A stretch of 64,000 nucleotides of DNA, from positions 62,001-126,000 of the forward strand of contig JAUHZO010000009.1 in NCBI GenBank assembly GCA_030425925.1, written 5' to 3'. This document shows, one piece after another, positions 1 to 64,000 of the stretch. Position 1 is the first letter of the stretch; each line of letters opens with the position of its first letter. The notes under the pieces are model-generated. The model made no database searches. It was not told the origin of the DNA and was given only the letters and a program-made list of their open reading frames with translations. The stretch is from Alphaproteobacteria bacterium (GTDB taxonomy: Bacteria > Pseudomonadota > Alphaproteobacteria > Rhodobacterales > Rhodobacteraceae). The translations under genes were made by a program, and so were the position numbers.

Positions 1-209
1 CTACGGCGCGATGTCAGCCTTGCTACATCAATCTGACAGAGAAAATCAAGAAATATGGCCCGAACACGCGAACTCAAAAGTATAGAATTCACCACAAAGT
101 AGAGAAAACCTCGAAACTGTGCATGTGACGTCGACAACGTTTCATCCTTGGCACAGAGATGCCACATTCCTGCAAATCCGACGACTCACCAGACGCAAAG
201 GAGCCCCTG

Positions 210-1178
210 ATGCGCGCCTTCCTGCTCACCCGGACCGATTCTCTGCCCGAGCTTGCCGACTTGCCGATTCCCGCGCCGCGTGCGGGTGAAATCCGGGTGC
301 AGATCGCCGCGTGCGGTCTGAACTTTGCCGACCTGCTGATGCAGAAGGGCACCTATCAGGACATGCCCGCCCTGCCCTTCGTGCTGGGCATGGAGGTGGC
401 GGGCCGGGTCGATGCCACCGGCGAGGGCGTGACCGGCTTTCAACCCGGCGACCGCGTGGCGGTGTTCGGCGGCGCGGGCGGGTTGGCGGAATACGGCTGC
501 TTTCCCGCCGAACGGGCGGTCCGGCTGCCCGACGCCATGCCCTGGGCCGAAGCGGCGGCGTTCCAGATCGCCTATGGCACGTCGCATCTTGCGCTGGATC
601 ACCGCGCCCGCCTTGCCCCGGGCGAGACGCTGCTGGTGCTGGGGGCCGCTGGCGGCGTCGGGCTGACGGCGGTGGAGATCGGCGCGCTCATGGGCGCACG
701 CGTGGTGGCCTGCGCCCGCGGGGCCGACAAGCTGGCCGTGGCCCGCGCCGCCGGGGCCGACATCGTGATCGATGCCGAAACCCAGGACATCCGCGACGAG
801 ATGAAGGCCCTGGGCGGTGCCGATGTGGTCTATGACCCGGTGGGCGGGGCGCAGTTCGATGCCGCCTTCCGCGCCTGCCGCCCCGAGGGCCGAATCCTCA
901 CCATCGGCTTCGCCTCGGGCGAGGTCCCGCAGATCAAGGCCAATCACCTTCTGGTCAAGAACCTGTCCGTTCTGGGCCTCTACTGGGGCGGCTACCTGGC
1001 GTTCCGGCCCGAGGTGCTGACCGGCTCGCTGAGCCGGTTGCTCGACTGGTATGCTGCGGGCCGCCTGCGCCCGCATGTCAGCCACACCCTGCCGCTGGAC
1101 CGCGCCGCCGAGGGGATGGAGCTGCTGCGCAGCCGCAAGTCGACGGGCAAGGTGGTTATCTCGATCGCCGATCTCTGA
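210..1178 (+). CDS. NADPH:quinone oxidoreductase family protein (MDR superfamily)
   Basis: 322-residue medium-chain dehydrogenase/reductase of the zinc-free quinone oxidoreductase type, expected to reduce quinones or enones with NADPH in the cytosol. A GroES-like N-terminal domain (EIRVQIAACGLNFADLLMQ) is followed by a Rossmann domain with the glycine motif GAAGGVG near residue 143. The zinc ligands of alcohol dehydrogenases are absent. I start at the ATG at 210, preceded by AAAGGAG; an in-frame ATG at 159 would add 17 residues unlike the family. It stands alone behind an AT-rich leader and converges on the next gene. The physiological substrate cannot be told. Confidence 0.88.
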   Translation: MRAFLLTRTDSLPELADLPIPAPRAGEIRVQIAACGLNFADLLMQKGTYQDMPALPFVLGMEVAGRVDATGEGVTGFQPGDRVAVFGGAGGLAEYGCFPAERAVRLPDAMPWAEAAAFQIAYGTSHLALDHRARLAPGETLLVLGAAGGVGLTAVEIGALMGARVVACARGADKLAVARAAGADIVIDAETQDIRDEMKALGGADVVYDPVGGAQFDAAFRACRPEGRILTIGFASGEVPQIKANHLLVKNLSVLGLYWGGYLAFRPEVLTGSLSRLLDWYAAGRLRPHVSHTLPLDRAAEGMELLRSRKSTGKVVISIADL

Positions 1179-1222
1179 TCCACACCGGGCCGGGCGGCTG
1201 GCGGGACGGCGGGCGGGGCGAT

Positions 1223-1243
1223 GTTCCGGACAGGGTCCGGAAC
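1223..1243. terminator. Bidirectional hairpin between convergent genes
   Basis: A perfect 9-bp inverted repeat, GTTCCGGAC and GTCCGGAAC with a 3-nt loop, lies between two convergent genes. There is no clear T-run on either side, so efficiency is uncertain. Confidence 0.5.
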
Positions 1244-1265
1244 GAGCGCCGTTCGACCGTCCCTG

Positions 1266-2240
1266 TCAGCCCGCCTCGGCCGCCCAGACCAGGTCGATCA
1301 TCTCCTGCGTGCCGCGGCTGAATTCCAGCGGACAAGGCCAGTCGGCACCATCCAGCACGCTGGCATGAAACGCCTCCACCTGGCGCACATAGTGATTGTC
1401 CGCCGGGAAACGCTCCACCGTCTGCACCAGGTCCTTCGACTGCAGCTCGATCCGCGCCTCGCCATAGACCTGCGGGTTGAACGGCGCGGTCAGGCGCATC
1501 ACCCCGTCCTCGCCGTGAAACACCATCTCCTGCCACGGGCTCATCCGCATCGACACCACCCCGCTGTAGTGGAACGAGGGAAACCGCGCGGTGATGTGGC
1601 TCCAGACATCCACGCCGTTCTCGCGCCGGATCTCGGCCGACAGGATCGCCTCGGGCTCTTCCCCGGTGACGAACCGGGTGGACCCGTAGATATAGACCCC
1701 GATATCCGGCACTGCCCCGCCGCCGGTCTCGGCCCGGTTGCGGATGTTGTCGCCATCGGCGCGGTTGTCATAGGAAAACGCCGCCGAAACCCGCACCAGA
1801 CGCCCCACCGCACCGGCCCGATAAAGCGCCCGGGCACGCTGCCATTGCGGGTGATGCACGATCATGTAGGCCTCGGACGCCAGCCGCCCCGAAGCGTCGC
1901 GGGCGGCAATCACCGGGTCAAAGCCCGCTGCCTGCATCGCCAGCGGCTTTTCCACCAGCACGTGCTTGCCCGCCTCCAGCGCCCGCACCGCCCAGTCCAC
2001 GTGCAGATGGTTGGGCAGCGGCACATAGACGGCGTCCACGCCCGGATCGGCCAGCAGCGCCTCGTAACTGTCATGCACCGCCAGCCCCGGTGCCATCTGC
2101 GCAAAGGGCCGCGCCTTGTCGGGCGACGAGGTGGCCAGCGCCGCCAGCCGCCCGCGCCGCGCCAGATGGATCGCCGGCCCCATGTGTTCGCGGGCGAATT
2201 TCGCCGCGCCCAGAATGCCCCAGTTCACATGATCCGCCAT
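1266..2240 (-). CDS. Gfo/Idh/MocA family oxidoreductase
   Basis: 324-residue NAD(P)-dependent oxidoreductase of the Gfo/Idh/MocA family, typically acting on sugars, inositols or related polyols. The N-terminal Rossmann motif WGILGAAKFA is followed by VLVEKPLAM, carrying the family EKP signature, and by GGGAVPDIGVY in the C-terminal substrate domain. The start at 2240 has a GGAGGAC ribosome site 10 bases upstream. It is convergent with the quinone oxidoreductase and shares a hairpin with it. No sugar genes are adjacent, so the substrate is open. It is not closely similar to the second Gfo/Idh protein in this window, at 32788. Confidence 0.85.
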   Translation of the reverse strand: MADHVNWGILGAAKFAREHMGPAIHLARRGRLAALATSSPDKARPFAQMAPGLAVHDSYEALLADPGVDAVYVPLPNHLHVDWAVRALEAGKHVLVEKPLAMQAAGFDPVIAARDASGRLASEAYMIVHHPQWQRARALYRAGAVGRLVRVSAAFSYDNRADGDNIRNRAETGGGAVPDIGVYIYGSTRFVTGEEPEAILSAEIRRENGVDVWSHITARFPSFHYSGVVSMRMSPWQEMVFHGEDGVMRLTAPFNPQVYGEARIELQSKDLVQTVERFPADNHYVRQVEAFHASVLDGADWPCPLEFSRGTQEMIDLVWAAEAG

Positions 2241-2353
2241 TGCCTTGTCCTCCCCAGGTTCCTGCCCAGCCTACAGACCCGAGGCGGCGAGGCAAGCCGC
2301 CTGCCCTGTCCGTGGCACGCACGTCCGGTTGCGGCAAGACCTTTGGCCGCGCG

Positions 2354-2659
2354 TCACTCCTCTGCGATGGCGATGCGCTGGCGCAACCGGCCCGTGGCAC
2401 GGTCAAAGATCAGGATCTCGTTTCCGGCCGTCACCACCGCGTACCAGTCGGCCCCCTGGGTAAAGGCCGTGGCCGTCTCGCCCGATGGCAGGGTGATCAC
2501 CTCTGGCAGCGGCGAGCGGGCATTGCTATAGCGGTGCCAGATCAGGCCGAGGATCGACACGATCCCGGCGATCATCACGCCCGTGAGCACCGTCACCAGG
2601 AGGCGCAGAAAGCGCAGGCCGGGCGGTTCGGGCAGGTCTTCGGGCTCGGGAGGGGTCAT
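2354..2659 (-). CDS. Small single-pass membrane protein (DUF6476-like)
   Basis: 101 residues: a short proline/glutamate-rich head (MTPPEPEDLPEPP), one membrane segment at about residues 20-42 (LLVTVLTGVMIAGIVSIL), and a C-terminal soluble part reading like a small beta domain (WYAVVTAGNEILIFDRATG). It is divergent from the pseudouridine synthase gene and the two start codons overlap (CATG at 2657-2660). This arrangement is common in Rhodobacterales, where the protein carries a DUF name (I believe DUF6476). Function unknown. Its real start lies well inside a longer open frame that is antisense to the synthase. Confidence 0.7.
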   Translation of the reverse strand: MTPPEPEDLPEPPGLRFLRLLVTVLTGVMIAGIVSILGLIWHRYSNARSPLPEVITLPSGETATAFTQGADWYAVVTAGNEILIFDRATGRLRQRIAIAEE

Positions 2660-3689
2660 GCCGGTCCTTTGCATCTGCATCGCGGACGATCCGCCGCCGC
2701 GTCTTGATAAGGCGCTGGCCCGCGATGTGCCAGAGGCGGCCGCGCTGTCGCGCACCCGGCTGGCCCGGCTGATCGCCGAGGGGGCGGTCACCCGGGCCGG
2801 GCAGGTGCTGGACGATCCCAGGGCCCGCGTCGCCGCCGGGGACGAGATCACCATCACCCTGCCCGAAGCCGCAGAATATGACCTGCGCCCGCAGGACATC
2901 GCGCTGGACATCCGGTTCGAGGATGACGACCTGCTGGTGGTCAACAAGCCCGCCGGTCTGGTGGTGCATCCGGCCCCGGGCACACCCGACGGCACGCTGG
3001 TCAACGCGCTCCTGCATCATTTCGGCGGCAATCTTTCGGGGGTGGGCGGCGAAAAGCGCCCCGGCATCGTGCACCGCATCGACAAGGACACCAGCGGACT
3101 TCTGGTGGTGGCCAAGTCCGACCGCGCGCATCATGGCCTGGCGGACCAGTTTGCCGCCCACAGCGTGCGCCGCGCCTATCTTGCGCTGTGCCACGGCGTG
3201 CCCGACACCGCCGATCCGCGGCTTCTGGGCACCCGCGGCGTGCGCGCCGGGCCCGGCGGCGGCATCGTCATCACCAGCGGGCTGGCCCGGCACAAGACCG
3301 ACCGCCAGCGCCAGGCGGTCTATTTCGATGGCCAGGGCCGCCACGCCGTGACCCATGTGCGGGTGCGCGAGCGGTTCGGCACCCCGCCCTGCCTCGCCCT
3401 TGTGGAATGCCGTCTGGAAACCGGCCGCACCCACCAGATCCGCGTGCACATGGCCCATGCCGGACATGCGCTGATCGGCGACCCGGTCTATGGCGGGCGG
3501 CGCAGGCTCAGCGCCGCGGCTTTGGGGCCGGCCGCACACAGGGCGGCCCACCGCCTGGACCGGCAGGCGCTGCACGCGGCCGAGCTTGGCTTCGTGCACC
3601 CGGTCACCGGAGCCGACATGCTGTTCGAGGCCGACCTGCCGCGGGATCTGGCCGATCTGCTGGCGCAATTGCGCGGCCCCAGGGCCTGA
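2658..3689 (+). CDS. RluA-family rRNA pseudouridine synthase (RluD-like)
   Basis: 343 residues, expected to convert uridines to pseudouridine in 23S rRNA. An N-terminal S4 RNA-binding domain (about residues 15-80) precedes the catalytic domain with the signature HRIDKDTSGLLVVAK, whose aspartate is the nucleophile, and RTHQIRVHMAHAGHALIGDPVYGG near the C-terminus, matching the RluC/RluD group rather than RluA, which lacks S4. The start at 2658 overlaps the start of the divergent membrane protein; an in-frame start at 2583 would run through that gene and is unlikely. It lies directly upstream of rpoH, a frequent order in Rhodobacterales. Confidence 0.9.
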   Translation: MPVLCICIADDPPPRLDKALARDVPEAAALSRTRLARLIAEGAVTRAGQVLDDPRARVAAGDEITITLPEAAEYDLRPQDIALDIRFEDDDLLVVNKPAGLVVHPAPGTPDGTLVNALLHHFGGNLSGVGGEKRPGIVHRIDKDTSGLLVVAKSDRAHHGLADQFAAHSVRRAYLALCHGVPDTADPRLLGTRGVRAGPGGGIVITSGLARHKTDRQRQAVYFDGQGRHAVTHVRVRERFGTPPCLALVECRLETGRTHQIRVHMAHAGHALIGDPVYGGRRRLSAAALGPAAHRAAHRLDRQALHAAELGFVHPVTGADMLFEADLPRDLADLLAQLRGPRA

Positions 3690-3796
3690 CCAAAGGCCGC
3701 CGCAACACACATGACCTGTGCGTGATAGCGCTGACACAGGTCTTTCGCCGCCACCGCCAATGATTAACTTTCTGGCAAGCCTTGGGGCTTTACCGT

Positions 3797-3825
3797 CTTG
3801 AAACACAAGATCAGAGGCCCCATCT
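3797..3825 (+). promoter_or_regulatory. Heat-shock (sigma-32-type) promoter of rpoH
   Basis: CTTGAAA at 3797-3803, 14 bases, then CCCCATCT at 3818-3825 match the Escherichia coli sigma-32 consensus (CTTGAAA, 13-14 bases, CCCCATNT) at every specified position. The expected transcript start is about 3832, giving a leader of roughly 40 bases to the rpoH ATG at 3875. Because the downstream gene encodes sigma-32 itself, this implies positive autoregulation, as described for Caulobacter rpoH. Confidence 0.85.
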
Positions 3826-3874
3826 GGCATGTTAAGCCCCGTAACATAGGGGCTCCCAACGGAGGGAGTGTGAC

Positions 3875-4771
3875 ATGAGCAACTATGGCAATCTGCCGGC
3901 CCCGTCGCCCGAGGCGGGCCTGAGCCGTTATCTGCAGGAAATCCGCAAGTTCCCGCTGCTGGAGCCGGAAGAGGAATACATGCTGGCCAAGCGCTGGGTC
4001 GAGGATCAGGATGCCGAGGCCGCGCACAAGATGGTCACCTCGCACCTGCGCCTCGCCGCCAAGATCGCCATGGGCTATCGCGGCTACGGCCTGCCGCAGG
4101 CCGAGGTGATTTCCGAAGCCAATGTCGGCCTGATGCAGGCCGTCAAGCGGTTCGACCCGGAAAAGGGCTTTCGCCTCGCGACCTACGCCATGTGGTGGAT
4201 CCGCGCCTCGATCCAGGAATACATCCTGCGGTCCTGGTCGCTGGTCAAGCTGGGTACGACCAGCGCGCAGAAGAAGCTGTTCTTCAACCTGCGCAAGGCC
4301 AAATCGCGCATCGGCGCGCTGGAGGATGGCGATCTGCGCCCGGAACACGTGGAAAAGATCGCACACGACCTCGGCGTGACCGAGGACGAGGTGATCTCGA
4401 TGAACCGCCGCCTGTCGGGCGGCGATGCCTCGCTGAACGCCACCGTGGGCTCCGAAGGCGAAGGCACGATGCAATGGCAGGACTGGCTGGAGGACGAAGA
4501 CGCCGACCAGGCCGGCGATTACGCCGAGCGCAACGAACTGGAGGCGCGGCGCGAATTGCTGGCACAGGCGATGGACGTGCTGACCGACCGCGAAAAGGAC
4601 ATCCTGACCCAGCGCCGCCTGATGGATCAGGCGGTCACGCTGGAAGAGCTTTCGGGGCAGTACGACGTGTCGCGCGAACGCATCCGCCAGATCGAAGTGC
4701 GCGCGTTCGAGAAGCTGCAAAAGCGCATGCGCGACCTGGCGCGCGATCAGGGCATGCTGACATCGGCATGA
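3875..4771 (+). CDS. rpoH: RNA polymerase heat-shock sigma factor RpoH (sigma-32)
   Basis: 298-residue sigma-70-family factor directing transcription of chaperone and protease genes. Region 1.2/2 begins SRYLQEIRKFPLLEPEEEY; the region 2.3-2.4 hallmark is FRLATYAMWWIRASIQEYIL; the RpoH-specific box is recognisable as QKKLFFNLRKAK; region 4.2 ends with the helix-turn-helix SRERIRQIEVRAFEKL. The start is supported by GGAGGGAG 8 bases upstream. Length fits the family. The sigma-32-type promoter just upstream predicts that it activates itself. Alphaproteobacteria often hold two rpoH paralogues; which one this is cannot be decided here. Confidence 0.97.
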   Translation: MSNYGNLPAPSPEAGLSRYLQEIRKFPLLEPEEEYMLAKRWVEDQDAEAAHKMVTSHLRLAAKIAMGYRGYGLPQAEVISEANVGLMQAVKRFDPEKGFRLATYAMWWIRASIQEYILRSWSLVKLGTTSAQKKLFFNLRKAKSRIGALEDGDLRPEHVEKIAHDLGVTEDEVISMNRRLSGGDASLNATVGSEGEGTMQWQDWLEDEDADQAGDYAERNELEARRELLAQAMDVLTDREKDILTQRRLMDQAVTLEELSGQYDVSRERIRQIEVRAFEKLQKRMRDLARDQGMLTSA

Positions 4772-4806
4772 CACGGGGCCCCAGACCGGGCCTGACCGCA
4801 GGAATA

Positions 4807-4840
4807 CCGGGGGCCGGGTGCCAAAGCGCCCGGCCCCCGG
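4807..4840. terminator. Strong hairpin between rpoH and the ABC operon
   Basis: A perfect 12-bp inverted repeat (CCGGGGGCCGGG / CCCGGCCCCCGG, 10-nt loop) lies between the convergent 3' ends of rpoH and the sugar transporter ATPase. It is G+C-only and lacks a T-run, as is usual for bidirectional terminators in GC-rich genomes. Confidence 0.7.
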
Positions 4841-4855
4841 CATGTTGCGGTCGTC

Positions 4856-5620
4856 TCACGCCAGCATCTGCGCCAGATCCTCGATCTCGGCCCCGCCGGC
4901 CATCAGGCGACGGATGTCGTCGCCGGCCAGTTCTTCCTTGGTGCCCGCCCCGATCACCTCGCCCAGGCTGAGAAAGGTGAAGCGGTCGGCGATCAGTTTC
5001 GAGTGGATCTCGTTGTGGGTGATGAAGATGATGGCGATGTCGCCGCGCTCGCGCACCGTCTTGATGGTGCGCAGCACCTCCATCTGCTGCTTCTGCCCCA
5101 GGGCCGAGGTCGGCTCGTCCAGGATCAGCACCTTGGCCCCGAAATGGATCGCGCGGGCAATCGCCAGCGTCTGGCGCTGACCGCCCGACATGGTGCCCAC
5201 CGCCTGCCCCGGGTCCGAGATGTCGATGCCGATCTTCAGCATCTCGTCATGGGCAACCTTGTCCATCTCGTCCATCTTCAGCATCCCGAACATCCCCTTG
5301 AGCTCGCGCCCCATGAAGAAGTTGCGGGTCACGCTCATCAGCGGGTTGAGCGCGAGGTCCTGGTAGACCGTGCCGATCCCCGCCGCCGCCGCGTCGCGCG
5401 GCGTGCGGAAGGTCACCGGTTTTCCTTCGATGTAGATCTGGCCTTCGGTGGGCTGGTGCACGCCGGACAGCGTCTTGATCAGCGTGGACTTGCCCGCACC
5501 GTTGTCACCCAGAAGCGCGTGCACCTCGCCGGGCCAGACATCGAGGTCGACCCCGCTCAGCGCCGTGAAGGGGCCAAAGCGCTTTACCAGCTTTTCGACC
5601 CTGAGATACGGTTGTGCCAT
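4856..5620 (-). CDS. Sugar ABC transporter ATP-binding protein (CUT2/Frc-type)
   Basis: 254-residue ATPase energising a sugar importer at the inner membrane. Walker A is GDNGAGKST (about residues 37-45), the ABC signature MSGGQRQTLAIARAI, and Walker B VLILDEPTSALG; the switch histidine lies in IIFITHNE. It has a single ABC module, as in the FrcA fructose group, not the double module of RbsA or XylG. It is the third gene of an operon behind the binding protein and permease; its start lies three bases after the permease stop. No kinase or regulator is adjacent, so the sugar is unassigned. Confidence 0.9.
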   Translation of the reverse strand: MAQPYLRVEKLVKRFGPFTALSGVDLDVWPGEVHALLGDNGAGKSTLIKTLSGVHQPTEGQIYIEGKPVTFRTPRDAAAAGIGTVYQDLALNPLMSVTRNFFMGRELKGMFGMLKMDEMDKVAHDEMLKIGIDISDPGQAVGTMSGGQRQTLAIARAIHFGAKVLILDEPTSALGQKQQMEVLRTIKTVRERGDIAIIFITHNEIHSKLIADRFTFLSLGEVIGAGTKEELAGDDIRRLMAGGAEIEDLAQMLA

Positions 5621-5623
5621 GGC

Positions 5624-6748
5624 TCAGATCCCCCCCGTGATCCGCTTGCGGATGCGTTCGTTGGCGAACACCGCCGCCAGCAGCACCACGCCGACAAAGA
5701 CCCGGTAGAACGACCCGTCGATCCACGGGATGTAGAACACCGCGTTGGCCACCAGACCGAAGGTCACCGCGCCGAACACCACCCCGATGACCGAACCGAA
5801 TCCCCCCGTCATCAGCGTGCCGCCCACAACGGCGATGGCGATGGCTTCAAGCTCCTTGAGGTTGCCCTTGGCGGCATCGGCGGTGTTGGTGTCGAACACT
5901 TGGCAGGCCGCAAAGATCGTGGCGCAGAAGGCCGTGGTCATGAACAGGCCGATCTTGACCTGGTTCACCGGCACCCCGTTGGCGCGCGCCGCCTCCTTGT
6001 TGTCGCCGGTGGCAAAGATCCAGTTGCCGATCTGCGTGCGGCTGAGGATGAAATAGGCCAGCCCGGCGATGATGATCCACCACAAGAGCCGCGCATCGAA
6101 CCCGGTCACCAGCTGCTCGCCCGCGCGGCTGCCGCGGGTCACCGCGTTGCCGCCCAGCAGGAACCACAGATCATAGAACCAGCCGAACACCTCGCCGCCG
6201 AACAGATCGGCGAACCAGCTGGTTTCCTTGAAATCCGGCAGGCCGGAAATCTGCGTCGACTGGTTGATGAGGCGAAAGCACACCTCGGTCAGGCCGCGCA
6301 GGAAAAACAGGAAGGCCAGCGTCACGATAAAGCTCGACAGGCCCGACCGCACGACGATGGTGCCGATGATCCATCCGAACGTCAGCGTCATCGCCAGCGT
6401 GATCAGAAAGGCCGAAAGCGGCGTCGCCTCGCCCAGTCCGAACGGCAGGCCCCATTTCAGCATCATCGCCATGGACATGCCGGCAAAACCGATCATCGAC
6501 CCGATGGACAGGTCGAACTCGCCCGCGATCATCAGCAGGGCCGCGCCGGTGGCGATGATGCCGAACTGCGCGATGATCGCCATGTTGTTCTTGAGCCCGA
6601 GCGCGTTGAAGGCCTTGAAGTCCGACGCCAGGGTGATCGCCACGATCACCACGATCATGACGATGAAGGCCCCGGCCTCGGGTCGGCGCACCATGCGCAT
6701 CAAGGTGGATTCCTGTTTCAAGCGGTCGGCTTCGCTGCGCCCCGTCAT
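5624..6748 (-). CDS. Sugar ABC transporter permease (CUT2/Frc-type)
   Basis: 374-residue polytopic inner-membrane permease of the ribose/fructose (CUT2) family. The family motif GEFDLSIGSMIG occurs at about residue 75, and there are some eight to ten hydrophobic segments, beginning with one at residues 28-43 and ending near the C-terminal KRITGG. It pairs with the ATPase just downstream and the periplasmic binding protein upstream. A long extramembrane stretch around residues 150-200 fits the FrcC subfamily. A hairpin plus T-run sits between the binding-protein gene and this one and may lower its expression relative to the binding protein. Confidence 0.9.
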   Translation of the reverse strand: MTGRSEADRLKQESTLMRMVRRPEAGAFIVMIVVIVAITLASDFKAFNALGLKNNMAIIAQFGIIATGAALLMIAGEFDLSIGSMIGFAGMSMAMMLKWGLPFGLGEATPLSAFLITLAMTLTFGWIIGTIVVRSGLSSFIVTLAFLFFLRGLTEVCFRLINQSTQISGLPDFKETSWFADLFGGEVFGWFYDLWFLLGGNAVTRGSRAGEQLVTGFDARLLWWIIIAGLAYFILSRTQIGNWIFATGDNKEAARANGVPVNQVKIGLFMTTAFCATIFAACQVFDTNTADAAKGNLKELEAIAIAVVGGTLMTGGFGSVIGVVFGAVTFGLVANAVFYIPWIDGSFYRVFVGVVLLAAVFANERIRKRITGGI

Positions 6749-6784
6749 GAGCTCCCCCAGTGCTGTGTGTAGGATATGTATGGG

Positions 6785-6813
6785 AAAAGGGGACAGGCGG
6801 TGCCGCCTGCCCC
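6785..6813 (-). terminator. Intra-operon intrinsic terminator/attenuator after the binding-protein gene
   Basis: Reading the minus strand, a hairpin with stem CAGGCGG/CCGCCTG extended by four G:C pairs across a one-base bulge is followed directly by TTTT. It lies 26 bases past the binding-protein stop and 37 bases before the permease start. Partial termination here is a known way to make the binding protein in excess of the membrane parts. Confidence 0.6.
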
Positions 6814-6838
6814 CGAATGCTGCGGATCGGCCGCAGGA

Positions 6839-7756
6839 TTACCGGTCGATGCCGGCCAGCGCCTTGACGGCGGCCGCGTTGGTCTTGTCCACAAAGCCCG
6901 GGCCCGAGGGGATGTTCGCCCCGGGCAGCAGGCCTGCATGGTTGTTGTACAGGTGCAGGACGATGATCGGCATGTAGCCCTGCAGACGCTGCTGCTGGTC
7001 GATGGTGAACGAGGCGGTGCCCGCTTCGATCAGGTCCATCACACCCGGGCTGAGGTCGAAGCACGCCAGGTGGATCGACCCCACCAGACCCATCTCGTCC
7101 AGCGCCGAGGCGGCGGCTTCGCAGACATGCGGGCCAACGGCCAGCACGCCGTCGATGCTTTCATCGGCCTGCAGCGCGGCGGCGGTGCGGGTCTTGATCT
7201 GAGTGACGTCGTTGGACACGTCGATCTGGTTCAGATCGGCACCCATGGCGTCGAAATAGCCGGTGCAACGGTCGACCAGCGCGGTGTTGAACGCCTCCTG
7301 GTTGAGGCAGAGCCCCTTGGTCACACCCTCGGCCATCGCACGTTCGCCCGCGGCCTTGCCGGCGTCGTATTCCGGCTGGCCCACATGCATCAGCGCGCCG
7401 ACTTCCTTGGACGATTCGAGGCCCGAGTTCATGGTGACCACCGGGATACCCGCATCGACCGCGGCCTTGATGGCCCCGCCCAGCGCATCGGCGTCGGGCA
7501 GCGACACGACGATGCCGTCGGGCTGGGTGGCCGCGGCGGCTTCGATCAGCTTGGCCATGCCCGCCATGTCACCCGAGGGGTCGAAATTGTACTCGATCTC
7601 GGCTCCGACGGCAGCACCGGCGTCTTTCGCGCCCTTTTCCACCACCGGCCAGAACGGATCGGTGCCCTGGGTATGCGTGATCACGACATAGCGCTCGGCC
7701 ATGGCCGAACCGGCCAGCAGTGCCAGGCCCGCGGCCAGAGTTGCAACTCGCTTCAT
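6839..7756 (-). CDS. Sugar ABC transporter substrate-binding protein
   Basis: 305-residue periplasmic binding protein of the ribose-binding/Peripla_BP_4 type. A cleavable signal peptide (MKRVATLAAGLALLAGSAMA) precedes the mature start ERYVVITHTQGTDPFW. The mature chain has the two-lobed pattern with PDGIVVSLPDADAL and IPVVTMNSG in the first lobe, and three cysteines mid-chain (CLNQ, RCTG, HVCEA). It is the first gene of the importer operon and is divergent from the peroxidase/P450 operon across a 226-base intergenic region. The ligand is not predictable from sequence; fructose-type and related sugars are the nearest analogues. Confidence 0.9.
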   Translation of the reverse strand: MKRVATLAAGLALLAGSAMAERYVVITHTQGTDPFWPVVEKGAKDAGAAVGAEIEYNFDPSGDMAGMAKLIEAAAATQPDGIVVSLPDADALGGAIKAAVDAGIPVVTMNSGLESSKEVGALMHVGQPEYDAGKAAGERAMAEGVTKGLCLNQEAFNTALVDRCTGYFDAMGADLNQIDVSNDVTQIKTRTAAALQADESIDGVLAVGPHVCEAAASALDEMGLVGSIHLACFDLSPGVMDLIEAGTASFTIDQQQRLQGYMPIIVLHLYNNHAGLLPGANIPSGPGFVDKTNAAAVKALAGIDR

Positions 7757-7982
7757 TCTTTCCTCCCTGAAAGCTTGTTCGCGTTAACAGCCGCAGTGAA
7801 GCCATTTTGGCCCATCAAAGCAAGGCTCTTGCTGCCAAGGGGACAAACGCCGCTGCCAAAGGCCAACCCGCCACCACCTGTGAGGGAAATCACAGTCACA
7901 AAACTTACCCTTTGATAGATCAATTTTTGCGTGTACCCTTTCCGCAAGGTCAATTGCGCCCGTCAAAGTGATTGGAAATCCC

Positions 7983-8648
7983 ATGTCTAACATCGCCGGC
8001 AAGGCGTACGCGATGAACGTCGTCACGCCCTCCAACCCAAGGATCACCTGGATCAACCGTCTGCTGTTCATGGCCTCGCGCGGGCAGCCGTCGAACCTGT
8101 TCGGCCTCTTGGGGCTGTCGCTGATCCATTTTGCCCGCTGGGTCATCATCAAACCCGAGCAGTGGCCCGATCTTGGCCAGGGCAAGCAGACGGTGCAGAA
8201 CGATTACGTGCTGTTCTGCTCGAACTTCAACGGCACCTGGGACCAGTATATCGACGCCTTCTCGGACGGCATCCCCAACGGTCTGAACCTGTTCTGGTTC
8301 TCGGCCACCAAGTACCCGCTGTCGATCCCGGTCACGCCGTTCAAGCGCTACATCACCTACAACCAGATCGGCTGCGATTATTACTACAACGCCACCCCCG
8401 GCTCGGCCCAGCGCGACATCAAGACCTCGCTCAAGGTCTATGACGCGCTGCTGACGCTGCAAAAGGCCCATGCCGAGCAGACGCCCGAGGTCTTTGCCGA
8501 AACCTATCGCAAGACGCTGGGCCAGGTGCAGATCGGGCTGGGCGATCCCGGCTTTGGCCCGGTGGCCAGCCTCGACACCGAAAAGGCCGACCAGAACCGC
8601 CGGGACTATGTGCGCGACGCGCAGGCCCGGTTCAACGCGCAGCGCTGA
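7983..8648 (+). CDS. Unrecognised protein, first gene of the DyP/P450 operon
   Basis: 221 residues; I do not recognise the family. The chain is aromatic-rich (NDYVLFCSNFNGTWDQYI, LNLFWFSATKYPLSIPVTPF, GCDYYYNATPG), with one hydrophobic stretch near residues 40-57 (LFGLLGLSLIHFARWVII) that could be an amphipathic or membrane-associated helix. No signal peptide or metal motif is evident. I use the ATG at 7983; a GTG at 7968 would add five residues. It heads a tight same-strand run (gaps of 12, 18, 12 and 11 bases) with a second unknown, a DyP peroxidase, a P450 and a GST, so it probably serves the same pathway. Confidence 0.75.
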   Translation: MSNIAGKAYAMNVVTPSNPRITWINRLLFMASRGQPSNLFGLLGLSLIHFARWVIIKPEQWPDLGQGKQTVQNDYVLFCSNFNGTWDQYIDAFSDGIPNGLNLFWFSATKYPLSIPVTPFKRYITYNQIGCDYYYNATPGSAQRDIKTSLKVYDALLTLQKAHAEQTPEVFAETYRKTLGQVQIGLGDPGFGPVASLDTEKADQNRRDYVRDAQARFNAQR

Positions 8649-8660
8649 GGAGACAGACCC

Positions 8661-9680
8661 ATGCCCGATCTCGACTCCGGTCACATCTTCCTGACCACGC
8701 TGGCCCCGATCAAGGGCGCAGGACGTGGCGGCGGCCAGAAGACCTCGTACGAACAGAACATCCGCATCTCGCTGGCGCGGCTGCCCACGGCGTTGCAATC
8801 GCCGGCCACGCGGCAGACCGGCCTGAACAGCCCCTTTGCCCGCAACACGCGCAACCATCTGGCGCGGATGTTCGTGCTGAACGACACCGTCTTCAACGGC
8901 CGGGTCGGGGAAAACGCGCTGGCCGCCGCCATCAGCCGCAAGGACCCGATCAACCCCGAGCCGGTGGACCGCCTGAACGCCGCCTATCTGGTGTTCTGCG
9001 CCGATATCGACGCCGTCACCGAAGACGGCCAGCCCCTGCCCGCCAACCTGACCGCCGCGCAACAGCGCGCGGTGCGCGCCAGCTATGCCCGCAAGCTGTG
9101 GGACACCATGCAGCCCGAACTGCGCGAGATCTATTCCAACTGCGTGGGCTTTGACGATGTGCAGACCGCGGACGATTTCGCGCGCTATCTCGACCGCTGC
9201 CATGTCGAAACGACGATGCCGTTCCACGACTATTACCTGGAACTGCCGGAGTTCCACATCCTGCCGGTGCGCCCGCTGCTTCTGGCCGTGGCGATCCCCG
9301 CGCTGGTGGCGCTGGTCGCGCTGGTCTGCCGCATCCTGGGCATGATCGACCTGCCGCTGCTGGGCTGGAACAGCCTTGCCACCTTCCTGCTTGCCGGGGC
9401 CCTGGCCGCCATCGCCGCCGTGGCGTCGGTGAAATATGCCATCGCCAACGGCAACAAGCCGCTGGCACCGGGCAAGTATGACGACCTGCCCACGGTGCTC
9501 AAGGCGCTCTACATGCAGCAGCATTTTGCCGATTTCGTGGTCGAGCATCAGGGCTGCACGCCCGAGACGCTGCACGCGGCCTTCGGGGCCTTTCTGGACC
9601 GCACGCAGCCGCAGGACCGCAGCGCGCCCACCCAGGAGCCCGGGGTCATCGCCTCTGTGCCCATCCACGCCGCCCGCTAA
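8661..9680 (+). CDS. Unrecognised membrane-anchored protein of the DyP/P450 operon
   Basis: 339 residues, family not recognised. The N-terminal two thirds is soluble and basic-aromatic (TSYEQNIRISLARLP, RNTRNHLARMFVLND, KLWDTMQPELREIYSNC). Two adjacent membrane segments follow at about residues 208-228 and 240-260, then a soluble tail of about 75 residues (KYDDLPTVLKALYMQQHFADF). GAGGAGAC precedes the ATG. The hairpin-like double span would place the peroxidase and P450 step at the inner membrane, consistent with a lipid or hydrophobic substrate; that is inference. It lies 12 bases after the first gene and 18 before the peroxidase. Confidence 0.75.
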   Translation: MPDLDSGHIFLTTLAPIKGAGRGGGQKTSYEQNIRISLARLPTALQSPATRQTGLNSPFARNTRNHLARMFVLNDTVFNGRVGENALAAAISRKDPINPEPVDRLNAAYLVFCADIDAVTEDGQPLPANLTAAQQRAVRASYARKLWDTMQPELREIYSNCVGFDDVQTADDFARYLDRCHVETTMPFHDYYLELPEFHILPVRPLLLAVAIPALVALVALVCRILGMIDLPLLGWNSLATFLLAGALAAIAAVASVKYAIANGNKPLAPGKYDDLPTVLKALYMQQHFADFVVEHQGCTPETLHAAFGAFLDRTQPQDRSAPTQEPGVIASVPIHAAR

Positions 9681-9698
9681 GACACATTGGATTTCCAC

Positions 9699-11363
9699 AT
9701 GACCCGCACGCTCGATCTTGACGACATTCAGGGCAACGTGACCCGTGCCTATGGCCGCTTCGCCTTTCCCTTTGCCCGTTATTTCTTTCTCAACATCGCC
9801 GATCCGGACTCGGGCCGCCGCTTTGTCGACCTGGTGCGCCACGAGGTGACCACGGCGCAGCGCTGGACCGCCGAATCCAAGCCGAAATGCACGCTCAACA
9901 TCGGGTTCACCTTCTATGGCCTGCTCAAGCTGGGGCTGTCCTCGAAGACGCTGCAGGAGATGCCGCAGGAATTCATCGAGGGCATGAAGAACCGCGCCTT
10001 CGTGCTGGGCGACCGCGACACCGCCAGGACGGCGGATGACGACACCGGCTGGTGCGACCACTGGGACCCGATCTGGCGCAACAACCGCTGCGGGCAGATC
10101 GACACGCCGCAGAACGTGCATATCTGGATTTCGCTCAACGCCCAGCTCAAGGCCGAAGGCACGGCCGAGCCCGACGACGCGCTGGAGGAAAAGACCCGCC
10201 GCCTGCGCGAGATGTGCAAGACCGCCGGCGGCGTGTCCATCCTCGACGGGATCGGGCGCAACGGCGAGGCCGACTACCAGGCGGCCTCGGCCGTGTTCGA
10301 CAAGATCGGCGGCATCCCGGTGCCCACGCCGAAGGAGCATTTCGGCTTTACCGACGGGATTTCGGACCCGGTCTTCGAAGGCCAGTACCCCGATGACGAG
10401 ATGGCCGACAAGGTGATCGGACGCGGCAAGCGGATGAACGGGGAATGGCAGCCCATCGCCACCGGCGAATTCATCCTTGGCCATCCCGACGAAAGCCAGG
10501 AACTGCCCCCCACCCCGCGCCCGGTGGAGTTCATGCACAACGGCACCTTCATGGCCTTCCGCAAGCTGCACGAAAACGTCGCCACCTTCGACGCGGTGGT
10601 GAAGGAAGAGGCCGAACGCTATGCCCGGGTGATGGGCCTGGACGACATGGACGAGGCCGTCGAGACGATCCGCGCCAAGATGTGCGGCCGCTGGTCGGAC
10701 GGCGTGCCGCTGGCCAAGGTGCCAACCTATGCCGAGTGGCGCAGCTTCCGGCGCGACAACCACTTCGAGGACAAGAACCCGCTGGTGGCGCTGAAGGCAC
10801 AGGTGGATTACATCCGCTCGCGCCATGCGTCGGATTTCCGCTATGCCGACGACATGCCCGGGTTCAAATGCCCCGGCGGCGCGCATGTGCGGCGGGTGAA
10901 CACGCGCGACTATCTCGATCCGCTGAACACCGGCGGGGTGGATGCCGCCGGCAATCCCCATCCCAACGACAAGGCCACCAGCCAGCTGAACAAGCGCCGC
11001 CGCATCCTGCGCCGCGGCCTGCCCTACGGGCCGCACAATTTCGAACACAAGGATGACGACACCGAACAGGGCGTGGCGATGATGATGATCGGCGCCTCGC
11101 TCTTCCGGCAGTTCGAGTTCGTCCAGCAGCAATGGATCCAGTACGGGCTGGATTTCCACCAGGGCAACAACACCTGCCCGATGCTGGGCGACCACACCCA
11201 CCACACGCGCTTTACCATCCCCGCCGACCCGCGCTCGGGCAAGCCGCCCTACGTGATGTCGAAGTTGAAGACCTTCGTGGAATGCCGCGGCGGCGACTAT
11301 TTCTTCATCCCCTCCCTGACCGGCCTGCGCATGATCGCGATGGGCATTGTCGACCCGACATAA
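9699..11363 (+). CDS. DyP-type haem peroxidase, long form
   Basis: 554 residues, a dye-decolourising-peroxidase-superfamily haem enzyme. The opening LDLDDIQGNVTRAYGRF and NIGFTFYGLLKLGL match the family; the GxxDG box is GFTDG at residues 216-220 with the catalytic aspartate at 219; the proximal haem ligand is His396 in CPGGAHVRRVNTRDY; the end GGDYFFIPSLTGL is typical. At 554 residues it is longer than the common bacterial forms (about 300-450). There is no Tat or Sec signal, so it is probably cytosolic. I start at the ATG at 9699; a TTG at 9687 is possible. The proposed role, with the neighbouring P450, is peroxide-dependent oxidation. Confidence 0.9.
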   Translation: MTRTLDLDDIQGNVTRAYGRFAFPFARYFFLNIADPDSGRRFVDLVRHEVTTAQRWTAESKPKCTLNIGFTFYGLLKLGLSSKTLQEMPQEFIEGMKNRAFVLGDRDTARTADDDTGWCDHWDPIWRNNRCGQIDTPQNVHIWISLNAQLKAEGTAEPDDALEEKTRRLREMCKTAGGVSILDGIGRNGEADYQAASAVFDKIGGIPVPTPKEHFGFTDGISDPVFEGQYPDDEMADKVIGRGKRMNGEWQPIATGEFILGHPDESQELPPTPRPVEFMHNGTFMAFRKLHENVATFDAVVKEEAERYARVMGLDDMDEAVETIRAKMCGRWSDGVPLAKVPTYAEWRSFRRDNHFEDKNPLVALKAQVDYIRSRHASDFRYADDMPGFKCPGGAHVRRVNTRDYLDPLNTGGVDAAGNPHPNDKATSQLNKRRRILRRGLPYGPHNFEHKDDDTEQGVAMMMIGASLFRQFEFVQQQWIQYGLDFHQGNNTCPMLGDHTHHTRFTIPADPRSGKPPYVMSKLKTFVECRGGDYFFIPSLTGLRMIAMGIVDPT

Positions 11364-11375
11364 GGAGAGACGGCC

Positions 11376-12731
11376 ATGTCTGCCATCCTCGCCGCGCTGA
11401 CCACCGTCTGGCGCGTCCTGCAGGTCTGGGCCGAAGGGCTCTGGTCGCTTGTCTCGCTGCTGGGCATCGGGCTGCGGGCGCTGGTCACGGGCGGCGGCGC
11501 AGCCAGCCTCGCCGCGGCCTTTGCCGCGCCCGCCACCCAGCGCAAGGCGCTTTCGGTGCTGCGGGCGGTCTGGCCCAACCTGCGGCTGGGCCGGTCCTTC
11601 GTGAAGGCCTATGACAATTCCGGAACCATCATCGTTACACGGCATAACGATTGCCTCGACGTGCTGAACCGCGATGCCGATTTCGAAGTGGTCTACGGCC
11701 CGCGGATGCAGAAGCTGACCGAGGGGCGCAACTTCTTTCTCGGGATGCAGCCGGGCTGGGACTATACCCGCGACACCTCGGCCATGCGGCTGGCGATGCG
11801 CACCACCGACGTGGCCGACCTCATCCTGCCCCGGGCGCAGGCGCTGGCCGACGACATCGTGGCGCGGTCCGGCGGCCGGATCGACCTGCCGCCGCAACTG
11901 GCCCTGCAGGTGCCCTGGGACATGACCCGGCACTATTTCGGCACCCCCGGCCCCGATGCCGCCACCATGCAGGACTGGACCACGACGCTGTTCTGGTACC
12001 TGTTCGAGGATCTGGGCGCCGATCCGGAGTTCGACGCCAAGGCCATGCACCAGGCGGCGCAGTTCCGCGCCTATCTCGACGGGGTGATCGCCGAACGTCA
12101 CGCCGCGCCCACCGACGCGCCGGATCTGGTCAACCGCTGCCTGGCTCTGCAGGCGGCGGGCACGCCGGGGATGGACGATACCGGCATCCGCAACAACATC
12201 CTGGGTCTGCAGATCGGGGCCATCCCGACGATCTCCAAGGCGGCCTGCCTGGCGCTGGACGAGCTGCTGAACCGTCCCGACGCGCTGCGCGGCGCGATGC
12301 AGGCGGCGCGCTCGGACGACGACGCCAGGCTGGCGCAATACATCTGGGAGGCGCTGCGCTTCAACCCGCACAACCCGGTGGTCTATCGCCGGGCCACGCG
12401 CGACACCGTGGTAGGCCGGTCGACCCTGCGCCAACAGACGGTGCGCCAGGGCGACATGGTCTTTGCCGCCACGCTGTCGGCCATGTTCGATCCGCTTGCC
12501 ATCCCCCACCCGGGGCGCTTCTGCATCGACCGCCCGTGGGAAACCTACATCATCTGGGGCTACGGGATGCACACCTGTTTTGGCGCGGCGATCAACCGCG
12601 TGGTGATCCCCGCCATCCTCAAGCCGCTCCTGCGCCAGAAGACCCTGCGCCGCGCGCCCGGTGCCGCGGGGCAGATCGACACCGGCGGCACGCCGCATCC
12701 GCAGCATTTCCACCTGGAATTCGACACCTGA
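11376..12731 (+). CDS. Cytochrome P450 with atypical I-helix
   Basis: 451-residue P450. The haem thiolate is Cys401 in YGMHTCFGAAIN, and the K-helix ExxR is E325-A-L-R328. The I-helix segment reads GLQIGAIPTISK, with GAIPT at residues 281-285 instead of the usual acidic-residue/threonine pair that protonates bound oxygen. Such replacement is typical of P450s that use peroxides or rearrange hydroperoxides. A hydrophobic N-terminal stretch (residues 3-35) could be a membrane anchor. No ferredoxin or reductase gene is in the operon. It lies 12 bases after the peroxidase gene. The long frame on the opposite strand here is a GC artefact. Confidence 0.92.
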   Translation: MSAILAALTTVWRVLQVWAEGLWSLVSLLGIGLRALVTGGGAASLAAAFAAPATQRKALSVLRAVWPNLRLGRSFVKAYDNSGTIIVTRHNDCLDVLNRDADFEVVYGPRMQKLTEGRNFFLGMQPGWDYTRDTSAMRLAMRTTDVADLILPRAQALADDIVARSGGRIDLPPQLALQVPWDMTRHYFGTPGPDAATMQDWTTTLFWYLFEDLGADPEFDAKAMHQAAQFRAYLDGVIAERHAAPTDAPDLVNRCLALQAAGTPGMDDTGIRNNILGLQIGAIPTISKAACLALDELLNRPDALRGAMQAARSDDDARLAQYIWEALRFNPHNPVVYRRATRDTVVGRSTLRQQTVRQGDMVFAATLSAMFDPLAIPHPGRFCIDRPWETYIIWGYGMHTCFGAAINRVVIPAILKPLLRQKTLRRAPGAAGQIDTGGTPHPQHFHLEFDT

Positions 12732-12742
12732 AGGAGCGTGCC

Positions 12743-13510
12743 ATGACCGACCGGACCCTTCTCATCACGCTCCGCCCGTCCTCGGACGTGGATCTGGGCC
12801 GCTGGCTGTTGCAGCATTACGGTGTGCCCTATACCGAACGCCCTCATGCGCCGATCTTTCACGTTCTGGCGCTGAAAGCCTGGGGCGAAGGCAAGGACGA
12901 CTATCCCCTGCTGGTCCGCAACGGCAACAGGTTCCCCACGGTGGAAAAGATCGTCGCCCTGCTGGAGCCCGACGCCGCCCCCGACCGGCGGCTCCTGCCC
13001 GACGACGGCAGTGCGGCGCGCAAGGAAGTGGACGCGCTGCAGCATTACGCCCGCTACGACGTCGGCACCGGTGTGGTGAACTGGTCCTATTTCCACCTGC
13101 TGCAGCACAAGGCCGCGGTCTGGCCCTCGATCACCACCGGCGTGCCGTGGTACGAAAAGGCGTTCTGCCATGTGGGGTTCCCGGTCATCCGGTCGCTGAT
13201 GTACAAGGGGCTGGCGCTGGACCGGCAGGTGGCGGACAAGGCGCTGGACGACGTGCGGCACGGCTTTGACCGGATCGACGCGCTGCTTGCGGACGGGCGG
13301 CGCTATCTGGTGGGCGACCGGCTGAGCCTGGCCGACCTGGCCACCGCCGCCTCATTCGGACCGATGATCCTGGCGCAGGGCTATCAGGGCTTTCTGCCCA
13401 ACCAGGCCGCCTGCCCGCCTTTCATGCAGACCGTCTATCAGGAGTTGCGCACCCGGCCCGCGGGGCTGTTCGTGCAGCGCCTCTACGACACCCACCGCCC
13501 AGGCGTCTGA
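12743..13510 (+). CDS. Glutathione S-transferase-like protein
   Basis: 255 residues with a thioredoxin-like N-terminal domain (LLITLRPSSDVDLGRWLLQHYGVPYTERPH, the VPY stretch preceding the cis-proline-like region NRFPTVEKIVALL) and an all-helical C-terminal domain ending in GDRLSLADLATAAS, the usual GST N-capping box. AAGGAG lies 7 bases before the ATG at 12743. It is the last gene of the five-gene operon. A role in conjugating or isomerising the product of the peroxidase/P450 pair is plausible by analogy with GST-type isomerases of eicosanoid pathways, but that is inference. Confidence 0.82.
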   Translation: MTDRTLLITLRPSSDVDLGRWLLQHYGVPYTERPHAPIFHVLALKAWGEGKDDYPLLVRNGNRFPTVEKIVALLEPDAAPDRRLLPDDGSAARKEVDALQHYARYDVGTGVVNWSYFHLLQHKAAVWPSITTGVPWYEKAFCHVGFPVIRSLMYKGLALDRQVADKALDDVRHGFDRIDALLADGRRYLVGDRLSLADLATAASFGPMILAQGYQGFLPNQAACPPFMQTVYQELRTRPAGLFVQRLYDTHRPGV

Positions 13511-13512
13511 CC

Positions 13513-13626
13513 AGAGCGTGTCGCGCCCGATCGGGTTCGGGCATTCGCCTGCCGGACCGAGGCAGGGTCGGTGAAGCATGACCCGGTCGGTCAGGCAGGC
13601 GAATGCGATTTGGCGCGACACGCTCT
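13513..13626. repeat. 114-bp long imperfect palindrome (possible MITE-like element or terminator)
   Basis: The outer arms AGAGCGTGTCGCGCC (13513-13527) and its exact complement (13612-13626) enclose a second perfect pair, GCATTCGCCTGCC (13541-13553) and its complement (13594-13606), and a shorter one, GACCGA/TCGGTC. It fills the whole gap between the convergent GST and oxyR genes, and the oxyR stop codon shares its last bases. The nested symmetry looks like a non-autonomous repeat element; transcribed, it would form a strong hairpin. Confidence 0.7.
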
Positions 13627-14521
13627 AGCCCGGCGGGCGGGCGCTGTCGCGCACCACGTCCGCCAGGTCCGCCAGCTGGCGGCCCAGCGGGCTGGACCGG
13701 CGCCAGACCATGCCGATGGTGCGCGACGGCTCGTCGCCCGGGAACCGCGCCACCGAAACCGCGGCCGAGCGGGTCTCGACCGTTTCGGCCATTTCCGGGA
13801 TCAGCGTCACCCCGATGCCCGCCGCCACCATCTGCACCAGCGTCGACAGCGTGCTGCCGTCAAGCCCGCCGCGGGGCTGCGGCGGGCGCAGGCTGCAGAA
13901 CGACAGCGCCTGGTCGCGGAAACAGTGGCCCTCTTCCAGCAGCAGCAACCGCATCTCGCCCAGGGCCTGCCGGTCCGGCAGGGGCTTGCCGGCATCGCCC
14001 GCGGGGCGCACCAGAAGGAAGCGTTCTGAAAACAGCGCCGTTTCCGCCAGCGCCGGTTCGGACACCGGCAGCGCCAGCAACGCGGTGTCCAGCCGCCCGT
14101 CCAGCAGTTCCTGCACCAGGCGCGAGGTCAGAGTCTCGCGGACGTAAAGGTCCAGCCCGGGATGCGACCGGCCAAGCCCGGCCAGCACGCGCGGCAGCAG
14201 ATAGGGCGCGATGGTGGGGATCACGCCCAGCCGCAACCGTCCCGCCAGCCGGTCCTGCGCGGCGCGCGCCAGGTCGCCCAGCTCGTCCACCGCGCGCAGG
14301 ATGCCGCCGATCCGGTCGGCCACCTGCTCGCCAAAGGCGGTCAGCCGGACCTGCCGGGCGCCGCGTTCGAACAACGTGGCCCCCAGACTGTCCTCCAGTT
14401 CCCGGATCTGGACAGAGAGCGCGGGCTGCGAGATCGCGCAGGCCGCCGCCGCACGCCCGAAATGGCCTTCGCGCGCCAGCGCCTCGAAATAGCGCAACTG
14501 CTTGAGGGTGAGGTTCTTCAT
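13625..14521 (-). CDS. oxyR: Hydrogen-peroxide-responsive LysR regulator OxyR
   Basis: 298-residue LysR-family activator. The N-terminal winged helix begins LKQLRYFEALAREGHFGRAA, followed by the recognition region ISQPALSVQIRELE. The redox centre is present: Cys200 and Cys209 in EGHCFRDQALSFC, equivalent to Cys199 and Cys208 of Escherichia coli OxyR, which form a disulfide on peroxide exposure. It is divergent from katG, the classic target. Its own leader contains palindromes likely to be binding sites, so autoregulation is expected. The upstream peroxidase/P450 operon converges on it and may or may not belong to the same regulon. Confidence 0.95.
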   Translation of the reverse strand: MKNLTLKQLRYFEALAREGHFGRAAAACAISQPALSVQIRELEDSLGATLFERGARQVRLTAFGEQVADRIGGILRAVDELGDLARAAQDRLAGRLRLGVIPTIAPYLLPRVLAGLGRSHPGLDLYVRETLTSRLVQELLDGRLDTALLALPVSEPALAETALFSERFLLVRPAGDAGKPLPDRQALGEMRLLLLEEGHCFRDQALSFCSLRPPQPRGGLDGSTLSTLVQMVAAGIGVTLIPEMAETVETRSAAVSVARFPGDEPSRTIGMVWRRSSPLGRQLADLADVVRDSARPPG

Positions 14522-17014
<2,493 letters not shown>

Positions 17015-17071
17015 CCCGGACCGGGGCCGTGCCGCAAGGCGCGGCCCTTCGCGGCTTGATCCCGCGTTTCG

Positions 17072-17104
17072 ACGGCGCGTCCTTGCGGGGCGCGCCGTTT
17101 TCTT
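17072..17104 (+). terminator. Intrinsic terminator of katG
   Basis: Stem ACGGCGCG/CGCGCCGT with an 11-nt loop is followed by TTTCTT. It lies 58 bases after the katG stop. A second, weaker GC-rich hairpin (GGGCCGTGCC...GGCGCGGCCC) precedes it at about 17024-17047. Confidence 0.75.
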
Positions 17105-17125
17105 CGTGCCGTGTCGTCCGAGGAA

Positions 17126-17202
17126 TGGTACCGCCTCCCCGGCTCGAACGGGGGACCTCTAGATCCACAATCTAGCGCTCTAACCAACTGAGCTAAGGCG
17201 GC
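17126..17202 (-). tRNA. tRNA-His (anticodon GTG)
   Basis: 77 nt on the minus strand with CCA encoded. The acceptor pairs GCCGCCT with AGGCGGT, the D arm is TAGCTCAGTTGGTTAGAGC, the anticodon stem CTAGA/TCTAG encloses loop TTGTGGA with anticodon GTG, and the T loop is GTTCGAGC. The base before position 1 is T, not the G-1 that nearly all tRNA-His require; the discriminator is A73 and position 72 is U opposite G1. This matches the known alphaproteobacterial exception with divergent histidyl-tRNA synthetase. Confidence 0.96.
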
Positions 17203-17256
17203 ACTGGCGCATCGGATACAAAAGCCGCCCCGCGAATGCAACCCGGATTCTGGGCC

Positions 17257-17736
17257 TCAGAGGTCGACTTCCCAGCCTTGCTCCACCACATCGGTGCCGA
17301 AACTGCGCTTGGGTTCGGACCGCACCAGACGCCAGCCAAACCGCCGGTAGAGCGCACAGGCCGCGCGATGGCTTTCATGGGTCCACAGAACCATGCGCGC
17401 AAATCCCCTTGCGCGGGCGTGCGCCATGCAGTCGGACAGCAGCCGCTTGCCCAGCCCCAGACCGCGCGCCTCGGGCACCAGAAGGAACAGCCGCAGTTGT
17501 GCCGTCTCGGCATCGCGCCGGACGCAGAAGACGCTGCCCAGACGCTGCGCGCCCCGCCAGGCGATGAAGGCGCGGTCGGTCTGCGGATCGTGGTCTTTCG
17601 CATAGGTCTCCAGCACCTCGCGCACCAGGACGGGGAAGGTCGCGTCAAACCCCTCGTCGCGCGCATAAAGCTCGGCATGGCGGTCCACCAGCCAGTCGAT
17701 ATCTCCCGGGCCCAAGTTCCTGATCGCGATCTCCAT
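17257..17736 (-). CDS. GNAT-family N-acetyltransferase
   Basis: 159-residue acetyl-CoA-dependent N-acetyltransferase. The acetyl-CoA motif A is visible as LFLLVPEARGLGLGKRLLSDC (Q/RxxGxG/A form, RGLGLG), followed by GFARMVLWTH and a C-terminal CALYRRFGWRLV, the usual GNAT ending. I start at the ATG at 17736 (MEIAIRNLGPGDIDWL); an ATG ten codons upstream exists, but its extension does not resemble the family. It lies between tRNA-His and a divergent small gene. Some relatives are fused to or sit beside MarR regulators, but none is present here. Substrate unknown. Confidence 0.85.
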   Translation of the reverse strand: MEIAIRNLGPGDIDWLVDRHAELYARDEGFDATFPVLVREVLETYAKDHDPQTDRAFIAWRGAQRLGSVFCVRRDAETAQLRLFLLVPEARGLGLGKRLLSDCMAHARARGFARMVLWTHESHRAACALYRRFGWRLVRSEPKRSFGTDVVEQGWEVDL

Positions 17737-17813
17737 GCCGCCATCAAGCCTGCCTTGCGCTTGCAAATCAAGCGGCTTGGCGCTAGGTCCGGGGGCCTTG
17801 AGCGGAGGGTGTC

Positions 17814-18005
17814 ATGGGCATCAACGACGAACGCGAAATCGAGGCGGGCCTGCAGATCGGCCCCACGGACAAGGGCATGGTGCGCCTGTTCGTCACCGGT
17901 GAAGGGCTCGAAGTGCCGATGGATTTCGACCCCGAGGAAGCCGAGGAGATCGCCGAGGAAATCCGCGCCGCAGCCGCAGCCGCCCGCAAGGCCAAGCGCC
18001 GCTGA
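17814..18005 (+). CDS. Small acidic conserved protein (DUF6324-like)
   Basis: 63 residues, acidic in the middle and helical at the end: GLQIGPTDKGMVRLFVTGEGLEVPMDF, then PEEAEEIAEEIRAAAAAARKAKRR. The pattern is a small beta sheet followed by one long charged helix. It is a widespread Rhodobacterales protein to my recollection (DUF6324), with no known function. It is divergent from the acetyltransferase, 77 bases away, with AGCGGAGGG as ribosome site. A large palindrome follows its stop codon. Confidence 0.7.
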   Translation: MGINDEREIEAGLQIGPTDKGMVRLFVTGEGLEVPMDFDPEEAEEIAEEIRAAAAAARKAKRR

Positions 18006-18041
18006 CACCACCCCGGTCCACCGCCGTTCCGGCCATCCCGT

Positions 18042-18119
18042 CCGCAGTCCCGGACTTGCTCCGGGACCTCTTGTGTCCGGCCCGCTGCAGGAGGTCCCGG
18101 ATCAGGTCCGGGACTGCGG
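18042..18119. repeat. 29-bp-arm palindromic intergenic repeat
   Basis: Arms at 18042-18070 and 18091-18119 are reverse complements over 29 bases with two mismatches, separated by 20 bases. The core GGTCCCGGA...TCCGGGAC is the type of palindrome scattered in alphaproteobacterial intergenic regions. It sits between two convergent genes and probably also terminates transcription. A related but shorter GGTCCCG...CGGGACC hairpin occurs at 55117-55139. Confidence 0.75.
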
Positions 18120-18145
18120 TGCGCCAGGCACACGCGCCCGGTGCC

Positions 18146-18604
18146 TCAGGCCAGACCCGCCCCCGGATCGCGCAGCGCATGCAGCCGCCGCGCGGCGTGC
18201 TGCGCCAGCTTGCGGATCACCGCATTGCGCCGTGCGCCTGCCAGCCTCACCTCCGGCGCCATGCGCAGGATTTCCGCGTCATACCCGTCGGCAATGATCA
18301 GCCCGGTGTCGTCCGGCAGCAGATCGGTGGGAAAATCCTGATCCACCGCCCAGAAATAGCGGTCACACCATTCCAGATAGCCCTGCCACTTGCCATCTGC
18401 CGCGAAATCGGCGCGCGAGGACTTGCACTCGACCACCCAGATCTCGCCTTTTGCGCCCAGCGCCAGCACATCCACCCGCATGCCCCGTTCGGGCTCGAAT
18501 TCCTCCACCACGGCAAAGCCGTGGCTGGCCAGGTGCCGGCACACGCCGCGTGCCAGAAGCTGGCCGGGCATCAGGGTCTGAAGCTCTGCGATCATGCCCG
18601 CCAT
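18146..18604 (-). CDS. mmcB: MmcB family SOS-linked DNA repair protein
   Basis: 152 residues with a nuclease-like core of the PD-(D/E)XK kind: MRVDVLALGAKGEIWVVECKSSRADF, where the D, E and K of D...ECK are all present. MmcB was named in Caulobacter as an SOS-induced gene needed for mitomycin C resistance. The start could be the ATG at 18604 (MAGMIAEL) or that at 18595 (MIAELQTL). A LexA box (GTTC-N7-GTTC) lies immediately upstream, at 18608-18622, so induction by DNA damage is expected. It is convergent with the DUF6324-like gene and divergent from the membrane protein at 18711. Confidence 0.88.
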   Translation of the reverse strand: MAGMIAELQTLMPGQLLARGVCRHLASHGFAVVEEFEPERGMRVDVLALGAKGEIWVVECKSSRADFAADGKWQGYLEWCDRYFWAVDQDFPTDLLPDDTGLIIADGYDAEILRMAPEVRLAGARRNAVIRKLAQHAARRLHALRDPGAGLA

Positions 18605-18607
18605 AAT

Positions 18608-18622
18608 GAACAATTCATGAAC
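18608..18622 (-). promoter_or_regulatory. LexA (SOS) box of mmcB
   Basis: On the minus strand GTTC-ATGAATT-GTTC, an exact match to the alphaproteobacterial LexA direct-repeat operator GTTC-N7-GTTC. It ends 4 to 13 bases before the two possible mmcB start codons, where bound LexA would block transcription. Confidence 0.85.
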
Positions 18623-18710
18623 ATTTGCAAGCAATCCCGCGCCGACCGGCGCAAGCCCCCTTTTCCGCCGGGCCGAAGCCGCTAAGCTGCCCGCGATCAG
18701 GGAGGACCGC

Positions 18711-19994
18711 ATGACCGATCAAGGCAGACTGACCCGGGCCGAGGCGCGCGGCGTGCGGTACGCACGCGAACTGGAGGGCCATCTGGGCTGGCTGGAAACC
18801 TTTTCCGGCACCGCGCTGGGGGTTCTGGCGGTGGCGTCGGGCATCTATACCTATCTGGGGGTGTCCTCGCTGCTGGACGACAACGGCGCCATGTCGGTCT
18901 TTGCCGCCATCGCCTATTCCACCGCCGTTTCGGTGGGCATCTTCGTGTTCTGGTCCTACCTGATGCGGCTGTTTCCCGCCGTGCGCACCGCCGGGGCGCG
19001 GGCCGGGCTGTTTGCCGCCATGGGGCTGGGATCTCTGGCCATCGTGGCCATGTCGTCCTGGCTGAACGCCGCGGCGCTGGCCGGATCGGCGGCGGTCGAG
19101 CAGCACCTGGCGCGTACCGTGCAGGAGTATCAGGGCGGTCTGGAACGTGCGCACGAGATCGCGCTGTCGGCGCAGGCGCTGCAGCGCGACGTGGCCCGGG
19201 TGCGCCAGTCCTTCGAGGACCTGTCCGAACAGGAGGCCGCCGGCGCGCTGTCGGGGCTGGCCGGCCGCGGCGCGGTGTTCCGCGTGCTGCGGCAGAAATC
19301 CGGCGAACTGGGCGCGCTGGAAACCCAGATCGCCAGCCAGACCCGGCTGGTGGAAAACGCCTTTACCGAAGGCAACACGATCCTGCGCCGGATGCGCGCG
19401 CTGACGGTGGAACAGGGCAGCGTCGAGGCGCGCTCGGTGGAGTTTTCCGAGGCCGCGGTGCGCCTTCAGGGGCTGATCACCGAATTGCGCCAATTGTCCG
19501 TCGCGCCGCTGGTGGAACGCGCGGCGCGTGACCTGTCGGCCTCGGTCGTGCTGCCGGAACTCGACGGCCGCACCGAGGCGGGCCGCAGCGACCAGGCGGC
19601 CACGCTGAGCTCGGTCCTGCAGGTGCTGGCGGCGCGGGCGGCGACGCTGGAACAGGCGGCGCAGGCGGTGCAGGCCATGCAGCCGCCCACCGATGTCACC
19701 TATACCCCGATCTCGGCCGCCGATGCGGTGATCCTTTATGCCGGGAATTTCGTGCCCTCCTGGGCCGGGGCCATCGCCATCGACCTGTTGCCGGCGGTGC
19801 TGGTGTTCATCCTGGCGATCACGCAATCGGCCATCCGCTCGGGCCGCGAAGGCGCGGGGGTCGAGGATACGCTGACCCTGGCCGAACTGCGCGCCGCCGT
19901 GCACGCCCTGCGCGATGTCGAGGACGTGATGAACGAACCGGCCTCTGCCGACGCGCCGCCCAGGGTTTCGCCCATCAAGGAAAAATCCGCATGA
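18711..19994 (+). CDS. Membrane protein with long coiled-coil domain
   Basis: 427 residues, family not recognised. Three membrane segments lie near residues 30-52, 60-86 and 97-122. A soluble, alanine- and glutamate-rich helical region of about 200 residues follows (VEQHLARTVQEYQGGLERAHE, LSEQEAAGALSGL), then a fourth membrane segment near residues 352-374 (IAIDLLPAVLVFILAIT) and an acidic tail. The layout suggests a periplasmic or cytoplasmic coiled coil anchored at both ends. The stop overlaps the start of the ClpP-like gene (ATGA), so the two are translationally coupled and probably act together. GGGAGGACC precedes the ATG. Confidence 0.8.
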   Translation: MTDQGRLTRAEARGVRYARELEGHLGWLETFSGTALGVLAVASGIYTYLGVSSLLDDNGAMSVFAAIAYSTAVSVGIFVFWSYLMRLFPAVRTAGARAGLFAAMGLGSLAIVAMSSWLNAAALAGSAAVEQHLARTVQEYQGGLERAHEIALSAQALQRDVARVRQSFEDLSEQEAAGALSGLAGRGAVFRVLRQKSGELGALETQIASQTRLVENAFTEGNTILRRMRALTVEQGSVEARSVEFSEAAVRLQGLITELRQLSVAPLVERAARDLSASVVLPELDGRTEAGRSDQAATLSSVLQVLAARAATLEQAAQAVQAMQPPTDVTYTPISAADAVILYAGNFVPSWAGAIAIDLLPAVLVFILAITQSAIRSGREGAGVEDTLTLAELRAAVHALRDVEDVMNEPASADAPPRVSPIKEKSA

Positions 19995-20734
19995 GGGGCC
20001 GCTCTGTCTCGCGCATGTTGTCGGCGGTGCTGATCTTTCAGCTGGGCATCGGCGTGCTTCTGGTGATGGGCGACATGCGCGGCGGGCCGGTGCCCCTGCC
20101 CCGCTTTGCCCCCGAAGCGCCGCGGCTGGACGCGCCGGTGCGCCCCGGCGACCAGCGCCGGGTGTTCAATCCCTCCCGCGATCGCCCGGCGGTCCGCCCG
20201 GCGCGCGACCCCGGCACGCTGCCCGACCGGCTGACGCTGTTTCAGGATGACGGGGCGTGGCGGCTGGAGGGCGGCATTGCCGAAGGTGATGCCGAACGGG
20301 TGATCGCCCAGATCGACGGCGCGCCCGCCGAAATCGCCACGTTGATCCTGCAATCGCCCGGCGGCTCGGTGCGCGACGCGCTGGAGATCGGCCGCCACCT
20401 GCGCGCCAAGGGCATCGCCACGCAATTGCTTTCGGGCGAGTTCTGCTATTCCGCCTGCCCCTATCTGCTGGCCGGCGGCGTGACCCGTGACATCCATCCC
20501 GATGCCAGCGTGGGGGTGCATCAGCATTACTTTGGCGAGAACACGCTGCTGCCCGCCTTTGTCGCGATCGAAGACATCCAGCGCGGCCAGTCCGAGGTGA
20601 TGACATTTCTCGACGACATGGGCATCGATCCGCTGGTCATGCGGCACGCCCTGGCCACGCCACCGGACGAGATCTACGTGCTGCTGCCGGAAGAACTGGA
20701 ACGCTACGGATTTGTGACAACCGACGAAGGCTGA
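19991..20734 (+). CDS. ClpP-like (COG3904-type) periplasmic serine protease homologue
   Basis: 247 residues. An N-terminal signal anchor (about residues 9-27) and a proline-rich linker precede a ClpP/crotonase-fold domain starting near residue 80. The oxyanion and substrate loop QSPGGSVRDALEIGRHL and the nucleophile region GEFCYSACPYLLAGG, with candidate catalytic Ser154, match the COG3904 group; a downstream VHQHY supplies candidate histidines. It is coupled by a 4-base overlap to the coiled-coil membrane protein, which may be its partner or substrate adaptor. Activity has not been demonstrated for most of this group. The candidate RNA gene begins about 40 bases after its stop. Confidence 0.8.
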   Translation: MRGRSVSRMLSAVLIFQLGIGVLLVMGDMRGGPVPLPRFAPEAPRLDAPVRPGDQRRVFNPSRDRPAVRPARDPGTLPDRLTLFQDDGAWRLEGGIAEGDAERVIAQIDGAPAEIATLILQSPGGSVRDALEIGRHLRAKGIATQLLSGEFCYSACPYLLAGGVTRDIHPDASVGVHQHYFGENTLLPAFVAIEDIQRGQSEVMTFLDDMGIDPLVMRHALATPPDEIYVLLPEELERYGFVTTDEG

Positions 20735-20772
20735 TCCCTTGTCAGACCCCCTGCAACGGCTTACCTGTTGCG

Positions 20773-20936
20773 GCGGCGGGTTCTGCCCTTCGCGTGACAC
20801 GGGTACATTCCGGTGGCCTTAAGCAAATCCGAGGGAGCTGGCTCTGGCGAGGTCGTGGCCTCGTTACCTGGCGCCCACCTGTAGATACAGGTCCTCGGGA
20901 ATGCACGACCCACACGGTTGGCGTGGTTCCCGCCGC
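20773..20936 (+). ncRNA. Candidate 6S-like regulatory RNA
   Basis: About 164 noncoding bases with the architecture of 6S RNA. The closing stem GCGGCGGG (20773-20780) pairs with CCCGCCGC (20929-20936); inside it GGGT and ATTCC pair with GGAAT and ACCC. A large central bubble follows, including a side hairpin ACCTGT-AGAT-ACAGGT in the 3' strand and an apical CGAGG-TCGTGG-CCTCG hairpin. A TTGTCA at 20739 and TACCTG at 20762, 17 bases apart, would start transcription near 20773. A strong hairpin follows. I base the 6S label on shape and remembered alphaproteobacterial sequences (GGTGGCCTTAAGC, CTGGCGCCCACCT); a covariance-model search is needed. Confidence 0.45.
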
Positions 20937-21048
20937 ATCGTGCGAAGGCACGATGCGGCAGTGGCAAGGCCCTGTTTGCGAAGCAAACGTGACAGCCACA
21001 CCCTCACCATGCCAGGCACAACACCTGCATCGTGCGAAGGCACGATGC
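20932..21048. repeat. Three tandem hairpins, two sharing the GCATCGTGC-GAAG-GCACGATGC core
   Basis: Hairpin 1 is 20932-20959 (12-bp perfect stem, loop GAAG). Hairpin 2 is 20974-20988 (GTTTGC-GAA-GCAAAC). Hairpin 3 is 21027-21048, repeating the inner 9-bp stem and the same loop as hairpin 1. They fill the space between the candidate RNA and the stop of the minus-strand membrane-protein gene, and probably terminate both. Confidence 0.6.
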
Positions 21049-21052
21049 GGCG

Positions 21053-21385
21053 TCAGCGGCGGATCAGGTAGCCCAGCGCGTTGCGGCGGGGTGTCGCCTC
21101 GACCGTGACCGGGGCCTCGGCGCGGATCGGCTCGGGCTGGCGGGTGCCGCCGCCGGGCGTGTCGTCTTCTGCCAGGCGCATGATCGAGATGCCGAACTGC
21201 ACGCCGGCAAAGACGATGCCGTTGAACAGCCACAGCAGGCCCCCGGCCAGGAGTCCGGCCTCGGTCTGCAGCACGAGGTGGCCCAGATTGGCCACGTTGC
21301 CGTACAGCAGGGCCGCCACGAACACGGCGGACAGGCCAAAGCCGATCAGCACCTGGCGGATGTAGAGGGAAACGAGTCGGGGCAT
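21053..21385 (-). CDS. Small two-span membrane protein, function unknown
   Basis: 110 residues. Two hydrophobic segments at about residues 10-32 (VLIGFGLSAVFVAALLYG) and 42-67 (LLAGGLLWLFNGIVFAGVQFGI) are followed by a 40-residue polar tail ending NALGYLIRR. AAGGAG lies ahead of the ATG at 21385. I see no catalytic motif. It is a conserved-looking protein of Rhodobacterales type, but I cannot assign a family name. It is transcribed toward the hairpin array and candidate RNA. Confidence 0.72.
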   Translation of the reverse strand: MPRLVSLYIRQVLIGFGLSAVFVAALLYGNVANLGHLVLQTEAGLLAGGLLWLFNGIVFAGVQFGISIMRLAEDDTPGGGTRQPEPIRAEAPVTVEATPRRNALGYLIRR

Positions 21386-21447
21386 GGCGGGCTCCTTTTA
21401 TTCCGGGATCAGAATATGATATAGGGCGCACCGTGCAACCGGCAATG

Positions 21448-21491
21448 TGCCGCAAGCCTGCGGCAGAGGCCCCCGGCACCTGCCGGGGGCC
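21448..21491 (-). terminator. Tandem hairpins ending the lysine-rich gene
   Basis: Two adjacent perfect hairpins: GGCCCCCGGCA/TGCCGGGGGCC (21468-21491) and TGCCGCA/TGCGGCA (21448-21465). The first starts 6 bases after the stop of the 32-residue gene, read on the minus strand. Confidence 0.65.
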
Positions 21492-21497
21492 AAAGCG

Positions 21498-21596
21498 TCA
21501 CTTCAGCTTCTTGAGGGCCTTCTTGGCCTTCTTCAGCTGGGTTGCGCGTTTCTTGACGTCCTTCTTGGCCGCCTTGAGCTTGGATTTGTCCGACAT
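21498..21596 (-). CDS. 32-residue lysine-rich small protein
   Basis: A 32-residue, strongly basic peptide with lysine at nearly every second position (MSDKSKLKAAKKDVKKR...KALKKLK) and no aromatic residues. AAAGGAG lies 8 bases before the ATG at 21596. It has a plausible promoter at 21744-21771 and its own terminator hairpins, so it is a discrete transcription unit. The composition resembles the basic tails of histone H1-like or nucleic-acid-binding peptides; a single amphipathic helix is likely. Function unknown. A longer in-frame extension upstream lacks a ribosome site and is not favoured. Confidence 0.7.
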   Translation of the reverse strand: MSDKSKLKAAKKDVKKRATQLKKAKKALKKLK

Positions 21597-21743
21597 GTGC
21601 GAACTCCTTTCGTGTTGTCCGGCCCGCTCGGGCGTCGCGCGGCCCCCATTGGCAGGTCTGTCCGAGCAGACCGTTTCAGGGTGGCGGGCAGGCGTGCCGC
21701 CCACCGGGTGCATCTGCAGGGGTTTGCCGACGCGACTCGAGAG

Positions 21744-21771
21744 AACATATCAAATGCACTCACAATGTCTA
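21744..21771 (-). promoter_or_regulatory. Promoter of the lysine-rich small protein
   Basis: On the minus strand TAGACA (21771-21766), 16 bases, then TATGTT (21749-21744) match the housekeeping consensus at 5 and 4 of 6 positions, in an AT-rich patch unlike its surroundings. The leader to the ATG would be about 140 bases. Confidence 0.5.
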
Positions 21772-21785
21772 TACAAAAATCGTAC

Positions 21786-21819
21786 AAAGAACCCCGCGAA
21801 GGTGCGAAACCCCGCGGGG
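21786..21819 (-). terminator. Intrinsic terminator of the rib-nusB operon
   Basis: On the minus strand CCCCGCG, a 14-nt loop, CGCGGGG, then TTCTTTG. It lies 27 bases after the nusB stop. Confidence 0.7.
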
Positions 21820-21845
21820 CACCACTGCGACACCGCCTGGGCGGA

Positions 21846-22316
21846 TCAGAACGCCTCGGGCCGCGCCTCGCGCGCCATGTGGTCAAGCACCGCGTTGACG
21901 AATTTCGGCTCGCGGCCTTCGGGATAGAAGGCCACGGCGACCTCGACATATTCCACGATGATCACCTTGGGCGGCGTGTCGGTGGACACGAACTCGGCCC
22001 CCGCCGCGCGAAACAGCGCCCGCAGGGTCGGATCGATGCGCGCGATGGGCCATTTCGCCACCAGCGCCCGGTCGGTCATCTGGTCGATCCGGGCCTGCCA
22101 GTTCACAGCCTCGCGCAGGATGCTGTCGAACAGCGCGATATCGCCATCCAGCATCTCTTCGCCCTCGGCAATCTCGGCACCGAAGCGGAAATCGAGGAAC
22201 TCGCGCTTGACCGCCTCGGGTGTCTGGCCCGAGCTTTCCATCTGGAACAGGGCCTGAACGGCATATAGCCGCGAGGCGCTGCGCATGCGGCGTTTCTGGT
22301 TGCCCGAGACGGTCAT
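21846..22316 (-). CDS. nusB: Transcription antitermination factor NusB
   Basis: 156 residues, all-helical RNA-binding factor that joins NusE, NusA and NusG on boxA RNA to antiterminate rRNA operons. Recognisable features are the basic N-terminus (GNQKRRMRSASRLYAVQALFQME), the central region ARIDPTLRALFRAAGAEF and the C-terminal VEVAVAFYPEGREPKFVNAVLDHMA, a variant of the usual DxxKFVNGVL motif. The start at 22316 overlaps the ribH stop by four bases. It is the last gene of the ribBA-like/ribH/nusB operon, an order widespread in Alphaproteobacteria. Confidence 0.94.
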   Translation of the reverse strand: MTVSGNQKRRMRSASRLYAVQALFQMESSGQTPEAVKREFLDFRFGAEIAEGEEMLDGDIALFDSILREAVNWQARIDQMTDRALVAKWPIARIDPTLRALFRAAGAEFVSTDTPPKVIIVEYVEVAVAFYPEGREPKFVNAVLDHMAREARPEAF

Positions 22317-22864
22317 GCGATCCCGGGCCCTTCGCCACCTTCGGCCAGGCGGTATTCGCCATGGTCCGGGCGAAAGCCGACAGCCTTGCGGTCGTCGCCA
22401 AAGCGGCGCGCCAGCGCGATCAGGTGCAGCGCCGCCGCCGCCGCGCCGCCGCCCTTGTTCTGCCCCGAAGCATCGGCCCGCACCTCGGCCTGGGCCAGGT
22501 TTTCCACCGTCAGGATGCCGTTGCCAAGGCACAGCCCCTGCAGCCCCAGCAGCGTCAGCCCGCGCGAGCTGTCATTGCACACGGTTTCGTAATGCGTCGT
22601 CTCGCCCCGGATCACGCAGCCCAGCGCGACATAGCCGTCAAAGTTCGACAGCCGCTCGGCCAGGCCGATGGCGGTGGGGATCTCCAGCGCGCCGGGCACC
22701 TCGATCAGGTCCCATGTGCCGCCGCAGGCCTCGATTTCCGCCTTGGCCCCGGCCACCAGCTGATCGGCCACCGCGCGGTAATAGGGCGAGACAACGATCA
22801 AGAGCTTGACCGGCCGGTCGAACTCCGGCCGCGGCAGGATGTAGTGTTCCGTCTGCGATGCCAT
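22313..22864 (-). CDS. ribH: 6,7-dimethyl-8-ribityllumazine synthase
   Basis: 183 residues; condenses dihydroxybutanone phosphate with the ribitylamino-pyrimidine to make lumazine, the penultimate step of riboflavin synthesis. Active-site signatures are VPGALEIPTAI, ALGCVIRGETTHYETVCNDSS (with the catalytic histidine in GETTHYE) and GNGILTVEN. The length includes a C-terminal extension of about 20 residues. Its start overlaps the stop of the upstream ribBA-like gene (ATGA), and its end overlaps nusB, so the three are translationally coupled. Confidence 0.95.
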   Translation of the reverse strand: MASQTEHYILPRPEFDRPVKLLIVVSPYYRAVADQLVAGAKAEIEACGGTWDLIEVPGALEIPTAIGLAERLSNFDGYVALGCVIRGETTHYETVCNDSSRGLTLLGLQGLCLGNGILTVENLAQAEVRADASGQNKGGGAAAAALHLIALARRFGDDRKAVGFRPDHGEYRLAEGGEGPGIA

Positions 22865-23991
22865 CAGCCCAGCTCCGATATCTTGCGGGTTCCCACGATT
22901 TCCAGCCCGTAGGCGTCCAGCCCCACCACCTTGGGGGTGGGCGAATTGGTCAGCAGGATCAGCTTGGACAGGCCCAGCGACGACAGGATCTGCGCGCCCA
23001 GACCGTATTGCCGCAGCGTCTTGGGGCTGACCTCGTCATGCGGGGCAAGCTGCATCGACGTGTCACGCAGCAGGACAACCACGCCGCGGCCTTCCCGGGC
23101 GACGGCCTGCATGGCGTGCTGGAATTCATGCGCGCGGCCCCGGGGCCCGGTGCCCACCACGTCCAGCATCGGATCCATGGCGTGCATCCGCACCAGCACC
23201 GGCTCGGGCCCCGACAGATCGCCACGGGTCAGCACGATATGTTCGTCGCCATGGGTTTCGTCGGTATAGATGCGCATCTGCCAGTCGCCGCCGAATTCCG
23301 AGGTGACGGTCTCTTCCCGGCGCACCCGGACCAGGTTGTCATGCCGGCGGCGATAGCCGATCAGGTCCGAGATGGTGCCGATCTTGAGCCCGTGCCGCTG
23401 GGCAAAGGCCACAAGCTCCGGCAGCCGCGCCATGGTGCCGTCTTCGTTCATGATCTCGCAGATCACCCCGGCGGGGTTCAGCCCGGCAAGCCGCGCCACG
23501 TCCACCGCCGCCTCGGTATGACCGGCGCGCACCAGCACGCCGCCATCCTTGGCCCGCAGCGGAAACACATGCCCCGGCGTCGCGATGTCGTGCGCCCCCT
23601 TGGTGCCGTCGATGGCCACCGCGATGGTGCGCGCGCGGTCCGCTGCCGAAATGCCCGTCGTCACGCCCTCGCGCGCCTCGATGGACACGGTAAAGGCGGT
23701 TTCATGGCGCGAGGAGTTGTTGGTCGACATCAGCGTCAGCCCCAGCGCGTCGATCCGCGCCGAGGTCATCGCGAGGCAGATCAGCCCGCGGCCATGGGTG
23801 GCCATGAAGTTGATGGCGTCCGGCGTCGCCCATTGCGCGGGGATCACCAGATCGCCCTCGTTCTCGCGGTCCTCGTGATCGACGAGGATGAACATCCGGC
23901 CGTTGCGCGCGTCGTCGATGATCTCTTCCACCGAAGAGATCGCGTCGCGCCAGTTCTCCTCGACCGGACCGGGAGTTTCGAAATCGACCAT
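22864..23991 (-). CDS. ribB: 3,4-dihydroxy-2-butanone 4-phosphate synthase with degenerate GTP cyclohydrolase II domain
   Basis: 375 residues. The N-terminal 200 residues are a complete dihydroxybutanone phosphate synthase: DHEDRENEGDLVIPAQ, STNNSSRHETAFTVS and RAGHTEAAVDVARLAG. The C-terminal half is homologous to GTP cyclohydrolase II but has lost the zinc-binding cysteines: where the active enzyme has a VHSECLTGD...RCDCG pattern, this has VRMHAMDPMLDVVG. It should therefore make only the four-carbon precursor, so a separate RibA is needed elsewhere. Such fusions with inactive tails are known. The start at 23991 is chosen because residues upstream do not match the family. Confidence 0.9.
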   Translation of the reverse strand: MVDFETPGPVEENWRDAISSVEEIIDDARNGRMFILVDHEDRENEGDLVIPAQWATPDAINFMATHGRGLICLAMTSARIDALGLTLMSTNNSSRHETAFTVSIEAREGVTTGISAADRARTIAVAIDGTKGAHDIATPGHVFPLRAKDGGVLVRAGHTEAAVDVARLAGLNPAGVICEIMNEDGTMARLPELVAFAQRHGLKIGTISDLIGYRRRHDNLVRVRREETVTSEFGGDWQMRIYTDETHGDEHIVLTRGDLSGPEPVLVRMHAMDPMLDVVGTGPRGRAHEFQHAMQAVAREGRGVVVLLRDTSMQLAPHDEVSPKTLRQYGLGAQILSSLGLSKLILLTNSPTPKVVGLDAYGLEIVGTRKISELG

Positions 23992-24067
23992 GGGGCCTCC
24001 GTGTTCTGGCGCGCGGGATACGCGGTTCGGCCAGACTTGGCCAGAGCGTTTCGACGCGGCGTGACGC

Positions 24068-24358
24068 TTAGTCCAGGATGTCTTCCAGCAGATCGAACGC
24101 TTCTTCGAAGAACCGCTTTCCCAGGGATTTGCGCTTTTTCTTCTTCCGTTTCCGCGGGTCGGATTTCGCCGCGTGGCGCGCCAGTGCGGCAGGGCGATGG
24201 GCGTCCGGGTCCACGGCGTCACGCGGCAACTGCTTGAGGTTGTGCAGCGGCGCGCCACAGGCGCTGCAGGCCAGTTCGTGCCGCCGCGTGCCTTTCAGCA
24301 CAAGGGCGGCACGGGTGCCGCAATAACAGCAGGTGGCAATCTTGGTTCCCTTGGGCAT
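24068..24358 (-). CDS. Small zinc-ribbon protein with basic tail
   Basis: 96 residues. An N-terminal zinc ribbon with two CxxC knuckles (ATCCYCGTRAAL and LACSACGAPLHNL) is followed by a strongly basic stretch (DPRKRKKKKRKS) and an acidic C-terminal helix (RFFEEAFDLLEDILD). This suggests nucleic-acid binding, but I cannot name a function. It lies between the ribBA-like gene and the rRNA methyltransferase on the same strand, with gaps of about 75 and 55 bases. GGAGACC precedes the ATG. Confidence 0.78.
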   Translation of the reverse strand: MPKGTKIATCCYCGTRAALVLKGTRRHELACSACGAPLHNLKQLPRDAVDPDAHRPAALARHAAKSDPRKRKKKKRKSLGKRFFEEAFDLLEDILD

Positions 24359-24412
24359 GCGGTCTCCTTCCGGTTCCGATGTGGGCCGCGATGGCCCCGG
24401 TACAAGCCCCGA

Positions 24413-25189
24413 TCAGCCCTGCGCCGCATAGAGCGCCACCGCGGCGGCGTTGGAGACGTTGAGCGAGCCGAACGCGCCCGCAAAACGGATCCGCACCAGC
24501 GCGTCCACCACCTCGCGCGTGCGGGCGCGCAGGCCGGGCCCCTCGGCCCCCAGAACCAGCGCCACCGGGGCGTCACGGCGGCCCTCCAGCGCCTCCTCGA
24601 TGGTCTGCTCGGCCTCGCCGTCCAGCCCCAGCACAAGGTAGCCCAGCTTTTGCAGCGCGATGATGGTGTCGGCCAGGTTGCGTTCGCGCAGGTAGGGCTG
24701 CCGCTCCAGCGCGCCCGAGGCGGTCTTGGCCAGCGCCCCGGTTTCCGGCGCGGCATGGTGGCGGGTGCCGATGACCGCCGACGCCCCGAACACCTCGGCC
24801 GAGCGCAGGATCGCGCCCACATTGTGCGGGTCCGACACCCGGTCGAGCAGCACCAGACGCAACGGCCCGCGCCCGCCCGACAGCGCCACGTCCTCCAGCC
24901 GGCCCCAGTCCAGCGGCCGCACCTCCAGCGCCGCGCCCTGATGCACCGATTGCGGATCCAGCGGCGCGCCGAACTTGCGCGGGTCGTGGATTTCCGGCTG
25001 CAGGCCCGAGGCCGCCACCGCCTCGGCCAGCTTCTCGGCGGCGTTGGGGGTCAGGATCAGCCGCAGCCGGTCGCGCCGCGGGTTCAGCAGCGCATCGCGC
25101 ACCGCGTGCAGGCCGAACAGCCAGACGGTTTCCGCCGCCGCGGCCTTGCGCGCGCGTTCCTTGTCGACGACCCAGGCGGGTTTCTTCAT
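24413..25189 (-). CDS. TrmH/RlmB-family 2'-O-ribose RNA methyltransferase
   Basis: 258 residues, a SPOUT-fold methyltransferase, most likely the RlmB type that methylates a guanosine in 23S rRNA. It has the N-terminal L30-like substrate-binding domain (ETVWLFGLHAVRDALLNPRR) and all three SPOUT motifs: DPHNVGAILRSAEVFGA, LVLGAEGPGL, and SLNVSNAAAVALYA at the C-terminus. The start at 25189 (MKKPAWVVDKERARK) has an AAGGAG site; longer frames run into the divergent VOC gene. In Rhodobacterales it is often beside tRNA-Tyr, as here. Confidence 0.9.
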   Translation of the reverse strand: MKKPAWVVDKERARKAAAAETVWLFGLHAVRDALLNPRRDRLRLILTPNAAEKLAEAVAASGLQPEIHDPRKFGAPLDPQSVHQGAALEVRPLDWGRLEDVALSGGRGPLRLVLLDRVSDPHNVGAILRSAEVFGASAVIGTRHHAAPETGALAKTASGALERQPYLRERNLADTIIALQKLGYLVLGLDGEAEQTIEEALEGRRDAPVALVLGAEGPGLRARTREVVDALVRIRFAGAFGSLNVSNAAAVALYAAQG

Positions 25190-25266
25190 GGCGGTCTCCT
25201 TTGCCCTCTCTTGCGCCGAACGTCCCGCGCGCGCAAGCTGAACACGGCCGCGAAGGAGAAACCGCA

Positions 25267-25626
25267 ATGTTCAGACTGGGCCTGCTCAAGGTGCCGGTGT
25301 CGGATATCGACAGGGCCTGTGCCTTCTATTCCGTGTTGCTGGACCGGGCACCCGATGTGCGGGTTCCCGAATACGGCTGGGCGCATTTCGCGTTGCCGGA
25401 CCTGACATTGGCGCTGTACGTGCCCGGCAAGGGTGGCGGAGACCGGCCCCCCGGTGGCAGCGTGGATTTCCACCTGACCCATCCCGATCCCGAGGTGGTG
25501 CTGGACAGGCTCCGCCCGCTTCAACGCGATGCCGCGATGCACAAAAACGACGACGGTTCGCTGTCGCTGGACTGCCGGGACCCGGACGGCAACGGGCTCA
25601 GGATCATGGCCTGCCCGCCCGATTGA
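25267..25626 (+). CDS. VOC-family (glyoxalase/bleomycin-resistance fold) protein
   Basis: 119 residues with one vicinal-oxygen-chelate domain: FRLGLLKVPVSDIDRACAFYSVLL at the start and LDCRDPDGNGLRIMA at the end. The metal-ligand pattern is incomplete or shifted compared with classical glyoxalase I, so the activity is uncertain; many such proteins are annotated only by fold. AAGGAG lies 8 bases ahead of the ATG at 25267. It is divergent from the rRNA methyltransferase and upstream of tRNA-Tyr. Confidence 0.82.
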   Translation: MFRLGLLKVPVSDIDRACAFYSVLLDRAPDVRVPEYGWAHFALPDLTLALYVPGKGGGDRPPGGSVDFHLTHPDPEVVLDRLRPLQRDAAMHKNDDGSLSLDCRDPDGNGLRIMACPPD

Positions 25627-25655
25627 CACGGGCGCTGCACGCATGGAATTTCCGG

Positions 25656-25684
25656 TTGACGACTGGAATGGCAGTTTGTAATTA
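25656..25684 (+). promoter_or_regulatory. Promoter of tRNA-Tyr
   Basis: TTGACG at 25656-25661 is a near-consensus -35. A -10 can be read as TAATTA (25679-25684, 17-base spacer) or TGTAAT (25677-25682, 15-base spacer). The tRNA begins about 33 bases downstream. Confidence 0.5.
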
Positions 25685-25716
25685 CCCCCTCACGCCGGGG
25701 CTGCCCGGTGCCCGGT

Positions 25717-25800
25717 GGGCGACAGGCCGCAAGGTGTGGCAGGGGACTGTAACTCCCTCGCGGAGACGCACGCTTGGTTCGATTCCAAGGTCGCCCACCA
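25717..25800 (+). tRNA. tRNA-Tyr (anticodon GTA)
   Basis: 84 nt, class II with a long variable arm. The acceptor GGGCGAC pairs with GTCGCCC; the anticodon loop CTGTAAC gives GTA; the variable arm is CGCGGAGACGCA; the T arm CTTGG/CCAAG encloses TTCGATT; CCA is encoded. Confidence 0.96.
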
Positions 25801-25819
25801 ATTTTCCCGAATTTCACCC

Positions 25820-25874
25820 GTTGGCGGCAGGTCGGCGCACTGCTTGCGCTGAACCCTTCGATCCAGCCGCCAAC
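25820..25874. terminator. Hairpin between tRNA-Tyr and the TRAP permease gene
   Basis: GTTGGCGGC (25820-25828) is perfectly complementary to GCCGCCAAC (25866-25874) across a 37-base loop, with a smaller stem inside. It separates convergent units. Confidence 0.4.
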
Positions 25875-25904
25875 AGCCGGTCGTTGGTGTCGCCCGGCAC
25901 CCGG

Positions 25905-27842
25905 CTACCCGGCCGGGTTCTCGCCGTCCCGGGCCGCCTTCCGGCTGGCGGCAAGGCCGCCCGTCCCGCGCAGCACCAGCGCCGAGAGGGCCGCGGTCGC
26001 CGCGATGCCCGCGGCCGAAATCGCCAGGCTCGGCGCGACCGAGGCCGCGGCCCCCGCCAGCAGGCACGCGCGCAGGGGCCAGGCCAGCCGGCCCGACTGC
26101 TGCCTGCCGACCCATTCGAAGGACAGCGCGATCGCGGTCGCCCCGGCGACCCCGCCCAGGCAGGCCATGGCAATCTCCAGCCCCGTGCCCTGCCCCAGGA
26201 TCGCCGGGTTCCACAGGAAGACAAAGGGCATCAGGAAACCGACAGCGGCAAGGCGCACGGCATCAAAGGCGATGATGAACGGATCCTCGTCGGCAATCGC
26301 CGCCGCCGCCAGCGCCGCCACCGCGATGGGCGGTGTCAGCGCCGACAGGACCGCATAGTACAGCAGGAACATGTGGCTTTCCAGCACCGGCAGCCCCACC
26401 TTGACCAGCGCCGGCCCGACCAGCACCGCAGCCAGGATATAGGCCGATGGCGTGGGCATCCCGAGGCCCAGCACGATGGTGACCACCGCCGCCAGCACCA
26501 GCGTCCAGCCCAGGCCACCGCCCGAAAGGGTAATGATGACATTGGCGGCCTTCATCCCCAGCCCGGTCATCGACAGACCGCCAATCACCAGCCCGGCTGC
26601 GGCACAGGCCCCCGCGACAGGCAGGATGCGCAGGGTGGTTTCGCCCAGCCCCTCGACCAGTTGCCAGGGCGTCATGCGCGTCCGCCCGGACAGCGCCGTG
26701 CCGATCACGACCCCCAGGGCCCCCGCACCGGCCGTCATGACCGGAGAATACCCGACCCAGAGCATCCCGATGATGACCCCGATGGGCACGATGAACGGCC
26801 AGCCAACGGCAAAGGTACGGGTCAGTTTCGGGATCTCGCCGTTATACGGCCTGAGGTCATGCCGCACGGCGCGCATGTGCACCTGCAGGAACACGCCGAC
26901 ATAATACAGCATCGCCGGGATCAGCGCGGCATAGACCACGTCGCGATAGGGCGTGCCGGTGTATTCGGCGAGGATGAACGCGGCCGAGCCCATGATCGGC
27001 GGCATCGCGCTGCCGCCTGTCGAGGCCGCGACCTCGACCGCGCCGGAGAAACGTTTGGAGTAGCCGAGCCGCTTCATGATCGGGATGGTGATGGAGCCGG
27101 TGGCCACCACGTCCGACGTCGGGCTGCCCGACATCGTGCCGTACAGCCCGGACGAGATCACTGCCACCTTGGCCGGCCCGCCCCGGCTGTTGCCGGTGGC
27201 CGCCGAGGCGAGGTTGAAGAAGAACTCGCCCCCGCCCGCCTTGGACAGCAGCGTGCCGAACATCACGAAGAGGAACACGTAGCTCGCCACCACCTGGATC
27301 GGCACGCCAAAGACGCCGTCGGTCGTGAACACCAGGATGTCGAGCAGGTAGGAGAATTCCGAAATGCCGTGGCCAAACGGCGGCGGCAAAAGATAGCCGA
27401 ACCAGTTGTAGAGCAGGAACAGCACCACGATGCCGGTCAGGCCGGCCCCCGTCGTGCGGCGCGTCGCCTCCAGCGTCAGCAGCAGGATGGCGGTGCCGAA
27501 GAAGAATTGCGGCCCGGTGAACGGGTCCAGAAGCGTGATCCGGTCGGAAATCACCGACGCGTTGACAAAGAAGAAGACCCCCGACGCCAGGCTGAGCGCC
27601 GACAGCGCCCAGTCCAGCCAGGTCGGCGTGGCCGGGGCCATCTGCGCATGGCCGATCACCGGGAACAGCAGGGTCAGGATCCCGGAAACGAACAGGATGC
27701 CCAGCACCAGCGGATCGGAAATGACAAAGATGTTGGCGTAGATGACCCAGATGGCAAAGCCCGCCGCCAGCACCGTCAGAATGCGCGCCGGCACACCCTC
27801 AAAGGTGCGCCGGCGGCCGGTTGCAACAAGACGTGCGATCAC
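25905..27842 (-). CDS. TRAP transporter fused permease (4TM + 12TM)
   Basis: 645-residue inner-membrane protein combining the small and large TRAP permease subunits, the form that pairs with TAXI-type binding proteins. The DctM-like half starts around residue 170 and contains GPAKVAVISSGLYGTMSGSP, a strongly conserved TAXI-TRAP motif, plus GLGMPTPSAYILAA and LTPPIAVAALAAAAI in the last third. About 15-17 hydrophobic segments are present. It overlaps the binding-protein gene by four bases. It shares the operon with an aldehyde dehydrogenase, so it probably imports the substrate of the adjacent aromatic/acid pathway; TAXI ligands are poorly known. Confidence 0.92.
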   Translation of the reverse strand: MIARLVATGRRRTFEGVPARILTVLAAGFAIWVIYANIFVISDPLVLGILFVSGILTLLFPVIGHAQMAPATPTWLDWALSALSLASGVFFFVNASVISDRITLLDPFTGPQFFFGTAILLLTLEATRRTTGAGLTGIVVLFLLYNWFGYLLPPPFGHGISEFSYLLDILVFTTDGVFGVPIQVVASYVFLFVMFGTLLSKAGGGEFFFNLASAATGNSRGGPAKVAVISSGLYGTMSGSPTSDVVATGSITIPIMKRLGYSKRFSGAVEVAASTGGSAMPPIMGSAAFILAEYTGTPYRDVVYAALIPAMLYYVGVFLQVHMRAVRHDLRPYNGEIPKLTRTFAVGWPFIVPIGVIIGMLWVGYSPVMTAGAGALGVVIGTALSGRTRMTPWQLVEGLGETTLRILPVAGACAAAGLVIGGLSMTGLGMKAANVIITLSGGGLGWTLVLAAVVTIVLGLGMPTPSAYILAAVLVGPALVKVGLPVLESHMFLLYYAVLSALTPPIAVAALAAAAIADEDPFIIAFDAVRLAAVGFLMPFVFLWNPAILGQGTGLEIAMACLGGVAGATAIALSFEWVGRQQSGRLAWPLRACLLAGAAASVAPSLAISAAGIAATAALSALVLRGTGGLAASRKAARDGENPAG

Positions 27843-28822
27843 TCGATCAGGCCCGCTGCGCGATAGACCTTGGCCGCGCCCGGGTGGAACGGCAGCACGG
27901 TCTGGCTGACCATCAGTTCGGGGCTCAGCGCCTTCATGGCATTGTGCACGTTGCGGATTTCATCGATGTTGTTGAGGAACCCGCTGGCCAGCTTTTCCGC
28001 CATCTCTTCGGACATCGCGTCGGTGGCGACGACCATTGCCCCCAGCGCCATGGTCCGGATGTCGTCGGGCTGCTTGGAATAGCTGCCGCCCGGAATGGTG
28101 AAGGCCGCGGTGCCAAAGGCTTCGTTCGTCGCGTCGATCACGTTCTGCGGCACTTCGAGCAGCACCACATCGGTGTTTTCGTCGATGGCGCGGAACGACG
28201 AATGGCGGATGAAGATCCCATTTGTGGCCATGTCGATCCGGCCGTCCTGCATCAGGTCGCCCTGCTCGTTGGCCCCGGCGCGCACGAAGGACCCGCCATT
28301 GGCCTCCAGCACCTCTTCGGTCAGACCGGCCTCGGCCAGCATGAACAGCGCAACGTCGCTGGTGATGTTGCCCGACCGGTTGATGCCGATGGTCAGGCCC
28401 ACGCCCGAGGTCGCCAGATCGTCCAGGCTGTCGATGCCGTGCTCTTCGGCGATGGACTGGTTCAGGAAGAAGTGCATCGGCGCCCAGTTGTACATGTAGC
28501 CGATGGCCTGCAGGTTGGTGATCGGCGCGCGGAACGGCTCATCCCCGTTCAGGGCCAGCTTGACCTCGGCGTCGTGCACCAGGCCCATGTCGGTGCGGTT
28601 GGCCCCCAGAAGCGCCAGGTTGGCAAAGCCGCCGCCCGTGGCCTGGTAGGTGATGACCGCATCCGCGTCGTCGGCCTTGACGGCGCGGTCCATGCCGGCG
28701 CCCAGCAGCGACCACAGCCCCCCCGGGTTGCCGCCCGACAGGTTCATGTTGATCGACTCGGCCTGCGCCGCGCCCACCGACGCCACCAGACCGAACGCCA
28801 TTGCGATTGCCTTGAATTTCAT
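27839..28822 (-). CDS. TAXI-family TRAP substrate-binding protein
   Basis: 327 residues with a signal peptide (MKFKAIAMAFGLVASVGAAQA) and the TAXI-family opening SINMNLSGGNPGGLWSLLG. Further motifs are YQATGGGFANLALLG and VGLTIGINRSGNITSDVALFML. It should capture a small, probably carboxylated compound in the periplasm and hand it to the fused permease downstream. GGGAGGAAGAC lies before the ATG. It is transcribed after the aldehyde dehydrogenase gene with a 39-base gap. No glutamate-specific features can be read. Confidence 0.92.
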   Translation of the reverse strand: MKFKAIAMAFGLVASVGAAQAESINMNLSGGNPGGLWSLLGAGMDRAVKADDADAVITYQATGGGFANLALLGANRTDMGLVHDAEVKLALNGDEPFRAPITNLQAIGYMYNWAPMHFFLNQSIAEEHGIDSLDDLATSGVGLTIGINRSGNITSDVALFMLAEAGLTEEVLEANGGSFVRAGANEQGDLMQDGRIDMATNGIFIRHSSFRAIDENTDVVLLEVPQNVIDATNEAFGTAAFTIPGGSYSKQPDDIRTMALGAMVVATDAMSEEMAEKLASGFLNNIDEIRNVHNAMKALSPELMVSQTVLPFHPGAAKVYRAAGLIE

Positions 28823-28861
28823 GTCTTCCTCCCTGTTCGCTCCTAGGAACTCTGTTGGTCG

Positions 28862-30340
28862 TCACCCGCCCGCGACGATGGTGACGGTTTTGGCCTCGGT
28901 ATAGGCAAGCATCTCCTCCAGACACTCTTCCCGTCCCAGGCCGGATTGCTTGACGCCGCCGAACGGCGCGCCAAGGTAGTGATCGCTGGCATCGTTGACC
29001 CAGACATACCCCGCCTCGATCCGGCGGGTCAGGCGCAGGGCGCGGTCGAGGTCACGGGTCCAGATCGAGGCCGTCAGCCCCAGGTCCAGCCCGTTCACGA
29101 TGTCCAGCATCTCGGCCTCGTCGCGCCAGCGCAGCACGGTCAGCACGGGGCCGAACACCTCGTCGCGCGCGATCTCCGCGTCCGGCCCGACATCGCAGAT
29201 CAGTGTCGGCCGCACAAAGAACCCCTCGCCGGGCATGCCGGTGTCCAGCCCCCCGGCCGCAATGCGCGCGCCCGCGCGCTCTGCCCGCGCGATGAAGCCG
29301 CGGGTCTTGTCGTATTGCGCGCGGGTCGACAGCGCACCCATCTCGGTCTCTTCCGACAGCGGATCGCCCAGCCGCACCGCATCAAAGGCCGCGGCCACTC
29401 CCGCCACCACGCGATCAAAGTGGGCGTCATGCACCAGCAGGCGGCTGGTCGAGCCGCAGGACTGCCCCGCCGTCCAGCCCAGGTTCATGCCCTTGATCGC
29501 ACCGGCAATCGCGGCGTCCACATCCGCATCCTCGCAGATCACCAGCGCGTTCTTGCCGCCCAGTTCCAGCTGCGTGCGCTTGAGCGTGTCGGCCCCGCCC
29601 TTCAGCACCGCCCGCCCCGTGGGCACCGACCCGATCAGGCCGACAGCGGCGATGCCCGGATGGGCACAGATCGCCGCGCCCAGATCGGCCCCGCCGGTCA
29701 GGACCGAGATCAGGCCCGCCGGGAACAGGTCGCCGATGATCTCGGCCATGCGCAGCGCCGACAGCGGCGTTTCCTCGGACGGTTTCAGGATCACCGCGTT
29801 GCCCGCCGCCAGAGGGGCCGCGATCTTGGCCGCCGCGAACATGAAGGGATGGTTGAACGGCACCAGCCGCGCCACCACGCCCAGCGGCTCACGCGTGACA
29901 TAGGTCAGCTTGCCGCCGACCTGCGGGATGGTTTCGCCCTTCACCTCCGAGGTCAGCCCGGCAAAGAAATCCATCAGCGTCGTGCCAAGCGTCACGTCGA
30001 ACCGCATGCCCTTTATCGGATTGCCGCAATCCAGCGCGTCGATGCGGGCCAGTTCGTCCTCGTGCGCCTTCAACCGCGCGACGGCCTGTTTCAGCGCCCG
30101 GCTGCGCCCCAGCGGGCCAAGCGCGGCCCAGTCGCGCTGCGCCCCGCGCGCCGCAGCGACGGCCTGCGACAGATCCTCGGCAGAGGCATCGGCCAGCGTG
30201 GCAAGCCTTTGGCCATGGGCGGGCGACGAAATCTCGCGCAGGGCACCGCCGCCGGACGTCCAGGCACCGCCGACAAACTGCCCGCGCGGCACCCACCCGC
30301 CAAGCGCCTCCTTGGCCTGTTGTGCGTGGTCCTCCGGCAT
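28862..30340 (-). CDS. Aldehyde dehydrogenase (NAD(P)-dependent)
   Basis: 492 residues, oxidising an aldehyde to the acid. The catalytic cysteine lies in TAGQSCGSTSRLLVH and the general-base glutamate in LELGGKNALVI; the conserved PFNHPFMFAAAKIAAPLAAGNAVILKPSE and the late FGPVLTVL are intact. The glycine in SCGSTS is less common than alanine at that position. I start at the ATG at 30340, preceded by GGGAGGGG; an ATG four codons upstream has no ribosome site. It heads the operon with the TAXI-TRAP transporter and carries the shared palindrome about 47 bases upstream. It may oxidise the aldehyde released by the ThDP enzyme at 36117. Confidence 0.93.
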   Translation of the reverse strand: MPEDHAQQAKEALGGWVPRGQFVGGAWTSGGGALREISSPAHGQRLATLADASAEDLSQAVAAARGAQRDWAALGPLGRSRALKQAVARLKAHEDELARIDALDCGNPIKGMRFDVTLGTTLMDFFAGLTSEVKGETIPQVGGKLTYVTREPLGVVARLVPFNHPFMFAAAKIAAPLAAGNAVILKPSEETPLSALRMAEIIGDLFPAGLISVLTGGADLGAAICAHPGIAAVGLIGSVPTGRAVLKGGADTLKRTQLELGGKNALVICEDADVDAAIAGAIKGMNLGWTAGQSCGSTSRLLVHDAHFDRVVAGVAAAFDAVRLGDPLSEETEMGALSTRAQYDKTRGFIARAERAGARIAAGGLDTGMPGEGFFVRPTLICDVGPDAEIARDEVFGPVLTVLRWRDEAEMLDIVNGLDLGLTASIWTRDLDRALRLTRRIEAGYVWVNDASDHYLGAPFGGVKQSGLGREECLEEMLAYTEAKTVTIVAGG

Positions 30341-30386
30341 CTCCCCTCCCATGCGGCCCCACCGACAGCCGCGTCCCCGGTTTTTC

Positions 30387-30398
30387 TTAGATATCTAT
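30387..30398. promoter_or_regulatory. Candidate operator TTAGATATCTAT upstream of the aldehyde dehydrogenase operon
   Basis: 11 of 12 bases match the perfect palindrome TTAGATATCTAA found at 31807-31818 in the Rieske/reductase divergent promoter. It lies in an AT-rich patch between the Rieske stop and the aldehyde dehydrogenase start. The MarR-family protein encoded at 35453 is the likely binder. Confidence 0.55.
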
Positions 30399-30446
30399 TT
30401 TTTAACCCTGATATCCGCCTGCGACATTCTGTCAAGGCCGCTCGGA

Positions 30447-31730
30447 TCACTCGGCCGCAGAAACCTGCGTGTCTTCCTGACCCAGCGTGCGCCAGTCGAG
30501 CTCCTTGGTATAGACACCTTCCCTGGACGAAATGCTGGCATGGGGCACCCGCGGCTCTTCGGTGCCGATGGCCGCGCCGCCTTCGGCAACCCGCCGCGCC
30601 GCGTCGCTCATCAGGCGGCGAAACTCAACGATGGCCAGGTCCGAGGCCCCCAGAAGATCCGACGACCGGTCCACCCGCGGGCCCATCGACACCCACATGA
30701 CGATGTCCTGGTTCGGGATGCCCAGAACGCCGGTGAAATTGCCCAGCTTCATCATCTGGCGATCCTGCAGGAAATCGTTCTCCAGCGTCCGGCGCGAACG
30801 CCACTTGTCGTCCAGATCGATCCCCGGCTGGGCATGGGCGAACTTGCGCCATTCGGTGGTCGACGGGCAGGCCACACCGCCCCAGGCGACGAAGTGGAAG
30901 AACGATTCCTCGTCGCTGATCGGCACGATGACCGTGGCCACGTTGTAGTTGTTGTTCGGCGGGATCAGCGAGGTGAAGGGCGCGATGTATTCCGTGATCC
31001 GCAGGTAGTTATGCGTGCCCGCATTCCTGATCGGCTTGCGGATGGCGGCGTAGTGGAACCCGTAAGGCGTGGTCTGCGTCTGCATCCTGGGCGACTTGTC
31101 GGTCGACGGGCGGTACCACGCCTTGTCGTCGGCGGCCGCCCCCTTGACCCGCGCGGGCTTCATGTCGGACGAATGCAGCGACGAGGAATGGGCGGAGTCG
31201 ATCTGACCCTCGGTGATCTGCGCCCAGTTGGCCGGGATGCGGATCTTGAGGATCGACACCTCGGTCTCCTCTGTCGGCGCAAAGGCCGGCGGCTCGAACT
31301 CCGGTGCCGCGCGCTCGGTGTCGAGCCAGGCCCAGACAAAACCGCCCCATTCCCGCGTCGGGTACGAACGGTGCTTGACCTTGCCATGCAGCGGCGATTC
31401 CTCGGGCTCCGACGACATGGCAACGCAATTGCCGTCCACGTCGAATTTCCAGCCGTGATAGAGGCAGCGCAGCCCGCATTCCTCGTTGCGGCCATAGACC
31501 AGCGAGGCCTTGCGGTGCGGGCACAGCTCGTCCAGCAGGCCCAAACGTCCGTCGGTGTCGCGGAAACATACATAGTTGCGGCCGATCGCCTCGACCCGCA
31601 GCGGCGTGCCGTCCGGTTCGGCGACCTCTTCGCTCAGGCAGACCGGTGTCCAGTGCTGGCGCATCAACACCGCCATGGGCGCGTCGTTGTCGATCTTGGT
31701 CAGCAGGTCGTTTTCTTCGACGGACAGCAT
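30447..31730 (-). CDS. Rieske non-haem iron ring-hydroxylating oxygenase, alpha subunit (phthalate 4,5-dioxygenase-like)
   Basis: 427 residues. The Rieske cluster ligands are Cys70-x-His72 and Cys89-x2-His92 (CPHRKASLVYG...CGLRCLYHGWKF). The catalytic mononuclear iron site is Asp178-x2-His181-x4-His186 in GQIDSAHSSSLH, the pattern of the phthalate 4,5-dioxygenase (Pht3/OphA2) branch, whose oxygenases need no beta subunit; none is present. It is divergent from the matching reductase across a palindromic operator. Expected reaction: dihydroxylation or O-/C-oxidation of an aromatic carboxylate. A C-terminal extension (RTLGQEDTQVSAAE) is typical of this group. Confidence 0.92.
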   Translation of the reverse strand: MLSVEENDLLTKIDNDAPMAVLMRQHWTPVCLSEEVAEPDGTPLRVEAIGRNYVCFRDTDGRLGLLDELCPHRKASLVYGRNEECGLRCLYHGWKFDVDGNCVAMSSEPEESPLHGKVKHRSYPTREWGGFVWAWLDTERAAPEFEPPAFAPTEETEVSILKIRIPANWAQITEGQIDSAHSSSLHSSDMKPARVKGAAADDKAWYRPSTDKSPRMQTQTTPYGFHYAAIRKPIRNAGTHNYLRITEYIAPFTSLIPPNNNYNVATVIVPISDEESFFHFVAWGGVACPSTTEWRKFAHAQPGIDLDDKWRSRRTLENDFLQDRQMMKLGNFTGVLGIPNQDIVMWVSMGPRVDRSSDLLGASDLAIVEFRRLMSDAARRVAEGGAAIGTEEPRVPHASISSREGVYTKELDWRTLGQEDTQVSAAE

Positions 31731-31806
31731 GGTCGGCTCCTCCCTGTTGCGGCGGCCTTTTTTGGCGGCAGAACCTGAATCGGACAGGCATCTATTGACG
31801 GATAGC

Positions 31807-31818
31807 TTAGATATCTAA
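31807..31818. promoter_or_regulatory. Palindromic operator TTAGATATCTAA in the oxygenase/reductase divergent promoter
   Basis: A perfect 12-bp palindrome lying 7 bases after TTGACG (31795-31800), a good -35 for the rightward reductase operon, and just before TAATAT. A repressor here would block both divergent units. The same motif recurs at 30387. Confidence 0.65.
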
Positions 31819-31856
31819 TATCAAAACGCAACTCCTTTCGACACGTGGACTGTTTC

Positions 31857-32801
31857 ATGGACCTTCCCCAAGACAGGCTGACCCTGCAGGTCACCGCCCG
31901 CAAAGACCTGGCCCGCGACATTGCCGAGTTCACGCTGGCGCGCCCCGACGGCACGGCCCTGCCCGCCTTCACCCCCGGCGCGCATGTCACCGTGGAAACG
32001 CCCTCGGGTGCCATGCGGCGCTATTCGCTGGTCAATGACGGCACGGCCCCCACCACATACGTCATCGCTGTGAAACGCGAGCCAGGCTCGCGCGGGGGAT
32101 CGGCGTCGATGCATGACGACCTGGCCGAAGGGGCGATGATCCAGGTGGACCCGCCCGAGAACGACTTCGAACTGGTGCCCGCGCCGCACTATCTGCTGAT
32201 CGCCGGCGGCATCGGGATCACGCCCATCCTGTCCATGGCCCGGCACCTGACAGCCGCGGGCACGCCCTTTTCGCTGATCTACTGCACCCGTACCCCGGAA
32301 GAGACCGCCTACCTGGATGAGGTCTCTGCCCTGCCCGGCGCAACCGTGCACCATGACAACGGCGATATCGACGCTTTCTACGACTTCTGGGATCACTTCG
32401 AGACCCCGGGCCGCGAACACGTCTATTGCTGCGGGCCCGCGCCCCTGATGGAAGAGATCAAGGCGATCTCGGGCCACTGGGCCGAGGGCCGCGTGCATTT
32501 CGAGGACTTCGCCGGGGTCGAGGTGGTGCGCGCCGACGACACGCCGTTCACGGTCACGCTGGCACAAAGCGGCAGGCAGATCGACGTGCCCGCCGACCGC
32601 TCCATCCTCGAAGCCCTGCGCGCAGCCGGCGTGGCCACCGTCAGTTCCTGCGAAAGCGGCACCTGCGGCACCTGCAAGTGCCGCCTGGTCGAAGGTCAGG
32701 CCGATCACCGCGACCTGGTGCTGATGGACGAGGAAAAGGACGATTATATCATGATTTGCGTGTCGCGCGCCAAGTCGGGGGATCTGGTTGTCGATCTCTG
32801 A
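31857..32801 (+). CDS. Phthalate dioxygenase reductase-family oxidoreductase (FMN/2Fe-2S)
   Basis: 314 residues; passes electrons from NAD(P)H to the Rieske oxygenase. Flavin-binding RRYSLVND (residues 54-61), nucleotide-binding LLIAGGIGITPILSMA, and a C-terminal plant-type ferredoxin with CESGTCGTCKC plus a final cysteine in MICVSRA. This FMN-NAD-2Fe2S order is that of the phthalate dioxygenase reductase class (Pht2/OphA1). A GTG at 31845 would add four residues; neither start has a good ribosome site. It is the first gene of the rightward catabolic operon and overlaps the dehydrogenase by 14 bases. Confidence 0.92.
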   Translation: MDLPQDRLTLQVTARKDLARDIAEFTLARPDGTALPAFTPGAHVTVETPSGAMRRYSLVNDGTAPTTYVIAVKREPGSRGGSASMHDDLAEGAMIQVDPPENDFELVPAPHYLLIAGGIGITPILSMARHLTAAGTPFSLIYCTRTPEETAYLDEVSALPGATVHHDNGDIDAFYDFWDHFETPGREHVYCCGPAPLMEEIKAISGHWAEGRVHFEDFAGVEVVRADDTPFTVTLAQSGRQIDVPADRSILEALRAAGVATVSSCESGTCGTCKCRLVEGQADHRDLVLMDEEKDDYIMICVSRAKSGDLVVDL

Positions 32802-33957
32802 TCCGATCCGCCTGGGCGTGGCGGGCCTGGGGCGCGGGTTCATGCTGACCCTGCCCAGCCTGCGCCACGACCCGCACACCCGGCTGGTGGCCTGTGCCGC
32901 CCCGCGCGCCGAAAGCCGCGCGGCGTTCGAGGCCGAGTTCGGCGGGCGCGGCCACGCCACCGTGGCCGACCTGGCGGCAGACCCGGAGGTCGAGGCGATC
33001 TACATCGCGACCCCGCACCAGATGCACCGCGACCACGCCATCGCGGCGGCCCGCGCGGGCAGGCACGTGCTGGTCGACAAGCCGCTGGCCATCGCGCAGG
33101 CCGATGCCGACGCCATCGTGCAGGCCGCGGCCGAGGCCGGCGTGCACCTGATCACCGGGCCCAGCCACAGTTTCGACCAGCCGGTCGGGGTGGCGCGCGA
33201 TCTCATCGCCTCGGGCCGCTTTGGCGCGGTGCGGATGATCCACGCCATGAACTACACCGATTTCCTCTACCGCCCCCGCCGCCCCGAAGAACTGGACACC
33301 GCGCAGGGCGGCGGGGTCATCTTCAGCCAGGCGGTGCACCAGGTGGACGTGGTGCGCGCGCTGGTGGGCCAACCCGCGCGTCAGGTGGTCGCCATGACCG
33401 GAAGGTGGGATCCGGCCCGGCCCACCGAGGGCGCCTATACCGCGCTGATCGGATTCGAGGGGGGGGCCTTTGCCAGCCTCACCTATTCCGGCTACGCCCA
33501 TTACGACAGCGACGCGCAGCAGGGCTGGACCGGCGAACTGGGCCATCCGAAAGACCCCGACGCCTATGGCAAGGCGCGCAAGGCCCTTGCAGCGCTTGCC
33601 ACGCCGCAGGACGAACCGGCGCTGAAATCCGGGCGCACCTATGGCGCGGTGGAGGCCCCGCCGCCCGCCCCCGGGGCCGAGCATTTCGGCCCCGTCATCG
33701 TCAGTTGCGACCGCGCGGACCTGAAACTGACCCCGCAGGGCGTCGAGATCTGGGGCAATGTCGAGCGCGACTTTGTCCCCGCGCCGCCCGATCCGACACC
33801 GCGCAGCCCCGTCCTGCGCGCGCTGTACCACGCGGTCCGGCACAACCGTGCGCCGCTGCAATCGGGCCGCTGGGGGGCCGACAGCCTGCGCCTCTGCCAC
33901 GCCATCCTGACATCCGCCCGCACCCGTGGCATCGTTTCATTTGCCCCGCCAGACTGA
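32788..33957 (+). CDS. Gfo/Idh/MocA-family dehydrogenase (Pht4-like)
   Basis: 389 residues with Rossmann motif IRLGVAGLGRGFMLTL, the signature VLVDKPLAI and the second-domain motif GGGVIFSQAVHQVDVVRALVG. It begins at a TTG inside the reductase gene, with GGGGGAT 8 bases upstream. In phthalate clusters a protein of this family (Pht4) oxidises the cis-dihydrodiol to the dihydroxy-aromatic; its position between the reductase and the decarboxylase-like gene is the same here. That assignment is by homology and context. Unlike the Gfo/Idh protein at 1266 it is embedded in an operon. Confidence 0.87.
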   Translation: MSISDPIRLGVAGLGRGFMLTLPSLRHDPHTRLVACAAPRAESRAAFEAEFGGRGHATVADLAADPEVEAIYIATPHQMHRDHAIAAARAGRHVLVDKPLAIAQADADAIVQAAAEAGVHLITGPSHSFDQPVGVARDLIASGRFGAVRMIHAMNYTDFLYRPRRPEELDTAQGGGVIFSQAVHQVDVVRALVGQPARQVVAMTGRWDPARPTEGAYTALIGFEGGAFASLTYSGYAHYDSDAQQGWTGELGHPKDPDAYGKARKALAALATPQDEPALKSGRTYGAVEAPPPAPGAEHFGPVIVSCDRADLKLTPQGVEIWGNVERDFVPAPPDPTPRSPVLRALYHAVRHNRAPLQSGRWGADSLRLCHAILTSARTRGIVSFAPPD

Positions 33958-33971
33958 CAAGGGAGACCGAC

Positions 33972-34961
33972 GTGACCAACCTAACCCTCTCGATCGCGAT
34001 GGGCGATTACGACCGGACGCGGCCGATCCATGACGGGCGCGTCCAGATCGACGGCGTCACGCCGATCACGCAGCTGCTCTCTCCCGAAGAGATGTTCTTT
34101 CGCGCCTTCCGGCACCAGGCCTTCGACGTGTCGGAACTGTCGTTCTCGTCCTATTGCGTCAAGCGCGCGCAGGACGCGTCCCCCTATGTCGCGATCCCGG
34201 TCTTTCTGTCGCGCGCGTTCCGGCATTCCTCGATCTACATCCGCACCGACACCGGGATCGAACGCCCCCAGGACCTGAAGGGCCGCCGCATCGGCATCGC
34301 CGAATGGCAGCTGACGGCCAATGTCTGGGCCCGCGGCATCCTTGAGGACTACGGCGTGAAACCGTCGGACATCAAGTGGATACGCGGCGGCATGCACACA
34401 CCCGGACGGCCCGAGAAGATCGCCGTCACGCTGCCCGACGACATCGACATGACCCCGGCGCCCGAGGGCGCGACGCTCGACGGCCTGCTGCGCGACGGCG
34501 AGATCGACGGCTTCATCGGGCCGCGCAGCCTGCGCTGCTTTGACGAGGGCCACCCGCAAGTCGGACGGCTTTTCGCCAACGGGATCGAAGCCGCGTCCGA
34601 GCATTACGCCCGCACCCGGGTCTTTCCGATCATGCATGTGCTGGGCCTGCGGCAAAGCCTGGCCGACGCCCATCCCTGGCTGCCCGGCGCGCTGCTCAAG
34701 GCGTTCACCCAGGCCAAGGGGATGGCGCAGACGGCGCTTTCGGACACCTCGGCCACCAAGGTCACCATGCCCTTTGTCGAGGACACGTTGACCACCGCGC
34801 GCCGCCTGATCGGCCCCGAGATCTGGACCTATGGCGTGCCCGGCAACGAACACGTGCTCGACACCTTCCTCGACCTGCACCACCGGCAGGGCCTGTCGGC
34901 ACGGCGCCTGTCGGTCGAGGACCTGTTCCATCCCGCCACCTACGAGGCCTATTCGCTGTGA
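33972..34961 (+). CDS. 4,5-dihydroxyphthalate decarboxylase-like protein
   Basis: 329 residues from a GTG at 33972 preceded by GGGAGA. The opening LTLSIAMGDYDRTRPIHDGRV and ISFSSY-like segment VSELSFSSYC are characteristic of 4,5-dihydroxyphthalate decarboxylase (Pht5), a family with a periplasmic-binding-protein fold used as an enzyme. There is no signal peptide, supporting a cytosolic enzyme. Members also occur in other clusters, so the true substrate may be another vicinal-hydroxylated aromatic acid. It lies 14 bases after the dehydrogenase gene and 7 before the next gene. Confidence 0.88.
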   Translation: MTNLTLSIAMGDYDRTRPIHDGRVQIDGVTPITQLLSPEEMFFRAFRHQAFDVSELSFSSYCVKRAQDASPYVAIPVFLSRAFRHSSIYIRTDTGIERPQDLKGRRIGIAEWQLTANVWARGILEDYGVKPSDIKWIRGGMHTPGRPEKIAVTLPDDIDMTPAPEGATLDGLLRDGEIDGFIGPRSLRCFDEGHPQVGRLFANGIEAASEHYARTRVFPIMHVLGLRQSLADAHPWLPGALLKAFTQAKGMAQTALSDTSATKVTMPFVEDTLTTARRLIGPEIWTYGVPGNEHVLDTFLDLHHRQGLSARRLSVEDLFHPATYEAYSL

Positions 34962-34968
34962 GCCCCGC

Positions 34969-35430
34969 ATGACCGACCCAGCTTTCGCATCCACCGCCGG
35001 CACAGCCCGCCTGTCCCCGGGCGACATCGTGGCGATCGAAACGGAAAACGGCACTCGTCACGCGCAGATCACCCATCTGCGCGCGCCCTACCCGGACGTG
35101 CTGCGCGCCATCGTCCCCACGGGGGCCACCGCGCCCGAAGACATCGCCAGGGGTCCCACCGCCTTTGTCGCCATGGTGGAGCTGAGCCGCGCGCTGCGCG
35201 ACGAAACCGTCCGCACCGCGCTGATCGGCCATGCCACCATCCCGCAGGAGCACCGCGGCTTCCCCACCTTCCGGCTGCCGATCCGCAACAAGGCGGGCGA
35301 GATCGTCTATTGGTGGGCCTGGGACGGCGAAGGGCTGAGCGTGGCACCCGACGCGGGAGAAAGCGATCTGCCGATCCGGGAAATCCTGCCCGTCGCACAG
35401 CTGCGCGCCCGGCTGGCCGCCCTTGGCTAG
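34969..35430 (+). CDS. Unrecognised protein of the catabolic operon
   Basis: 153 residues, family not recognised. A small N-terminal beta-rich part (GDIVAIETENGTRHAQITHL) is followed by VELSRALRDETVRTALIG and a tryptophan-rich strand (IVYWWAWDGEG). No metal or nucleotide motif is visible. The ATG at 34969 is 8 bases after the decarboxylase stop, in the same orientation, so it belongs to the operon. It could be an accessory subunit or a small binding protein. It is convergent with the marR gene, with only 22 bases between stops. Confidence 0.65.
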   Translation: MTDPAFASTAGTARLSPGDIVAIETENGTRHAQITHLRAPYPDVLRAIVPTGATAPEDIARGPTAFVAMVELSRALRDETVRTALIGHATIPQEHRGFPTFRLPIRNKAGEIVYWWAWDGEGLSVAPDAGESDLPIREILPVAQLRARLAALG

Positions 35431-35452
35431 GGGCCCGGCGACCCGCCCGGCG

Positions 35453-35995
35453 TCAGACGCCGCCGCCGCGCGTCGGCGGCACCCGCTGGCCGCGCGCCTC
35501 GGCCTCGGCCTCGTCGCGTTCCAGATTGCTCAGGATGTGGAGCAGCATCGACCGCAACTGCTCGCGCGACTCCGGCGCGATCCCGCGCAGCGCGGTTTCG
35601 TTCGCCTCCACCGCCAGCGGTTCCAGCACCGATTTCAGCGCCCGCCCGCGTTCGGTCAGGTAGACGTGCTGCTTGCGCCGGTTGCCCTCTTCGGTGCGGC
35701 GCGTCACGATCCCCTGCGCCTCCATCTTGGCCAGCGCGGTGTGCACCGTCGGCTCGGTCAGGTTGGCGCGGGCGCTCAGTTCGCGCTGCGTCAGCCCCTC
35801 CTGCTTCCACAGGATGCGCAGGAACACCCATTGCCCGAACGAGATGTCGTTCTCGGCCAGAAGCCGCGTCAAAGACCGGTTGAACCCCCGCGCACACAGC
35901 CGCGTCAGATGCGCGACACGCTCGTCGCGGTAAAGGTCGGCCAGGTCTTCCCGGCTGCGACCGGCCGTCTCCGGCTTTGGGACGATGCGATTCAT
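35453..35995 (-). CDS. MarR-family transcriptional regulator
   Basis: 180 residues, a dimeric winged-helix repressor type. The DNA-binding core reads ISFGQWVFLRILWKQEGLTQRELSARANLTEPTVHTALAKMEAQGIV, followed by the wing RRTEEGNRRKQHVYLT. It is divergent from the ThDP-enzyme gene and lies inside the aromatic-catabolism island, so it is the best candidate to bind the TTAGATATCTAA palindromes. I do not see that palindrome in its own upstream region (35996-36116). The inducer is presumably a pathway substrate or intermediate. The start at 35995 gives the normal family length. Confidence 0.9.
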   Translation of the reverse strand: MNRIVPKPETAGRSREDLADLYRDERVAHLTRLCARGFNRSLTRLLAENDISFGQWVFLRILWKQEGLTQRELSARANLTEPTVHTALAKMEAQGIVTRRTEEGNRRKQHVYLTERGRALKSVLEPLAVEANETALRGIAPESREQLRSMLLHILSNLERDEAEAEARGQRVPPTRGGGV

Positions 35996-36116
35996 CAGGC
36001 TCCGTTTCGTGTTCCCGCCACAACCGCCAAGGTAACAACTCCGCCCGAGGGCGACAATCGCCCGCTGCGGCCCCGCGCGGCCCGCCCCGCGCCCCGCTGA
36101 AAAGGACAGCATCCCC

Positions 36117-37877
36117 GTGACCCAAGTTGACCGCACCCGCCTCGACCAACCCGCCCCGCATGACGACACGGACCGCTGGGGCAGCGACCTGATCGCCGAG
36201 ACGATCCGCGCGCTTGGCTTCCGGCATGTGACGCTGAACCCCGGCTCCAGCTTTCGCGGCCTGCATGACAGCCTGGTCAACCACCTGGGCAACCGCGATC
36301 CGCAGATGCTGCTGTGCCTGCACGAGGAACACGCGGTGTCGATCGCGCATGGCTGGGCCAAGGTCACGGGCGAGCCCATGGCGGTGATCCTGCATGCCAA
36401 TGTCGGGCTCATGCATGCCTCCATGGCGATCTACAACGCCTGGTGCGACCGGGTGCCGATGGTGATCTTCGGGGCCACCGGCCCGGTGGAGGCCGACAAG
36501 CGCCGGCCCTGGATCGACTGGATCCACACCGCGCGCGATCAGGCGGCGCTGGTGCGCCCCTATGTCAAGTTCGACGACCAGCCCGCCAGCCTGGCCGCGT
36601 CGCTCGACGCGATCATGCGCGCGCATGCCGTCACCACCACCGCCCCGCACGGGCCGACCTATGTCTGTTTCGACGTCACCGTGCAGGAGGCCCCGGCCCC
36701 GGACGCGGTGACGCTGCCCGACCCCGCGCTCTTTCGCGCGCCCGAACCGCCCGCCGTGGCCGAGACCACCGTCGACACCCTGCGCGACATGCTGTCCCGG
36801 GCGGCCCGGCCGGTCTTTCTGATGGGCCGCGTCTCGCGCAGCGAAGAAGACTGGGCGCTGCGCGTGGCACTGGCCGAGGCCACGGGCGCTGCGGTGCTGA
36901 CCGACATCAAGACCGGCGCGTCCTTTCCCACCGATCACCCGGCGCATGTCGGCCCGCCCGCGTTCTTCATGGCCCCCGGCCCGGCGCAGGCGCTGGCCGC
37001 CGCAGACCTGATCCTCGCCTTCGACTGGGTCGATACCTCCGGTGCGCTGCGGCAGGCCGGTGCAACGGGGACGCTGGTCAACATCTCGCTGGATCACCAG
37101 CTGGCCAATGGCTGGTCGCTGGATCACATGGCGCAGCCGCCCGCGCATCTGCATGTCGCGGCCCTGCCCGACACGGTGATCCGCGCGCTGGCCGCGGCGA
37201 TGGACCTTTCCCCGGCCCCGTTCCCCGCCCCCGCGGCCCCCGGTCTGCCGGGGATGGAGGACGGGGCTCTGGACATGCCGCGCCTGGTGCAGGCCCTGGC
37301 CCATGGGCTTGCCGGGCAGCAGGCCTGTTTCGTGCGCCTTCCGCTGGGCTGGGACGGCGGCAGCCGGCCCTTCCGGCATCCGCTGGACTATCTGGGCTAT
37401 GATGGCGGCGCAGGCATCGGCTCCGGCCCCGGGATGCTGGTGGGCGCTGCGCTGGCGCTGGAGGGCAGCGGACGCATCCCCGTGGGCGTGCTGGGCGACG
37501 GCGACACGATGATGGGCATCTCGGCCCTCTGGACGGCGGCGCGCTACGGCATTCCCCTGCTAGCAGTGGTCTGCAACAACCGGTCCTATTTCAACGACGA
37601 GGTGCACCAGGAAAAGGTCGCGCGGATGCGCGGGCGTCCCGTGGCCAACAAGTCGGTCGGACAGGCCATCGCCGAACCGGATATCGACTTTGCCGCCCTG
37701 GCGCGCGCGCAGGGGCTGACGGGGATCGGCCCCGTCTCGACGGCGCAGGCGCTGGCAGACGCGGTACAAGAGGCGGTGGCGGCGGTCCGCGCCGGAACCC
37801 CTGTCCTGATCGACGCCCGGGTTGCACCGGACTATGCCGAAGCGATGTCGAAAGGCATGACGGAAAGCGGCGGCTGA
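36117..37877 (+). CDS. Thiamine-diphosphate-dependent enzyme (benzoylformate decarboxylase/acetolactate synthase-like)
   Basis: 586 residues from a GTG with AAAGGAC upstream. The activating glutamate lies in LHEEHAVSIAHGWAK and the ThDP-binding motif is GDGDTMMGISALW...CNN near residues 460-490. The family decarboxylates 2-oxo acids or carboligates the product. Relatives in aromatic pathways convert benzoylformate-like acids to aldehydes, which would feed the aldehyde dehydrogenase at 28862; this link is inferred. It is divergent from the marR gene and may be under its control. The long frame opposite it is an artefact. Confidence 0.88.
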   Translation: MTQVDRTRLDQPAPHDDTDRWGSDLIAETIRALGFRHVTLNPGSSFRGLHDSLVNHLGNRDPQMLLCLHEEHAVSIAHGWAKVTGEPMAVILHANVGLMHASMAIYNAWCDRVPMVIFGATGPVEADKRRPWIDWIHTARDQAALVRPYVKFDDQPASLAASLDAIMRAHAVTTTAPHGPTYVCFDVTVQEAPAPDAVTLPDPALFRAPEPPAVAETTVDTLRDMLSRAARPVFLMGRVSRSEEDWALRVALAEATGAAVLTDIKTGASFPTDHPAHVGPPAFFMAPGPAQALAAADLILAFDWVDTSGALRQAGATGTLVNISLDHQLANGWSLDHMAQPPAHLHVAALPDTVIRALAAAMDLSPAPFPAPAAPGLPGMEDGALDMPRLVQALAHGLAGQQACFVRLPLGWDGGSRPFRHPLDYLGYDGGAGIGSGPGMLVGAALALEGSGRIPVGVLGDGDTMMGISALWTAARYGIPLLAVVCNNRSYFNDEVHQEKVARMRGRPVANKSVGQAIAEPDIDFAALARAQGLTGIGPVSTAQALADAVQEAVAAVRAGTPVLIDARVAPDYAEAMSKGMTESGG

Positions 37878-37942
37878 TCCGGTCGGCCCCGGGCACCCCG
37901 TGTCCCCAACGGCACCCGCTGCGTCGGACCGAAGCTGCCGCC

Positions 37943-38707
37943 TCAGCCCAGGTGCCGCATCCAGCCCAGCGAGTCCTCTGTCGCGCCCTCGGGCCGGTAT
38001 TCGGCCCCCAGCGGACGGCACCATCCCAGCGCGTCGATGGCCCGGAACACGGCGTCATAGGAAAGCTCGCCCCGGTCGGGCGCGCCACGGTCGGGAACCG
38101 CGGCAAACTGGATATGGCCGATCACCGGCAAGAGCGCCGCAAGCCTTGTGGTCACGTCGCCCTCGGTCCGGCCCACATGGTAGCAATCGAACATCAGCTT
38201 CAGGTTCGGCAGATCCAGCGCCGCGATGATGTCGGCCGCCTGGTCGGTGGTCTGCAGAAAGTAGCCCGGCGCGTCATGGCGGTTGAGCGGCTCGATCAGG
38301 ATCATCCGGTCTCCGGCGGCGGCGCAGGCATGGCGCAGCGTGTCGGCAAAGCAGCTTGCCGCCGTAGGGCCGGAGGCCAGCCCGGCCATCACATGCACCG
38401 CACCCGCCCCGATCGCCGCGGCATAGGCCAGCGCCTCGTCCACCGCGCCGCGCGCCTCGTCCGCGCGCCCGGGCACCGCGGCCAGGCCCATGTCCCCGGG
38501 CAGGCTGCCGCGCCGCGTGTTCAGGCCCAGCATCTCCAGCCCGGTCTCGTCCAGCGCCGCGCGCAGCGCCTCGACCGGCGTGTCATAGGGGAAATGGCAT
38601 TCTACCGCGTCGAACCCGGCACGATGCGCGGCGCGCACCGCCTCGGGCAGCGGGCGGTCGGTCCAGAGAAAGCCCAGATTGGCGGAAAAGCGCGGCATCC
38701 CCGTCAC
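37943..38707 (-). CDS. Hydroxypyruvate isomerase-like TIM-barrel protein
   Basis: 254 residues of the sugar-phosphate isomerase/AP endonuclease-2 fold, closest to Hyi (hydroxypyruvate to tartronate semialdehyde). Recognisable are RFSANLGFLWTDRPL, FDAVECHFPYDTPVEALRAAL, LIEPLNRHDAPGYFL with the metal-ligand glutamate, and FDCYHVGRTEGD. A GTG start overlaps the znuB stop (GTGA), so it is translated with the zinc-transport operon; ATG three codons later is an alternative. No glyoxylate genes are nearby, so the physiological role is unclear. Confidence 0.85.
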   Translation of the reverse strand: MTGMPRFSANLGFLWTDRPLPEAVRAAHRAGFDAVECHFPYDTPVEALRAALDETGLEMLGLNTRRGSLPGDMGLAAVPGRADEARGAVDEALAYAAAIGAGAVHVMAGLASGPTAASCFADTLRHACAAAGDRMILIEPLNRHDAPGYFLQTTDQAADIIAALDLPNLKLMFDCYHVGRTEGDVTTRLAALLPVIGHIQFAAVPDRGAPDRGELSYDAVFRAIDALGWCRPLGAEYRPEGATEDSLGWMRHLG

Positions 38708-39489
38708 CCCCGCCGCGGGGCAAGCGCGGACAGCAGGAACAGCCCCGCCGCGCAGACCACGATGCTGGGCCCCGCCGGCGTGTCAAAGGTCCACGCCCCC
38801 CAGAGCCCGCCCAGCGCCGCCGCCACCCCCACGCCCAGCGCGCCCGCCAGCATGCCCTCGGGCGAGGCGGCAAAGCGACGCGCGGTGGCCGCCGGGATGA
38901 TCAGCAGCGCGCCGATCAGCAGCGCGCCGACGATCTTCAGCGCCACCGCCACCGTCAGCGCCAGCGCCAAAAGCACCACACGGCCGTCACGGTCGGGGTT
39001 CAGACCGCAGGCCCAGGCCAGATCGGGCGACAGCGTCGCGGTCAGCAGCGCCTGCCAGCGCCAGGCCATCAGCCCGCCCACCAGCAGCGCGCCGCCCCAG
39101 ATCACCGCCAGATCGCCCCGCGTCACGGCAAGGATGTCGCCGAACAGGTAGGCCGACAGGTCCAGCCGCGCGCCGTCGACAAAGCTGGCCGCCACCAGCC
39201 CCAGCGCCAGCGCGCTGTGGGCGGCCACGCCCAGCACCATGTCCGAACTCAGCCCCTGCCCGGTCAGACGCGCCACCGCCAGCGCCATCCCCAGCGCCAC
39301 GGCCAGCGTTCCGGCATAGACCGGCAGCGCCGCCGCCAATGCCAGCGCAACCCCCAGCAGCGCCGCATGGGCGGTGGCGTCCCCGAAATAGGCCATGCGC
39401 CGCCAGACCACGAAACAGCCCAGCGGCGCGGCCGCCACCGCCGCCCCCACTGCGCCCAGCGCCGCGCGGGTCAGGAAATCGTCCAGCAT
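38704..39489 (-). CDS. znuB: Zinc ABC transporter permease ZnuB
   Basis: 261-residue ABC-3-family inner-membrane permease with about eight hydrophobic segments. The early MAYFGDATAHAALLGVALAL and the late KIVGALLIGALLIIPAATARRFA are typical of ZnuB. It overlaps znuC at the start by one base and the isomerase gene at the end by four. It works with ZnuC (ATPase) and ZnuA (periplasmic binder, divergent). Expression should fall when Zur is zinc-loaded. Confidence 0.94.
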   Translation of the reverse strand: MLDDFLTRAALGAVGAAVAAAPLGCFVVWRRMAYFGDATAHAALLGVALALAAALPVYAGTLAVALGMALAVARLTGQGLSSDMVLGVAAHSALALGLVAASFVDGARLDLSAYLFGDILAVTRGDLAVIWGGALLVGGLMAWRWQALLTATLSPDLAWACGLNPDRDGRVVLLALALTVAVALKIVGALLIGALLIIPAATARRFAASPEGMLAGALGVGVAAALGGLWGAWTFDTPAGPSIVVCAAGLFLLSALAPRRG

Positions 39490-40211
39490 CAGGCGGCCCC
39501 GTCATGGCTGTGGCTGTGTTCGTGCCGGTACAGCGCCAGCGCGCCCTGCGTGCCGGTGCCGAACAGCGCGCGATAGGCCTCGGCCTGCGCCACCACCTCG
39601 GGGCGGCCCTCGCAGCAGACATGGCCATTCAGGCAGATCACCCGGTCCGACGCGCTCATGACCACGTGCAATTCGTGGCTGACCATCAGCACCGCGCAGT
39701 CGAGGCGCGCGCGCAGCTGCTCGATGCGCCGGTAGAACGCCGCCGAGCCGGGCTGGTCGAGCCCCTGCGTGGGTTCGTCCAGCACCAGCAGTTGCGGCCG
39801 GTTCAGCAGCGCCCGCGCCAGCAGCGCCCGCTGCAGCTGGCCCCCCGAAAGCTCCGACAGCAGCCGGTCGGTCAGCGCACCGGCCCCGGCCTCCTCCAGC
39901 GCCGCCTTGCGCAGCGCGGGGGCCGCGCGGCGCGGCAGGTCCAGGAACCGGCCCACCCGCAGCGGCAGCACCGGGTCCAGCTGCAGCCGCTGCGGCACAT
40001 AGCCCAGGCGCAGCCCGTCGCGCCGGGTGATCTGCCCGGCATCGGGGCGCAGCGCGCCCACCAGCAGCCGCACCAGCGTCGACTTGCCCGACCCGTTGGG
40101 GCCCACCACCGTCACGATCTCGCCGGGATGGATGGCGAAATCCACGTTGCGCAGCACCTCCTGCCCGCCCAGCCGGATCGACAGGCCTTGCGCCGAGATC
40201 AGCGCACTCAC
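39489..40211 (-). CDS. znuC: Zinc ABC transporter ATPase ZnuC
   Basis: 240 residues from a GTG overlapping the zur stop (GTGA). Walker A GPNGSGKST, signature LSGGQLQRALLARAL, Walker B LLVLDEPTQGLD and switch SHELHVV are intact. The C-terminus is histidine-rich (HEHSHSHDG), as in many ZnuC proteins, and may bind zinc. It lies between zur and znuB in a translationally coupled zur-znuC-znuB operon. Confidence 0.95.
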   Translation of the reverse strand: MSALISAQGLSIRLGGQEVLRNVDFAIHPGEIVTVVGPNGSGKSTLVRLLVGALRPDAGQITRRDGLRLGYVPQRLQLDPVLPLRVGRFLDLPRRAAPALRKAALEEAGAGALTDRLLSELSGGQLQRALLARALLNRPQLLVLDEPTQGLDQPGSAAFYRRIEQLRARLDCAVLMVSHELHVVMSASDRVICLNGHVCCEGRPEVVAQAEAYRALFGTGTQGALALYRHEHSHSHDGAA

Positions 40212-40696
40212 CCGCGCGGCTCCGCCGTTGCGGCGCATCCGGGGCACAGCCCTTCGGCCTCGATCACCACCCGGGCAATCTCGAATCCCATCTCGTCCGC
40301 CGCGCTGCGCAGCGCGCGCACCGCCGGGCGGCCCGGGGCCTCGGCCACCAGGCTGCAGCCGGTGCAGATCAGAAAGGAAGGCGCGTGGCGTTCCCCGGGA
40401 TGGGCACAGGCGACAAAGGCGTTCAGCCGCTCGATCCGGTGGGCAAAGCCGTTCTTGACCAGGAAATCCAGCGCCCTGTAGGCCACCGGAGGCTGGCCGC
40501 CCAGCCCCTCGCCGCGCAGCACTTCGAGTACGTCATAGGCCCCCAGGGCCTTGTGCTCGGCCAGCAGGATCTCCAGAACGCGGCGGCGCACCGGGGTCAG
40601 CTGCAGCCCGCGGTCGACGCATTCGGCAGCCACGGCCTCCAGCGCGTCGGCGACGCAATGGGCGTGGTCATGCTGGGCGAATCCGTTGGGGTCCAT
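40208..40696 (-). CDS. zur: Zinc uptake regulator Zur (Fur family)
   Basis: 162 residues, Fur-family zinc-responsive repressor. The winged helix covers LTPVRRRVLEILLAEHKALGAYDVLEVL and VAYRALDFLVKNGFAHRIE. The structural zinc site uses CTGC (ICTGCSLVAE) and CPGC near the C-terminus, and the regulatory histidine-rich region appears as ACAHPGERHAP. I start at the ATG at 40696; upstream residues run into the operator region. It is the first gene of the leftward zur-znuCB operon, divergent from znuA, and probably represses both directions. Confidence 0.94.
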   Translation of the reverse strand: MDPNGFAQHDHAHCVADALEAVAAECVDRGLQLTPVRRRVLEILLAEHKALGAYDVLEVLRGEGLGGQPPVAYRALDFLVKNGFAHRIERLNAFVACAHPGERHAPSFLICTGCSLVAEAPGRPAVRALRSAADEMGFEIARVVIEAEGLCPGCAATAEPRG

Positions 40697-40722
40697 GGGG
40701 CCTCTGGCGTGGTTTCGGGCTT

Positions 40723-40772
40723 GATATGTTATATCGTTCCGGCCTACAAGACATCCCACGTTATACTATAAC
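40723..40772. promoter_or_regulatory. Two candidate Zur boxes between zur and znuA
   Basis: GATAT-GTT-ATATC at 40723-40735 lies close to zur, and the perfect palindrome GTTATA-C-TATAAC at 40760-40772 lies close to znuA. Both contain the TGTTATA half-site typical of Zur operators in this group, in an AT-rich island inside GC-rich sequence. One site per direction fits coordinated repression. Confidence 0.7.
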
Positions 40773-40799
40773 ACACCCTCAGCCGAAAGCCCGCCCGCC

Positions 40800-41738
40800 A
40801 TGCGCCTGATCCCCCTGTTGCTCGCCGCCCTGCTGATCCCTGCCGCCGCGCGGGCCGATGCGCCCCGGGTCGTGGCCGACATCGCCCCGGTGCATTCGCT
40901 GGTGGCACAGGTGATGGCGGGCGTGGGTGCACCCGACCTGGTGCTGCCGGCCAATGTCTCGCCGCATCACGCGGCGCTCAAACCCTCGCAGGCCCGCGCG
41001 CTGGCCGAGGCGGACCTGGTGGTCTGGATCGGGCCCGGCCTTTCGCCCGGGCTGGCGCGGGCGGTCAAGGTGCTGTCGGACGGGGCGGCGCAGCTGACAT
41101 TGCTGGAGAATGACGCCACCACGCAGCTGCCCGCCCGCAAGGCCGAGGATTTCCTGCTGGTGGTCGATCCGGGGCACGACCATGACGGGCATGGCGACCA
41201 TGACGGGCATGGCCACACCCATGGCCCGATCGATCCGCATGCCTGGCTGTCGCCCGACAATGCCGCGCGCTGGCTTGACCTGATCGCCGCCGAACTGTCC
41301 CGCCTCGATCCGGCCCATGCCGACATCTACGCCCGAAACGCCGAGGCGAGCCGGGTCCGGCTCGACGAGGTCCGCCAGATCGCCGCGGCGCGGATCTCGG
41401 GACTGCAGGGCACGCCGCTGATGGTCTATCACGACGCTTTCCAGTATTTCGAGAACGCCTTCGGCCTGACCGTGATCGGCGCCATCTCGGACAGCGACGA
41501 CGCCCGGTTCGGCCCGGCCCATATCGCCGCGCTGCGCGACCGGCTCAGCGATGCGGGCGTGGCCTGCTTCCTGACAGAACCCGTGGCCGACACCCGCCTG
41601 ATCGACGCCGTCAGCAGCGGCACCGCGCTGCCGCTGGCGGTGCTGGACCCGCTGGGGGCCGAGATCCCGCCCGGCCCCGCGCACTACCCGGCACTGCTGC
41701 AGGCGATGGTCGCCGCGCTGGAGCCCTGCGGGTCCTGA
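40800..41738 (+). CDS. znuA: Periplasmic zinc-binding protein ZnuA
   Basis: 312 residues with a signal peptide (MRLIPLLLAALLIPAAARA). The cluster A-I metal ligands are visible: an early SPHHAAL histidine, DPHAWLSPDNA, and YHDAFQYFENAFG. A histidine/aspartate-rich loop (DHDGHGDHDGHGHTHG, about residues 124-140), characteristic of zinc-specific members, separates it from manganese binders. It is divergent from zur across the Zur boxes and convergent with pxpA. Confidence 0.95.
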   Translation: MRLIPLLLAALLIPAAARADAPRVVADIAPVHSLVAQVMAGVGAPDLVLPANVSPHHAALKPSQARALAEADLVVWIGPGLSPGLARAVKVLSDGAAQLTLLENDATTQLPARKAEDFLLVVDPGHDHDGHGDHDGHGHTHGPIDPHAWLSPDNAARWLDLIAAELSRLDPAHADIYARNAEASRVRLDEVRQIAAARISGLQGTPLMVYHDAFQYFENAFGLTVIGAISDSDDARFGPAHIAALRDRLSDAGVACFLTEPVADTRLIDAVSSGTALPLAVLDPLGAEIPPGPAHYPALLQAMVAALEPCGS

Positions 41739-41753
41739 GCCGCGACGGCCGCC

Positions 41754-42536
41754 TCAGCCCGCTACGGCCCCGCCGCGTCGTCCGTCAAAGGCCCGCAGCT
41801 CGATCCCCGCCGCCTCCAGCCCTTCGCGCACCGCGCGCGCGATCTGCAGCGCCGTGGCCCCGTCGCCATGCAGGCAGATCGTGTCCACCGCCGCCGGGAT
41901 CGCCGCCCCCGTCTCGGGCAGGATCGCGCCTGCCTGGACCATGCGGACAATCCGCGCGGCGGCAAACTCCGGATCGTGGATCACCGCGCCGGGCAGGCTG
42001 CGATCCACCAGCGTGGCGTCGGCGTTGTAGGCGCGGTCGGCAAAGATCTCCCCCGCCCAGAGGCAGCCCAGCTCTTCCACCACCCGTTGCTGCGCGGTGC
42101 CCGCCAGCACCATCACGATGATCCCGGGGGCCACCTCCAGCGCGGCCTCGTAGCAGACCCGCGCCAGCCCGGCATCCTCGGACGCCATGTTCGACAGCGC
42201 GCCATGCAGCTTGAAATGCCGCACCTCGGCCCCCTGCGCGCGGGCCACGCCCAGCGCCGCGCCCAGCTGGTACTGGATCATGCTGCGCAGGCTTGCGGCG
42301 GGCAGCGTCATCCGCCGCCGCCCGAACCCCTGCAGATCGGCGAACCCCGGATGCGCGCCGATGCCCACGCCCTTGGCGCGGGCCGCCGCCATGGTCTGCG
42401 CAATCACGTCGGGATCGCCGGCGTGAAAGCCGCAGGCGATGTTGGCCGAGGTCACGATGTCCAGCAGCGCCGCATCCTGCCCCATCACCCAGGGGCCAAA
42501 GCTTTCGCCCATGTCGGCGTTCAGATCGACTCGCAT
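41754..42536 (-). CDS. pxpA: 5-oxoprolinase subunit A (LamB/YcsF family)
   Basis: 260 residues. The family opening VDLNADMGESFGPW, then ANIACGFHAGDP, GAHPGFADLQGFGRR and LHGDGATALQIA near the end are all intact. PxpA, with PxpB and PxpC, opens 5-oxoproline to glutamate using ATP. It is the last gene of the pxpB-pxpC-pxpA operon; its start overlaps the end of pxpC by one base. The complete set argues for a working pathway. Confidence 0.94.
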   Translation of the reverse strand: MRVDLNADMGESFGPWVMGQDAALLDIVTSANIACGFHAGDPDVIAQTMAAARAKGVGIGAHPGFADLQGFGRRRMTLPAASLRSMIQYQLGAALGVARAQGAEVRHFKLHGALSNMASEDAGLARVCYEAALEVAPGIIVMVLAGTAQQRVVEELGCLWAGEIFADRAYNADATLVDRSLPGAVIHDPEFAAARIVRMVQAGAILPETGAAIPAAVDTICLHGDGATALQIARAVREGLEAAGIELRAFDGRRGGAVAG

Positions 42537-43546
42537 CAGGTCTCTTCCTTTCCTGTGACGGCCCCGCTGATCAGAGTGTAGCCCAGCAGATCGGGGATCT
42601 GCGCCGGGTCGCGCACAAGGGGCCGGATGTGCCGCGCAAGCCCGGCGACATGGGCGCGAAACGCACGCTCTGCCGCAAGGCCCGTGTCGCGGGTGACAAA
42701 GGCAAAGCGCAGCGCGGCCCCCGCCGGGGCCTGCGCGATGCGCGGCAGGTCCGCCGGGATCACGGTGCCGATGCGCGGATAGCCCCCGGTGGTCTGCGAT
42801 TCGGCCAGAAGCACGTAGGGCGCGCCATCGCCGGGGATCTGGATGTCGCCGGGCACGATGACCTCGGACAGGATGCTTTGCCCCGCCGCGAGGCCAAAGC
42901 CCGCGCCGGGCGGGCGCAGCCGCACCCCCATCCGGTTGGCGCGCGTGTCGCGGGTGAAGGTCGCGGTCTCGAACCGCGCGCGCTGGTCGGCGGGGAAGAG
43001 ATCGGTCTGCAGGCTGGGCAGCACGCGCAGCGTGCCGCCCGCCCAGCGGTCGGCCACGTCCAGCAAGTCGCCCGTGGCGGTGCCTGCGTCGTGACCCAGC
43101 GGCAGGGTGTCGCCGGCCTGCAGCACCCGGCCCAGCCCGGCCGCCAGATGCGCGCCCTGCCCGCCCAGACGCGGCGGCGTTGCAAGCCCGCCGCCCAGCG
43201 TCAGATAGCCGTAGCTGCCCGCGGTCACGCCGCCGATTTCCAGCACGCTGCCTGCGTCCAGCAGGTGGCTGGCCTGCCAGGCCAGCGCCCGGCCATCCGC
43301 CATCGCCTTCATCGGCGCGCCGGTCAGCGCGATGCGGGTGGGTGCGGTCAGCTCGAACCGCCCGCCAAAGCCCGCCATCTCCAGCGCCGCGCCCACCGTC
43401 TGGCGCAACAGCGCCGCGCCTTCGTGCAGCGCCAGAACGTCCGCCGCCCCGCCGCGCGACAGCCCCTCGGACAGATAGCCGGTGCGGCCCAGATCCTGCA
43501 CGCTGACGCCCGGCCCGGCCTGGTGCACCACCAGAGCCCGGCTCAT
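42536..43546 (-). CDS. pxpC: 5-oxoprolinase subunit C (biotin-dependent carboxyltransferase-like)
   Basis: 336 residues of the allophanate hydrolase subunit 2 family: the opening VHQAGPGVSVQDLGRTGYLSEGLSRGGAAD, and later ESQTTGGYPRIGTVI. It forms the catalytic complex with PxpB. The start overlaps the pxpB stop (ATGA) and the end overlaps pxpA. Old annotations call this family urea amidolyase-related; the three-gene context supports PxpC. Confidence 0.92.
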   Translation of the reverse strand: MSRALVVHQAGPGVSVQDLGRTGYLSEGLSRGGAADVLALHEGAALLRQTVGAALEMAGFGGRFELTAPTRIALTGAPMKAMADGRALAWQASHLLDAGSVLEIGGVTAGSYGYLTLGGGLATPPRLGGQGAHLAAGLGRVLQAGDTLPLGHDAGTATGDLLDVADRWAGGTLRVLPSLQTDLFPADQRARFETATFTRDTRANRMGVRLRPPGAGFGLAAGQSILSEVIVPGDIQIPGDGAPYVLLAESQTTGGYPRIGTVIPADLPRIAQAPAGAALRFAFVTRDTGLAAERAFRAHVAGLARHIRPLVRDPAQIPDLLGYTLISGAVTGKEET

Positions 43547-44289
43547 GCCAGCGCCTCCTGCGTCACGCCGCCGGCCGGGTCCCGGCGCAGCCGGTCAAAG
43601 GCGTCGCGGGAGATGGCGGGAAAGTGTACCTCGTCGCCGGGACGGAGCAGGAACGGCGTGGCGCTGTCGGGCCGGAACAGCGGTGCCGCGGTCTGGCCCA
43701 CATGCCGCCAGCCGGTGGGCGTGCTGACCGAGAACAGCACCAGCTGGCGGATCGCCACCACCAGCGCGCCTTCGGGCACGCGCGGCGTCAGCGCGGTCTG
43801 GCGCGGGATGTCCCAGGCGGGCGGCAGCGTGCCGAGATAGGGCTGGCCGGGGGCAAAGCCGATGGTCGTGACCCGCAGCTGCGTCCCGGACAGGCTCTCG
43901 ATCGCCTGCGCCCGGTCCATGCCCGCCGCCTCGGCCGCCTCGTCCAGCTGCGGGGCAAGCGCGGGATCGTAGCAGGTGGGGATGGTCAGCCGCCTGCGGC
44001 CCTCGGGCAGCGGGCGGGCATACCAGTCCTCGGCCGCCAGCAGATGGCGCAGCTGCACGGTCAGATCGTCCGGCGAAAGCCAGAGCGGATCGAAGCGCAG
44101 GAAGGTCGAGACCAGCGAGGTCGACGTCTCCTCGATCCCGTCCCAGCCCGCGCGCTCCACCGCGGCGCGAAAGGCCAGCGCGGCGCGGTTGGCGGGCTCG
44201 TCCAGCCGGTCGCCAAAGCGCACCAGCAGCCCGTCGAGCCCGACGGGCGCGATCTGCGGGAACCGTTCTGAGACCTGGCCGTCACCCAC
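43543..44289 (-). CDS. pxpB: 5-oxoprolinase subunit B (allophanate hydrolase subunit 1 family)
   Basis: 248 residues. Diagnostic segments are GLDGLLVRFGDRLDEPANR near the start, TTIGFAPGQPYLGTLP in the middle, and VALRQ-like AIRQLVLFSVSTPTGWRHVGQT toward the end. I choose the GTG at 44289 because GGAGGGG lies 8 bases upstream; the ATG at 44310 is an alternative adding seven residues. It heads the pxpBCA operon. A strong hairpin at 44363-44385 separates it from ptsP on the same strand. Confidence 0.9.
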   Translation of the reverse strand: MGDGQVSERFPQIAPVGLDGLLVRFGDRLDEPANRAALAFRAAVERAGWDGIEETSTSLVSTFLRFDPLWLSPDDLTVQLRHLLAAEDWYARPLPEGRRRLTIPTCYDPALAPQLDEAAEAAGMDRAQAIESLSGTQLRVTTIGFAPGQPYLGTLPPAWDIPRQTALTPRVPEGALVVAIRQLVLFSVSTPTGWRHVGQTAAPLFRPDSATPFLLRPGDEVHFPAISRDAFDRLRRDPAGGVTQEALA

Positions 44290-44362
44290 GCGCGCCCCTC
44301 CTGCGCGCATCCGACCACGGGCGCGCCCGGCTGTCCAGAGCCCGCGCGTGCCAGGGGGCGCG

Positions 44363-44385
44363 CCGCTTTCTTTGCAAGAAAGCGG
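44363..44385 (-). terminator. Hairpin after ptsP
   Basis: A perfect 10-bp inverted repeat, CCGCTTTCTT-TGC-AAGAAAGCGG, 9 bases beyond the ptsP stop. Read on the minus strand, the descending arm itself ends in CTTTCTT-like sequence but no long T-run follows. Confidence 0.65.
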
Positions 44386-44393
44386 CCCCGCGC

Positions 44394-46637
44394 TCAGCCC
44401 CCGCGCTGGCGCAGATGTTCCATCACCGCGGCGCGCACCGATGCCGCGCCCTCGGCCTCGGCCCGGGCGATGACCTCGGCCACCTCGTCCAGCCGCGTGC
44501 GCATCAGCAGGCTCTTGACCGGCCCGATGGAGGCCGGGCGCATCGACAGCGTCTCGATCCCGATGGCCGCCAGGCACAGCGCCTCCAGCGGCCGCCCCGC
44601 ATCCTCGCCGCAAAAGCTCAGATGCGTGCCGCTGTCGCGGCAGCGCGCCACGATCCCGCGCAGAAAGCCCAGAAAGGACAGGTTCAGCGTGTCATAGCGC
44701 CGCCGCACCCGCTCGTTCTCGCGGTCGGCGGCAAAGAAGAACTGCTTGAGATCGTTGCCGCCGATGGACAGGAACTCCACCTCTTCGAAAAAGCGCTGGC
44801 TGGCAAAGGCCAGGCTGGGGGTTTCCAGCATGGTGCCGATCTCCAGCCGCTCGGGCAGGACATGGCCCAGGCGGCGCTCGCGGTCCAGCGCCTTGTCCAT
44901 CTCAGTGCGCGCGGCGGTGAATTCCTCGTATTGCGCCACAAACGGGAACATCACCGACAGCGGCCGCCCGTTCGCCGCGCGCAACAGCGCCTGCAACTGC
45001 ATCCGCAGCACGCCGGGCTTGTCCAGCCCCACCCGGATCGCGCGCCAGCCCAGCGCCGGGTTGGGTTCGTCCTGCGGCTTCATGTAGGGCAGCACCTTGT
45101 CCGAGCCGATATCCAGCGTCCGGAACACCACCCGCTTGCCCCCCGCCGCGTCCAGCACCCGGGCATAGAGCGCGGCCAGTTCGGTGCGTTTCGGCATCTG
45201 GTTGCGGATCAGGAACTGCAGTTCGGTCCGGAACAGCCCCACGCCTTCGGCCCCCGATCCCGCCAGCGAGGGCAGATCCGCCATCAGGCCGGCATTCATG
45301 TGCAGCTGGATGCGCCGCCCGCAGGCCGTCACGCAGGGCGTGTCTCGGATCGAGGCATAGCGTTCCTGCGCCTTGGCCTGCATCGCCATCTTGTCGCGAA
45401 AGGCCGTCATGACCGTGTCGTCGGGGCGCAGATGCACCACGCCCTGGTCGCCATCCACCAGGATCCGGTCGCCGTTCAGCGCCTCGGTGGTGATGCGTTC
45501 GGCGTGGATGACCAGCGGGATCGCCAGCGCGCGGGTGACGATGGCGGCATGGCTGCCGACCGAGCCCTCCTCCAGCACCACGCCGCGCAGCTTGCGGCCA
45601 TATTCCAGAAGCTCTCCGGGCCCGATATTGCGGGCGATCAGGATCGGATCGTCGGGCATTTCGGACCCGGTCTCGCGCCCCTGACCGGTCAGGATGCGCA
45701 GCAGCCGGTTCGACAGGTCGTCGAGATCGTGCAGCCGGTCGCGCAGATAGGCATCGGCCACCTGCCCCATCCGCGCCCGCGCCAGCGACTGTTCCTTTTC
45801 CACCGCCGCCTCGGCCGACAGGCCGCGGGCGATGTCCTCTTCCATCCGCCGCATCCAGCCCTTGGAATTGGCGAACATGCGATAGGCTTCGAGCACCTGC
45901 ATCTGGTCGGCATCGCCGGGCGCGCCGGCCAGCATCTCGTCCACGTTCACGCGCAACTGGTCCACCGCCTCGCGCAGGCGGACCAGTTCGGTCTCGGGAT
46001 CGTCCGCAACAAGGTTGGTCACCACCACGCGCGGTTCGTGCAGCCAGACATGGCCCATGGCGCTGCCTTCCTGCCCGGTGCCGCCACGGAACAGGGCCGG
46101 CTGGGTGTGCCGCGCCTTGAGCGCGGCGCCTTCCCCCACAAAAGCCCCCAGCTCGGTCATCTCGGCCAGCACCATGGCCACCACTTCAAGTGCGTAGATC
46201 TCGTCGCCGGTGAACTTGCGCGCCTCGCGCGACTGCACCACCAGCACCCCCAGCTTTTCGCCCAGACGCTGGATCGGCACGCCCAGAAAGCTGGAATAGA
46301 TCTCTTCGCCGGTCTCCGGCATGTAGCGAAAGCCCCGTTCCGACGGCGCGTCGGCGGCGTTCACCACCTTGCCGGACCGCGCGACCCGGCCCACCAGGCC
46401 TTCGCCCAGCTTCATCCGGGTCTGGTGCACCGCTTCTGCGTTCAGGCCCTGCGTGGCGCACAGTTCCAGCGTTTCGGCATCGCGGAACAGGTAGATCGAG
46501 CACACCTCGGTGCCCATGGAATCGGCGGTCAGATGGGTGATGCGGTCCAGCCGCGCCTGGCCCGCGGCCTCTTCGGCCATGGTGTCGCGCAGGCGGCCCA
46601 GCAGTTTGCGGCTTTCCGATTCGATGCCGTCGGGCAT
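44394..46637 (-). CDS. ptsP: Phosphoenolpyruvate-protein phosphotransferase PtsP (enzyme I-Ntr)
   Basis: 747 residues. An N-terminal GAF domain (about residues 15-160) is followed by the enzyme I phosphohistidine domain, with active His363 in GSVGSHAAIVTRALAIPLV, and the PEP-binding barrel (GAEGVGLFRTELQFL, LEIGTMLETPSLAF, FLSIGGNDLKQFFFA). It starts the nitrogen-type phosphotransfer chain to NPr and EIIA-Ntr, regulating nitrogen, potassium or carbon responses; the GAF domain usually senses glutamine. The start at 46637 fits the family; upstream sequence does not. Confidence 0.95.
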   Translation of the reverse strand: MPDGIESESRKLLGRLRDTMAEEAAGQARLDRITHLTADSMGTEVCSIYLFRDAETLELCATQGLNAEAVHQTRMKLGEGLVGRVARSGKVVNAADAPSERGFRYMPETGEEIYSSFLGVPIQRLGEKLGVLVVQSREARKFTGDEIYALEVVAMVLAEMTELGAFVGEGAALKARHTQPALFRGGTGQEGSAMGHVWLHEPRVVVTNLVADDPETELVRLREAVDQLRVNVDEMLAGAPGDADQMQVLEAYRMFANSKGWMRRMEEDIARGLSAEAAVEKEQSLARARMGQVADAYLRDRLHDLDDLSNRLLRILTGQGRETGSEMPDDPILIARNIGPGELLEYGRKLRGVVLEEGSVGSHAAIVTRALAIPLVIHAERITTEALNGDRILVDGDQGVVHLRPDDTVMTAFRDKMAMQAKAQERYASIRDTPCVTACGRRIQLHMNAGLMADLPSLAGSGAEGVGLFRTELQFLIRNQMPKRTELAALYARVLDAAGGKRVVFRTLDIGSDKVLPYMKPQDEPNPALGWRAIRVGLDKPGVLRMQLQALLRAANGRPLSVMFPFVAQYEEFTAARTEMDKALDRERRLGHVLPERLEIGTMLETPSLAFASQRFFEEVEFLSIGGNDLKQFFFAADRENERVRRRYDTLNLSFLGFLRGIVARCRDSGTHLSFCGEDAGRPLEALCLAAIGIETLSMRPASIGPVKSLLMRTRLDEVAEVIARAEAEGAASVRAAVMEHLRQRGG

Positions 46638-46728
46638 TCTGGCCCCTCTCGCTCTTTTTCCCGGCCCCCAGCTATAGGCCAGTTCACGCGGCGATGGGAG
46701 AGGCGATGTGACCTTGTCGCGCGGCTTT

Positions 46729-47823
46729 TCAACTCTTGCGTGCAGCGACATAGGCGGCAAACACCGCGGCGAGGTCTGCGGCATCGGGTCGGCCCGGCAG
46801 CAACAGGCGCGGGACATGGCCGCGAATCACGATAACGGCATCCCAGGCGGGAATCACCAGGATCGCCTGCAACCCGTTGCCTTCGGCGGCAAAGGTCCCG
46901 GGCGGCAGGCCATAGGGATTGTCCGCGGCATGGATCCACCACAGGTAGCCATGATGCGGCGCGCCGGGCCCGGGGCCCGTGGAAACCTGGGCCCGGGTGC
47001 TTTCGGCAACCCAACCGGGCGGCAGGATGCGGTGCCCGTCCCAGTCCCCGCCGCGCAGGTAGAGCAGGCCGAACCGCGCCATGTCCGCCGCGCTCGGATC
47101 CATCGGACAGGCGGGGTGCGGGCTTGCCGCGATCCGCTCCAGCCGTCCGTCGCGGGCGGGATCAAAGCGGATGCCAATGGGGCCGGCGATGTCTTGGGCG
47201 AAGACGGTGAAAGCGTCGCGCGACGATACCGCCGCGTGAACGCTCCACAACATGTTGAAATCCCAGTTGTTGTAAAGAAACGGCGTTGCGCGCGACGCGG
47301 CCTCTACGGGTGTGCAGGTGGCCCCGGCCGCCGCCGGGCGGCAGATCCCCGTGCTGGATGTCATCAGCCGGTGCAGATCGGTCTCCCGTTCCACGGCACG
47401 CAGCGGCGGGGTATCGTCCAGCCCCAGCTCCGCCAGCGTCGTCCCGGGGGAGAGCACGCCGCGCGCCACGTCGCGCCCGAGCACCGCGTTCATCAGGCTC
47501 TTGCGGACCGATGCCACGGGCCAGCGCGTCCGGGTGCAGCCGCTGGCCGAGATCAGCCGCCCGCCTTCGACGATCATCACCGCGGCCAGCCGGGCCCGGT
47601 GTGCCGCCGCGTGCGCGCGCTCCAGCGCCGCCGGGTCCCAGCCATGGGCCGCCGGATCGGCCACCCTGTGCCAGGTGGCGCCGGGAAAGGCGGGCGGCGC
47701 GGGATCGGCCGGATAAAGCGCCGTGCGGCAGACCAGCGGATAGGGATGGTCGGCCAGCGCCAGCCAGGCCGCGGCCAGGGCCGACACGATCACCGGAAGG
47801 ACCCACCAAAACCTTCGCACCAT
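46729..47823 (-). CDS. Serine hydrolase (class C beta-lactamase/penicillin-binding fold)
   Basis: 364 residues. An N-terminal hydrophobic segment (residues 5-24) could be a signal anchor or uncleaved signal. The SxxK nucleophile is S105-V-R-K108 and the YxN element is Tyr184-Asn185-Asn186. This fold covers esterases, D-aminopeptidases and carboxypeptidases as well as lactamases, so resistance should not be inferred. It lies between lysC and ptsP, which are often direct neighbours in Rhodobacterales, suggesting a local insertion. Confidence 0.85.
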   Translation of the reverse strand: MVRRFWWVLPVIVSALAAAWLALADHPYPLVCRTALYPADPAPPAFPGATWHRVADPAAHGWDPAALERAHAAAHRARLAAVMIVEGGRLISASGCTRTRWPVASVRKSLMNAVLGRDVARGVLSPGTTLAELGLDDTPPLRAVERETDLHRLMTSSTGICRPAAAGATCTPVEAASRATPFLYNNWDFNMLWSVHAAVSSRDAFTVFAQDIAGPIGIRFDPARDGRLERIAASPHPACPMDPSAADMARFGLLYLRGGDWDGHRILPPGWVAESTRAQVSTGPGPGAPHHGYLWWIHAADNPYGLPPGTFAAEGNGLQAILVIPAWDAVIVIRGHVPRLLLPGRPDAADLAAVFAAYVAARKS

Positions 47824-47893
47824 GCCGCCGTGCCCCTGCGCCCGCTGTCCCGGGCCTCAGGCTACCATGCCGGCCGCAAGGCGGCGAGCGCGC

Positions 47894-49132
47894 TCAGCCC
47901 GCCTTTTCCAGTTCGAACGCGTCATGCAGGGCCTGCACGGCCAGTTCCATGTACTTGCGTTCGATCAGCACCGAGATCTTGATCTCGGAGGTGGTGATGA
48001 CCTGGATGTTGATGCCTTCCTGCGCCAGCACGCGGAACATCTGGGCCGCCACCCCCGCCGCCGAGCGCATGCCGATGCCCACCACCGACACCTTGGCCAC
48101 ATGGGTGTCGGCGATGATGTCGTGAAAGTTGATCTCGCCCCGCGCCTTGGCCTCTTCCATCGCCTTTTCGGCCCGCGCCACCTGCCCCACCGGGCAGGAA
48201 AACGTCATGTCGGTGCGCCCCTCTTCCGAGATGTTCTGCACGATCATGTCCACCGTCACACCGGCGTCGGCCAGCGGGCCGAAGATCGCCGCGGCGATGC
48301 CGGGGCGGTCGGCGACAGAGACCAGCGTCATCTTGGCCTCGTCGCGGGAATGGGCCACACCGGCCACCACGTTGCTTTCCACGATATCCTCCTCGGGCAC
48401 CACCAGCGTGCCGGCCGCATCGTCCATTTCCTCGAAGCTCGAGAGCACCCGCAGCTTCACATTGTAGCGCATCGCCAGTTCGACCGAGCGGGTCTGCAGC
48501 ACCTTGGCCCCCAGCGAGGCCAGTTCCAGCATTTCCTCGAACGCGATGCGGTCGAGCTTGCGGGCCTTGTCGCAGATCCGCGGATCGGTGGTGTAGACAC
48601 CGTCGACATCTGTGTAGATGTCGCAGCGCACGGCCCCGAATGCGGCGGCAAAGGCCACCGCGGTGGTGTCCGATCCGCCGCGGCCCAGCGTGGTGATGCG
48701 GCCCTCGGGGCTGACGCCCTGAAAGCCTGCCACCACGGCCACGCGCATGCCTTCGGCGAACTTGCGGGTGATGTTGTCGGTGGGGATCGCCTCGATCCGG
48801 GCATTGGCATGGGCCGAGGTCGTCTGCACCGGCACCTGCCAGCCCTGCCAGGACCGCGCGGGCACGTCCATTTCCTGCAGCGTCAGCGCCATCAGCCCGG
48901 CGGTGACGTTTTCCCCCGAAGACACGACGGCATCGTATTCGCGCGCGTCGTAAAGCGGCGAGGTCTCGTCGACATAACCCACCAGCTTGTTGGTCTCGCC
49001 CGCCATGGCCGAGACGATGACGATCACGTCATGGCCCTTGGCCACCTCCACGCCGACGCGCTTGGCGGCACGGCGGATGCGGTCGAGCGTGGCGACAGAG
49101 GTGCCGCCGAATTTCATCACGAGTACGGGCAT
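47894..49132 (-). CDS. lysC: Aspartate kinase
   Basis: 412 residues, catalysing the first step of lysine, threonine and methionine synthesis. The catalytic domain shows VMKFGGTSVATLDRIRRAA, SSGENVTAGLMA, TTLGRGGSDTTAVA and TDVDGVYTTDPRI. Two C-terminal ACT domains follow (DRPGIAAAIFGPLADAGVTVDMI; VVGIGMRSAAGVAAQMFRVLA), implying allosteric feedback. Length fits the monofunctional alphaproteobacterial enzyme. The first repeat copy (49221-49269) lies about 90 bases upstream of its start. Confidence 0.96.
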   Translation of the reverse strand: MPVLVMKFGGTSVATLDRIRRAAKRVGVEVAKGHDVIVIVSAMAGETNKLVGYVDETSPLYDAREYDAVVSSGENVTAGLMALTLQEMDVPARSWQGWQVPVQTTSAHANARIEAIPTDNITRKFAEGMRVAVVAGFQGVSPEGRITTLGRGGSDTTAVAFAAAFGAVRCDIYTDVDGVYTTDPRICDKARKLDRIAFEEMLELASLGAKVLQTRSVELAMRYNVKLRVLSSFEEMDDAAGTLVVPEEDIVESNVVAGVAHSRDEAKMTLVSVADRPGIAAAIFGPLADAGVTVDMIVQNISEEGRTDMTFSCPVGQVARAEKAMEEAKARGEINFHDIIADTHVAKVSVVGIGMRSAAGVAAQMFRVLAQEGINIQVITTSEIKISVLIERKYMELAVQALHDAFELEKAG

Positions 49133-49220
49133 GGTTCTTCCCCGGCAAAGGCCTGCCGGGGTGTAGGCCCGGCCCGCCGCAAGCGCAAGAGGGGCCGGAA
49201 GCGGGATCTGGGGGGGTGAT

Positions 49221-49269
49221 CCGATTGTCGGTAGAGACAGGTGCGCTGTAGCGCACCCTACGGCTGGGG
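49221..49269. repeat. Copy 1 of a 49-bp direct repeat with internal palindrome
   Basis: Identical at 47 of 49 positions to copy 2 at 49796-49844. Each contains the palindrome GGTGCGC-TGTA-GCGCACC followed by CTACGGCTGGG. It lies upstream of lysC in a non-coding stretch. Confidence 0.85.
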
Positions 49270-49366
49270 AGCGTGCCTTGAGTCTTCCGGGAGCCCGGAC
49301 AACCTCTCGTTTTGCCGCCCTACCGGTCGCTTTCAGTGCATCTCGAAATCATGGCGACCAGCCACA

Positions 49367-49702
49367 TCAAACATAAAGACCTTGAAGCGCGGGCAGTTCG
49401 ATGTTCAAGCACACTGCTTCGCCCGCGCCTGCCGCACGCGCCTTTGCCGTGAACGTCAACGCGCGCTCATAATCGCCCCAACCAAGCGCAGAGTACGCTT
49501 GCTGAAGGCTGTCTTTCGCGGACTTCCGCCCAGACACGTTCGGAACATCGTCCGCCGTTTCTTTGAACAACTTCGCCTCCAACCGAGAAATCACTATACA
49601 AATCATATAATTACAAGCTGCGAGCAAGCCATCCTTTCGAGACCAAACCGATTTCTTTCGTGTCCTTCGATGTCGAGGGTGGAGGGCAAACGCGGAGACC
49701 AT
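49367..49702 (-). CDS. Possible hypothetical gene in a less GC-rich segment
   Basis: An open frame of 111 residues between the two repeat copies. The C-terminal half (KDSLQQAYSALGWGDYERALTFTAKARAAG) reads like a single TPR-like helical pair, whereas the first 30 residues are basic and low-complexity. An internal ATG at 49606, just after an AT-rich stretch (about 49590-49615), may be the true start. Base composition is visibly lower in GC than in the flanks. There is no strong ribosome site. It could be a degraded or recently acquired gene. Apart from this frame and the repeats, I see nothing in 49133-49832. Confidence 0.3.
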   Translation of the reverse strand: MVSAFALHPRHRRTRKKSVWSRKDGLLAACNYMICIVISRLEAKLFKETADDVPNVSGRKSAKDSLQQAYSALGWGDYERALTFTAKARAAGAGEAVCLNIELPALQGLYV

Positions 49703-49795
49703 GGTTCAGGATCTGCGTGCCAGCACCCTGATCAACCGCGACGACCACATCCACCGCAAGCGCAAGCGCGGTCCGGAGCGGGACAGAGGGGGGAC

Positions 49796-49844
49796 CCGAT
49801 TGTCGGGAGAGGCAGGTGCGCTGTAGCGCACCCTACGGCTGGGA
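49796..49844. repeat. Copy 2 of the 49-bp direct repeat
   Basis: Same orientation as copy 1, 575 bases away. It overlaps the 3' end of the VOC gene: the last codons (PPPSQP and stop) of that gene are encoded by the repeat's CTACGGCTGGG end. Confidence 0.85.
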
Positions 49845-50204
49845 GGGGGGCGGTGCGGCGGGTTCCCAGAGTTCGATGGGGTTGCCTTCGGGATCGTGGA
49901 TGCGGGCAAAGCGCCCGACCTCGGGCGAGTTCCAGGCAGGATCGGTGCGTACCTCGATCCCCGCCGCGTCAAGCGCGGCGATCAGCGCATCGAGATCGGG
50001 TGTGCGCAGGTTGATCATGAAGGCGCGGTCGGCGGGGAAGTAATCGCTGTCGGCGGGGAACGGGCGGACCACCGTGGGCCCGGCCTCTTGCTGCCAGACA
50101 AAGCCGTCATAGGTCACGCCAAGATGGGTCTGGTACCAACGGCCCAGCGCCTCGGGATCGCGGGCCCGGAAGAACAGGCCGCCTATGCCGGTCGGATGTG
50201 TCAT
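49833..50204 (-). CDS. VOC-family protein (glyoxalase-like)
   Basis: 123 residues with one vicinal-oxygen-chelate domain: GIGGLFFRARDPEALGRWYQTHLGV at the start and ARIHDPEGNPIELWEP near the end, with the terminal metal-binding glutamate. The middle INLRTPDLDALIAALDAAGIEV is typical of glyoxalase-like dioxygenase-fold proteins. Function is not predictable. The C-terminal PAAPPPSQP comes from the inserted repeat and may replace an older ending. The region upstream (50205-50586) is non-coding and GC-rich. Confidence 0.82.
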   Translation of the reverse strand: MTHPTGIGGLFFRARDPEALGRWYQTHLGVTYDGFVWQQEAGPTVVRPFPADSDYFPADRAFMINLRTPDLDALIAALDAAGIEVRTDPAWNSPEVGRFARIHDPEGNPIELWEPAAPPPSQP

Positions 50205-50586
50205 GCTGGAAGTCTGGCAGCTTTGCGCCGCTCTGGCCACGCCAATTGCCCCGGACTGCACAAAGCAGCCGGAGGGGCAGCCGGGGTTGCAGCCGGAGAT
50301 CAGGAGAGGCGGGCCCGCCCGGTGGGAAGGGGTTTCCGCCCGGGGGTGCCAATCCCCGGTCCGTCAGGCGCGAAACGCGCCGTCATTGCGCGCGGTTCCG
50401 GTGGCGGGGCGTGTCAGACCCCGCAAGGAAACCGTCTGAAGGGGCCACCCCCGTGGGGGCAGCGCGGTACCGTGGCTGCAGCATGGCAGCAGCAGGGTTT
50501 ACGATCGGTAAAGCCAGCGCGCGCTGACACCGGGCCGACGGGCCGCGTAGCCCGGAACCGCGGCCCTGTGGCGAGGCCAGCCGGGC
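50205..50586. other. 382-base GC-rich noncoding stretch with hairpins
   Basis: No convincing gene. Inverted repeats include GCGGGG...CCCCGC (50404-50424), CCCCC-GT-GGGGG (50448-50459) and TTTAC-GATCG-GTAAA (50498-50512). It could be a structured leader of the VOC gene or a decayed region. I looked for riboswitch core motifs and found none that I trust. Confidence 0.4.
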
Positions 50587-51231
50587 TCAGTAGGCGTGGG
50601 CGCGCCCGTCCCAGGTTTCGAAGCAACCGGTTGTGTCGACCGACAGCGCGTCGATGCGTTCGGCCAGACCGCGCGCGGCGATGTCCACCGTGATCTCGGC
50701 CGCGGCCCCGCCCATGTCGGTCTGCACCCAGCCGGGATGGTAGATGCCCACGGCGATGCCCTCGGGGGCAAGATCGGTCGCGAGATTGCGCCCGAGATTG
50801 AGCGCGGCGGCCTTGGAGGCGCGGTAGATATAGCTGCCGCCGGGCGCGCGGCTGTGCGAGGCCATCTGCGAACCGAGGATCGCGATCCGGGCCCCGGGGG
50901 CGGCGCGCAGGTTGTCCAGCAGCGCCTGCACCGTGAGGAACACGCCGGTGACGTTGACGGCAAAGCTTTGTGCCCAGATCCCGGGCGGGTAGCCGCTGTC
51001 GAGGTCATGGCCCTTGTCCAGATAGATCCCGGCATTGCAGATCAGCGTGTCGATGGGCGTGCCTGCAAGACGCGCCGCCAGCGCGCGCTGCGCCGCGGGA
51101 TCGGTCACGTCCAGTGGCAGACAGCCCGGCGCGTTGCGGGCGGTGGCAAGCACGGTGTCGCCACGGTCGGTATAAAGCTGCGCCAGCGCGGCGCCGATGC
51201 CGCGATTGGCGCCGGTGATCAGAACGGTCAT
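50587..51231 (-). CDS. Short-chain dehydrogenase/reductase
   Basis: 214 residues. The cofactor motif GANRGIG (residues 7-13), the aspartate of LPLDVTD, CNAGIY, the catalytic serine in LGSQMASHS and the YxxxK pair in YRASKAAALNLGRNLA are all visible. It is a compact SDR of the C-factor/sniffer-like type (short substrate loop, NVTGVFLTVQALLD). Substrate unknown. It starts 7 bases after the DUF1178 stop on the same strand and probably forms an operon with it. Confidence 0.88.
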   Translation of the reverse strand: MTVLITGANRGIGAALAQLYTDRGDTVLATARNAPGCLPLDVTDPAAQRALAARLAGTPIDTLICNAGIYLDKGHDLDSGYPPGIWAQSFAVNVTGVFLTVQALLDNLRAAPGARIAILGSQMASHSRAPGGSYIYRASKAAALNLGRNLATDLAPEGIAVGIYHPGWVQTDMGGAAAEITVDIAARGLAERIDALSVDTTGCFETWDGRAHAY

Positions 51232-51238
51232 GTCGGTG

Positions 51239-51667
51239 TCAGTTGCTCTTGCGGGACGGGGTGAACGGCAGGGGCGCGACGGGAATGCCGTCGTCGAGCA
51301 GCTTCTTTGCCTCGTCGCTGCGGGCCTCGCCCCAGATCGGGCGCTCCGGCACCTCGCCCAGATGCATGGCGCGGGCCTCGCGCACGAAATTGCCGCCGAC
51401 ATAATCCGAATTCGCCTCGACATGGGCGCGCAGACGCGCCAGCGCCTGTTCGGCCGGATGGGCCGGGGCCGTCAGCGGCTCGGGTTTGGCGGGCTTTGCC
51501 TCGGCCGTGTTGACGCGGGGCGCCATCAGCGCCTTTTCCACCTGCGACGAGCCGCAGACGGCACAGGCCACATGGCCCGCGGCCATGAGCTTGTCATAGG
51601 CCGACGCCGACTGGAACCAGCTGTCGAACTGGTGGCCTTCGGCGCATTTCAGGCTGTACTGGATCAT
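51239..51667 (-). CDS. DUF1178 family protein
   Basis: 142 residues. The N-terminal zinc-ribbon-like part MIQYSLKCAEGHQFDSWFQSA with CAVCGSS and the conserved end WGEARSDEAKKLLDDGIPVAPLPF are diagnostic for DUF1178, a proteobacterial family without known function. The conserved GNFVREARAMHLGEVPERPIWGEA block is present. It is upstream of the SDR gene and downstream of waaA on the same strand. Confidence 0.9.
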   Translation of the reverse strand: MIQYSLKCAEGHQFDSWFQSASAYDKLMAAGHVACAVCGSSQVEKALMAPRVNTAEAKPAKPEPLTAPAHPAEQALARLRAHVEANSDYVGGNFVREARAMHLGEVPERPIWGEARSDEAKKLLDDGIPVAPLPFTPSRKSN

Positions 51668-51718
51668 TGCTGCGGTCCTGCCATCATCCGGGGCAAGATA
51701 GGGAAATTCCCGACCGGA

Positions 51719-52936
51719 TCAAGCGCCCGGCGCATCGGGCAGAGTGTCGAGGACCCGCGCGGCCAGCGGGGCGAGCCCGGTCTGCGGCTGCAGCGCGCGG
51801 GCCTGCTGCGCGCCGCGATGGGCCTGCACCGGCCCCAGCCGGTGCAGCGCGGCGGCCAGTTCGGCGGTCGAGGCGACGGTTTCGGCCAGCCCGGCTGCGG
51901 CAAGCCGGTCGCGCGCCGGGGCAAAGTTGCGCATGTCGGGCCCGTGGATCAGCGCACAGCCAAAGGCCGCGGGTTCATAAGGCGTGTGCCCGCCGCGATC
52001 CACCAGCGAGCCGCCGATGAACACCCGCCCGGCCAGCCGGTACCACAGCGCCATCTCGCCCATGGTATCGGCCAGCAGCACCCCTGCGGCGTCGGGCGTG
52101 CCTTGCTCGCCCCGGCTGCGCCGCGTGCAGCGCAGGCCCCGGGCGCGGATCAGCGCCTCCAGCGCATCGCCCCGGGCCGGGTGCCGGGGGGCAAGGATCA
52201 GGCGCAACCCCGGCTCGGCACCAAGTGCCGCCCTATGGGCGTCCAGCACGATCTCGTCCTCGCCCGGATGGGTCGAGGCCGCGAGCCAGGTGTGTGAACG
52301 GGGAAAGGCGGCCTCCAGCGCGGGATCGGGCACCGGGTCCGGCGGCGTGTAGAACGCCTTGAGGTCGGCCACCGGGCCGCGGGCGGCGTCGGGCAGGCCC
52401 AGCCCGCTCAGCCGCGCGAGGCTGGCCTCGTCCTGTGCCGACAGCAGGGAGATGCGCCCCAGCACGCGCCGCGCCAGCCCGGGCAGGCGCGCCCAGGTCC
52501 GGGCCGTGCCGGCGCTCATCCGCGCCCCCAGCACGATCACCGGGCCGGGGCACAGGCATACCCGGTGCGGCCAGATCTCGGCCTCCAGCGTGACATGGGC
52601 GCGGATCTGCCAGCGCCGGACCAGACGGCGCGTCACCCAGGCCAGGTCCAGCGGCGCGGGGCGTGCGGTGACGCGGGGCAATTGCCAGCTGTCGATCAGC
52701 GCAAGCCCGGAGGCGCTGTTGCAGGTCACCAGCCAGCGCAGATCGGGCCGCTCGTCGACCAGCCGCGCCAGGAGCGGCCGCACCGAGGCCAGTTCGCCAT
52801 TCGAGGCACCGTGCAGCCAGACATGCGGGCCGGCCCCCTGCGGCCGCCCTGCCCCCAGCCGCACCCGCACCGCCCCCGGCGCGCGCGCAAGCGTCCAGAG
52901 GGCAAAGAGCGAAATCAGCAGACGGTACGGGAACAC
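51719..52936 (-). CDS. waaA: 3-deoxy-D-manno-octulosonic acid (Kdo) transferase
   Basis: 405-residue GT30 glycosyltransferase adding Kdo to lipid A precursors at the inner membrane. A short hydrophobic N-terminal anchor (RLLISLFALWTLA) precedes VWLHGASNGELASVRPLL, the family's HGxSxGE motif, and later LAASTHPGEDEIVLDAH and GHTPYEPAAFGCALIHGP, typical of the C-terminal donor-binding domain. I choose the GTG at 52936 (VFPYRLLISL); the open frame continues upstream only because it crosses tRNA-Thr. Its presence indicates a lipopolysaccharide-making Gram-negative. Confidence 0.88.
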   Translation of the reverse strand: MFPYRLLISLFALWTLARAPGAVRVRLGAGRPQGAGPHVWLHGASNGELASVRPLLARLVDERPDLRWLVTCNSASGLALIDSWQLPRVTARPAPLDLAWVTRRLVRRWQIRAHVTLEAEIWPHRVCLCPGPVIVLGARMSAGTARTWARLPGLARRVLGRISLLSAQDEASLARLSGLGLPDAARGPVADLKAFYTPPDPVPDPALEAAFPRSHTWLAASTHPGEDEIVLDAHRAALGAEPGLRLILAPRHPARGDALEALIRARGLRCTRRSRGEQGTPDAAGVLLADTMGEMALWYRLAGRVFIGGSLVDRGGHTPYEPAAFGCALIHGPDMRNFAPARDRLAAAGLAETVASTAELAAALHRLGPVQAHRGAQQARALQPQTGLAPLAARVLDTLPDAPGA

Positions 52937-53052
52937 GGGCAGCCTCTGGTCGGATCGCCCGTGGCCTAGGCGGAAATCGCCGTGCTTGGCAAGCCGTTGG
53001 GGGGGCCGGGGACGGTCATCGGCCCTTGCCACTGGCTGGTTGGGCCGTGAAA

Positions 53053-53127
<75 letters not shown>

Positions 53128-53220
53128 GCCTCGCTTGAGCGTGGCGGGTGGATAGACGCAATCGATCTTTGGTGCAAGCGCAATCTGGACGCATTTTCCG
53201 CCCTGAGATAGACAGGCGGC

Positions 53221-53382
53221 ATGGAACGCAGGAAGGCCGGAGACAAACCGCAGCAGGCGGATCGTGCGGCGCGGCTCAAGGCCGCGCTCAAGGCCAATCT
53301 GGGCCGCCGCAAGGCGCAGGCCCGGGCGCGGACCGGGGACACCGCCGGCAAACCGGCCGCGAGCAGTGAAAAGGAAGAATAA
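53221..53382 (+). CDS. 53-residue basic protein upstream of murA
   Basis: A short gene of 53 residues: [26 protein letters not shown], then [18 protein letters not shown] and an acidic end SSEKEE. The [15 protein letters not shown] core is, as I recall, conserved directly upstream of murA in Rhodobacterales. It is highly basic and helical, suggesting RNA or ribosome contact, but no function is known. The stop lies two bases before the murA ATG, so the two are probably cotranslated; the murA ribosome site AAGGAAG lies inside this gene's end. Confidence 0.72.
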
Positions 53383-53384
53383 CG

Positions 53385-54653
53385 ATGGATTCGATTCTGG
53401 TGACGGGCAACGGGGCCCTGAGCGGCAGCATTCCGATCGCAGGGGCCAAGAATGCCTGCCTGGCGCTGATGCCGGCCACGCTTCTGAGCGAAGAACCGCT
53501 GACGCTGCTGAACGCGCCGCGGCTGTCGGACATCCGCACCATGACGCAGCTGCTGCAGTCGCTGGGGGCCGAGGTTTCGGCGCTGCAGGACGGCAAGGTG
53601 ATCGCCATGTCGGGGCATGGCGTCGACAACCCGCTGGCGCATTACGACATCGTGCGCAAGATGCGCGCCTCGAACCTGGTGCTGGGCCCGCTGCTGGCGC
53701 GTCTGGGCGAGGCGCAGGTGTCGCTGCCGGGCGGCTGCGCCATCGGCGCGCGTCCGATGGACATCCACGTCACCGCGCTGGAACAGCTGGGCGCGGTGAT
53801 CGACCTGCGCGACGGCTATCTGCACGCCAAGGCGCCCGCCGGGCTGAAAGGGGCCGAGATCACGCTGCGCTTTGCCTCGGTCGGGGCGACCGAGAACACG
53901 GTGATGGCGGCAACGCTGGCCAAGGGCACCACGGTGCTGAAGAACGCCGCGCGCGAGCCCGAGATCGTCGATCTGGTGAAATGCCTGCGCGCCATGGGGG
54001 CGCAGATCGAGGGTGAGGGCACATCGACCATCGTCATTGACGGGGTCGACCGGCTGCACGGCGCAACGCATCGCGTGGTCACCGACCGGATCGAGCTGGG
54101 CACCTACATGATCGCCCCGGTCATCGCGGGCGGCGAGGTCGAACTGCTGGGCGGCGAGATCGCGCTGGTCGAGGCGTTGTGCGAAAAGCTGGACGCCGCC
54201 GGTGTCGCCATCGAGCAGACGAATGCCGGGCTCAAGGTGCGGCGCAAGAACGGGCGCATCCAGGCCGTGGATGTCAGGACCGAGGTCTTCCCCGGCTTTC
54301 CCACCGACCTGCAGGCGCAGATGATGGCGCTGATGTGCACCGCCGAGGGCACCTGCGTGCTCGAGGAAACGATCTTTGAAAACCGCTTCATGCACGCGCC
54401 GGAACTGATGCGCATGGGCGCGCGGATCGAGGTGGCGGGCGGCACCGCGAAAGTGACGGGGGTCGAGCGGCTGAAAGGCGCGCCGGTGATGGCCACCGAC
54501 CTGCGCGCCTCGGTGTCGCTGATCCTTGCCGGGCTTGCGGCCGAGGGCGAGACGCTGGTGAACCGCGTCTACCATCTGGACCGCGGCTACGAGCAGGTGG
54601 AGCAGAAGCTGTCGGCGGTGGGTGCCAGGATCGAGCGGGTGCAGGGTCAATGA
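53385..54653 (+). CDS. murA: UDP-N-acetylglucosamine 1-carboxyvinyltransferase
   Basis: 422 residues, first committed enzyme of peptidoglycan synthesis. The N-terminal [35 protein letters not shown], the catalytic Cys118 in [15 protein letters not shown] (the cysteine attacked by fosfomycin) and [18 protein letters not shown]-like C-terminus are intact; [13 protein letters not shown] and [15 protein letters not shown] are also conserved. It is followed, with a 4-base overlap, by a DUF2948 gene. Confidence 0.97.
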
Positions 54654-55111
54654 CCGAAGACGCCCGGTTCGAGGATGCCGGAGACCGCCCGCTGTACCTG
54701 GGTGCGTTCGACACCGACGATCTGCAGGTGATCTCGGCCCTGGTGCAGGATGCCGTGTTCCCGGCCAGCGAGCTGCGCTGGGACGCGCGCAAGCGGCGGC
54801 TGGGCCTGCTGGTGAACCGTCTGCGCCGCGAGGAAGAGCGCGGCGAGGTGGAGCGGGTGCAGGCGCTTTTGGTGATCGACAACGTGCTGCGGGTGGCAAG
54901 CCAGGGCGTGGACCGGGCCGACCGCGACATGATCCTGTCGCTGCTGTCGCTGAGCTTTGAACCGGGTGCGGATGCCGATGGACATGTGGTGCTGACGCTG
55001 GCGGGCGACGGCGCGATCCGGGCCGAGGTGGAGGCGCTGGAGGTGTCTCTGCGCGACGTGACCCGGCCCTATGTCGCGCCCTCCGGGAAGCGCCCGCAAC
55101 ATCCGGAGTGA
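54650..55111 (+). CDS. DUF2948 family protein
   Basis: 153 residues. Conserved segments [38 protein letters not shown] and LLSLSFEPG identify DUF2948, an alphaproteobacterial family usually sited between murA and hisD. Its function is not known. The start overlaps the murA stop (ATGA). In this genome the expected next gene, hisD, is displaced by the reductive dehalogenase gene on the opposite strand. Confidence 0.88.
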
Positions 55112-55116
55112 CGCGG

Positions 55117-55139
55117 TCCCGGGCCAGCCTCGGGACCTG
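55117..55139. terminator. Hairpin between DUF2948 and dehalogenase genes
   Basis: GGTCCCG (55117-55123) and CGGGACC (55133-55139) with a 9-nt loop lie between convergent stops. The sequence resembles the palindromic repeat at 18042-18119. Confidence 0.5.
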
Positions 55140-55143
55140 CTGC

Positions 55144-58100
55144 TTACAGGTCGATCTCGATCACGCCATCGGCCTCGGCCGCGCGGCTCTGGCACAGGAT
55201 GATCCGCGCCTGCCGCTGGGCCTTGGACAGGACGAAATCGCGATGCTCCACCGCGCCCGAGACCAGCCCGCACTGGCACACGCCGCAGATCCCGTCCGAG
55301 CATTTCACATCCACGTGGATGCCCGCACGGGCCAGCGCGTCGGTTGCGGTTTCTTCCGCGCTGACAGGCAGTTCGCGACCATCCTTCAGCTTCAGCCGGA
55401 ACGCGTGGTTCACATAGTCGGGCTGTTCGGGGACCGAGAAATATTCGAGATGCCGCGCCTCTTCCGGGAAACCTGCTTCCTCTGCCGCCGTCATCACCGA
55501 TTGCATGTAGATGTCCGGGCCGCAGGTGTAGACATGCGCCCCCTCGAAATAGCGCAGCGTTTCCGGCAGGTTGCAGCGCGATCCTTCGTCGGACACATGC
55601 AGGTGCACCCGGTCGGCCCAGGGCATGGCGGCCAGGTCGTCCAGAAAACCCGCGGTGCGGCGGGACTTGACGGAATAATGCAGCGCGAAAGGCTGGCCCA
55701 GGGCATGCAGACGGTGCGCCATGGCAATCATCGGCGTGATCCCGATCCCGCCGCCCATCAGAAAGCTGAAGCTCGCGTCTTCCACCAGAGGAAAGTGGTT
55801 GATCGGTCTGGAAATGAACACCTTTCGCCCTTCGGCAAAGATCCGGTGCAGCAGTTTCGAGCCGCCGCGCCCGGCCTCTTCGCGCAGCACCGCGATCTGG
55901 TATTTCGACCGGTCCGCCGGATCGCCCGACATCGAATACTGCCGCAGGAATTCCGGGGCCACCACGATATCGAGATGCGCGCCGGCCTCCCATGCGGGCA
56001 GCTTGCTGCCGTCGAGTGTGGAGAACTCGTATTTCGTAACGCCTTCCGCCATTTGCTCGGCGCGGCTCACCTGAACGCGCAGGACCGGGCTTTCATCGGC
56101 ATTGGTGTAGCGGTGGTAGATGCTGGCATCGCCTTCGGCCGCGCGGCGCTGGTATTCCTCGGCGGTGATCATCGCCTGGTAGGCCTCGATCCCCGCCTCA
56201 CGGTCCATCGGGAAGGGATAGGGCCAGGGATGCGGGGCGAGCGGCGCAGGGTAGACAGCCAGCGTCTGATCGTCGTATTTCAGCTTCAGATCACGCTGCA
56301 ACCCCCTTTGGTTCAGGGGTTTTTCCGTCGGACGATAGGCGCCGTCCGGGTTCAGTTCCAGATCCCACCACCATTTCTTGACCGGGTTCAGCCCGCCCCG
56401 GCCCGCCGCATCGTCGAGCCGCGCCAGAAGCGGCGCGGCGCCGGGCATGTTCATCGCCGCCCAGCGGAACGGGGCCTCGGCAAAGAGGCCTTCGAGGTTC
56501 CAGGGGCAAGTTTTCATGCAGCGCCCGCACATCGCGCCGCCTTCGGTGGTGATGCGGTAGGTGGCGCATTTCTGGCTGTCTGATTTCCAGATCTCGTAGC
56601 CGTTGAACATCAGCTTCGGCCCCGCCGTGATCGCGCCCGACGGACATTCGCGGGCGCATTTCTGGCAGCTTTCGCAAAACCGCTGCAGGCCAAAGTCGAT
56701 CGGCTTGTCATGTGCCAGCGGCATGTCGGTGGTGACCACGCCGGATTTCAGGCGCGGGCCAAGAAAGGGGTTGAGGATGACCTCGCCGATCCGGCTGACC
56801 TCGCCCAGCCCCGAGAGCAGCAACAGCGGGGGCTGCAGCACCTCGCCATCCAGCACCGTGTGCGCCTTGGCCGAATAGCCCAGCCGGCGGATCTGTTTCG
56901 CCACCACGCCGCCCAGCAGCGAAAAGCGCAGATAGGCGCGCATGGATTGCGCGACGCTGATCCAGTCGTCGCCGGATGCGCCCTCCATGGTTTCAAAGCC
57001 CTGGTCGATGATCATGGAGATCGCCTGATCATGCGGCGGGTCGAGCATAGCACCGGTGGCGTCGTGACTGTACCAGGTCCACTCCGGACAGCGCGAGATG
57101 CCCGCCGCATCGACACCGAGGAAGTAGCAGGCGGCCTTGATCGCCTCGGCATCGGCGGCCGGATCGCGCGGCGCGGGTGCCTGTTCCGGCGCGCCGTCCT
57201 GCAACAGCACAAACGCCCCGATCAGCCGGCGCTGGGCGGAAGAAGGCGCGGCCTTGCGTGCGTAGTAGCCGCCCGCGGCCCCGGCCTGCACCGCCTTGCC
57301 CATGTCGCCGAACTGGGCGCGGGCGAACATGTCGGTGCGCTTGGGCACGCGGGCCACGTTGGCCTCGTCGATATAGGTGGTGGGGGTGTCCACGCGGCGG
57401 AGCGTCTCGAACGGGTGCGGCCCGTCGACAAAGCGGCGCTTGGCGAACGGGTCCTGCGTGCGGGCGGACTTGGCCGAGCGGGTGCCAAGCTGCCAGGCCA
57501 GCCCGTCCATCACGCCGCTTGGCTGCCGGGCCATGGGCTTCAGCGCGCCGTCCGTCGCCACCTCCAGCGTGGTCGAGATCGCGGCCACGCCAAAGCGGTC
57601 GCCGACGAAAGGCGCGGTCAGGCGGCCGTTTTCCACCGTGGCCAGCCCCGCGGCCACCGCCGCGCGACCGAGGTCGAGGTCCGTCGTGGTGCCGGTATGC
57701 GCCTTGGCGTCCCAGCCCAGAAGCCGGATGTAGTTGGCGATCACCACCGCGGTTTCCGTGGCCCGCAGACAGGCGCGCTGCGCCTGCGCGTCGCGGATCC
57801 AGGCGTAGCCGGGCTCTGACGGATCGGGATCGCGGGGGTACTCGTAAAGGAACACGATCAGGTGCGTGTGCCCGTCGATGGACGAGGGCGGCGCGTCCAT
57901 CGATTCCTTGAGATCGGCCATGATCATGTCGATGCCCGAGGCCAGCGTCTTGGTCTGTCGCGTCCGCAGCGCGTCGGCCAGCGCGGCGATGCCGTCATTG
58001 ACCACCGGCGCGGCCAGCCGCGCCTCCGGCACCAGCGGACCACAACCCACCATCGAGGCATCGCTGAAATAGCCGAAGGCCTTCAGGTGGTTGGCGCGCT

Positions 58101-58347
58101 CCTGGGGGCTGTCGGGAATGGCGGAGCGGACCTTGTTCACGAACCCGTCGCGGATCGCGTCCATCATCGCCTGGTGTTCGGCCATGGCGTTGACCAGGCT
58201 TTCGGGATCTTCCGCGCGGTCGAACGGCACCGGCGCAAAGCCCCGCAGCGCCGCCATGTCGGGCATCGCCCCGCGCGCGAGCCGCTCCAGCGGATAGGGC
58301 CCCAGATGCACCGGGCGGTTCCGGTCCGAAAACAGTCGCAATGCCAT
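55144..58347 (-). CDS. Self-sufficient reductive dehalogenase (cobalamin RdhA fused to FMN/2Fe-2S reductase)
   Basis: 1067 residues, apparently cytosolic. The first ~720 residues resemble catabolic reductive dehalogenases: two 4Fe-4S motifs occur, CESCQKCARECP near residue 557 and CGRCMKTCPWN near residue 605, with a further cysteine in QKCATYRIT between them. After a linker, residues ~765-1067 form a phthalate-dioxygenase-reductase-like module: flavin-binding RQYSMSGDP (~800), FLMGGGIGITPMIAMAH, and a plant-type 2Fe-2S end with CSDGICGVCQC (~1017). There is no twin-arginine signal, unlike respiratory RdhA. The known counterpart is the Nitratireductor pacificus enzyme, which removes halogens from phenols using NADPH. 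The start at 58347 has GGAGGACC. An epoxyqueuosine-reductase-like role is unlikely given the fusion. Confidence 0.88.
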   Translation of the reverse strand: MALRLFSDRNRPVHLGPYPLERLARGAMPDMAALRGFAPVPFDRAEDPESLVNAMAEHQAMMDAIRDGFVNKVRSAIPDSPQERANHLKAFGYFSDASMVGCGPLVPEARLAAPVVNDGIAALADALRTRQTKTLASGIDMIMADLKESMDAPPSSIDGHTHLIVFLYEYPRDPDPSEPGYAWIRDAQAQRACLRATETAVVIANYIRLLGWDAKAHTGTTTDLDLGRAAVAAGLATVENGRLTAPFVGDRFGVAAISTTLEVATDGALKPMARQPSGVMDGLAWQLGTRSAKSARTQDPFAKRRFVDGPHPFETLRRVDTPTTYIDEANVARVPKRTDMFARAQFGDMGKAVQAGAAGGYYARKAAPSSAQRRLIGAFVLLQDGAPEQAPAPRDPAADAEAIKAACYFLGVDAAGISRCPEWTWYSHDATGAMLDPPHDQAISMIIDQGFETMEGASGDDWISVAQSMRAYLRFSLLGGVVAKQIRRLGYSAKAHTVLDGEVLQPPLLLLSGLGEVSRIGEVILNPFLGPRLKSGVVTTDMPLAHDKPIDFGLQRFCESCQKCARECPSGAITAGPKLMFNGYEIWKSDSQKCATYRITTEGGAMCGRCMKTCPWNLEGLFAEAPFRWAAMNMPGAAPLLARLDDAAGRGGLNPVKKWWWDLELNPDGAYRPTEKPLNQRGLQRDLKLKYDDQTLAVYPAPLAPHPWPYPFPMDREAGIEAYQAMITAEEYQRRAAEGDASIYHRYTNADESPVLRVQVSRAEQMAEGVTKYEFSTLDGSKLPAWEAGAHLDIVVAPEFLRQYSMSGDPADRSKYQIAVLREEAGRGGSKLLHRIFAEGRKVFISRPINHFPLVEDASFSFLMGGGIGITPMIAMAHRLHALGQPFALHYSVKSRRTAGFLDDLAAMPWADRVHLHVSDEGSRCNLPETLRYFEGAHVYTCGPDIYMQSVMTAAEEAGFPEEARHLEYFSVPEQPDYVNHAFRLKLKDGRELPVSAEETATDALARAGIHVDVKCSDGICGVCQCGLVSGAVEHRDFVLSKAQRQARIILCQSRAAEADGVIEIDL

Positions 58348-58445
58348 GATGGTCCTCCCTGCCGCCGACAGTAACGTGGCCTGCGTCAGGGGCAAGCTTG
58401 AGCCTGTGGCAGGGGCGGGTTAGATGCCGGGCAAAGGAGAGCCCC

Positions 58446-59747
58446 ATGCCCGTATTCCTCGACACCACCGCTGCCGATTTCGATGCCCTTTTCGCCGCGC
58501 TGCTGGCGGCCAAGCGCGAAGACAGCCCGGATGTGGACGCAGCGGTGGCGACGATCATCGCCGATGTGCGCGCGCATGGTGACGCGGCGGTGCTGGAACT
58601 GACCGAACGTTTCGACCGTCTGGCGCTGACCCCGGCGACGATGCGGTTTACCGAGGCCGAGATCGACGCGGAATGCGCCAGGGTCGGTGCCGACGAACGT
58701 GCGGCGCTGGAACAGGCGGCGGAACGCATCCGCGCCTATCACGTGCGCCAGATGCCCCGGGACGAAAGCTGGACCGACCCGGAGGGCGCGACGCTGGGCT
58801 GGCGCTGGACGCCGGTCTCGGCGGCGGGGCTGTATGTGCCGGGCGGGCTGGCAAGCTACCCGTCCTCGGTTTTGATGAACGCGATCCCGGCCAAGGTGGC
58901 GGGGGTGGCGCGGCTGGCCATCACCGTGCCGACGCCGGACGGCGTGGCCAATCCGCTGGTGCTGATGGCGGCGCGGCTGGCGGGGGTGGACGAGGTCTAT
59001 CGCATCGGCGGCGCGCAGGCCATCGCGGCCTTGGCCTATGGGACAGAGACCATCGCGCCCGTCGACAAGATCACCGGGCCGGGCAACGCCTATGTCGCCG
59101 CGGCCAAGCGGCGGGTGTTCGGGCGGGTCGGCATCGACATGATCGCGGGCCCGTCCGAGATCCTGGTGATCGCCGATGGCGACAATGACGCGGACTGGAT
59201 CGCGCTCGACCTGATGAGCCAGGCCGAACATGACGAAAGCGCGCAGGCGCTGCTGATCACCACGGACGAAAGCTTTGGCCAGGCGGTGGCGGGCGCGGTG
59301 GAGGCGCGGCTGGAAACGCTTGCCCGTCGCGAGATCGCGGGGGCCAGCTGGCGCGACTATGGCGCGGTGATCGTGGTGCGCGATCTGGACGAGGCGGCGG
59401 CGCTGTCGAACCGCATCGCGCCCGAGCATCTGGAGCTGTGCGTGGCCGATCCCGACGCGCTGGCGGCGCAGTGTGTGCATGCCGGGGCGATCTTTCTGGG
59501 CCCCTGGACGCCCGAAGCCATCGGCGACTATGTCGGCGGGCCGAACCACGTGCTGCCCACCGCGCGCTCGGCCCGGTTCTCGTCGGGCCTGTCGGTGATG
59601 GACTTTCTCAAGCGCACCACGCTGGCGCGGATGACGCCGGACGCCTTGCGCGCCATCGGCCCGGCGGCCGAGGTGCTGGCGCGCTCGGAAAGCCTCGAGG
59701 CCCATGGGCTGAGCGTGACGGCGCGGCTGGAGCGGTTGAACCGGTAA
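58446..59747 (+). CDS. hisD: Histidinol dehydrogenase
   Basis: 433 residues; zinc enzyme oxidising histidinol to histidine with NAD. Motifs include AGLYVPGGLASYPSSVLMNAIPA, VDKITGPGNAYVAAAKR, IDMIAGPSEILVIAD, the catalytic/zinc region SQAEHDESAQALLIT, NRIAPEHLEL and DYVGGPNHVLPT. AAGGAGAG lies ahead of the ATG at 58446; the frame is open further upstream without support. It is divergent from the dehalogenase gene, with 98 bases between starts. Confidence 0.97.
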   Translation: MPVFLDTTAADFDALFAALLAAKREDSPDVDAAVATIIADVRAHGDAAVLELTERFDRLALTPATMRFTEAEIDAECARVGADERAALEQAAERIRAYHVRQMPRDESWTDPEGATLGWRWTPVSAAGLYVPGGLASYPSSVLMNAIPAKVAGVARLAITVPTPDGVANPLVLMAARLAGVDEVYRIGGAQAIAALAYGTETIAPVDKITGPGNAYVAAAKRRVFGRVGIDMIAGPSEILVIADGDNDADWIALDLMSQAEHDESAQALLITTDESFGQAVAGAVEARLETLARREIAGASWRDYGAVIVVRDLDEAAALSNRIAPEHLELCVADPDALAAQCVHAGAIFLGPWTPEAIGDYVGGPNHVLPTARSARFSSGLSVMDFLKRTTLARMTPDALRAIGPAAEVLARSESLEAHGLSVTARLERLNR

Positions 59748-59752
59748 ACCGG

Positions 59753-60193
59753 ATGGATGTCGTCGTTTACCACAACCCCGATTGCGGCACGTCGCGCAAC
59801 GTGCTGGCCTTCATCCGGGCGGCGGGATACGCGCCCACGGTGATCGAGTATCTGCAGACCGGCTGGACGCGGCCGCAATTGCTGGCGCTATTCGCCGCGG
59901 CGGATCTGACCCCGCGCCGCGCGCTGCGCATCCGGCGCAGCCCGGCCGAACAGCTTGGCCTGACCGATCCGTCCGTCGAGGATGCTGCGCTGCTGGACGC
60001 GATGCTGGTCCACCCGATCCTGGTGAACCGGCCCATCGTCTGCACCCGCAAGGGCGTGCGGCTGTGCCGCCCGTCCGAGGCTGTGTTCGACCTGCTGGAG
60101 CGCTGGCCCGACGGGCCGCTTTACAAGGAAGACGGTCAGATGGTGCTGGATGCGCAGGGCCGGCGGGTTCAGACCCCCCTGGGCGGCGTGTAG
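59753..60193 (+). CDS. arsC: Arsenate reductase (ArsC family, glutaredoxin-dependent)
   Basis: 146 residues, thioredoxin-like fold. The active cysteine is Cys11 in YHNPDCGTSRNVLAFI, and the arsenate-binding arginines appear in VNRPIVCTRKGVRLCRPSE. It reduces arsenate to arsenite with glutathione and glutaredoxin. It starts 5 bases after the hisD stop and probably shares its transcript. No arsB, acr3 or arsR lies in the window, so it may be an orphan or a related YffB-like reductase, though its length favours ArsC. Its 3' end overlaps the convergent hydrolase gene by 25 bases. Confidence 0.88.
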   Translation: MDVVVYHNPDCGTSRNVLAFIRAAGYAPTVIEYLQTGWTRPQLLALFAAADLTPRRALRIRRSPAEQLGLTDPSVEDAALLDAMLVHPILVNRPIVCTRKGVRLCRPSEAVFDLLERWPDGPLYKEDGQMVLDAQGRRVQTPLGGV

Positions 60194-61419
60194 GTCGGCA
60201 GCTTTTCGGCCGGTTCCACCAGCATCATCACCACTTCGCTGGTCGAGATATAGCTGTCATGCAGCCGGTGCGACCAGCGCGAGATGCCGTTGGGCACCGG
60301 CGGCTCCACGGTCTCGGGAAAGCGGCGGTCCATCCGGTTGCGTCCGGTCTGCGGGTCGATCCGCGGCACGGGCACGCGCGAGCCCAGGTAGTCGATGGAA
60401 AAGGCCACGTCGATCCAGCTGCGCAGGCCGGGATCACCGTCGTAAAGCTTGCGCACTTCTCCCTCGACCCAGTTGTCCTGCATGACCAGCGGCCCCAGTG
60501 GCGAGCCCCAGGTGAACAGCGTCGTCTTTTGGAGCGGATCGCCGTATTCGGCCAGCGTGTCCACGGCAATCGCCGCGCCCAGCGAGTGGCCCACCACATA
60601 GACCTCGTCATAGGCGGCGGGCCCGTCCTGCGCGTTGACCTGATCCAGAACACTCAGCAGACGGTTCCGCGCCTTGGTCCGCACGCCGGTATCATCCTCG
60701 CCCAGGGGCAGGTTCTGAAGATAGGCCTTGGAGAAATCGGCGGCGTTGGCCAGCCGTTCCAGCCAGGTCAGCCCCACCAGCCCGGCCACGACCATGTAGA
60801 GTGAGGTGCCCACCAGCCATTGGGCGGCCTGCTGGGCGCGGGCCGACAGCATCTCGGCCCAGCCCGCAAGCCCCTTGCCGGCGTTCTGCACCTTGTCGGC
60901 GGCGGCCTGCGCGGCCTCTTGCGCCGCGGTGCTGCCCGGGGCCAGCCAGTCCAGCACGGGAAGGCCGCTTTCGGCCACGGTGCGCACCAGAACGGCCAGC
61001 ACCGAAAGGTACCACACAAAGAGCAGCAGCGCGGCCAGCAGGATCGCGCCGGTCATCCGCTCGGGCGTTTCGCGGCGCACAAGAGCCCCCGCCAGACCGC
61101 CAAAGCCCCAGTACATCATCATCGAAGAGGCACGGGCAAAGCGGGTCCAGATCGCCTCGCCCGACCATTCGGGGATCAGGTCGCCCCAATAGGCCTCGTA
61201 CACGGCCAGCGTGATGGTTCCATCATCGGCTTCGGACGGACGGCTCCTGGGGCGGGCGGTCAGCAGGACGGCATCGGTATCGTCGGTTTCTTCGGCGTCC
61301 TTGCGCTGGACGATCCACTCCTGCGCCTCGGCTTCCAACGCGGTGACAAGACGGTTGCGGACCGAAAGCTGTTCGCGCTTGGCCAGCCCGGGGACAAGAA
61401 TGATGGCGCGGCGGATCAT
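60169..61419 (-). CDS. Membrane-anchored alpha/beta hydrolase (lipase/esterase-like)
   Basis: 416 residues. A cytosolic N-terminal part (RRAIILVPGLAKREQLSVRNRLV) leads to two membrane segments near residues 122-146 (AILLAALLLFVWYLSVLAVLV) and 206-224, then a hydrolase domain with the nucleophile elbow VYVVGHSLGAAIAVDTLA. The final SHRLHDSYIS may hold the catalytic histidine. Substrate unknown; lipids are plausible. I use the ATG at 61419; one five codons upstream is possible. It interrupts the usual hisD-UPF0262 order on the opposite strand. Confidence 0.8.
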   Translation of the reverse strand: MIRRAIILVPGLAKREQLSVRNRLVTALEAEAQEWIVQRKDAEETDDTDAVLLTARPRSRPSEADDGTITLAVYEAYWGDLIPEWSGEAIWTRFARASSMMMYWGFGGLAGALVRRETPERMTGAILLAALLLFVWYLSVLAVLVRTVAESGLPVLDWLAPGSTAAQEAAQAAADKVQNAGKGLAGWAEMLSARAQQAAQWLVGTSLYMVVAGLVGLTWLERLANAADFSKAYLQNLPLGEDDTGVRTKARNRLLSVLDQVNAQDGPAAYDEVYVVGHSLGAAIAVDTLAEYGDPLQKTTLFTWGSPLGPLVMQDNWVEGEVRKLYDGDPGLRSWIDVAFSIDYLGSRVPVPRIDPQTGRNRMDRRFPETVEPPVPNGISRWSHRLHDSYISTSEVVMMLVEPAEKLPTYTPPRGV

Positions 61420-61558
61420 GAGGGCCTCGTGCAAAACAATTCGTGTAAAAGCAGAGTCAGGCTAGCACGAAATCTGCCATCGCGGAAGGCGCGCTTTGTC
61501 CGATTGCCCTTGGCCCGCCGCTTTGCTAGGCCCGGTGTCGCACAACCGGACTCCGCTC

Positions 61559-62038
61559 ATGACCCGCATCGCGCATATCGAACTGGACGACGCCAACCTG
61601 CCGCCTCCGACGCCGGAGATCGAGCAGGAGCGGCAGGTCGCGATGTTCGATCTGATGGAAGAGAACCTGTTCCGCCTGCCCGCCCGCGACGACCGCCCGG
61701 TGCCGCCGGGCCCCTACCATGTGGGCCTTTCGATCCGTGACAAGCGGCTGGTCTTTGACGTGTCCACCACCAGCCATGAAAAGGCGGTGGAGTTCCACCT
61801 GTCGCTGTCGCCGTTCCGGCAGGTGGTCAAGGACTACTTCCAGATCTGCAAAAGCTATTTCGACGCGGTCAAGACGCTGCCGCCCAGCCAGATCGAGACC
61901 ATCGACATGGCCCGCCGCGGCATTCACAACGAAGGCGCGCGCATCCTTCAGGAGCGGCTGGAGGGCAAGGCCGAGGTGGACGATGCCACCGCCCGCCGTC
62001 TCTTCACGCTGATCTGCGTGCTGCATTTCGGGGGCTGA
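61559..62038 (+). CDS. UPF0262 family protein
   Basis: 159 residues. IAHIELDDANLPPPTPEIEQERQVAMFDL, the central LVFDVSTTSHEKAVEFHLSLSPFRQVVKDYF and the end RRLFTLICVLH are diagnostic for UPF0262, an alphaproteobacterial family of unknown function normally encoded between hisD and the low-molecular-weight phosphatase. Its stop precedes the phosphatase GTG by one base, so the two are coupled. Confidence 0.9.
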   Translation: MTRIAHIELDDANLPPPTPEIEQERQVAMFDLMEENLFRLPARDDRPVPPGPYHVGLSIRDKRLVFDVSTTSHEKAVEFHLSLSPFRQVVKDYFQICKSYFDAVKTLPPSQIETIDMARRGIHNEGARILQERLEGKAEVDDATARRLFTLICVLHFGG

Positions 62039-62039
62039 G

Positions 62040-62483
62040 GTGGCCGCGCTTCCGCAGTCGGTGCTGTTCTGCTGCGATCACAATGCCGTCCGGTCGCCCA
62101 TGGCCGAAGGCATCATGAAGAAGCTGCACGGAACCGAAGCCTATGTGCAGTCGGTGGGCGTGGCCAACGATCTGGAAATCGACGGATTCGCCATCGCCGT
62201 CTGCGCCGAGATGGGGGTCGAACTGGAGCGCCACCGGTCGCGCAGCTTTGAAGAGCTTGAAGAGATGGGCGAGGCGCTGTCGGGCTTCGATCTGGTGGTG
62301 GCGCTGTCGCCGGCGTCGCAACGCGCGGCGCTGGAGTTGACGCGGTATTACCACATCAAGGTGGAATACTGGCCGATCATGGACCCGACGGGCATCGGCG
62401 AGACCCGGGAACAGAAGCTCAACGCCTACCGCCAGACCCGCGACCAGATCGCCGCACGGCTCAAAGGCCGCTGGCAGGGCTGA
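62040..62483 (+). CDS. Low-molecular-weight protein-tyrosine-phosphatase family protein
   Basis: 147 residues from a GTG. The P-loop CX5R is present as CDHNAVRSPMAEG, and the general-acid aspartate lies late in the chain in PIMDPTGIGETREQKLNAYRQTRDQI. The VLFCCDHNAVRS variant is characteristic of the alphaproteobacterial group linked to UPF0262; members may be phosphatases or arsenate reductases. The histidine and asparagine within the loop differ from classical members (GNICRS), so the substrate may differ. Confidence 0.88.
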   Translation: MAALPQSVLFCCDHNAVRSPMAEGIMKKLHGTEAYVQSVGVANDLEIDGFAIAVCAEMGVELERHRSRSFEELEEMGEALSGFDLVVALSPASQRAALELTRYYHIKVEYWPIMDPTGIGETREQKLNAYRQTRDQIAARLKGRWQG

Positions 62484-62559
62484 AAATGTCGCCCGCGGGC
62501 CCCGCCCCGGGCCCGTTCCGGCGTAATCAGACAGGGACCAGCAAGGGGAGAGACGACCC

Positions 62560-62961
62560 ATGTCCGACGCACGCGCGGTGATCGCCGCCTATTTCGACGC
62601 CTTCAACGCCAAGAACACCGAGGCCATGCTGGCCTGCCTGTCCACCGATGTGGCGCATCACGTCAACGAGGGCCAGGTGCGGACCGGCAAGATCCGCTTT
62701 GCCGAGTTCTGCGCCCATATGAGCCATTGCTACGACGAGACGCTGACCGACATGGTTATCTTTGCCAGCGAGGACGGCACCCGCGCGGCGGCGGAATATG
62801 TGGTGAACGGTCGCTATGTCGCCACCGATGCCGGCCTGCCCGAGGCGCGGGGACAAACCTACCGCCTGCCTGCCGGGTCGTTCTTTTCGCTGGCAGACGG
62901 CCATATCACCCGCGTCGTGACCTATTACAACCTGTCGGACTGGGTGCGTCAGGTCTCATGA
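62560..62961 (+). CDS. Ketosteroid isomerase-related (SnoaL/NTF2-like) protein
   Basis: 133 residues with the cone-shaped NTF2-like fold: VIAAYFDAFNAKNTEAMLACLSTDVAHHVNEG at the start and LPAGSFFSLADGHITRVVTYYNLSDW at the end, typical of the ketosteroid isomerase-related HxHW-like group often paired with an acetyltransferase. GGGGAGAG precedes the ATG. Its stop overlaps the start of the GNAT gene (ATGA), so the two act in one operon. Confidence 0.87.
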   Translation: MSDARAVIAAYFDAFNAKNTEAMLACLSTDVAHHVNEGQVRTGKIRFAEFCAHMSHCYDETLTDMVIFASEDGTRAAAEYVVNGRYVATDAGLPEARGQTYRLPAGSFFSLADGHITRVVTYYNLSDWVRQVS

Positions 62962-63533
62962 AGGTCGAGCGACTGACCGGTGACGCGGTCGAGGCCGCGC
63001 TCGACGATCTCGCGCGGCTGCGGATCGAGGTGTTTCGCGCCTGGCCCTATCTCTACGATGGCGACCTGGCGTATGAACGGCACTACATGCGCTCGTACCG
63101 CGACAACCCGAACGCCGTTCTGGTTGTCGCGCGCGACGGGGCGCGCGTGGTGGGGGCGGCCACGGGCATGCCGCTGGCCGATCATGCCGATGCGGGCCAG
63201 ATGACCGGCACCCTGCCCCCGCGCGAACGGATCTTCTATTGCGCCGAAAGCGTGCTCTTGCCCGAGTATCGCGGGCAGGGTCTTGGCCACGCCTTCTTTT
63301 ACCAGCGCGAGGCGGCGGCGCGGGCCATGGGCTTTGACTACGCGCTTTTCGTGGGGGTTGTCCGCCCCGAGGATCACCCGATGCGCCCGCCGGACTACCG
63401 CCCGCTTGACGCGTTCTGGCGCAAGCGCGGCTACGCGCGCTGCGACGGCGTCACCGCCACCTTTCACTGGACGGATATCGGCCAGACGGACCAGACGCCG
63501 CATCTGCTGCAGGCCTGGATGCGCGCGCTCTGA
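62958..63533 (+). CDS. GNAT-family N-acetyltransferase
   Basis: 191 residues. The acetyl-CoA site is AESVLLPEYRGQGLGHAFFYQREAAARAMG (RGQGLG), and the chain ends with KRGYARCDGVTATFHW. The N-terminal LRIEVFRAWPYLYDGDLAYERHYMRSY is typical of a family found beside SnoaL-like proteins in Rhodobacterales. Substrate unknown. It is coupled by a 4-base overlap to the upstream gene and convergent with the exonuclease gene. Confidence 0.88.
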   Translation: MKVERLTGDAVEAALDDLARLRIEVFRAWPYLYDGDLAYERHYMRSYRDNPNAVLVVARDGARVVGAATGMPLADHADAGQMTGTLPPRERIFYCAESVLLPEYRGQGLGHAFFYQREAAARAMGFDYALFVGVVRPEDHPMRPPDYRPLDAFWRKRGYARCDGVTATFHWTDIGQTDQTPHLLQAWMRAL

Positions 63534-63542
63534 TCCTGCGGG

Positions 63543-64000
63543 TCACACGTCGGTCAAAAAGCGTGTCAGATAGGCGTCGGAATAGTCGGTGCGGATCTCG
63601 ACCCAGATCGGCAGGTGGTCAGACATCTCGAAACTGGCGAAATGCGCCTCGTAAGAGGTGTCCCAGTTGGCATATTCCGCGCCGCGCGCCGCTTCGGCCA
63701 GCGGACGGTAATGCGCCTTGTCCTCGGCCCTGTAGACCGCGCTGCGCCAGTCGAAACTGCCCGACTGCACCAGATTCGTGCGCACCGCCTCGCCGGTAAA
63801 GGCGATCTGGTCATAGAACCTGGTGCCGCCCAGATTGGTGGGGCCAAAGAACGGCGCGGTCAGGCCGTGATCGGTGAGGCTTTGCATGATGCTGTCGCCG
63901 ACCTTCTCGATGTTCATGTCGCCGATCAGCACATACACCTCGCGTTCCTTCTGCGCACGCTCGGCGGCGCGTTCGGCCAGGGCGGCGATCTCGGCGGCGC
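63543..64000 (-). CDS. Endonuclease/exonuclease/phosphatase family protein (partial, C-terminal part)
   Basis: About 152 residues of a larger protein whose 5' part lies beyond the window; the frame stays open to base 64000. The metal-binding YVLIGDMNIEKVGD (GDMN) and the C-terminal catalytic SDHLPIWVEIRTDY (SDH) motifs identify the exonuclease III/DNase I-like fold. Between them is GGTRFYDQIAFTGE, with the aspartate-centred D-x-I/L motif expected before the SDH box. The substrate may be DNA or a phosphoester; without the N-terminus, export signals cannot be judged. Confidence 0.85.
   Translation of the reverse strand, partial: AAEIAALAERAAERAQKEREVYVLIGDMNIEKVGDSIMQSLTDHGLTAPFFGPTNLGGTRFYDQIAFTGEAVRTNLVQSGSFDWRSAVYRAEDKAHYRPLAEAARGAEYANWDTSYEAHFASFEMSDHLPIWVEIRTDYSDAYLTRFLTDV

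Follow-up and report, generated by a model that had tools for sequence, protein, structure and literature searches.

What is the function of an operon that joins a DyP-type haem peroxidase, a cytochrome P450 and a GST-like protein to two proteins of no named family? Such an operon is present in a Rhodobacteraceae contig (JAUHZO010000009.1), of which a stretch of 64,000 nucleotides (positions 62,001 to 126,000; hereafter the window) was analysed. A sequence-only reading had described five tightly spaced genes separated by 11-18 bases, with a double membrane span in one of two unrecognised proteins, and had proposed a membrane-associated pathway of lipid or terpenoid oxidation. Our analysis confirmed positions, strand and spacing: the five genes occupy 7983-13510 on one strand (+), with intergenic gaps of 12, 18, 12 and 11 bases.

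7983..8648, + strand: ORF1, 221 aa, soluble; no Pfam or NCBIfam family
8661..9680, + strand: ORF2, 339 aa, ORF1 homologue into which a transmembrane hairpin is inserted; no Pfam or NCBIfam match
9699..11363, + strand: DyP-type haem peroxidase, 554 aa; DyP_N 2.7e-6, Dyp_perox_fam 3e-21 (below that model's cut-off)
11376..12731, + strand: cytochrome P450, 451 aa; p450 2.4e-11
12743..13510, + strand: GST-like protein, 255 aa; GST_C PF00043 1.3e-6

The two unknown proteins were indeed without a family match, and the double membrane span was recovered in ORF2 as hydrophobic spans at residues 205-223 and 233-251. Upstream of the operon, at 4856-7756 (-), lies a divergent set of genes for a sugar-type ABC transporter, named by eye as binding protein, permease and ATPase; the first two were not found beside the operon relatives.

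An ORF1-family profile scan of one genome per species (84,980 species) gave 307 relatives, and the best 80 were kept with their flanks. Of these loci, 74 extend 3 kb or more beyond ORF1, and every one of them has ORF1, ORF2 and DyP in the same order. Among the 70 loci with 1.6 kb after DyP, the P450 was added in 54 and the GST in 27. The median gaps within the operon were 9-14 bases across relatives, and all-against-all clustering of the 80 loci revealed no other conserved neighbour, the next cluster reaching only 9/80. On these counts, the conserved unit is ORF1-ORF2-DyP, usually with the P450, while the GST belongs to it mainly in Rhodobacteraceae. Thus, co-occurrence held for the first three genes and largely for the P450 but not for the GST, and separate conserved neighbours of the peroxidase and the P450 were not seen among the 80 loci. 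The view of the genes as one pathway unit is borne out by this order and by the fusions of parts described below. The operon does lie beside oxyR/katG in the window, as had been pointed out; however, katG was found within 10 kb in only 2/80 relatives and a close oxyR in 1/80. Since no other neighbour is conserved, this adjacency is regarded as coincidental, and KatG/OxyR were rejected as part of the system.

The GST-like protein had been compared with the isomerisation step of eukaryotic oxylipin synthesis, but a core role of this kind found no support in the relatives. It carries a GST C-terminal domain (PF00043, 1.3e-6), GST_N was matched only at E 0.23, and no conserved ES motif was visible by eye in the alignment. 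With no recognisable glutathione motif and a presence in 27/70 loci, mostly Rhodobacteraceae, it is read as accessory.

ORF1 and ORF2 are homologues within one unnamed family, ORF2 being an ORF1-type protein with an inserted hairpin. Profile-profile comparison of the two gave a probability of 99.6 (E 6e-24), with an ORF1-side profile that contains bridging sequences from Acidobacteriota and locus L018; the Acidobacteriota bridging sequence matched an ORF1-only profile and the ORF2 profile, each separately. The predicted model of ORF2 was good (pLDDT 82), with helices at 203-225 and 238-264, while that of ORF1 was poor (pLDDT 63), so that the structure prediction suggested for both unknowns succeeded for one of them. 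At least one strong hydrophobic span was present in the hairpin region of 73/73 full-length ORF2 copies, and hydrophobic spans also lie between the ORF1-type domains of fused relatives, in agreement with the earlier proposal of membrane association; we propose that the hairpin (residues about 203-264) is a membrane anchor. In locus L146 (6247-8361), some six or seven hydrophobic spans take the place of the hairpin between two ORF1-type domains.

Foldseek gave no significant match with the ORF1 and ORF2 models. The head of ORF2 (residues 5-190) showed modest matches to many dimeric alpha+beta-barrel (DABB)/ferredoxin-like chains (Z 4-6.3), and the VIA matches of ORF1, from its poor model, were mostly helical noise with a few ferredoxin-like chains. 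EthD, a dimeric alpha+beta-barrel protein, accompanies a P450 operon, and EthD-like proteins may share the fold of the ORF1/ORF2 head; they differ in that the fold match is weak (Z 4-6) and ORF1 and ORF2 have no Pfam sequence match. The possibility that the ORF1 family is a stray DyP half was rejected, as the profile comparison gave nothing. The family stood beside DyP, or was fused to it, in every testable locus, close and distant; it also stands beside DyP in Granulicella, Sinorhizobium, Rhodococcus, Terrarubrum and Gloeothece plasmids.

The haem site of the peroxidase is intact. The catalytic Asp (GxxDG), the proximal His and the distal Arg of the DyP-type superfamily were kept in 77/77 relatives, with the second Gly of the GxxDG motif changed to Ala in 17 of 77. 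Together with the Pfam/NCBIfam matches, these residues place the enzyme in DyP, and the statement that its family differs from that of the eukaryotic oxylipin peroxidases was therefore correct. DyP enzymes are known for the oxidation of dyes and lignin models; to our knowledge, they are not known to oxidise acyl chains, and we know of no natural substrate for most bacterial DyP peroxidases. Stand-alone or encapsulin-cargo bacterial DyPs belong to the same superfamily with the same intact Asp, His and Arg. However, the operon DyP comes with ORF1-family proteins as obligate neighbours and, in most cases, with another haem enzyme, and no encapsulin occurred among the conserved neighbours of the 80 loci.

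The P450 keeps its haem Cys signature and ExxR in 57/57 close relatives. Its I-helix reads G[AL][IV]PT[ILT][SN] in all 57 (GAIPTIS in the window copy), so that the acid of the acid-alcohol pair typical of monooxygenases is replaced by Pro and the Thr is retained. Most distant P450s of the family also lack the acid, those of L019 and L022 keep Asp-Thr, and the one at L170 resembles an ordinary P450. Furthermore, clustering of the 80 loci showed no ferredoxin or reductase gene as a conserved neighbour. The lost acid and the lack of a conserved partner gene nearby fit, but do not prove, a peroxide or hydroperoxide route; some reductase-fed P450s (CYP7/CYP39) also lack the I-helix acid. In a comparison aimed at a relationship to CYP74, the best 60 of 638 PDB sequence matches were ordinary bacterial and fungal soluble P450s. 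CYP152 peroxygenases are likewise bacterial, with an altered acid-alcohol pair and a peroxide route of the kind proposed here, but they carry Arg-Pro in place of the pair (PMC5818669). The operon P450 has Pro-Thr and no carboxylate-binding Arg at that place, and its assignment to CYP152 was rejected.

In a maximum-likelihood tree of DyP with 77 rows, 20 were counted as lacking the P450, a few of them being contigs that end soon after DyP. Its absence required 11 changes, at least 10 of them forced by well-supported branches. The P450 was thus lost some ten times from loci that kept ORF1-ORF2-DyP, which makes its step accessory to the DyP core and dispensable. Genomes without it beside the module mostly lacked that P450 subfamily anywhere; it was found elsewhere in the genome of L082 and in three Mesorhizobium genomes (those of L086, L095 and L106), where it is held in a separate frame of 1442-1443 aa. 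Nisaea and a Thiotrichaceae genome were placed among Rhodobacteraceae on the same tree, suggesting horizontal transfer.

Distant relatives were sought by profile in 398 Pseudomonadota genomes; the ORF1 family was present in 27 genomes (20/213 genera), and 25 loci were fetched. DyP was beside or fused to an ORF1-family member in 25/25, a P450 was beside or fused in 13/25 and a catalase-like protein was present in 7/25; four long fusions share a genus, as do L161 and L162, and these counts are therefore not fully independent. In other lineages, the P450 position is often taken by a catalase-like protein. Six genomes encode P450, ORF1-like, hairpin, ORF1-like and DyP parts in one frame of 1408-1535 aa, with hydrophobic spans separating the two ORF1-type regions; in some of these frames, the first region gave a weak profile match or none. 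Shorter fusions join DyP to the P450 (L023, 1007 aa) or to a catalase-like domain (L155, 900 aa), and a 1587-aa frame at L164 (392-5155) combines DyP with an ORF1-type domain and ends in a C-terminus that resembles a GDSL lipase. Directly upstream of long fusions are genes for proteins of about 590 aa (L141, 2958-4733, and like genes at L142-L144); that of L141, the sole one scanned, has adenylate-cyclase and TPR domains. At L165, a Streptomyces plasmid, a gene of the sodium/bile-acid symporter family (7104-8252) overlaps the 3' end of the DyP frame.

The catalase-like partners carry Ala-His, Gln-His or Asn at the distal pair, with Asn aligned to the distal His in L150, L154 and L155. The last of these loci (3179-4420 and 8688-11390) has both the DyP-catalase-like fusion and a second catalase-like gene about 4 kb apart, each with Asn at this position. 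A PDB sequence search with two of the partners returned nothing or a marginal catalase. The coral catalase-related allene oxide synthase (cAOS) has a distal Thr-His pair (PMC5617202), and on this residue basis the partners were rejected as catalase-related AOS.

Lipid genes near the module in distant relatives suggest a lipid substrate. L161 and L162 have the order ORF1F-ORF1F-DyP-patatin-P450-FadL (Pfam shown for L161), L019 has ORF1F-DyP-P450-LCAT-like, and a Sphingomonas plasmid has catalase-ORF1F-DyP-thioesterase-patatin-TolC-adaptor-ABC permease. At L154, a GMC oxidoreductase precedes the module and an esterase follows it, and a divergent patatin lies beside the DyP-P450 fusion of L023. 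Patatins numbered 1-11 per genome in 12 carriers, and on these numbers their adjacency to the module in several unrelated lineages would not be expected by chance. Beside the operon of the window's own clade, no lipase was conserved. A lipoxygenase search of the own genome found none, and its control also found none anywhere. Three own-clade loci have a patatin (GTSTG) some 1.6 kb downstream, encoded on the opposite strand in an apparently separate island (L039, 14794-18448; L056, 14776-18162; L091, 16390-17556), which in L039 and L056 also encodes a protein of 511-517 aa and a short one that may bind nucleotides; this island may be a defence-type cassette. A lipid substrate is therefore supported by context in relatives: of the proposed lipid or terpenoid oxidation, the lipid half gained backing from distant relatives, where genes for phospholipase, FadL and thioesterase are neighbours, and nothing favoured a terpenoid over a lipid.

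Taken together, we read the operon as a membrane-bound two-haem lipid-oxidation module, with a probability of about 0.45. ORF2 would anchor the complex through its hairpin, and ORF1 and the ORF2 head would dock DyP, and the P450 where present, at the membrane surface. With peroxide as its driver, DyP would oxidise a membrane-derived acyl chain, released in relatives by the partner phospholipase, or act on its hydroperoxide. The P450, without its proton-relay acid or a redox partner nearby, could then work on the same lipid by a peroxide route as a hydroperoxide isomerase or peroxygenase, a place that the catalase-like haem protein fills in other lineages, and the GST-like protein may be a lineage-specific last step or carrier. 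The order of the steps, their chemistry and the docking role of ORF1 and ORF2 are what we infer. Several points run against lipid oxidation: the Thr of the pair is kept, the L019 and L022 P450s keep the whole pair, the P450 is dispensable, the ORF1 model is poor and the ORF2 fold matches are modest. In a bolder form, which we consider distinctly doubtful, DyP would be a fatty-acid (di)oxygenase. The family would then be bacterial oxylipin synthases of an origin separate from COX and lipoxygenase, and would have recruited either P450s or catalase-like proteins to convert the hydroperoxide, in some cases within a single protein of 1400-1500 residues.

Unlikely, if still a serious contender, is that DyP with the P450 or catalase-like protein detoxifies peroxide or lipid hydroperoxides at the membrane, with no product for export or signalling. 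DyP, catalase-like and GST-like proteins are all classical peroxide handlers, and the DyP core stays where the P450 was lost. The window operon also adjoins oxyR/katG, an adjacency that is not conserved. However, the distal His is replaced by Asn in three of the catalase-like partners (L150, L154 and L155), and phospholipases, FadL and ABC/TolC exporters suggest the supply and export of a product. We regard as improbable that the operon tailors a non-lipid, exported specialised metabolite, in which case the P450 would be a conventional monooxygenase that receives its electrons from host ferredoxins. Such a role agrees with the P450 profile, whose nearest relatives among the best 60 of 638 PDB matches were common bacterial hydroxylases, for example CYP113A1, and with the SnoaL-like cyclase and exporter genes beside L025. 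Against it, the neighbours scanned included no scaffold-building gene (PKS, NRPS or terpene synthase), all 57 close P450 relatives lack the I-helix acid, and lipid genes recur in unrelated lineages. Finally, each enzyme family is common by itself, but the order in 74/74, the fusions in several lineages and the absence of any other conserved neighbour leave adjacency by chance with a negligible probability, and it was rejected.

The proposed lipid-oxidation module finds its closest functional analogues in fungal DOX-CYP and coral AOS-LOX (PMC5617202, PMC10813956), and the oxylipin comparison drawn by the sequence-only reading appears reasonable; membership in either is precluded by the peroxidase, which is DyP. 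In fungal DOX-CYP, a self-sufficient P450 partner is fused to a haem dioxygenase, and a bacterial origin has been suggested for the P450 half (PMC13049297). DOX-CYP (linoleate diol, epoxy-alcohol and allene oxide synthases) and COX with prostacyclin or thromboxane synthase resemble the module in pairing a haem peroxidase-type enzyme with a P450, often fused, membrane-associated and without a redox partner nearby; the lipid context of the module in relatives adds to the likeness. However, DyP belongs to an unrelated family and stands in place of the COX-type peroxidase even where relatives fuse it to the P450, for which reason the module was rejected as a DOX-CYP; the module also has dedicated ORF1-family subunits, and its P450 often comes first in the fusions. 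The catalase-related AOS-LOX and HPL-LOX fusions of corals, together with catalase-related AOS in Acaryochloris, likewise couple or fuse a catalase-like haem protein to a presumed maker of oxidised lipid, and from lineage to lineage either such a protein or a P450 takes the partner's place. They differ in having a lipoxygenase where the module has DyP and in the distal Thr-His that its catalase-like partners lack.

Searches of the open-access literature turned up no account of DyP paired with, or fused to, a P450 or a catalase, which is no proof of novelty. A DyP clade with obligate partners, a second haem enzyme, fusions and lipase neighbours offers one testable answer to the question of DyP substrates, and the unnamed ORF1 family receives its first context, across Pseudomonadota, Acidobacteriota, Cyanobacteriota and Actinomycetota. 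If the reading is true, the module would be a counterpart of the systems by which animals and fungi make hormone-like oxidised fats, built with a different peroxidase family, and would add to COX/DOX-P450 and LOX-catalase a third way, independently evolved, of pairing haem enzymes.
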